A stretch of 22,207 bases of DNA, taken from IMG/VR virus record IMGVR_UViG_3300032282_000492, positions 1 to 22,207 of that record, one strand, 5' to 3'. Positions within the stretch are counted from its first letter, which is position 1, and each line of letters starts with the position of its first letter. The position numbers were made by a program, and so were the translations under genes. This DNA is from a virus. The notes below the pieces were generated by a model, which was given only the letters and a program-made list of their open reading frames with translations, was not told the origin of the DNA and did no database searches. Shown here in pieces: positions 1-22,207 of this stretch.

Positions 1-1263
1 GCTGGTAAGAGCATAAGCGCTGGACAAGCAATGCAACTAACAGCACCTGTAGAAGCCCTTAACGTGGCTTGGGGTCAAGTTAATCCCGCTCTTCCTGGCT
101 TTGGTCCAACAGGACAATTTCTCTTTAAATTAAGTGGAAAGTCCGGAGCCTTTGGTCCTGGATATGATGCTCTTCGCAAAGTAATCTTTCCATTCGGAGA
201 ACCAAAAAATGCTTTTGACTATGCAATCCCATCTTGGTTAAATAAATCATTTTTTGCTTTCTTAGGAAACGATGCAGCAAATGAAAAAAATGTTAAAGAC
301 TGGGCTTCATACCTAGCATCAACTGGTGACTATGGCGATGACCCTCTATCAGACCAAGCAGCAAGAAACGAGATATTTAATACTGCTCGTTCAATGTCTA
401 AATGGGCTGGAATCCTTGGTGGATTCTTCCAGTCAATTGCACCTGCAACACCTTCACAAGAAGTCTTCTCTAAAGATAAAGATGGCGTATTACGCACTCA
501 AACATTATTGTATAGCCAATGGGACCAAATGGTTCAAAAACATCCTGGTGATTACTGGGCTGCTGTTGGAGAGTTCTCAGATACCTTTGGTATCAAGAAC
601 ATTCTAAATATTATTGGTGCTTCAACTCGTGCTGTAAGAGGCACAGGAGATGCTTGGTCATTTATTAACTCACATCCTGATGTTGCTAATAAATACTCTG
701 ATGTCAATACAGATATCATTCCTTATTTCTTCCCTGGTGGAGAAGCAGCAACTGCTTACTATAACTGGCAAAAGGCTACAGGTCGTCGTCGCCAATTAAC
801 TTCTCAAGAACTAGAAGCCCAAGCAACTAACCTTGTTTATCAATCGGCTAAATCTCAAATTTCTGAAGAACAAGCAACAATGGGACGCGATGACTATTGG
901 TATCGTGACCAGATAATTGCTTTAAATGCAAAATTTGAAGGTGCTGCCCCAGCGCTAGATGTAAAGATTGGTTCTTCTCAAGCAAAGATTGCTAAGGTTG
1001 GACAGGCTATTAATGACCCTGCTTTTCAAGAATCTCCAATCTATGAAGAAACTAAGCAATTCTATAATGCATACATTAACGAATATAAGTATCTTCAAGA
1101 AGTAAGAGTTTCTGCTGAACCAAGTTTGTCAAGTTCTAACTGGGTTATAAGAGAAAGTGTTGACCGATTGAATATGTTGGCTAATCAACTAATGCTGGCA
1201 AACCCTGCATTTTCAAGAATGTATTACGGCGTATTCGCTGGAGAGTTAAAGGTGAGTGAATAA
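1..1263 (+). CDS. C-terminal part of a large virion-associated protein (partial at the window start)
   Basis: The reading frame is open from base 1 (first residues AGKSISAGQ before the first Met at 31), so the Met at 31 is probably internal and the gene begins outside the window. At least 420 residues are visible. The sequence is rich in aromatic residues and reads like the C-terminal part of a large internal or ejected virion protein; motifs such as FFPGGEAATAYYNWQ and FPFGEPKNAF are visible, but I see no catalytic motif. Its stop overlaps the next start (TAATG), and an AAAGGTGAG just upstream could serve as ribosome binding site for that gene. The position ahead of scaffold and capsid genes supports a structural role. 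Virion role is likely; precise function is unknown. Confidence 0.6.
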   Translation, partial: AGKSISAGQAMQLTAPVEALNVAWGQVNPALPGFGPTGQFLFKLSGKSGAFGPGYDALRKVIFPFGEPKNAFDYAIPSWLNKSFFAFLGNDAANEKNVKDWASYLASTGDYGDDPLSDQAARNEIFNTARSMSKWAGILGGFFQSIAPATPSQEVFSKDKDGVLRTQTLLYSQWDQMVQKHPGDYWAAVGEFSDTFGIKNILNIIGASTRAVRGTGDAWSFINSHPDVANKYSDVNTDIIPYFFPGGEAATAYYNWQKATGRRRQLTSQELEAQATNLVYQSAKSQISEEQATMGRDDYWYRDQIIALNAKFEGAAPALDVKIGSSQAKIAKVGQAINDPAFQESPIYEETKQFYNAYINEYKYLQEVRVSAEPSLSSSNWVIRESVDRLNMLANQLMLANPAFSRMYYGVFAGELKVSE

Positions 1264-2993
1264 TGGCACTTAATGATTACGTAAGTAATTATCCAGGCTG
1301 GCAAGATGCTGCAAAAGCAAGCAATAAAGCCCAACGTGACTTTCAGGCTGCTCAAACAGCGGCAGAAGCAATACCTTCATCTAATAAGGCTGCCTTTGAT
1401 GCCGCTATTATTAAACTAAATGAGGCTAAGGCTGCAAGAGATTCTGCTAAGGCAAAAGTAGATTCTATTGTTTCTAAGGCTACTGAGAAGTATAATTCTA
1501 AGGCTGGTAAGTCTACTCTTGCTAAAGCCCAATCAGATTTTGATTTTATTGATAGCCAAATTAAAAGACTAGAAGCATTAGGTAAGCCAGTCCCAGCCAA
1601 TTTTGAAACTCAAAGAACTGATGCTGAAACTAAATTAAAAGCCACACCTGGATATCAAGCCCCTCAATCTACTCCTGTAGACGGACAGACTCCTCCAAAG
1701 TCTAAGGCTAAGGGTGAGGTAATTGCTGGTCAAGGAAAACCAAAAGTAAGCATTAGCAACAAAAATACAGGTGGAAATGTAGAAGGACCTGCTTTTAGCA
1801 CTCCTCCTCCTTCTTTACAAGATGAAATAAATGCTATGAATTTAGCAGTAAACAAGTCAGATTCTTTCGAGAGTATGGGAACTGTTGCTGCAGACCAAGG
1901 CGTTGCTGCTTTTAGCAATTCTCCTGCAGTCAAAAAACAAATAGCAGCGTGGAAAGTTCCAGGAACTTCTAAAGTAGGAAATAAAAATAGATTAGAAGAT
2001 ATTCAAATATTGTTAAGAGAAAATAAACTTAGCAAAGGAACTACTCCTCTAGGCATTCTTGATAAAAGTGATATTGATGGTTTAATGAAGGCTGTTCAAA
2101 CTGCAAAGATGAATGGCGTTTATACAGAAACATTTTTAAATCGAGTATATACAGATAAAGTAATAAAAGGCACTACTGCAAGTTCAGGTGGTGGAATCAC
2201 AAAGACCCTAGTTAGTTCTTTAAAACTTCTAGATGCTGGTGATGCTTCTGATAAACTTTCTAAGGCATACTATAAAGCCTATGGTAAGTATCCTAGCCAA
2301 AAACAAATAACAAATTTTAAAGACCAATGGAATCAAGAAGCCAAAAATCAACTTTCTCAAACTGCATCTTATCGTTCAAAAGGTATGAGTAAAGATATTA
2401 CAACTGGTGAAGGTTTTACAGATGTAGAACAATCCGATTTCTTAAATCGCTATCTTGTTAAGAACCTTAAGATGGATGCCGCTAATCTTGGTGGAGATAC
2501 TAAAAAGATTTATGATGAAATTCGTTCAGTCTACAGAGATAACTTCTTACCTGAACCTGAGTTTGCTCAAGTTGCCGGTGTAGTTAAAGACCTTATTGGA
2601 ACTGCTGATGCTAATGTATATAATGCAAAAATAGCAAAGGTAAAAGAAACTGTTGGGAAGCAGGCTGCTGCGTTCTATCCAAGCATTAGTGAGGCATTAC
2701 TAAATGGAGATAGCGTAGAAACCTATGCTTCTGTTTATAGAAACTCACTTGCTAAAAAATGGGGAGTTAGTGCCGAAAGCCTTAAGTATGATAATGAAGC
2801 CCAAGACCTTATTAAGTCAGCAGTTAACTTTAAGACTTCTGATAACAAAATGCGTCTAATGGATAACAATGAATTTAATGGTCTTATTCAGTCAACTAAG
2901 CGTTGGAAAGCAAGTGAAGAGGCATTTACAAGTTATAGTAATATTGGAGATAAACTTATCAATGCTTTCAATCTACAGAGTGGTGTTAAATAA
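1263..2993 (+). CDS. Putative internal virion protein, 576 residues, helical
   Basis: Start is fixed by the TAATG overlap with the upstream gene. Residues about 15-105 are Ala/Lys/Asp-rich with long runs free of Pro, typical of a coiled coil. Residues about 120-185 are a Pro/Thr/Gly/Lys linker. The C-terminal two thirds look globular and helical, including the segment KAYYKAYGKYPSQKQI, a pattern of the type found in large phage internal proteins. There is no signal peptide, transmembrane segment or recognisable active site. It lies between two other large proteins in one operon that leads into scaffold and capsid genes, suggesting it is packaged or ejected with DNA. A portal-associated or minor structural role is an alternative. 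Confidence 0.55.
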   Translation: MALNDYVSNYPGWQDAAKASNKAQRDFQAAQTAAEAIPSSNKAAFDAAIIKLNEAKAARDSAKAKVDSIVSKATEKYNSKAGKSTLAKAQSDFDFIDSQIKRLEALGKPVPANFETQRTDAETKLKATPGYQAPQSTPVDGQTPPKSKAKGEVIAGQGKPKVSISNKNTGGNVEGPAFSTPPPSLQDEINAMNLAVNKSDSFESMGTVAADQGVAAFSNSPAVKKQIAAWKVPGTSKVGNKNRLEDIQILLRENKLSKGTTPLGILDKSDIDGLMKAVQTAKMNGVYTETFLNRVYTDKVIKGTTASSGGGITKTLVSSLKLLDAGDASDKLSKAYYKAYGKYPSQKQITNFKDQWNQEAKNQLSQTASYRSKGMSKDITTGEGFTDVEQSDFLNRYLVKNLKMDAANLGGDTKKIYDEIRSVYRDNFLPEPEFAQVAGVVKDLIGTADANVYNAKIAKVKETVGKQAAAFYPSISEALLNGDSVETYASVYRNSLAKKWGVSAESLKYDNEAQDLIKSAVNFKTSDNKMRLMDNNEFNGLIQSTKRWKASEEAFTSYSNIGDKLINAFNLQSGVK

Positions 2994-4360
2994 TGGCAAC
3001 TAAAGCACAAATTGCTGCAGCAGCAGCCGCTCAAAAAGAAGTCAATACACAATTAGCAGCAACTAAAGTAGCAGCAGCAAATGCCAATGCTCTAGCAGCA
3101 AAAGCCGATACTCTTGTCAATAGAATGGTTATAAATACTCCATACGATGCTGCCACATTAAATGCAGATAACATAGCAGCGCGTAAAGCAACAGAAGCCT
3201 GGGCTAGTCCATTTTCTACAGCCTTTGGTGGCACTGCTCCTTCTACAACTCTTGATTATGTTCGTCAATACGCTAGTCCATTCTCAGATGTATTTGGTGG
3301 CACTGCCCCAGCAACTCCATACTCTCCATCTCAGATGACACCACCAGTAGGAACTGATACTGGAGGCGATGGAGGCGGCGGTGGCGGCGGAGGCGGCGGA
3401 GGCGGCGGTGGAACTACTCCTGCCAATGACTGGTCTAACCAGATTTATATTTTAATTAACAAATTAAAGTCAGTAGGCATACCTGCAGCAACTGCTGAAA
3501 GAGCAGGAGTATTTTTTGGTGCTCTGCTAGATGATGGTATTACTGATTTAGACAATGCTGTTGATATATTTTTATATGCAAAAACTTATAAGGCTAAAAA
3601 GACTGGTCAAGAAATACCATCACCATACTACCAAGATTTTGGCAAGTTCAACGATGGTCTTACGTCTGCCAAGCCACCAGGAGTTTTAGTTCCTTGGGTG
3701 CTTGGTCTTAGAGATACTCTTACAAAATACAAGCCTGGAAGTTTATATGAAACTGATGAGGCTATGCAGGATTACCTAAAGAATGATGTTAAAGTTTCTG
3801 AACTTGATGAGCGTTTAAATGCTGCTCGCCTAAGAGGTATCACTGCTGATAAGACTTACACTAATGCACTTATTGAACTAGGTTATATTTCAAAAGCAGA
3901 AGACTTAACTGGTTTCTTTGCTAGTCCTAAAATTGGACAGAAGCAACTTGAACTTAACCGAAATACTGGAGCATTTGCAACAGAGGCTCTTCGTCGTGCT
4001 AGAGAAGGTGGTATTAAACTTGATACTGAATTCTCTAAACAACAAGCCGCTAATTTAACCGCTCAGGGATATAGCGAAGCACAAGTTGCTAATATATCCG
4101 AAAAGGGCTACCAAGCAATTGCTAGAGATATTATGCCTGAAGTCAAACTATCTGGTATTTATCAAGGAACACAGGCTGCTAATGCAGCAACTGTTCAAAG
4201 TGAACTTCAACAACAAGAGTTTATGAGTATGGACTCAGAACGCTTTAATACTCTTAGAGGGCAAGAAATTGGAGCCTTCCAAGGTTCTGCCGGTCTGAGC
4301 GGTTCATCTGCATACTTGCGTAAGACATCACTAACATCTCCGAATATCGGAGCACTATAG
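2993..4360 (+). CDS. Putative internal virion protein with polyglycine hinge, 455 residues
   Basis: Start overlaps the upstream stop (TAATG), with no obvious ribosome binding site, so translational coupling is likely. Residues 1-45 are an Ala-rich helix. Two copies of a 13-residue motif (ASPFSTAFGGTAP at 71-83, ASPFSDVFGGTAP at 94-106) follow, then an unbroken run of 14 glycines at 127-140 that should act as a flexible hinge. The remaining 310 residues are a mostly helical region, with a Gln-rich tail (VQSELQQQEF). No enzymatic motif is visible. It is the last gene before the scaffold/capsid pair, and a 116-base non-coding gap follows it. Structural role is inferred from context. Confidence 0.55.
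   Translation: MATKAQIAAAAAAQKEVNTQLAATKVAAANANALAAKADTLVNRMVINTPYDAATLNADNIAARKATEAWASPFSTAFGGTAPSTTLDYVRQYASPFSDVFGGTAPATPYSPSQMTPPVGTDTGGDGGGGGGGGGGGGGGTTPANDWSNQIYILINKLKSVGIPAATAERAGVFFGALLDDGITDLDNAVDIFLYAKTYKAKKTGQEIPSPYYQDFGKFNDGLTSAKPPGVLVPWVLGLRDTLTKYKPGSLYETDEAMQDYLKNDVKVSELDERLNAARLRGITADKTYTNALIELGYISKAEDLTGFFASPKIGQKQLELNRNTGAFATEALRRAREGGIKLDTEFSKQQAANLTAQGYSEAQVANISEKGYQAIARDIMPEVKLSGIYQGTQAANAATVQSELQQQEFMSMDSERFNTLRGQEIGAFQGSAGLSGSSAYLRKTSLTSPNIGAL
3203..3310 (+). repeat. Duplicated ASPFS-x-FGGTAP peptide motif
   Basis: Within the 455-residue protein, 13 codons at 3203-3241 and 13 at 3272-3310 encode ASPFSTAFGGTAP and ASPFSDVFGGTAP. The DNA copies differ at synonymous sites, so the duplication is not fresh. 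It probably represents a repeated binding or docking peptide upstream of the glycine hinge. Confidence 0.7.
3371..3412 (+). repeat. Polyglycine-coding GGN tract
   Basis: Fourteen consecutive glycine codons (mostly GGC, with GGA and GGT) form a GC-rich tract in an AT-leaning gene. It encodes a likely flexible linker and is a plausible site for replication slippage. Confidence 0.85.
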
Positions 4361-4374
4361 AATCCTTGTAGGGA

Positions 4375-4407
4375 CTATCGGACCTACTTGCGTATAAATA
4401 CCGATAG
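4375..4407 (+). promoter_or_regulatory. Inverted repeat around a possible -10 box upstream of scaffold gene
   Basis: In the 116-base gap before the scaffold gene, CTATCGG (4375-4381) and CCGATAG (4401-4407) form a perfect 7-bp inverted repeat. Its loop contains TATAAA (4393-4398), a possible -10 box, but no convincing -35 lies 16-18 bases upstream. This could be a late-gene promoter with an operator, or an mRNA hairpin affecting capsid expression. The repeat is certain; its role is inferred. Confidence 0.35.
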
Positions 4408-4476
4408 CACGAGCCAACAGGAATCCCCATTCTTTGTTGAGGCGTGCGACAACTACTAAAAAGGGAGAGGTTGCAA

Positions 4477-4959
4477 ATGAGCAACAACCGCGAAAACATA
4501 TGGGAAGATGAAGAAGAAGATGATATCTCTTTCGAGAACCAATTCGATACAGATACAGACCTTGTTAAGAAACTACGTAAAGCCCTAAAGGCTGAACAGC
4601 GTCGAAGCAAGGAGTTGGAAACCAACTATTCCGAACTCACCAAAACCCAAAAAGAGCGGATTTTAAAAGATGCCTTGGCATCTCGTGGCGTTAATCCAAA
4701 AGTCGCCGCATTCGTTCCATCAGATATCGAGGCATCTGAAGATGCTATTGCTGCTTGGCTAGATAACAATGCTGACGTGTTCGGCATACCATCTAAAGAA
4801 TCCAAGTCTGTTAATGAAAATGATATCAATTCTCTAAAGAAAATGGACAATGTTCTGACTGGATTAGAATCGCCAGGAACTTCTAATGACTTTGAGCGCA
4901 AACTTGCGTCTGCAACGACAGAAGAAGAAATAATGTCCTTAATAAGCGGCAACCTCTAG
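4477..4959 (+). CDS. Scaffolding-like protein preceding the major capsid gene
   Basis: The ATG at 4477 is chosen over an upstream in-frame GTG at 4444 because a GGGAGAGG ribosome binding site sits at the right distance. The 160-residue product begins with an acidic stretch (WEDEEEDD, about residues 9-16), then a charged helix rich in Lys/Glu/Arg (about 27-60) expected to form a coiled coil, and ends in short acidic helices. A small, acidic, helical protein immediately upstream of the capsid gene is the usual picture for a phage scaffold, which directs capsid assembly and then leaves. No protease motif is visible. Assignment rests on position and composition. Confidence 0.7.
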   Translation: MSNNRENIWEDEEEDDISFENQFDTDTDLVKKLRKALKAEQRRSKELETNYSELTKTQKERILKDALASRGVNPKVAAFVPSDIEASEDAIAAWLDNNADVFGIPSKESKSVNENDINSLKKMDNVLTGLESPGTSNDFERKLASATTEEEIMSLISGNL

Positions 4960-4980
4960 TTCGTCGCATAACCTAACAAG

Positions 4981-4987
4981 AAAGGAG
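4981..4987 (+). promoter_or_regulatory. Strong ribosome binding site of capsid gene
   Basis: AAAGGAG followed by ATATC lies 11 bases before the capsid ATG. It closely resembles the strong leader known from T7 gene 10, fitting a highly expressed coat protein. Confidence 0.7.
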
Positions 4988-4998
4988 ATATCACCGAA

Positions 4999-6186
4999 AT
5001 GGCTGATGTCTACTCAACTACCACCTCTGGTGTCGGTTCCAATCTTGTCACAATGGCGTATGATAAGTTAATCGAATTACAACTTCGTTCAACTCCTCAA
5101 TTCCGCGCTATTGCAGATAAGAAAATTGGTCAACCAACCCACGACGGTTCTTCAATCCGTTTCCAATTCTACAACGATATTGCTGACACCACAATTGCTG
5201 GTGCAACACTCGCTGAAACTGTTGACCCAGATGCAGTATCAATTCCTGCTACTACAACTCTTGATGTCACACAGGTAGAACTTGGTCGCGTAGTAATTCC
5301 TACACGCAAACTATCACTAATGTCACTTTCAGATGTTGACCCATGGATTGCTAACGCTGTTGCGTTCAACATGGCAACAACACTAGACAACGGCGTAGCC
5401 GCTGTTCTAGATGCTGGAACTAACGTTATCCGTGAATCTGGTGGCGCACTTTCAACAACTGCTGCTAAGTCAACAATTGACACAACAGACGTAATCAAGG
5501 GTCGCGACATTCGCTACGCAGTAACAAAAATGCGTGCTGCAAATGTTAACACTCGTGGCGGAATGTATGTTTCATACATCCACCCAGAAGTTTCACACGA
5601 CCTTCGTGTTGAAACAGGAAACAACGTTTGGCGCACACCTAACGAATACCAGAATATGGGCAACCTAATGGCTGGCGAAATTGGTGCTTGGGAAGGTGTT
5701 CGTTTCATCGAAACACCACGCATGACCAATACAATCACAGGTAAGGCACTAACAGCACTTGCTACTGCTTCTGCAGTAAGCGGTGTTTCTGGTGAATACA
5801 CAATCGTTGCAGCGAATGCTGCTTTCGGTGGTCTTGCTGAAGTTGGCGACGCTATTAGCGGAACTAACGTAGGTGCTGGTGCTTTGATTACAGCAATCTC
5901 AGTTGGCGCTACAAACACTACATACACAGTGTCTGTTGCTAACTCAGGAACTGTTGGAACAAACACACTTACTGTTACACCAAAGGCTCGTGTTTACAAT
6001 ACATACGTATTGGGACAACAAGCACTTGCTGAAGCAGTATGGAAGGAACCAGGCATTGAGTTTGGTAACATCTCAGACAAGTTGAACCGCTTCCGTCCTG
6101 TCGGATGGCACGGTATCCTTAACTGGGCTGTATATCGTCAAGATGCTCTATATCGCATTGAAACTGCTTCGTCAGTTCGTGCATAA
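4999..6186 (+). CDS. Major capsid protein, N4-gp56 type, with inserted domain
   Basis: The 395-residue protein begins MADVYSTTTSGVGSNLVTMA and continues with features I associate with the N4-gp56 family of major capsid proteins: an early segment about adopting RSTPQFRAIADKK, GSSIRFQFYND, a VDPDAVSIPATT strand with VELGRVVIPTRKL, and the C-terminal LGQQALAEAVWKEP and GWHGILNWAVYRQDALYRIE. It would form the icosahedral shell. Residues about 248-328, between the ETPRMTNTITG strand and VYNTYVLGQ, form an extra beta-rich, Ala/Gly/Thr/Val-rich segment with no charged core, likely a surface domain. The gene follows a scaffold-like gene, has a strong ribosome binding site, and is closed by a hairpin terminator. 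Confidence 0.85.
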   Translation: MADVYSTTTSGVGSNLVTMAYDKLIELQLRSTPQFRAIADKKIGQPTHDGSSIRFQFYNDIADTTIAGATLAETVDPDAVSIPATTTLDVTQVELGRVVIPTRKLSLMSLSDVDPWIANAVAFNMATTLDNGVAAVLDAGTNVIRESGGALSTTAAKSTIDTTDVIKGRDIRYAVTKMRAANVNTRGGMYVSYIHPEVSHDLRVETGNNVWRTPNEYQNMGNLMAGEIGAWEGVRFIETPRMTNTITGKALTALATASAVSGVSGEYTIVAANAAFGGLAEVGDAISGTNVGAGALITAISVGATNTTYTVSVANSGTVGTNTLTVTPKARVYNTYVLGQQALAEAVWKEPGIEFGNISDKLNRFRPVGWHGILNWAVYRQDALYRIETASSVRA

Positions 6187-6203
6187 GTAGTAACTAATTG
6201 GTT

Positions 6204-6230
6204 GGGGCGGTTATGCCGCCCCTTCCTCTT
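6204..6230 (+). terminator. Rho-independent terminator after capsid gene
   Basis: GGGGCGG (6204-6210), loop TTATG, and CCGCCCC (6216-6222) form a perfect 7-bp GC stem, followed by the pyrimidine run TTCCTCTT. It lies 17 bases past the capsid stop and probably lowers transcription of downstream genes relative to capsid. Confidence 0.8.
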
Positions 6231-6243
6231 CTAAGGGGGAGAT

Positions 6244-6495
6244 ATGGCATATTATTTTACAACACCTACAGTAAGTGAGGGACCACTTGCTGACGGGCCG
6301 TTATTCAGCCGTTACAGGCTTACTAAGGGCATATCAGTGATTAAGGAAGACGGAGAATACCGCGAACTTCGCGACCCGTCTAGCGAGGAAGTAGAGGCTG
6401 CTGAAGCCTTCTACCTCGGTGGCATAACCTATGAGGTTAGCCCAGGAGAGAAAGCCGGTTTAGAGGCTGCAGGATATACGGTGGTTACTGCATGA
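6244..6495 (+). CDS. Small phage protein of unknown function, 83 residues
   Basis: ATG with ribosome binding site AAGGGGGAGAT just downstream of the capsid terminator. The product is acidic (ELRDPSSEEVEAAEAF) and contains a segment GGITYEVSPGEKAGLEAAGY. Small proteins like this often sit next to the capsid gene in actinophages; it may be a head accessory or connector factor. No catalytic or membrane motif is visible. Its stop overlaps the next start (ATGA), so the two are probably co-translated. Confidence 0.65.
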   Translation: MAYYFTTPTVSEGPLADGPLFSRYRLTKGISVIKEDGEYRELRDPSSEEVEAAEAFYLGGITYEVSPGEKAGLEAAGYTVVTA

Positions 6496-6812
6496 AGCAT
6501 TGGGAATATCATCCAGTTCCTGAAGATGGCTGTTTTGGATGTAAGGCTTTAGGACTACAAATTAATACAGGTGATGCCAAAGCCAGTAGTGGCAGTGGTA
6601 TGAGTAACAAAGAATGGGACGCAGAAGTTGGTGCGTATGCTGATGCTCGCAAGCAAGGTATACAACCAGCAGGCACAAGCATGACAGCAATCAGAGAAGC
6701 ACACCGAGCCTCAGAGGCTCTTGGCAAGGCTTACGATGCAAATACAATGATAGATAGCAAGGTAATAAATAACAAATCCGCAAACACACTCAAAGAATTG
6801 GGGCAAGTATAA
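6492..6812 (+). CDS. Conserved-looking actinophage head-region protein with CxxC motif, 106 residues
   Basis: Start overlaps the previous stop (ATGA). The N-terminus MKHWEYHPVPEDGCFGCKA holds one CxxC pair (C14 and C17) and is followed by a polar helical region ending in EAHRASEALGKAYDA. I recognise the N-terminal pattern from unannotated proteins of actinobacteriophages, but know no function. The single CxxC could bind metal in a dimer. The gene is embedded in the head operon and its stop overlaps the next start (TAATG). Confidence 0.65.
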   Translation: MKHWEYHPVPEDGCFGCKALGLQINTGDAKASSGSGMSNKEWDAEVGAYADARKQGIQPAGTSMTAIREAHRASEALGKAYDANTMIDSKVINNKSANTLKELGQV

Positions 6813-6985
6813 TGTCAGCAAAAGGCGAAAAGTATTCAAGCAAGAAAGCAATGATGAAGCACGAAACTAAAGAAAGTCCTGCAGCACGCAAGAAGGAATA
6901 TGGTTCAGCAACTGGTGGACTATTTGGAACAAAGAAGGCTGTTGCTAAAAAGGCTGCTATGAAGAAAATGGGTAAGAAGAAGTAA
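6812..6985 (+). CDS. Lysine-rich mini-protein, 57 residues
   Basis: Start is fixed by TAATG overlap with the upstream gene; GGGG lies upstream as a weak ribosome binding site. The product runs MSAKGEKYSSKKAMMKHETK and ends in MKKMGKKK, with about one third lysine or arginine and few acidic residues. It contains a short Gly-rich break (GSATGGLFG). Composition resembles small nucleic-acid-condensing proteins. No domain is recognisable. It is directly followed, without gap, by another basic gene. Confidence 0.65.
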   Translation: MSAKGEKYSSKKAMMKHETKESPAARKKEYGSATGGLFGTKKAVAKKAAMKKMGKKK

Positions 6986-7297
6986 ATGGCAAAAATTAAT
7001 GGAAATCCTGTAGACCCAAAAAAGTATGCTGCAAGGGTTACTAATGCTAAAAAAATTATAGCAAAAACAGACCCTGAAACGAAAAAAAAGATTGCGCAGA
7101 TGTATTCAAAAGCAACACCAACTCCTAAGCCAAAGGCAACTGTAACACCTAAGCCTAAGCCAACACCTAAATTCACAATGCCAACTATTGCTGAGTATAG
7201 ACAGTCTGCTGGATATAAGACAGACTCTCAATCATATAAGGATTATGTCTATACTGCAAAAGCAGTTTATGATGCAAAGTATAAGAAGAAGAAATAA
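6986..7297 (+). CDS. Basic protein with Lys-Pro-Thr linker, 103 residues
   Basis: ATG follows immediately after the upstream stop. The N-terminal 45 residues are a basic helix (NAKKIIAKTDPETKKKIAQM). Residues about 45-63 are a TPKPK-type Lys/Pro/Thr linker, and the C-terminal 40 residues (IAEYRQSAGYKTDSQSYKDY) are aromatic and helical, ending in KYKKKK. The linker resembles the unstructured, DNA-contacting tails of histone H1-like proteins, but that is only compositional. It is part of a run of basic genes beside the capsid gene. Confidence 0.65.
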   Translation: MAKINGNPVDPKKYAARVTNAKKIIAKTDPETKKKIAQMYSKATPTPKPKATVTPKPKPTPKFTMPTIAEYRQSAGYKTDSQSYKDYVYTAKAVYDAKYKKKK

Positions 7298-7449
7298 TGA
7301 AAAAGACTAAGACTCAGAAAGTTATGCACGAGTTCAAGGCTGGGAAACTTCACTCTGGTAAGGGTGGAAAGATAGTCAAGAACCCTAAGCAAGCAATTGC
7401 TATTGCGTTATCTGAAGCAGGAAAGTCTAAGAAGAAAAAAGGTAAATAA
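7297..7449 (+). CDS. DUF6496-like basic mini-protein, 50 residues
   Basis: Overlaps its neighbours by TAATG on both sides, giving a secure start and stop. The product MKKTKTQKVMHEFKAGKLHS continues with GKGGKIVKNPKQAIAIALSE and ends in a lysine run. The KVMHEFK...LHSG...KQAIAIALSEA pattern matches my memory of the DUF6496 family, found in phages and bacteria with no established function. The strong positive charge and position in the head operon suggest a DNA- or capsid-associated role. Confidence 0.75.
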   Translation: MKKTKTQKVMHEFKAGKLHSGKGGKIVKNPKQAIAIALSEAGKSKKKKGK

Positions 7450-7706
7450 TGCAAGACCCACGACTAAAGCGAGCAGGAGTGTCAGGCTTTAATAAGCCTA
7501 AGCGCACACCTAGCCACCCAAAGAAAAGCCACGTAGTTGTTGCTAAAGAAGGCAGCCAGGTCAAGACTATTCGCTTTGGTCAACAAGGGGTTCAGGGTTC
7601 CCCTGATGGCTCTGCTAGAAATAAAGCATTTAAAGCACGTCACGCAAAAAATATCGCTAAAGGCAAAATGTCTGCGGCATACTGGGCAGATAAGGTGAAA
7701 TGGTAA
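7449..7706 (+). CDS. Conserved basic phage protein ending in KGKMSAAYWADKVKW, 85 residues
   Basis: TAATG overlap at both ends. The N-terminal half is Pro/Lys-rich (FNKPKRTPSHPKKSH). The core VKTIRFGQQGVQGSP and the C-terminal FKARHAKNIAKGKMSAAYW are motifs I recognise from small unannotated proteins of aquatic phages, usually near structural genes. Function is unknown; strong basic charge and a conserved aromatic C-terminus suggest binding to DNA or to the capsid interior. Confidence 0.7.
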   Translation: MQDPRLKRAGVSGFNKPKRTPSHPKKSHVVVAKEGSQVKTIRFGQQGVQGSPDGSARNKAFKARHAKNIAKGKMSAAYWADKVKW

Positions 7707-8629
7707 TGACTACTACATACGGAAACATTATTGATGATGTTGCCTCCAGCCTTGCTGGTTATACAATGCGTCAAGATAGGGCTACCCATCTAACTGCAGA
7801 TGTAACTTCATCGGCTGTTTCACTGGCACTTGCAGATACTTCTAATATTGGTAAGGGTGTAATAGAAATTGATGAAGAACTATTATGGCTTGATTCCTAT
7901 GACCGTATTTCTTCAACCGCTGCTGTCCCACCTTATGGTCGTGGATATCAAGGCACTACTGCTTCTGCTCATACAAGCGGCACGAAAGTAACTATTGCTC
8001 CAACATTTCCTCGTTCAACAATTAAGAAGGCTATCAATGATACTATTGATGCAGCCTTCCCTAACTTATTCGGTGTAGCAACATACACCTTTGCTTTCAA
8101 CTCAGCAAAAACAACTTACTCAATTCCAGCCGATGTTCAATCAGTCTTATATGTATCTTGGCAAGATGTTGGACCTTCGGGAGAATGGTTGCCAGTTAAA
8201 ACTTGGAACCACGACCCATTGGCTAATGCTGGAGTCTATACTACAAATAATAGCATTTCAGTGTATGACCGTCAAATTATTCCCGGCAGAACTGTTCAGA
8301 TTTATTACATTAAGAAGCCTGCTACTTTTTCACAATTATCGACAATTACATTAACTAATGCTCAAGTATTTGAAACACTAACTGGACTTCCTTCATCTTG
8401 CAAAGATGTAATTATTTATGGTGCTGCTTATCGCCTAGCCTCATTCATTGACCCAGGTCGTTTGAATTACCAATCTGCTGATGCAGACCAAGCCGATACC
8501 AAGATTCAATACGGCTCTGGTGCATCTACTGCTCGTTTCCTTCTCGCTCTATACCAGCAACGCCTTACAGAAGAAAGTAAAAAACTACGTGACCAATACC
8601 CATCCCGCCCACATTACACGAGGTATTAA
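7706..8629 (+). CDS. Head-to-tail adaptor-like protein, 307 residues
   Basis: ATG at 7706 is preferred over the in-frame ATG at 7700 because it gives the TAATG overlap used throughout this operon and places AAGGTG at a usable distance. Residues about 28-112 form a beta-rich segment containing EIDEELLWLDS and RGYQGTTASAHTSG, a pattern shared with the N-terminus of the following fibre. The remainder includes AINDTIDAAFPNLF, a beta region, and helical ends with VIIYGAAYRLASFIDPGRLN and ALYQQRLTEESKKLRDQYP, resembling the helical core of phage adaptor proteins that join portal and tail. Position between head and tail genes supports this. Function is inferred. Confidence 0.6.
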   Translation: MTTTYGNIIDDVASSLAGYTMRQDRATHLTADVTSSAVSLALADTSNIGKGVIEIDEELLWLDSYDRISSTAAVPPYGRGYQGTTASAHTSGTKVTIAPTFPRSTIKKAINDTIDAAFPNLFGVATYTFAFNSAKTTYSIPADVQSVLYVSWQDVGPSGEWLPVKTWNHDPLANAGVYTTNNSISVYDRQIIPGRTVQIYYIKKPATFSQLSTITLTNAQVFETLTGLPSSCKDVIIYGAAYRLASFIDPGRLNYQSADADQADTKIQYGSGASTARFLLALYQQRLTEESKKLRDQYPSRPHYTRY

Positions 8630-8632
8630 TAA

Positions 8633-10861
8633 ATGACTACTCGCCTTTATTCATCCATCTCACAGGAAACCACTCTTGTATCAGCGCTATCATCTAGCGC
8701 AACAACTATGGTGGTCAACTCTGCGTCAGCCCTGCTTGCAACTATTACGCCTGCTGCTGGTGAAACCTTTACGGTTGTTATTGACCCTGATACGGCTCTT
8801 GAAGAAATTGTAGATGTAGTCTATCCTAGTGCTCCCGGAAGCACAACTTTAACTATTACTCGCAACATTGATTCATCTACTGCTATTGCTCACTCAGCAG
8901 GAGCCAAAGTTCGTCATATGGCTATTAGCCGTGACTTCCGTGAGGCTAATACTCACGTTAATGGAACACTTGCTCAGCACGGAGCAACTACATCTACAGA
9001 ACTTCGTGGCGTTATCTCTGATGAAACAGGAACTGGTTCTCTAGTATTTGCTACTTCGCCTACTCTTGTAACTCCAGCCTTAGGAACTCCTGCATCTGGA
9101 ACACTTACAAATACAACTGGACTTCCACTGACAACTGGTGTAACTGGCACATTGCCAGTAGCCAATGGTGGAACTGGTGTAACAACATCAACTGGTTCTG
9201 GCGCAAACGTATTAGGAACTAGCCCAACTATTGCTAGCCCAACCATTACTGGCACAGGTGCTATTGCAGGAACCTTTACAGGAAACATTACTGGTAACGT
9301 AACTGGAACTGTATCAGGCAATGCTGGAACAGTAACTAATGGTGTTTATACAACAGACACTGGCACTGTAACTTCTACAATGATTGCCAATGGCACTATT
9401 GTAGATGCGGATATTAACTCTGCAGCAGCCATTACAAAAACTAAGATTTCAGGCACTGCTATTACAGCAGCCGATACTGGCACAGTAACAAGCACAATGC
9501 TTCTTGATGGAACAATCCTTAATGCTGATATTAATGCTAGTGCTGCTATCGCCAAGACTAAGTTAGACCTTGGTGGAACTATTACCTCTGCTGACTTGGT
9601 AGATGGAACTATTGTAGCCACAGATATTGCTGATGGAACTATCACTGCAGCCAAGATGGTATCTGACCCTTATGCTCGCGCTAACCATACTGGCACACAG
9701 ACTGCATCTACTATTTCAAACTTTGATACACAGGTTCGCACATCAACTGTAAGTCAAATGGGTGCTCCTACTGCAGATTTATCACTGGCTACATATAAAA
9801 TTACTAACCTTGGAACTCCTACAGTATCTACCGATGCTTCAACTAAGGCTTATGTAGATGCACAGATTACTGCCCTTGTAGGTGGTGCTCCTGGAACACT
9901 TGATACTCTTAATGAAATTGCAACCGCTATCTCTAGTGGTGGTTCATTTGAATCAACAGTAGTTCTTAAATCAGGTTCTACTATGACAGGTGCTTTAACT
10001 TTATCAGGTGCTCCTACAACAAGCCTACACGCTGCTACTAAGGCTTATGTAGATACCGTTGCTGGCTCTGCTACGGCTGCTGCAGCCTCTGCTGCTGCTG
10101 CTGAAACAACCTATGACAACTTTGATGATAGATACCTTGGAGCCAAGTCATCTGCTCCTAGCGTGGACAACGATGGCAATGCACTTATCACTGGTGCTTT
10201 GTATTGGAACTCTGTATCTGCTGCTATGTTTGCTTGGACAGGTTCTGCTTGGGGTTCAATCTCCTCAACTGCAGCAATCTATCGCTATCGCTATACAGCA
10301 ACTGCTGGTCAAACATCAGTATCTGGAGCAGATGCTAATGGATTAACACTTTCATACATTGTTGGCAAAGAACAGGTATACCTAAATGGTGTGCTTCTTG
10401 TTCGTGATACAGACTACACAGCATCTACTGGAAGTAGCATTACATCTCTTGCTGCTATGGCTGTTAACGATATTGTAGAAATCATTACTTTTACAGCCTT
10501 TGATTTAGCAACTGCTATTGATAAAGCATTGTTTGTTGCTAAGGGTGATATTTTAGTAGCAACCGCTTCTAATACTCCTGGTAAATTAACAGTAGGAACT
10601 GATACTTATATCTTAACTGCTGACTCAACCACAGCAACTGGAATTAAGTGGACAGCACCTGTTGCTGGTTACTCAGCACCAACACTAGGTTCAACAAGCA
10701 TTACATCAGGTTCAACAGTAACAACAATTGCTGGTTTAACCCTGACAGCACCAACTTTAACTGGAACTGTAACAGCATCGGGTGATATAACATTATCTGC
10801 ATCTGGAGCATTTGGAAGCATTAAAGATTTTCAAACACTTAGCCTAATGGGAGCACTATAA
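8633..10861 (+). CDS. Repetitive tail fibre protein, 742 residues
   Basis: ATG three bases after the adaptor stop, with GAGG upstream. Residues 12-110 are a beta-rich domain resembling that of the adaptor, probably attaching the fibre to the tail. Residues about 140-360 are low-complexity Thr/Gly/Ala/Ile repeats with recurrent TGTVTSTM, DGTI.ADI and AAIAKTK units typical of trimeric fibre shafts. LGTPTVSTDASTKAYVDAQI and TTSLHAATKAYVDT form a repeated fibre motif near residues 400-480. Residues 550-625 contain QVYLNGVLLVRDTDYTAS, a common phage fibre module. It lacks a chaperone or peptidase signature at the C-terminus. It would recognise the host or carry the adhesins encoded downstream. Its stop overlaps the next start. 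Confidence 0.8.
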   Translation: MTTRLYSSISQETTLVSALSSSATTMVVNSASALLATITPAAGETFTVVIDPDTALEEIVDVVYPSAPGSTTLTITRNIDSSTAIAHSAGAKVRHMAISRDFREANTHVNGTLAQHGATTSTELRGVISDETGTGSLVFATSPTLVTPALGTPASGTLTNTTGLPLTTGVTGTLPVANGGTGVTTSTGSGANVLGTSPTIASPTITGTGAIAGTFTGNITGNVTGTVSGNAGTVTNGVYTTDTGTVTSTMIANGTIVDADINSAAAITKTKISGTAITAADTGTVTSTMLLDGTILNADINASAAIAKTKLDLGGTITSADLVDGTIVATDIADGTITAAKMVSDPYARANHTGTQTASTISNFDTQVRTSTVSQMGAPTADLSLATYKITNLGTPTVSTDASTKAYVDAQITALVGGAPGTLDTLNEIATAISSGGSFESTVVLKSGSTMTGALTLSGAPTTSLHAATKAYVDTVAGSATAAAASAAAAETTYDNFDDRYLGAKSSAPSVDNDGNALITGALYWNSVSAAMFAWTGSAWGSISSTAAIYRYRYTATAGQTSVSGADANGLTLSYIVGKEQVYLNGVLLVRDTDYTASTGSSITSLAAMAVNDIVEIITFTAFDLATAIDKALFVAKGDILVATASNTPGKLTVGTDTYILTADSTTATGIKWTAPVAGYSAPTLGSTSITSGSTVTTIAGLTLTAPTLTGTVTASGDITLSASGAFGSIKDFQTLSLMGAL

Positions 10862-11016
10862 TGAGCAAAGCAAGAGATTTAGCAAATATAGCCACAACGC
10901 TGGCTACCGTATCAACAACAGAATTGGGTTATGTAGATGGAGTCACTTCTCCAATCCAAACTCAAATTAACAATATAGACTCAACACCAACAGCACTAAT
11001 GACAATGGGAGCATAA
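10861..11016 (+). CDS. Short fibre-like protein, 51 residues
   Basis: TAATG overlap with the fibre gene and GGGAG upstream support the start. The product contains TTELGYVDGVTSPIQTQIN, a motif I recognise from the shafts of many phage fibres. Its end (ALMTMGA) resembles the end of the fibre (LSLMGAL). It may be a separately translated fibre module or a leftover of a fibre gene split by recombination. It could be assembled with the large fibre. Confidence 0.55.
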   Translation: MSKARDLANIATTLATVSTTELGYVDGVTSPIQTQINNIDSTPTALMTMGA

Positions 11017-11019
11017 CCA

Positions 11020-11349
11020 ATGGCAACTACATATAAGGTCCTAGGGCAAGTAGCCCCATCAGCAACTACCGCAACAACACTATATACAGTTGGTGCTGGT
11101 AAGTCAACAGTAGTATCTACTATTGCTGTATGTAACCGTGCTGCTACTGCAGCAACATACCGAGTGGCTATTCGCCCTGCGGGTGCAACACTATCTAATG
11201 AACATTATATTGCCTATGATTCTACAGTGGCTGCTAATGATTCAACAATGCTTACTATTGGAATTACTCTTGCTACTACAGATGTTATTACTGTATATGC
11301 ATCAACTGCTAACCTTTCCTTCAATGCTTTTGGAAGCGAGATTGCATAA
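11020..11349 (+). CDS. Small beta-rich tail-associated protein, copy A (109 residues)
   Basis: ATG three bases after the upstream stop, with GGGAG as ribosome binding site. The product is Thr/Ala/Val-rich and beta-patterned: TATTLYTVGAGKSTVVSTIAV is followed by NRAATAATYRVAIRPAG. It aligns over its length with the 100-residue protein at 12455 (shared TATLYTV, STVV/TTVV, N.AA.AAT). No catalytic residues or signal peptide are visible. It is translationally coupled to a glycine-rich adhesin, so it probably forms part of the same tip or baseplate structure. Confidence 0.65.
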   Translation: MATTYKVLGQVAPSATTATTLYTVGAGKSTVVSTIAVCNRAATAATYRVAIRPAGATLSNEHYIAYDSTVAANDSTMLTIGITLATTDVITVYASTANLSFNAFGSEIA

Positions 11350-12248
11350 TGGCTATATCCAAACTTAACGCAGCAGCAGCAGTAAATGTTCCTTTAATTC
11401 CACAAGCGTATTTACCTTCGGGTTTAACACTTCGCAATACTTATACAAGCACAACAACTAGTATTACTGGTCAACCATCTCAAGTATTTGTTGTTTTAAT
11501 TGGCGGCGGCGGCGGTGGAACTAATGGTTCTTCTAACGAGTATGCTGGTGGTGCTGGAGGTGGCGGTGGTGGAATTATATCTTCTTGGGTTCCATCTTTT
11601 ACTTCTGTAACCATTGGCGCAGGTGGAACTGGTGGAGCAGCAAACGCAAATTGCATTGTTGGAACTGCAGGCGGAGAATCTTATGTTTCTTCAGTTCCAG
11701 GATTTACTGCTCCTGGCGGAAGCGGCGGCGGTAACTCTTCAGGTTATGGTGGCACTGGCGGAACATCTGGAACATATAAATTTATTGGAACAGTGGCTTA
11801 TACCGCTGGTGCAGCAGGCGGCGCAGGTGGTTCGTATCCAAGTGGTAGCAATGGCACTGCTGGCACCGCTAGCACTGTTGTAAGTGGCGGAGGTGGTGGT
11901 GGTGCTGGTTCAACAGGCACCGCTACTGCTTTCAATGGCGCAGCAGGTGGCGCGGGATATTATGCAGGTGGTGGTGGTTCAGGCGGAACTGGCTCTGGTG
12001 GTGTAGGCGGCTCAGGTGGTGCATCAACAAATTATAGTTACACAGGCGGAACAAGTGGCACCAATCTTGGTGGCGGAGGCGGGGCTGGAATTTTTGCTAA
12101 TGGAACAACTGCTACAACAACTGCTGGTGCCGCAGGTGGTTCAGGCGGAGGCGGTGGTGGTGGAGCAAGAGGTCCAGCAAACATAGGTATAAGTGCAATC
12201 GCAGCAGGTGGAAATGGCGGAGCAGGTGGCTGCTTCGTATATTGGTGA
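11349..12248 (+). CDS. Glycine-rich putative adhesin, copy A (299 residues)
   Basis: TAATG overlap fixes the start. After an N-terminal stretch of about 45 residues, VFVVLIGGGGGG opens a region of more than 200 residues dominated by Gly with Ala, Ser and Thr (SFTSVTIGAGGTGGAAN, GGAGGGGGGIISSW), ending GGAGGCFVYW. This fits the phage glycine-rich domain class in which a hydrophobic strand leads into polyglycine segments; in some tail tips such segments pack as polyglycine-II helices. A receptor-binding role is inferred. It pairs with the preceding small beta protein, and the same pair recurs at 12455-13431. Confidence 0.7.
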   Translation: MAISKLNAAAAVNVPLIPQAYLPSGLTLRNTYTSTTTSITGQPSQVFVVLIGGGGGGTNGSSNEYAGGAGGGGGGIISSWVPSFTSVTIGAGGTGGAANANCIVGTAGGESYVSSVPGFTAPGGSGGGNSSGYGGTGGTSGTYKFIGTVAYTAGAAGGAGGSYPSGSNGTAGTASTVVSGGGGGGAGSTGTATAFNGAAGGAGYYAGGGGSGGTGSGGVGGSGGASTNYSYTGGTSGTNLGGGGGAGIFANGTTATTTAGAAGGSGGGGGGGARGPANIGISAIAAGGNGGAGGCFVYW

Positions 12249-12261
12249 TAGGGAGATATAA

Positions 12262-12435
12262 ATGACTACATTTGCAGTAATGCTTAGTAATCAAGTAACA
12301 AATACAATAGATGCACCTTCATTAGAAGTTGCAGAAGAAGCAACTGGACAGACCTGTATTGAATATACAAAGGATAATCCAGCAAGTATTGGCTGGACAT
12401 ATGCCGATGGCATATTTACAGCACCAACAAACTAA
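12262..12435 (+). CDS. Small tail-region protein ending in GWTYADGIFTAP, 57 residues
   Basis: ATG preceded by GGGAGATATA. The product MTTFAVMLSNQVTNTIDAPS continues with LEVAEEATGQTCIEYTKDNP and ends in a W-x-Y-x-x-G-x-F-x-x-P pattern. Such endings occur in small phage proteins next to fibre genes and in fibre-assembly-like proteins. Here it separates the two adhesin modules, so a folding or attachment role is possible; function is not established. Confidence 0.65.
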   Translation: MTTFAVMLSNQVTNTIDAPSLEVAEEATGQTCIEYTKDNPASIGWTYADGIFTAPTN

Positions 12436-12454
12436 CAACGGAAGGTAGTAACTA

Positions 12455-12757
12455 ATGGCTACAACAACTAAGGCGCTCGTAAGAGCAGCAGCAGGAACAT
12501 CAACGGCTACACTGTATACAGTGCCAGCCTCTACAACAACAGTAGTAACTAATATCGTGGTAACTAACTCAGCAGCATCTGCTGCTACATTTACCCTTAC
12601 GCTCAACAGCGTTGATATATTTACTACAACTGCAATTGCCGCTAACTCAACAGCAATGTTTGACTTAAAACAGGTAATGGCAACAACTCAAATTATTGCT
12701 GGTTTTGCCAGCGCAGTAACAGTTAAGTTTCACATCAGCGGAGTGGAGATTTCCTAA
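12455..12757 (+). CDS. Small beta-rich tail-associated protein, copy B (100 residues)
   Basis: ATG with GGAAGG upstream. TSTATLYTVPASTTTVVTNI and NSAASAATFTLTLNSV align with the 109-residue copy A, while the C-terminal half has diverged (MATTQIIAGFASAVTVKFHI). The final GVEIS corresponds to copy A's GSEIA. It overlaps the downstream glycine-rich gene by TAATG, exactly as copy A does with its own partner, so the gene pair was duplicated as a unit. Confidence 0.65.
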   Translation: MATTTKALVRAAAGTSTATLYTVPASTTTVVTNIVVTNSAASAATFTLTLNSVDIFTTTAIAANSTAMFDLKQVMATTQIIAGFASAVTVKFHISGVEIS

Positions 12758-13431
12758 TGGCATCAACAGTATTTCCTGTAGCATCATCTGGATTTAATCC
12801 AACAACTGTAACACTTCAACAAACAATTACATCTGGCTCTACCGTTACTATTCCTGCTGGAGTTAGCAATGTTTGGGCTGTTTTAATTGGCGGAGGTCAA
12901 GCAGGACAATCTAACGGTGCAGGCGGTGGCGGTGGCGGAGTTACTGTTGGCTGGACTCCTGTTAAAGTAGGTTCAAATTACATAGAAATAGGTGCTGGTG
13001 GCACTGGCAGTCTTGGTTCTGGTGGAAGAACTGCTCTTGGTATTTTAGTTGCAGGTGGTGGCGGAAGCACAGGTCCAGGTGCTGCCACAAATGGTGCTGG
13101 CTCAGGAATTGCATCTTATTATGGAGCACCCGCTGGTGCAAATTTTGGCGGTGGACAAATGGCTGGCAATGGTGGAGTAACCGCTGGTTCTGGAAGTTCT
13201 GGAATGTATACAGGTGGTGGCGGTGGTTGGAATAACGGCACAGGTCTAGCAGGTGGTGCTAGTTTAGCAACTGGTTACACAGGTGGTAGCGCTGGTAGTA
13301 ATCCTGGCGGCGGTGGCGCAGGATATTTAGCAAACGCAAGTGGTGGCACAGGTGGTTCTGGCGGAGGTGGAGGCGGAGGTGGCGGAACACCTGGTGCTGG
13401 TGGCGCGGGTGTCGCTCTTATTTATTACTAA
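12757..13431 (+). CDS. Glycine-rich putative adhesin, copy B (224 residues)
   Basis: TAATG start. The N-terminal SGSTVTIPAGVSNVWAVLIGG is the classic entry to phage glycine-rich domains (compare VPAGVTxVxVxxVGGGGG), followed by GGGGGGVTVGWTPVKVG and EIGAGGTGSLG. Long Gly-rich stretches reach the C-terminus GGAGVALIYY. It is shorter than copy A but shares the VLIGGG, W.P..V..IGAGGTG and terminal aromatic pattern. Likely host-recognition tip protein by analogy; the receptor is unknown. Confidence 0.7.
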   Translation: MASTVFPVASSGFNPTTVTLQQTITSGSTVTIPAGVSNVWAVLIGGGQAGQSNGAGGGGGGVTVGWTPVKVGSNYIEIGAGGTGSLGSGGRTALGILVAGGGGSTGPGAATNGAGSGIASYYGAPAGANFGGGQMAGNGGVTAGSGSSGMYTGGGGGWNNGTGLAGGASLATGYTGGSAGSNPGGGGAGYLANASGGTGGSGGGGGGGGGTPGAGGAGVALIYY

Positions 13432-13447
13432 TTCTTAGGAGAATAAT

Positions 13448-13591
13448 ATGACAATTAGATATACATATAACTGTTCAAATTGTAGCAATACATACATTGA
13501 ACAACGCACAGCAGAAGAATCACAATACTTCTCAAATTGTAGCAAGTGTAATACAGAACTTAATCTAGTATCTGAAACCCCTGCTGAATAA
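13448..13591 (+). CDS. Small zinc-ribbon protein, 47 residues
   Basis: ATG preceded by AGGAGAATAAT. The product MTIRYTYNCSNCSNTYIEQR continues to FSNCSKCNTELNL, giving two CxxC pairs (C9/C12 and C31/C34) in a YxYxCxxC context similar to FmdB-type ribbons. It probably binds one zinc ion. Its place between adhesin and tail genes is unusual for a regulator; it could be a minor tail component or a regulator of late genes. Confidence 0.6.
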   Translation: MTIRYTYNCSNCSNTYIEQRTAEESQYFSNCSKCNTELNLVSETPAE

Positions 13592-13678
13592 TTGATATAC
13601 GAAACCTCAGATATACAACGGACTATTGATGATTCAGTAGACGAAATAGAAGCATCAATACTATTTTAAGGAGCATAC

Positions 13679-15910
13679 GTGGCTGGTAAAGATATTACCG
13701 AGGATATCCCGTTAAATATTGGAAATCCTGCAACAAGTGGTTTTTGGAATAATACTGCTGAAAACTATGACGTAGCAATTGGTGGGCTTCCGTTCCTCCT
13801 TGCTCCGACTGATATTAACCCTTACGGTAGAGGAACTGCTCCATACCGTAAGGAACAGTTTGATAGTTCTAAAGAACCTGGAGAGCAATCATTAACAGGT
13901 TGGTGGATTCGTTCTCAATCATCTTTTCACGGCGGGGCTGGTATTAAGTTCTATGACCCATCTTCGGGTGAAACTATCCCTTACCGTTATGTTGATTCTC
14001 AAGGTGTCAATATATGGACAAAGGGACAGGCTACTCTTCTAAAAGACGTATCTCAAGAGCACGTTACTACAGGCTATATAGATGCCAATAGTAAGCCACA
14101 ACAACATATGAGTTCAATCCAATGGACTACTTCAGGTGTTACTTACCAAGGAGCGTTGATTCACGATGAATACGATGTTGATAAAATTGATAGTAATGGC
14201 AATCTCACTCACTTTATTAACTATAATCTGGGAACCGTTGACAAGGTATACGCTATCTGTAATGATGGCACTACTGCTTATTGGATAACTAACGATACTG
14301 GCCCTAGTGGTAAACTGCAAGTTTATAAAAAGGCTCTTAGCCTAGATTATACAACTGGTGGAACTTTAATGTTCTCATCAGCATCTATCACAGTTGCTAA
14401 TGCAGTTATGGAATTTGTTAAAGACCGTATTGTTATGTGTATTAACAATGTTGTATACGAAGTGGCACCTAATGCTACATCCTTGCCAAGTGCTATCTAT
14501 ACTAATCCTAATACAAGTTATGTCTATACAAGCGTATCTGCTTCAGGTCCTGCTATCTATACATCCGGACTTTCCGGACTTTATTCTACTATTCAAAAAT
14601 ATACTCTTGTAACTTCTACTGGTGCTATGCCGGTCCTGAGTTCTGCTTCTGTGGCTGCTGAATTTCCAGCAGGCGAAGTAGTCCATAAGATATTCCATTA
14701 TCTTGGATATATGATTATTGGAACTAACCGAGGTGTAAGAGTAGCCGAAGTTAATGACCAAGATGGAAGTCTAAACTATGGTCCTCTAATTGCTGAAAGC
14801 AATGACCAACCAGTCTATGACTTTACTGCTCGTGACCGTTTTGTATGGTGCGCAACAGGTGTTGCTAACTTATACTCTGGTCTTACTAGAATTGATTTAA
14901 GTGCATCTATTGAAGGTGAACCTTTAAGATTTGCTTATGCAAATGATTTACAACAGGCACACGATGTAAACTACATAACCACTGCTGTATGTTTCATTGG
15001 TAATACTAATCGCATTGCCTATTCTATTGCCTCTGTAACAATGGGAACTAACGTAACCAATAAGCAACGCACTACAACTGTTGCTACGCTTACTACTCAG
15101 ACTGCTCACGGTTTAGCCGTTGGCGATGAAGTGTGGGTAGAAGGTGTTGGTTCACCATTTGATAGCACAACTTCTGAATATACAATTACTGGAACACCAA
15201 CTACAACTACTTTCACCTATACAACTTCATCATCTGGAACAGTAGCCTCAACTGCGGTAACATCTTCGGCAGCAAAAGTTAATAGAGTTGGTCATATCTA
15301 TCTAGAACATCCAACTAACTTAGTATCTTCAGGATATATTCAAACAGGTGCTATTCGTTATGGAACTCTAGAACCTAAAAACTTTAAGTTTATTCGTGGT
15401 CGTGGTGTATTTACCAATGGGGCTATGGATATCCAATCCATTGAAGAGAATGGTGACCTTTATAACGTAATTACTTATGATGTTAATGCTGGTAATCCAG
15501 AGGCTGCAACACTTCAACCTGAAGGTTCTCAAGAATTTGTATCCTATAAATTTACGCTCTCACGTAGCGCAAGCGATAACACCCTAGGCCCTATATTTAA
15601 GGGTTATCAAGTAAAAGCACTTCCAGCAACTAAACGCCAACGGTTGATTCAGTTCCCAGTATGGTGTTTTGACGTGGAAAGCGATAGATATAAAGTGATG
15701 GCAGGTTATGAAGGCCGTGCGTGGGAGCGTATACAATTGCTCGAGGCTATTGAAGCCAATGGAGATATTGTAAACGTTCAAGATTTTACAACTGGAGAAC
15801 GTGTCCAGGGACTTATTGAGAATATTGCATTTGCTCGTAAAACCCCTCCTAGTGACCGTTACAGCGGTTTTGGTGGACTCCTAACAATCACTATTAGAAC
15901 GGTTTTATAA
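13679..15910 (+). CDS. Large tail protein, nozzle- or beta-propeller-like, 743 residues
   Basis: GTG start five bases after AAGGAG. The N-terminal region has a pattern known from actinophage minor tail proteins: GGLPFLLAP, APYRKEQFDSSKEPGEQSL and WWIRSQSSFHGGAGIKFYD. Residues about 170-450 hold repeating beta strands with aromatic ends (AICNDGTTAYWITND, IIGTNRGVRVAEV), suggestive of a propeller. Residues about 461-533 (TAHGLAVGDEVWVEGV, TTTTFTYTTSSSGT) form an inserted Thr-rich beta domain of the FCCH-like type common in phage tail proteins. The last 90 residues include WCFDVESDRY. Its size and position make it a candidate tail nozzle of a short-tailed phage, but a minor tail protein of another type is equally possible. 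Confidence 0.65.
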   Translation: MAGKDITEDIPLNIGNPATSGFWNNTAENYDVAIGGLPFLLAPTDINPYGRGTAPYRKEQFDSSKEPGEQSLTGWWIRSQSSFHGGAGIKFYDPSSGETIPYRYVDSQGVNIWTKGQATLLKDVSQEHVTTGYIDANSKPQQHMSSIQWTTSGVTYQGALIHDEYDVDKIDSNGNLTHFINYNLGTVDKVYAICNDGTTAYWITNDTGPSGKLQVYKKALSLDYTTGGTLMFSSASITVANAVMEFVKDRIVMCINNVVYEVAPNATSLPSAIYTNPNTSYVYTSVSASGPAIYTSGLSGLYSTIQKYTLVTSTGAMPVLSSASVAAEFPAGEVVHKIFHYLGYMIIGTNRGVRVAEVNDQDGSLNYGPLIAESNDQPVYDFTARDRFVWCATGVANLYSGLTRIDLSASIEGEPLRFAYANDLQQAHDVNYITTAVCFIGNTNRIAYSIASVTMGTNVTNKQRTTTVATLTTQTAHGLAVGDEVWVEGVGSPFDSTTSEYTITGTPTTTTFTYTTSSSGTVASTAVTSSAAKVNRVGHIYLEHPTNLVSSGYIQTGAIRYGTLEPKNFKFIRGRGVFTNGAMDIQSIEENGDLYNVITYDVNAGNPEAATLQPEGSQEFVSYKFTLSRSASDNTLGPIFKGYQVKALPATKRQRLIQFPVWCFDVESDRYKVMAGYEGRAWERIQLLEAIEANGDIVNVQDFTTGERVQGLIENIAFARKTPPSDRYSGFGGLLTITIRTVL

Positions 15911-15911
15911 T

Positions 15912-16109
15912 ATGACAGCAGTAGAATGGGCTGGGTTGGCAGTCGCAGTAACAACTATAGCAGCAAGTTTTGTAGGTTCAGTTAGGTGGCTTGTAAAGCA
16001 TTACCTAAGTGAACTTAGAGTAAATGGGGGCAGTTCAGTTAAAGACCAAGTGAACCGATTGGAAACCCGAGTTGACCAAATTTATATCCTTCTTTGCGAG
16101 AAAGAATAG
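15912..16109 (+). CDS. Small single-pass membrane protein, DUF2746-like, 65 residues
   Basis: ATG two bases after the tail gene stop. Residues about 4-26 are one hydrophobic segment, followed by a polar helix (KHYLSELRVNGG) and a short predicted coiled coil (VKDQVNRLETRVDQIYILL). This resembles DUF2746-type proteins found near actinophage lysis genes. Its last 38 bases overlap the next gene in another frame. It could form a membrane-anchored oligomer working with the holin candidates; function is unproven. Confidence 0.65.
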   Translation: MTAVEWAGLAVAVTTIAASFVGSVRWLVKHYLSELRVNGGSSVKDQVNRLETRVDQIYILLCEKE

Positions 16110-17400
16110 CCGTCTACTATTAGTATCTTTTTTAACATTTACAAGTTTGTTCTTCGTGCCAACAATGGCAAGAGCAGATGACATAGTTATTGAATTAAAT
16201 CAAGAAACACCTTATATAGATACAATCGTTGAAGTTGCAGCACCAAGTGAATATGTAATTGAAACCTTTACTGGTCCTAGATTTGAAACACTTGCTGATG
16301 GAACTATGGCACAACGTGCCGGTTGGCTTGATTCTTGGATTGAACTACGCCAAGGAGAGCAAGTTCTTAGGGCAGATGATGATAGCAATCATGCTCCTGG
16401 CATTAATGAATATGCTTCTAAAATGACTGGAACTATTGATGTTGGCACATATACAATTCGTGCTACATCATATCTATACCGTGTGGGTTATGGTAATCCA
16501 ACTGGAACTTATACTCTCTATAGCAATCTGATTCCACCACCACCTCCTGAGGTTGTAGTAGACCCAGTTGTTCCTGAGCAACCACCAGTGGAACCACCTC
16601 CTGTGGAGCCACCACCAGTAGAGCCTCCTCCTGTAGTGGACCCAGTAACTCCTCCACCACCCCCTCCTCCCCCTCCTATTGTTATTCCTGACCCTCCACC
16701 TGCTCCTGAACCTCCTGTGGTCATTCCTGAGCCCCCTGTGGTAGAGCCAGAACCTCCCGTAGTTGAACCAGAACCCCCTGTTGTAGAGCCTGAGCCTCCA
16801 ATAGTGGAACCTGAGCCACCTACACCTATAGAAGAACCCCCTGCTGAGGCAGAGGAGCCTCCTGTAGTAGTTGAGGAACCACCAGTAGAGGCTGAAGAGC
16901 CACCAGTGGTAGAGGAAGAACCTCCAGTAGTAGAAGAAGAAGCACCTACTCCAGTAGAAGAACCGCCTTTGGTGGCAGATGAGAATTCTACTGATGAAGA
17001 AAAAGAAATTATTGCTGAGGCTCTTATTGAGCAGGCAGCAGGTAACGCAGTAACTGCAGAAGCAATAGCAGAAGCAGGTCTTACTTATGCTGACCTACCT
17101 CCTCAGACTCCTGTTGAAGTTCGTCAAGATGAGAATGGAAACCAAGTAGTTATTACGGCTGAGGTAGCAGCAGCACTTGTAGTGCTAGAAAGCCCAGCGC
17201 AATTAATAAACGCAATATTTACAGACCCAGCCCAAGCACTCCTAGCATTAGGAAGCATTGGTGCTGATATGTCACCTGAAGAACGTAAGGAATCAGGGAA
17301 GACAATTATCGCAGCAGTGATTGTTGGTGGCATAGCCACTCAATCCGCTTTAACAGTAGCCGCGTCATCAGGCGCAGTAGCGTATAGGAGAAAACCTTAA
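16072..17400 (+). CDS. Secreted proline-rich stalk protein with PPC-like domain and C-terminal membrane anchor, 442 residues
   Basis: The only plausible start is TTG at 16072, inside the previous gene; later ATG or GTG codons would destroy the signal peptide. Residues 1-35 are a signal peptide: basic N-terminus, hydrophobic core LLLVSFLTFTSLFF, and ARA before DD. Residues 36-150 form a beta-sandwich-like domain with DSWIELRQGEQVLRADDDS and GTYTIRATSYLY, resembling pre-peptidase C-terminal (PPC) domains. Residues about 155-303 are Pro/Glu/Val-rich, including four PPVVEPE-type heptads. Residues about 304-410 are helical, and 411-437 are a hydrophobic anchor followed by RRKP. The topology predicts a protein anchored in the membrane with a stalk crossing the wall. 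It sits between tail and holin genes. It has no LPXTG motif. Confidence 0.7.
   Translation: MTKFISFFARKNSRLLLVSFLTFTSLFFVPTMARADDIVIELNQETPYIDTIVEVAAPSEYVIETFTGPRFETLADGTMAQRAGWLDSWIELRQGEQVLRADDDSNHAPGINEYASKMTGTIDVGTYTIRATSYLYRVGYGNPTGTYTLYSNLIPPPPPEVVVDPVVPEQPPVEPPPVEPPPVEPPPVVDPVTPPPPPPPPPIVIPDPPPAPEPPVVIPEPPVVEPEPPVVEPEPPVVEPEPPIVEPEPPTPIEEPPAEAEEPPVVVEEPPVEAEEPPVVEEEPPVVEEEAPTPVEEPPLVADENSTDEEKEIIAEALIEQAAGNAVTAEAIAEAGLTYADLPPQTPVEVRQDENGNQVVITAEVAAALVVLESPAQLINAIFTDPAQALLALGSIGADMSPEERKESGKTIIAAVIVGGIATQSALTVAASSGAVAYRRKP
16732..16815 (+). repeat. PPVVEPE heptad repeat, four units
   Basis: Four 21-base units encode PPVVEPE three times and PPIVEPE once. Codons differ at most synonymous positions, so the peptide repeat is kept by selection or is old, not produced by recent slippage. 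It is part of a longer Pro/Glu stalk. Confidence 0.85.
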
Positions 17401-17573
17401 TGAAGCATTGGTTAGCAGATTTCCTTAGTCAGGCTTGGACACTACTCGGAATGGGTGTGGCTTGGGTTGTTCTAGATGGAAGCGCAAAAGCAGTAGTTGG
17501 TTATTCAATAGTCCTAACTACAATCGTATGGGCAGCAACCTATTGGTTGCGCAACCCTAAGGATAAAGAATGA
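17400..17573 (+). CDS. Putative two-pass holin, 57 residues
   Basis: TAATG overlap with the upstream gene. The product MKHWLADFLSQAWTLLGMGV continues with AWVVLDG, then AVVGYSIVLTTIVWAATYWL and a charged tail RNPKDKE. Two hydrophobic segments (about residues 7-26 and 31-50) with a short charged turn and charged C-terminus fit class II holins, which open the inner membrane to release endolysin. The stop overlaps the next start (ATGA). Confidence 0.6.
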   Translation: MKHWLADFLSQAWTLLGMGVAWVVLDGSAKAVVGYSIVLTTIVWAATYWLRNPKDKE

Positions 17574-17815
17574 AAAACTTCAAAAATATCTTTATGAGAA
17601 TCGTGGCAGTCTTTGCTGCCTCAGGTCTTTCAGTTATTGGTGCTGGCGCAGTTGTCGGTATCAGCACAGCCAAGGCAGTAATCCTGGCTGGAACATTAGG
17701 CGTAGCAACAGTCGTCGAGAAACTAGCCCGTGCTTTCCTAGATGATGGGAAACTCACAGCCGCTGAAATTAACGATGCCTTTGCTTCGGTGGACAAACGA
17801 GCAAAGAAGGACTAA
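17570..17815 (+). CDS. Putative holin-like membrane protein, 81 residues
   Basis: ATGA overlap with the previous gene. Residues about 8-30 (RIVAVFAASGLSVIGAGAVV) and 34-50 (AKAVILAGTLGVATVV) are hydrophobic; a charged C-terminal tail (VEKLARAFLDDGKLTAAEIN) follows. The tail pattern occurs in small membrane proteins beside actinophage endolysins. It lies directly before the endolysin, so a holin or antiholin role is probable. Which of the small membrane proteins forms the pore cannot be told from sequence. Confidence 0.6.
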   Translation: MKNFKNIFMRIVAVFAASGLSVIGAGAVVGISTAKAVILAGTLGVATVVEKLARAFLDDGKLTAAEINDAFASVDKRAKKD

Positions 17816-17816
17816 C

Positions 17817-18320
17817 ATGACTCAAAAAGATGACTTCCTAAAAGTAGCCGAAGGTGAAGTAGGAACCGTAGAAGGACCTAAAGACAACGAAACTAAGTAT
17901 GGCAAGTTTACTAAGCACGACTTTCAACCTTGGTGTGGAAGTTTTGTAATGTGGGTTGCTCATGAAGTGAAACTTAAACTTCCTAACTGTGTATACACAC
18001 CTGCTGGTAGGGCAGGATTCCAGGGAACTGGGGCTTGGAGTAATGCAGAAACTGCAAAACCTCAGCCAGGAGATATCGTGTTCTTTGACTTCGTTAAAGG
18101 CGGAGCAGATGTAGAGCACGTTGGAATTGTCCTAAAGGACAACGGTGACGGAACAGTCACCACTATCGAAGGCAATACTGCAGGAGATAAAAAGAAGAGC
18201 AAGAGCGAGGCTAACGGAGGCGAAGTGGCTGTAAAGACACGCGCTTACAAGGCTAAGAACAAACGCGGCTTGCTTCCTTTTGTAGTAGGCTTCGGAAGAC
18301 CTGCTTTCAAAGCAGACTAA
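17817..18320 (+). CDS. CHAP-domain endolysin, 167 residues
   Basis: ATG at 17817, two bases after the previous stop and preceded by AAGAAGG, is preferred over an in-frame ATG at 17742 inside the upstream gene. The whole protein is one CHAP (Cys/His amidohydrolase-peptidase) domain: catalytic Cys40 in PWCGSFVMW, His101 in DVEHVGIV, and E118/N120 in TIEGNT, with the typical PQPGDIVFFD before the His strand. It would cleave peptidoglycan amide bonds or cross-bridges. No signal peptide or separate wall-binding domain is visible, so release depends on holins. The C-terminus holds a basic stretch (KAKNKRG). Confidence 0.9.
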   Translation: MTQKDDFLKVAEGEVGTVEGPKDNETKYGKFTKHDFQPWCGSFVMWVAHEVKLKLPNCVYTPAGRAGFQGTGAWSNAETAKPQPGDIVFFDFVKGGADVEHVGIVLKDNGDGTVTTIEGNTAGDKKKSKSEANGGEVAVKTRAYKAKNKRGLLPFVVGFGRPAFKAD

Positions 18321-18329
18321 GGAGAAAAA

Positions 18330-18521
18330 ATGAACACAGAAAAACTAAAGCAAATCGGGTTGTCTTACTTCCGTGCAGCAGCAGCCTCAGCGGTTGCTCT
18401 CTACACAGCAGGACAGCACGACCCAAAGACTTTGGCAACTGCATTCCTTGCTGGTCTTGTCGGACCAATCCTCAAGGCTCTTGATGCCTCTGCGCCACAG
18501 TTTGGCAAGGGCAGTAAGTAG
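18330..18521 (+). CDS. Small membrane protein, holin-like, 63 residues
   Basis: ATG preceded by AAGGAGAAAA nine bases after the endolysin. The product MNTEKLKQIGLSYFRAAAAS continues with AVALYTAGQHDPKTLATAFL and AGLVGPILKALDA. Two weakly hydrophobic helices separated by a DPKT turn and the final FGKGSK match small proteins that follow endolysins in actinophages and are often annotated as putative holins. Last gene of the late operon, ahead of the terminator. Confidence 0.6.
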   Translation: MNTEKLKQIGLSYFRAAAASAVALYTAGQHDPKTLATAFLAGLVGPILKALDASAPQFGKGSK

Positions 18522-18541
18522 CCCTAGAATGGCATTTAAAC

Positions 18542-18553
18542 GCCTTATAAGGC
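18542..18553. repeat. 12-bp perfect palindrome
   Basis: GCCTTATAAGGC reads identically on both strands and lies between the last late gene and the terminator. It may be a protein-binding site; as an RNA hairpin it would be weak. Confidence 0.5.
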
Positions 18554-18568
18554 TGTTTTAAAGCAATT

Positions 18569-18612
18569 AGACCCTCTTATCTAGTATCTATACTAGGTCG
18601 GAGGGTCTTTTT
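18569..18612 (+). terminator. Rho-independent terminator between convergent operons
   Basis: AGACCCTC (18569-18576) pairs with GAGGGTCT (18601-18608), with a second stem CTAGTAT/ATACTAG inside, followed by TTTT in the + direction. It ends the late operon. The minus-strand operon ends 10 bases away and would use the same stem, although its downstream T-run is poor. Confidence 0.85.
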
Positions 18613-18617
18613 GTGGT

Positions 18618-18791
18618 TTACTGGAGTATAATTCCTTTATCTCGTTCCACATCAGCGTCGCAAGAGCGACACTTTATGAAGTAACAATGTTCGGTTTTGC
18701 TATGAACACATAGCCCTGACCACCAAATCTTGTATGACTCAGTATCTTCGCACCAAGTTTCATCCCCATTAGGTCCGGCTAAGTGTTTCAT
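18618..18791 (-). CDS. Cys-rich mini-protein of minus-strand operon, 57 residues
   Basis: On the minus strand the ATG overlaps the stop of the FmdB-like gene (ATGA), which supports coupled translation. The product begins MKHLAGPNGDETWCEDTESY and contains GLCVHSKTEHCYFIKCRSCD, with Cys at 14, 28, 36, 41 and 44 and one CxxC pair. A zinc-binding role is probable but the fold is not recognised. It ends 10 bases before the shared terminator. Confidence 0.6.
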   Translation of the reverse strand: MKHLAGPNGDETWCEDTESYKIWWSGLCVHSKTEHCYFIKCRSCDADVERDKGIILQ

Positions 18792-18964
18792 TTTCTGTTA
18801 TCCGTTGAATAGTAACCTGAGCCTTTGAAATGGACAGGTGTAGTTGTCCAAAGGCGTGTCATAGTTCCGCTTTGGCAACAGGTTGGTAGGCTGTCATCAC
18901 CATAGTTTTTTTCATACTCTACGGTCATTCCACAGGCGCTACATAAGAAATCATATTTAGGCAC
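18788..18964 (-). CDS. FmdB-type zinc-ribbon protein, 58 residues
   Basis: Minus-strand GTG with a strong AAGGAGGGG ribosome binding site six bases upstream. The product MPKYDFLCSACGMTVEYEKN runs on to PTCCQSGTMTRLW and PVHFKGSGYYSTDNR. The YDFLCxxCG start and the VHFKGSGYYxTDNR end are the hallmarks of FmdB-family zinc ribbons, small putative transcription regulators. The second metal pair is CC (29/30), not the usual CPxC, so the metal site may be altered. It is divergent from the replication operon across a structured intergenic region, so it may act as a regulator there. Confidence 0.75.
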   Translation of the reverse strand: MPKYDFLCSACGMTVEYEKNYGDDSLPTCCQSGTMTRLWTTTPVHFKGSGYYSTDNRK

Positions 18965-18990
18965 AATGCCCCTCCTTTTTGGTCAGCAGA

Positions 18991-18999
18991 ATAATATCA
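18991..18999 (-). promoter_or_regulatory. Extended -10 promoter of minus-strand operon
   Basis: On the minus strand TGATATTAT gives an extended -10 (TG-n-TATTAT) with a start point about 20 bases ahead of the FmdB-like GTG. No clear -35 is seen. An ACATATGT palindrome (18999-19006) adjoins it and could be an operator. Confidence 0.5.
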
Positions 19000-19046
19000 C
19001 ATATGTTACAGTTCTCGGGCGGGAAACCGTGGGGCAGAAACTTCAA

Positions 19047-19060
19047 ATGACGGATGACGG
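19047..19060 (+). repeat. Tandem 7-bp direct repeat
   Basis: ATGACGG occurs twice without gap (19047-19053 and 19054-19060) in the intergenic region. Possible protein-binding iteron; two copies only. Confidence 0.45.
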
Positions 19061-19090
19061 CATAGCCAGTATTCTGACCTCCCTGAACCA

Positions 19091-19105
19091 CCATAAATTT
19101 TATGG
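19091..19105. repeat. Perfect 7-bp inverted repeat, AT-rich
   Basis: CCATAAA, one central T, TTTATGG. The near-contiguous symmetry fits a dimeric protein site more than an RNA hairpin. It immediately precedes a G6-A-G7 tract. Confidence 0.6.
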
Positions 19106-19117
19106 GGGGAGGGGGGG
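19104..19117 (+). other. G-rich tract G6-A-G7
   Basis: Thirteen G residues interrupted by one A stand out sharply from the AT-leaning surroundings. The tract could form a G-quadruplex or mark a strand-specific structure. Function unknown. Confidence 0.7.
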
Positions 19118-19154
19118 CATTTCTTAAAATCAGGATTCAGGCATAAGAAATGCC
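19116..19154. repeat. Perfect 11-bp inverted repeat, 17-base loop
   Basis: GGCATTTCTTA (19116-19126) and TAAGAAATGCC (19144-19154) are exact reverse complements. The loop holds a small direct repeat TCAGG-AT-TCAGG. There is no U-run, so it is not a standard terminator. Possible operator, origin element or structured RNA. Confidence 0.75.
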
Positions 19155-19166
19155 GTTACCGTGGGA

Positions 19167-19183
19167 CACGCCGAGAAGGCGTG
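19167..19183 (+). repeat. Short GC hairpin
   Basis: CACGCC, loop GAGAA, GGCGTG: perfect 6-bp stem just upstream of the promoter of the nuclease gene. May be an operator or cruciform element. Confidence 0.6.
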
Positions 19184-19190
19184 CAGGGTG

Positions 19191-19199
19191 TGGTATAGT
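19191..19199 (+). promoter_or_regulatory. Extended -10 promoter giving a leaderless mRNA
   Basis: TGGTATAGT gives an extended -10 (TG-n-TATAGT, fitting the actinobacterial TANNNT form). The expected start point, about 7 bases after the box, coincides with the A of the ATG at 19206. No ribosome binding site is present, which agrees with leaderless translation. Confidence 0.55.
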
Positions 19200-19205
19200 T
19201 CCTTT

Positions 19206-20003
19206 ATGAATATAAACATAGATAAATTACCTAAACATATAAGTTACTCATCATTGAATACTTGGTTGGAATGCGGTTGGAAATACAACCTGACCAAGTT
19301 AGAGGGCGTATCTGAAAAACATGCAGTTTGGTTTACAGGTGGTTCAGCCGTTCATAAGGCTACAGAACGTTGGGACAAAAACGAATTAGGAAATACCTCA
19401 GGCATCCCTGAACTTTGGAATGATGTTTGGTTCAACCAAGTCAAAGAAGATGAAGCAACCAATGGAGATATGTCTGACTGGCAATTTGCCAAGAGGGAAG
19501 ATATGTCTTGGTGGTATGGCGAAGGCTTATGGATGTTTGAACGATGGATTCAATTCACTAATCCTGATAATGGTTGGAAGGTCTATGAAGATTTTGTTGA
19601 AAAGGAATATGAGATTCCAGTAGGAGATACTACTATCAAGATGGCTATTGACAGAGTTATGGTTGATGGTTCTGATGGCAAGTTGGTCCTACTGGACATT
19701 AAGACTGGAGCATCTGCTCAACGTCATCCTCTCCAACTTGCTATCTATGCTTGGGCTTTACAGAAGCAAGGTATTCAAGTTGATAAGGCTGGTTATTGGG
19801 ATGCTCGGACTGGGCATATATCTCTATGGTCTATCGAACACCTTGGACCTGAGAAGATTGAGGAAATGCTAACTACATTCGACAAGGCTCGTAAGGCAGA
19901 AATCTTTGTGCCAAACTTGAGCAACTGTGGTCGCTGTGGTGTGATATCATACTGTAAATGGATGAATGGAAAAAACACAGAAAAGGAGCAAGTAAATGGC
20001 TAA
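19206..20003 (+). CDS. Cas4/RecB-like PD-(D/E)XK nuclease with Fe-S cysteines, 265 residues
   Basis: ATG at 19206 is preferred over an in-frame GTG at 19161 that lies inside a hairpin upstream of the promoter. Motifs follow the PDDEXK_1/Cas4 order: SYSSLNTWLECGWKY with Cys23, GGSAVHKATERW with His50, AIDRVM with Asp149, LLDIKTG with Asp164 and Lys166, and Q177LAIYA with Tyr181. At the C-terminus C241-x2-C244-x5-C250 joins Cys23 in the four-cysteine arrangement of Cas4 and AddB iron-sulfur nucleases. It probably acts as an exonuclease in phage recombination or replication. No CRISPR array is nearby, so a CRISPR role is not supported. First gene of the operon. Confidence 0.85.
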   Translation: MNINIDKLPKHISYSSLNTWLECGWKYNLTKLEGVSEKHAVWFTGGSAVHKATERWDKNELGNTSGIPELWNDVWFNQVKEDEATNGDMSDWQFAKREDMSWWYGEGLWMFERWIQFTNPDNGWKVYEDFVEKEYEIPVGDTTIKMAIDRVMVDGSDGKLVLLDIKTGASAQRHPLQLAIYAWALQKQGIQVDKAGYWDARTGHISLWSIEHLGPEKIEEMLTTFDKARKAEIFVPNLSNCGRCGVISYCKWMNGKNTEKEQVNG

Positions 20004-20436
20004 TGCCACATACCAAGTAAGTAGCAAAATGAACGATGGTCGCATCTTTCTTATTGCTGGAGATACCTACGATGCATTCGTAGCAAACCTACAAGCCGCT
20101 CTAGGCGAAGCAGGTGCTAGTAATGTATTGAATACAATGGCTGGTTCGTTGGAAGGCGCAAATTTATCTACCTATGCACAACCTTCTAACTTTGAAGGAG
20201 CAGTTGCTAACTTAGCAGCAGGTCTTGGCGCTTCACCAGCAGGTCCAACACAAACTTTTACGCCAAGTATGGGACCAACTGACAAGCAATGTCACCATGG
20301 TTCAATGACTAAGCGCACAGGCGCTGGCGCTAAGGGTCCTTGGAAGGCATACATGTGTCCTTCTCCTAAGGGAACACCTGACCAATGTGAACCTGTATGG
20401 GTTCGTCGTCATGATGCTGATTGGAATAGTTTCTAA
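19996..20436 (+). CDS. Putative Cys/His zinc-binding protein of replication operon, 146 residues
   Basis: ATG with AAAAGGAG upstream, overlapping the nuclease stop by 8 bases. Residues 1-45 are beta/alpha (YQVSSKMNDGRIFLIAGDTY), the middle is Ala/Gly/Pro-rich, and the last 50 residues contain QCHHGSMTKR, KGPWKAYMCPSPKG and QCEPVWVRR, so Cys99, His101, Cys121 and Cys131 could hold zinc. Such tails are common in nucleic-acid-binding proteins. Placement between a nuclease and a helicase-like ATPase suggests a single-strand binding or accessory role, unproven. Confidence 0.6.
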   Translation: MANATYQVSSKMNDGRIFLIAGDTYDAFVANLQAALGEAGASNVLNTMAGSLEGANLSTYAQPSNFEGAVANLAAGLGASPAGPTQTFTPSMGPTDKQCHHGSMTKRTGAGAKGPWKAYMCPSPKGTPDQCEPVWVRRHDADWNSF

Positions 20437-20439
20437 CCA

Positions 20440-21228
20440 ATGAGAACTCTTGCTCGCGCAGTCGGAAGTAAGGACATAGGTGGAGAACCAATTCCACACG
20501 TGTTCCGTTCTTTCGAGGTTAACAAAATTGTTATACGCAGAGCAGAAGTGTCTATGATTGCTGGCACTCCAGGGGCAGGTAAATCAACACTTGCCCTTGC
20601 GATTGCTTTGCGAGCCAAAGTTCCAACTCTTTATATTAGCGCAGACACTAATGCTCATACAATGGCTATGCGCCTGCTATCTATGATAACTGGTCAAGCA
20701 CAAAGTGTGGCTGAGAAAGCACTTATAGAATCTATTGAAGATTCACGAAGAATTATTAATGAAAGTTCAGGGCATATCTTTTGGTCATTTGAGTCAGCAC
20801 CTACTCTTGCTGATTTAGATATGGAAGTATCTGCCTTTGAAGAACTATGGGGTTGTCCTCCAACGTTAATCGTTGTAGATAACCTTATGGATATTGCTGG
20901 TGATAGTGGTGATGAATTCGGTAGTATGCGTTCTAATATTAAAGAACTTAAATACTTAGCACGCGATACTAATGCTGCCGTTCTAATCCTCCATCACACT
21001 AAGGAATCATATGTAGGAAATCCTTGCCAGCCTCGTTCTGCACTACAAGGTATGGTAGCACAACTACCTGCTTTAATCTGCACAGTAGGCTCTAATGCTC
21101 CTGGTTACATCGCTGTTGCTGCGGTTAAGAATCGCTATGGTAAAGCAGACCCATCAGGAGATACTTCTTTTTGGCTAACATTTAACCCTGAAGTAATGGA
21201 AGTAGCCGATATACCCGAAAGGATATAA
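20440..21228 (+). CDS. DnaB/RecA-like ATPase, putative replicative helicase or loader, 262 residues
   Basis: ATG three bases after the previous stop, without clear ribosome binding site. Walker A is GTPGAGKST (residues 42-50), Walker B is LIVVDNL with Asp147, a LHHTKE segment (His185/186) follows, and VKNRYG (230-234) resembles the arginine-finger/NR motif of DnaB-type helicases. This is the RecA fold of the AAA_25/DnaB C-terminal type. There is no N-terminal DnaB primase-interaction domain, so it is a RepA-like single-domain hexameric ATPase. It would unwind DNA or act in recombination; the neighbouring nuclease and resolvase fit. Confidence 0.8.
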   Translation: MRTLARAVGSKDIGGEPIPHVFRSFEVNKIVIRRAEVSMIAGTPGAGKSTLALAIALRAKVPTLYISADTNAHTMAMRLLSMITGQAQSVAEKALIESIEDSRRIINESSGHIFWSFESAPTLADLDMEVSAFEELWGCPPTLIVVDNLMDIAGDSGDEFGSMRSNIKELKYLARDTNAAVLILHHTKESYVGNPCQPRSALQGMVAQLPALICTVGSNAPGYIAVAAVKNRYGKADPSGDTSFWLTFNPEVMEVADIPERI

Positions 21229-21229
21229 A

Positions 21230-21313
21230 ATGGATAAGAGAGAATTAGTCCCTCAAGTCATTCCCGATTGGTCACCTATTGGTGACGATGATTGGGAAGA
21301 AGATGACGAGTAA
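21230..21313 (+). CDS. Acidic 27-residue peptide
   Basis: ATG with AAAGGA at good spacing, one base after the ATPase stop. The product MDKRELVPQVIPDWSPIGDD ends in DWEEDDE, strongly acidic at the C-terminus. Its end overlaps the next gene by 11 bases. It may be a DNA-mimic-type or regulatory peptide, or a spurious reading frame; evidence is only start signals and packing. Confidence 0.4.
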   Translation: MDKRELVPQVIPDWSPIGDDDWEEDDE

Positions 21314-21518
21314 AGACATTTGGGAATTACAATCCGACTATAAAGAAAGCATGGACCTGCGAGGAGAACCAACTAAGGTTTGTCCTTGTGGGTCTTTTTT
21401 ATGGAAGTTATTGGTCGAATGGGACCAAGATAGTGATACGATAAGTTCTTACTTTACTGATATGGAGTGTGCTGTTTGTGGTTCCAAAGCAACAGCCCCC
21501 ACAGAGGAGAGATTATGA
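21303..21518 (+). CDS. Zinc-ribbon protein, 71 residues
   Basis: ATG at 21303 gives MTSKDIWELQSDYKESMDLR; upstream in-frame ATG at 21285 and GTG at 21279 are possible. Two metal pairs, VCPCGS and ECAVCGS, flank a beta region (LWKLLVEWDQDSDTISSYF), a pattern I have seen in small actinophage proteins. Likely a nucleic-acid-binding or regulatory ribbon. The stop overlaps the next start (ATGA). Confidence 0.65.
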   Translation: MTSKDIWELQSDYKESMDLRGEPTKVCPCGSFLWKLLVEWDQDSDTISSYFTDMECAVCGSKATAPTEERL

Positions 21519-21943
21519 AAATAGAAAACTGGAAAGTTTGGACAGCCTGTATTGTAGTCTTTGTGGTTATGTCGCCGCAAAATGCGGTTGCATCGTTATT
21601 GATGGCTCCAACCCATATGCAAATTAAATTCTGCATGGCTAAGAATCAATCAATGGCTTATATGAAACAGATGGCTAAAGACTATGGAAGACATCGCGTT
21701 AAGCAATTAGGCTGGAGTAAAAGAGAATGGAAAGCGTTGCTTGCTTTATGGAATAGAGAATCTCGTTGGGATTACAAAGCAGATAATCCACACTCAACTG
21801 CTTATGGTATACCTCAGATTCTTGACTTGCCTAAGAACTTATCAATATCTGAACAAGTAGACGCAGGATTGAAATACATCCAAAGTAGGTATAAAACGCC
21901 TACTTTAGCGCTCGCCCATCACCATCGTAAAGGTTGGTATTAA
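21515..21943 (+). CDS. Secreted lytic transglycosylase (SLT-like), 142 residues
   Basis: ATG with AGAGGAGA upstream, chosen over an upstream in-frame ATG at 21467. Residues about 8-27 (VWTACIVVFVVMSPQNAVA) are a signal peptide with likely cleavage after AVA. The C-terminal domain holds LLALWNRESRWDYKAD with catalytic Glu82, followed by STAYGIPQI and the alternating DAGLKYIQSRY/TPTLALAHHHRKGWY pattern of small SLT/lysozyme-like domains in actinobacteria and their phages. It would cleave the glycan strand of peptidoglycan outside the membrane. It sits in the replication operon, apart from the CHAP endolysin. Confidence 0.8.
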   Translation: MKIENWKVWTACIVVFVVMSPQNAVASLLMAPTHMQIKFCMAKNQSMAYMKQMAKDYGRHRVKQLGWSKREWKALLALWNRESRWDYKADNPHSTAYGIPQILDLPKNLSISEQVDAGLKYIQSRYKTPTLALAHHHRKGWY

Positions 21944-22207
21944 GTGGCTAATCCCAATGGGAGAAAAGGTTCACTCTTTGAAACATCTGTGCTCAAGTGG
22001 TTACGGACTAAAGCCGTAACTGCTGAACGTTTAACTAAGGCTGGTGCTAAAGATGAAGGTGACATTGTTGTAACTGCTAATGGCAAGGTTTATATCCTTG
22101 AACTAAAAGCAACTAAAGCAATTAAGTTACCTGAGTATTGGGCAGAGGCAGTAGTCGAAGCGCAACACTACGCAGAGGCAAGAAACCTAAGCGAGATACC
22201 ACCATCA
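21944..22207 (+). CDS. Holliday junction resolvase-like PD-(D/E)XK nuclease, N-terminal part (partial at window end)
   Basis: GTG immediately after the transglycosylase stop; the frame stays open through all 88 codons to the window end. The start MANPNGRKGSLFETSVLKWL carries Glu13, KDEGDIVV carries Asp40, and YILELKAT gives Glu53-x-Lys55. This Glu...Asp...ExK order, with the NxxGRKGS N-terminus and a later EAQHYAEARN helix, fits the archaeal-type Hjc/phage resolvase family, which cuts four-way DNA junctions. It would resolve replication or recombination intermediates before packaging. The C-terminus is not visible. Confidence 0.8.
   Translation, partial: MANPNGRKGSLFETSVLKWLRTKAVTAERLTKAGAKDEGDIVVTANGKVYILELKATKAIKLPEYWAEAVVEAQHYAEARNLSEIPPS

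Follow-up and report, generated by a model that had tools for sequence, protein, structure and literature searches.

The Llp protein of phage T5, a small lipoprotein made during infection, blocks one outer-membrane receptor of the Gram-negative host and spares the phage progeny from inactivation by cell debris. A module of two genes in IMG/VR record IMGVR_UViG_3300032282_000492, the whole 22,207-base virus record (positions 1–22,207) being hereafter referred to as the window, may work in a comparable manner. Like Llp, its larger product, here termed the stalk protein, would be a phage-encoded component of the host envelope, but the likeness implies no homology: in contrast to Llp, the stalk protein is large and modular, carries exchangeable heads, lacks a lipobox and is coupled to a partner with two transmembrane (TM) segments. 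With the LPXTG adhesins of Gram-positive bacteria it shares the order of domains, the Pro-rich stalk and the positively charged C-terminal end, whereas it differs from them in being encoded by a phage and in possessing a conserved C-terminal module (C-module) of unknown fold with a two-TM partner of its own; no LPXTG motif was recognized in the C-terminal sequences inspected by eye. A further resemblance concerns the head, the predicted fold of which is common to the PPC domain of a bacterial collagenase (5sv5) and to ColG, although the head of the window protein lacks a Pfam sequence match and is not attached to a protease. Finally, LysF1a, an 88-aa holin-like two-TM protein with N-in/C-in topology, works in the lysis cassettes of F1 mycobacteriophages (PMC13056207). 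LysF1a and the partner are likened by their outline, both being small two-TM proteins of actinobacterial phages encoded near lysis genes, with the N-in/C-in topology predicted for the partner; however, LysF1a acts together with LysF1b beside endolysins, whereas the partner follows the C-module and is found also away from lysis genes. In keeping with the original remark that no described system of this layout was known, none was found in database and literature searches, the latter revealing no phage-encoded surface lectin of this kind.

The stalk gene (16072–17400, plus strand; 442 aa) begins at a TTG codon located within the upstream gene (15912–16109, plus strand), with the 3′ end of which it shares 38 nt. 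The 65-aa product of the upstream gene, which contains a TM segment and a coiled coil, belongs to the phage backbone and not to the module. The TTG is supplied by a codon of the upstream gene. Homologues of this gene that have valine at the position encode it by GTT in 50 of 54 cases, compared with a background of 39% of all valine codons, and the isoleucine that replaces it in two sequences is encoded both times by ATT, so that the TTG is likewise kept; since these sequences are related and the events are not independent, the counts are to be read as support rather than as a probability. In two of the four exceptions to GTT (L037 and L046) the stalk gene begins at a later GTG. Because the TTG-preserving codons prevail among the homologues, the TTG start inside the neighbouring gene, as originally predicted, appears credible.

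The N-terminus of the protein is a predicted signal peptide (residues 1–35; 16072–16176, plus strand) of the sequence MTKFISFFARKNSRLLLVSFLTFTSLFFVPTMARA, with putative cleavage after ARA and in front of DD. Both its hydrophobic region and the cleavage site are conserved in the family: a strong N-terminal hydrophobic stretch is present in 105 and an AxA-type site in 110 of the 113 full-length relatives, which argues for the signal peptide that had been proposed from the window alone. The following head (residues 37–154; 16180–16533, plus strand) is the variable part of the protein. Its AlphaFold model (pLDDT 84) was compared with known structures using Foldseek, which is the check that had been suggested for this domain, and the best PDB match was to the PPC domain of bacterial collagenase 5sv5 (E 9.7e-4, probability 1.00, TM-scores 0.61/0.68), the collagen-binding domains of ColG ranking next. 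The model thus agrees with the PPC-like beta domain of the original prediction. Since the Pfam PPC profile gives no match in the window head at E-values up to 1, the assignment to PPC is made on structure. Collagenase PPC domains bind collagen, which counts against the glycan binding predicted for the window head.

The head is followed by a stalk of 146 residues (155–300; 16534–16971, plus strand), which includes four P(V/I)VEPEP heptads at residues 222–249 and corresponds in length, composition and repeats to the Pro/Glu stalk of about 150 residues noticed originally. Residues 154–306 consist of 42% proline, 22% glutamate and 20% valine, and the repeats have diverged in their DNA sequence. 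The constant C-module comprises a globular part (residues 301–405; 16972–17286, plus strand) and an Ala/Gly-rich helix (residues 406–438) with a basic RRKP tail, which together form the presumed membrane end (17287–17397, plus strand). The AlphaFold model of the C-module (residues 301–442; pLDDT 84) contains a small helical domain, two strands and a final helix of 34 residues, and no relative of it was found in the PDB, either by fold, using the model, or by sequence. The C-terminal membrane segment that had been expected was upheld in one respect and weakened in another. The terminal RR is present in 115 of 117 relatives, but the segment itself is poorly hydrophobic: on the Hessa scale its best 19-mer scores +2.4 kcal/mol, and the family ranges from +1.8 to +5.4. 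As a membrane anchor, the helix therefore appears marginal and not secure.

Searches of Pfam, PHROGs and NCBIfam assigned the stalk protein to no credible family. Matches to Ig_mannosidase, CtsR_C and TerB were weak, lay below the cut-off and were dropped, as was phrog_25538 (E 0.008), the match to which falls within the Pro-rich stalk.

Directly downstream of the stalk gene lies the gene for the partner (17400–17573, plus strand), a 57-aa protein predicted to form a two-TM hairpin, the start codon of which overlaps the stop codon of the stalk gene (TAATG). Homologues of the partner are 55–63 aa in length, with two hydrophobic segments each and a core that is strongly conserved; for the window protein no match was found in Pfam or PHROGs, holin families included. 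On the positive-inside rule both ends of the partner are expected to be cytoplasmic (N-in/C-in). The partner directly follows the stalk gene, with the stop/start overlap, in every complete locus examined. A reverse search with the partner alone retrieved at least 588 relatives, and the C-module was directly upstream in all 80 of the loci that were fetched. As the forward and the reverse loci agree, the pairing of the C-module and the partner holds both ways. Contact of the stalk protein with the membrane may be provided by this partner.

In order to describe the family, IMG/VR was searched with the C-module and with the PPC head separately. The former retrieved at least 336 contigs and the latter 12 loci, these and the following counts being counts of contigs, many of which are related and do not represent independent events and some of which are fragments. 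Full genes of the relatives follow a common plan, i.e. signal peptide, variable head, variable stalk, constant C-module and RR tail, and encode proteins of about 360 to 1233 aa. The place of the head is taken by PPC, PA14, SUEL lectin/FN3, a short Cys-containing head and others. The PA14 heads are recognized by Pfam with E-values down to 8e-11; the SUEL lectin head (E 6e-7) remains just below the Pfam cut-off, and the FN3-like domains that accompany it were called by eye. Comparison of the window protein with two of its relatives illustrates how the parts have been combined. With L099 it shares 83% identity in the signal peptide and 84% in the C-module, while the respective PPC and PA14 heads align at the level of shuffled sequences. 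The pattern is reversed in L002, where the head is 73% and the C-module 59% identical to that of the window protein. Heads are exchanged between phages on a constant C-module, and both this exchange and the obligate partner go beyond what had been read from the window. Each of 40 whole records has a single copy of the C-module; PA14, found in 12 of them, and the PPC head, found in 8, are each confined to the gene that carries the C-module.

The stalks of the relatives are of the Pro/Glu type, of a Pro/Ser/Thr type or consist of long helical repeats, as if the stalk types were interchangeable too. In L136, L151 and L172 long charged helical repeats of the EAARxAAEAEA type take the place of the Pro-rich stalk. 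The commonest head is the short Cys-containing domain (GWDNSNxFFxGKGDIARLFCEGG), which occupies residues of about 35–100 in L016, L019–L024, L032 and others.

Three proteins of uncultured Caudovirales in the BFVD, A0A6J5NGG5, A0A6J5NEV5 and A0A6J5P6J9, have predicted structures that match the C-module, to which they are 60%, 61% and 29% identical, respectively, and are probably members of the same family. The first two are listed as SUEL lectin and TerB-like, respectively; the names of all three are automatic, and no account of the family, of the exchange of heads or of the partner was found. In the INPHARED collection of 50,697 phage records neither the C-module nor the partner was detected, the searches including tblastn with the whole stalk protein and with the C-module. 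The C-module and the PPC head were likewise not found in 84,980 genomes scanned with two short peptide patterns each, a type of scan that detects only relatives sharing the chosen peptides and that distant cellular relatives could escape.

One lineage with PA14 heads retains only the C-terminal helix and the basic tail of the C-module. In L114 (3622–4001), L123, L131 and L147 the PA14 protein stops at a UAA codon, and the helix with an RRK tail is encoded in the −1 frame. A scan for this junction yielded ten contigs (L179–L188), among which L179 and L182 are contigs of L131 and L114, respectively, and L180 and L181 those of L147 and L123. In all ten the UAA comes immediately after a slippery heptamer, CCCAAAA or TTTAAAA, and is followed by a predicted stem-loop; RNA folding of one junction sequence gave a z-score of −3.7. 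These features point to programmed −1 ribosomal frameshifting as the probable means by which the anchor is added in this lineage and, if this is true, released and tethered forms of the lectin would be produced. Since the frameshift lineage keeps that part alone, the final helix and the basic tail would constitute a separable foot.

The capsid and tail-region genes of the window are most similar to those of ct2KA10 and of Streptomyces phages of the Beephvirinae. Neither the stalk gene nor the partner is found at the corresponding place in these phages, which share the tail gene, and the pair is therefore accessory. WhiB, an actinobacterial regulator, is encoded in 31 of 36 carrier records, and among 14 control genomes only Corynebacterium has it. 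Together with the nearest named relatives being Streptomyces phages, this indirect evidence indicates that the carriers are phages of actinobacteria. The initial view of a protein directed to the host envelope is supported by the clear signal peptide and weakened by the poor anchor. The window-type capsid family is present in only 19 of the 36 records, many of which are fragments, and the module is therefore carried by more than one phage backbone. No tyrosine integrase was found in any of the same 36 records, again many of them fragments, and lysogenic conversion was set aside on this ground, the search having covered integrases of the tyrosine type.

Based on these data, we propose the following scheme. 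The stalk protein would be exported through the Sec pathway and its signal peptide cleaved after ARA. The Pro/Glu stalk, presumably rigid, would hold the PPC head off the membrane and could cross the peptidoglycan, while the weakly hydrophobic helix and the basic tail of the C-module would stay at the cytoplasmic membrane, the foot probably resting against the two-TM partner, translation of which is coupled to that of the stalk protein. Exchange between phages would fit the heads, which are of glycan-binding type (PPC, PA14, SUEL lectin and others), to the glycans of different hosts. By occupying such glycans on an infected cell, the heads would keep rival phages as well as the phage's own progeny from adsorbing to that cell or its debris. 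That the two genes encode a display module which is exported and has a partner of its own is likely. The reading as a whole, in which the two genes form a surface-display module and its heads mask receptors of the host at a late stage of infection, is given a probability of roughly 45%. The wider proposal falls short of an even chance: lytic phages of actinobacteria would re-coat the infected cell using exchangeable glycan-binding heads, a constant foot and a two-TM partner, a programmed −1 frameshift would determine, in one lineage, how much of the lectin is released and how much is anchored, and the whole would represent a widespread and undescribed class. Receptor masking as the purpose of the display, proposed by analogy with T5 Llp, is put forward more tentatively still. 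Masking would be expected early, whereas in the window the stalk gene is situated among late genes. Sharing of heads with the tail fibres of the same phage would have backed masking, but this support is lacking, as PA14 and the PPC head were seen only in the C-module gene in the 40 records. Surface decoration or exclusion, both of which were suggested originally, remain our best guess.

The frequent nearness of holin-like and endolysin genes counts against display and could mean a role in lysis. In the window the pair is followed by the next gene of the lysis cassette, which encodes a holin-like membrane protein with a weak match to a PHROG holin (17570–17815, plus strand), and by the gene for a CHAP endolysin (17805–18320, plus strand), and genes of both kinds follow the pair in several other lineages. 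Given that LysF1a, also a two-TM protein, works in F1 mycobacteriophage lysis cassettes (PMC13056207), the partner might be a holin or a regulator of one, and the stalk protein might span the wall and help to disrupt it or to time lysis. However, the position between tail and holin genes that was noted originally applies to the window and not to several other lineages that bear the module: the pair adjoins the terminase gene in L143 and L153, lies among structural genes in L029, L063 and L076, and is found in other regions in L064, L080 and L090, in all cases with no endolysin gene neighbouring. Besides, two further candidate holins are already encoded in the window, and a lysis machine would hardly be expected to exchange heads of the recognition type. 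An accessory role in lysis thus appears unlikely. The spanin-like function proposed at first is not supported, either as an o-spanin/i-spanin pair or as a u-spanin. The hosts look monoderm, the actinobacterial signature, albeit indirect evidence, implying no Gram-negative outer membrane on which a spanin could act; the family members inspected have no lipobox cysteine, their cleavage sites being AxA followed by D or E; and the place in the lysis cassette is inconsistent, with heads (PPC, PA14, SUEL/FN3 and others) that vary and suit recognition better.

The evidence from the family, which agrees well with display and recognition, leaves masking and adhesion indistinguishable. The displayed lectins could keep host cells or particles near, so that the progeny would meet new hosts at burst, and the succession of a signal peptide, an adhesive-type head, a stalk, either Pro-rich or helical, that differs widely in length, and a foot is indeed the layout of bacterial surface adhesins, with head types that vary. 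On the other hand, the binding itself is hypothetical, and most actinobacteria of aquatic habitats are small cells that live freely. We consider adhesion or aggregation improbable as well, ranking it behind a role in lysis. A virion component, such as a decoration of the tail or capsid, is very improbable: the gene directly follows a tail-region gene and stalked binding heads resemble fibres, but the signal peptide is conserved in 105 of 113 relatives, the membrane partner is obligate, and the gene is missing at the same place in ct2KA10 and the Streptomyces Beephvirinae, the closest named phages, which have the tail gene in common with the window.

Whatever their function, the two protein families are always encoded together in hundreds of environmental phages and have no curated match in Pfam, PHROGs or NCBIfam. 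If the display reading is true, lytic phages of abundant aquatic actinobacteria would use a plug-in head to remake the sugar-binding surface of the host cell, much like what bacteria achieve by means of adhesins. This would bear on superinfection, on the loss of progeny to debris and on contact between cells in the plankton.

Two additional observations concern the surroundings of the module. In ct2KA10 (L097, 9215–9921), a close relative that lacks the stalk gene, the gene immediately after the TM/coiled-coil gene encodes a different endolysin-like protein, judged to be peptidase-like by eye. The tail region of the window encodes two glycine-rich proteins (11349–12248 and 12757–13431), the second of which matches Pfam Gly_rich_2 (E 1.4e-5), and each of the two genes is preceded by one for a similar small protein of 100–109 aa.
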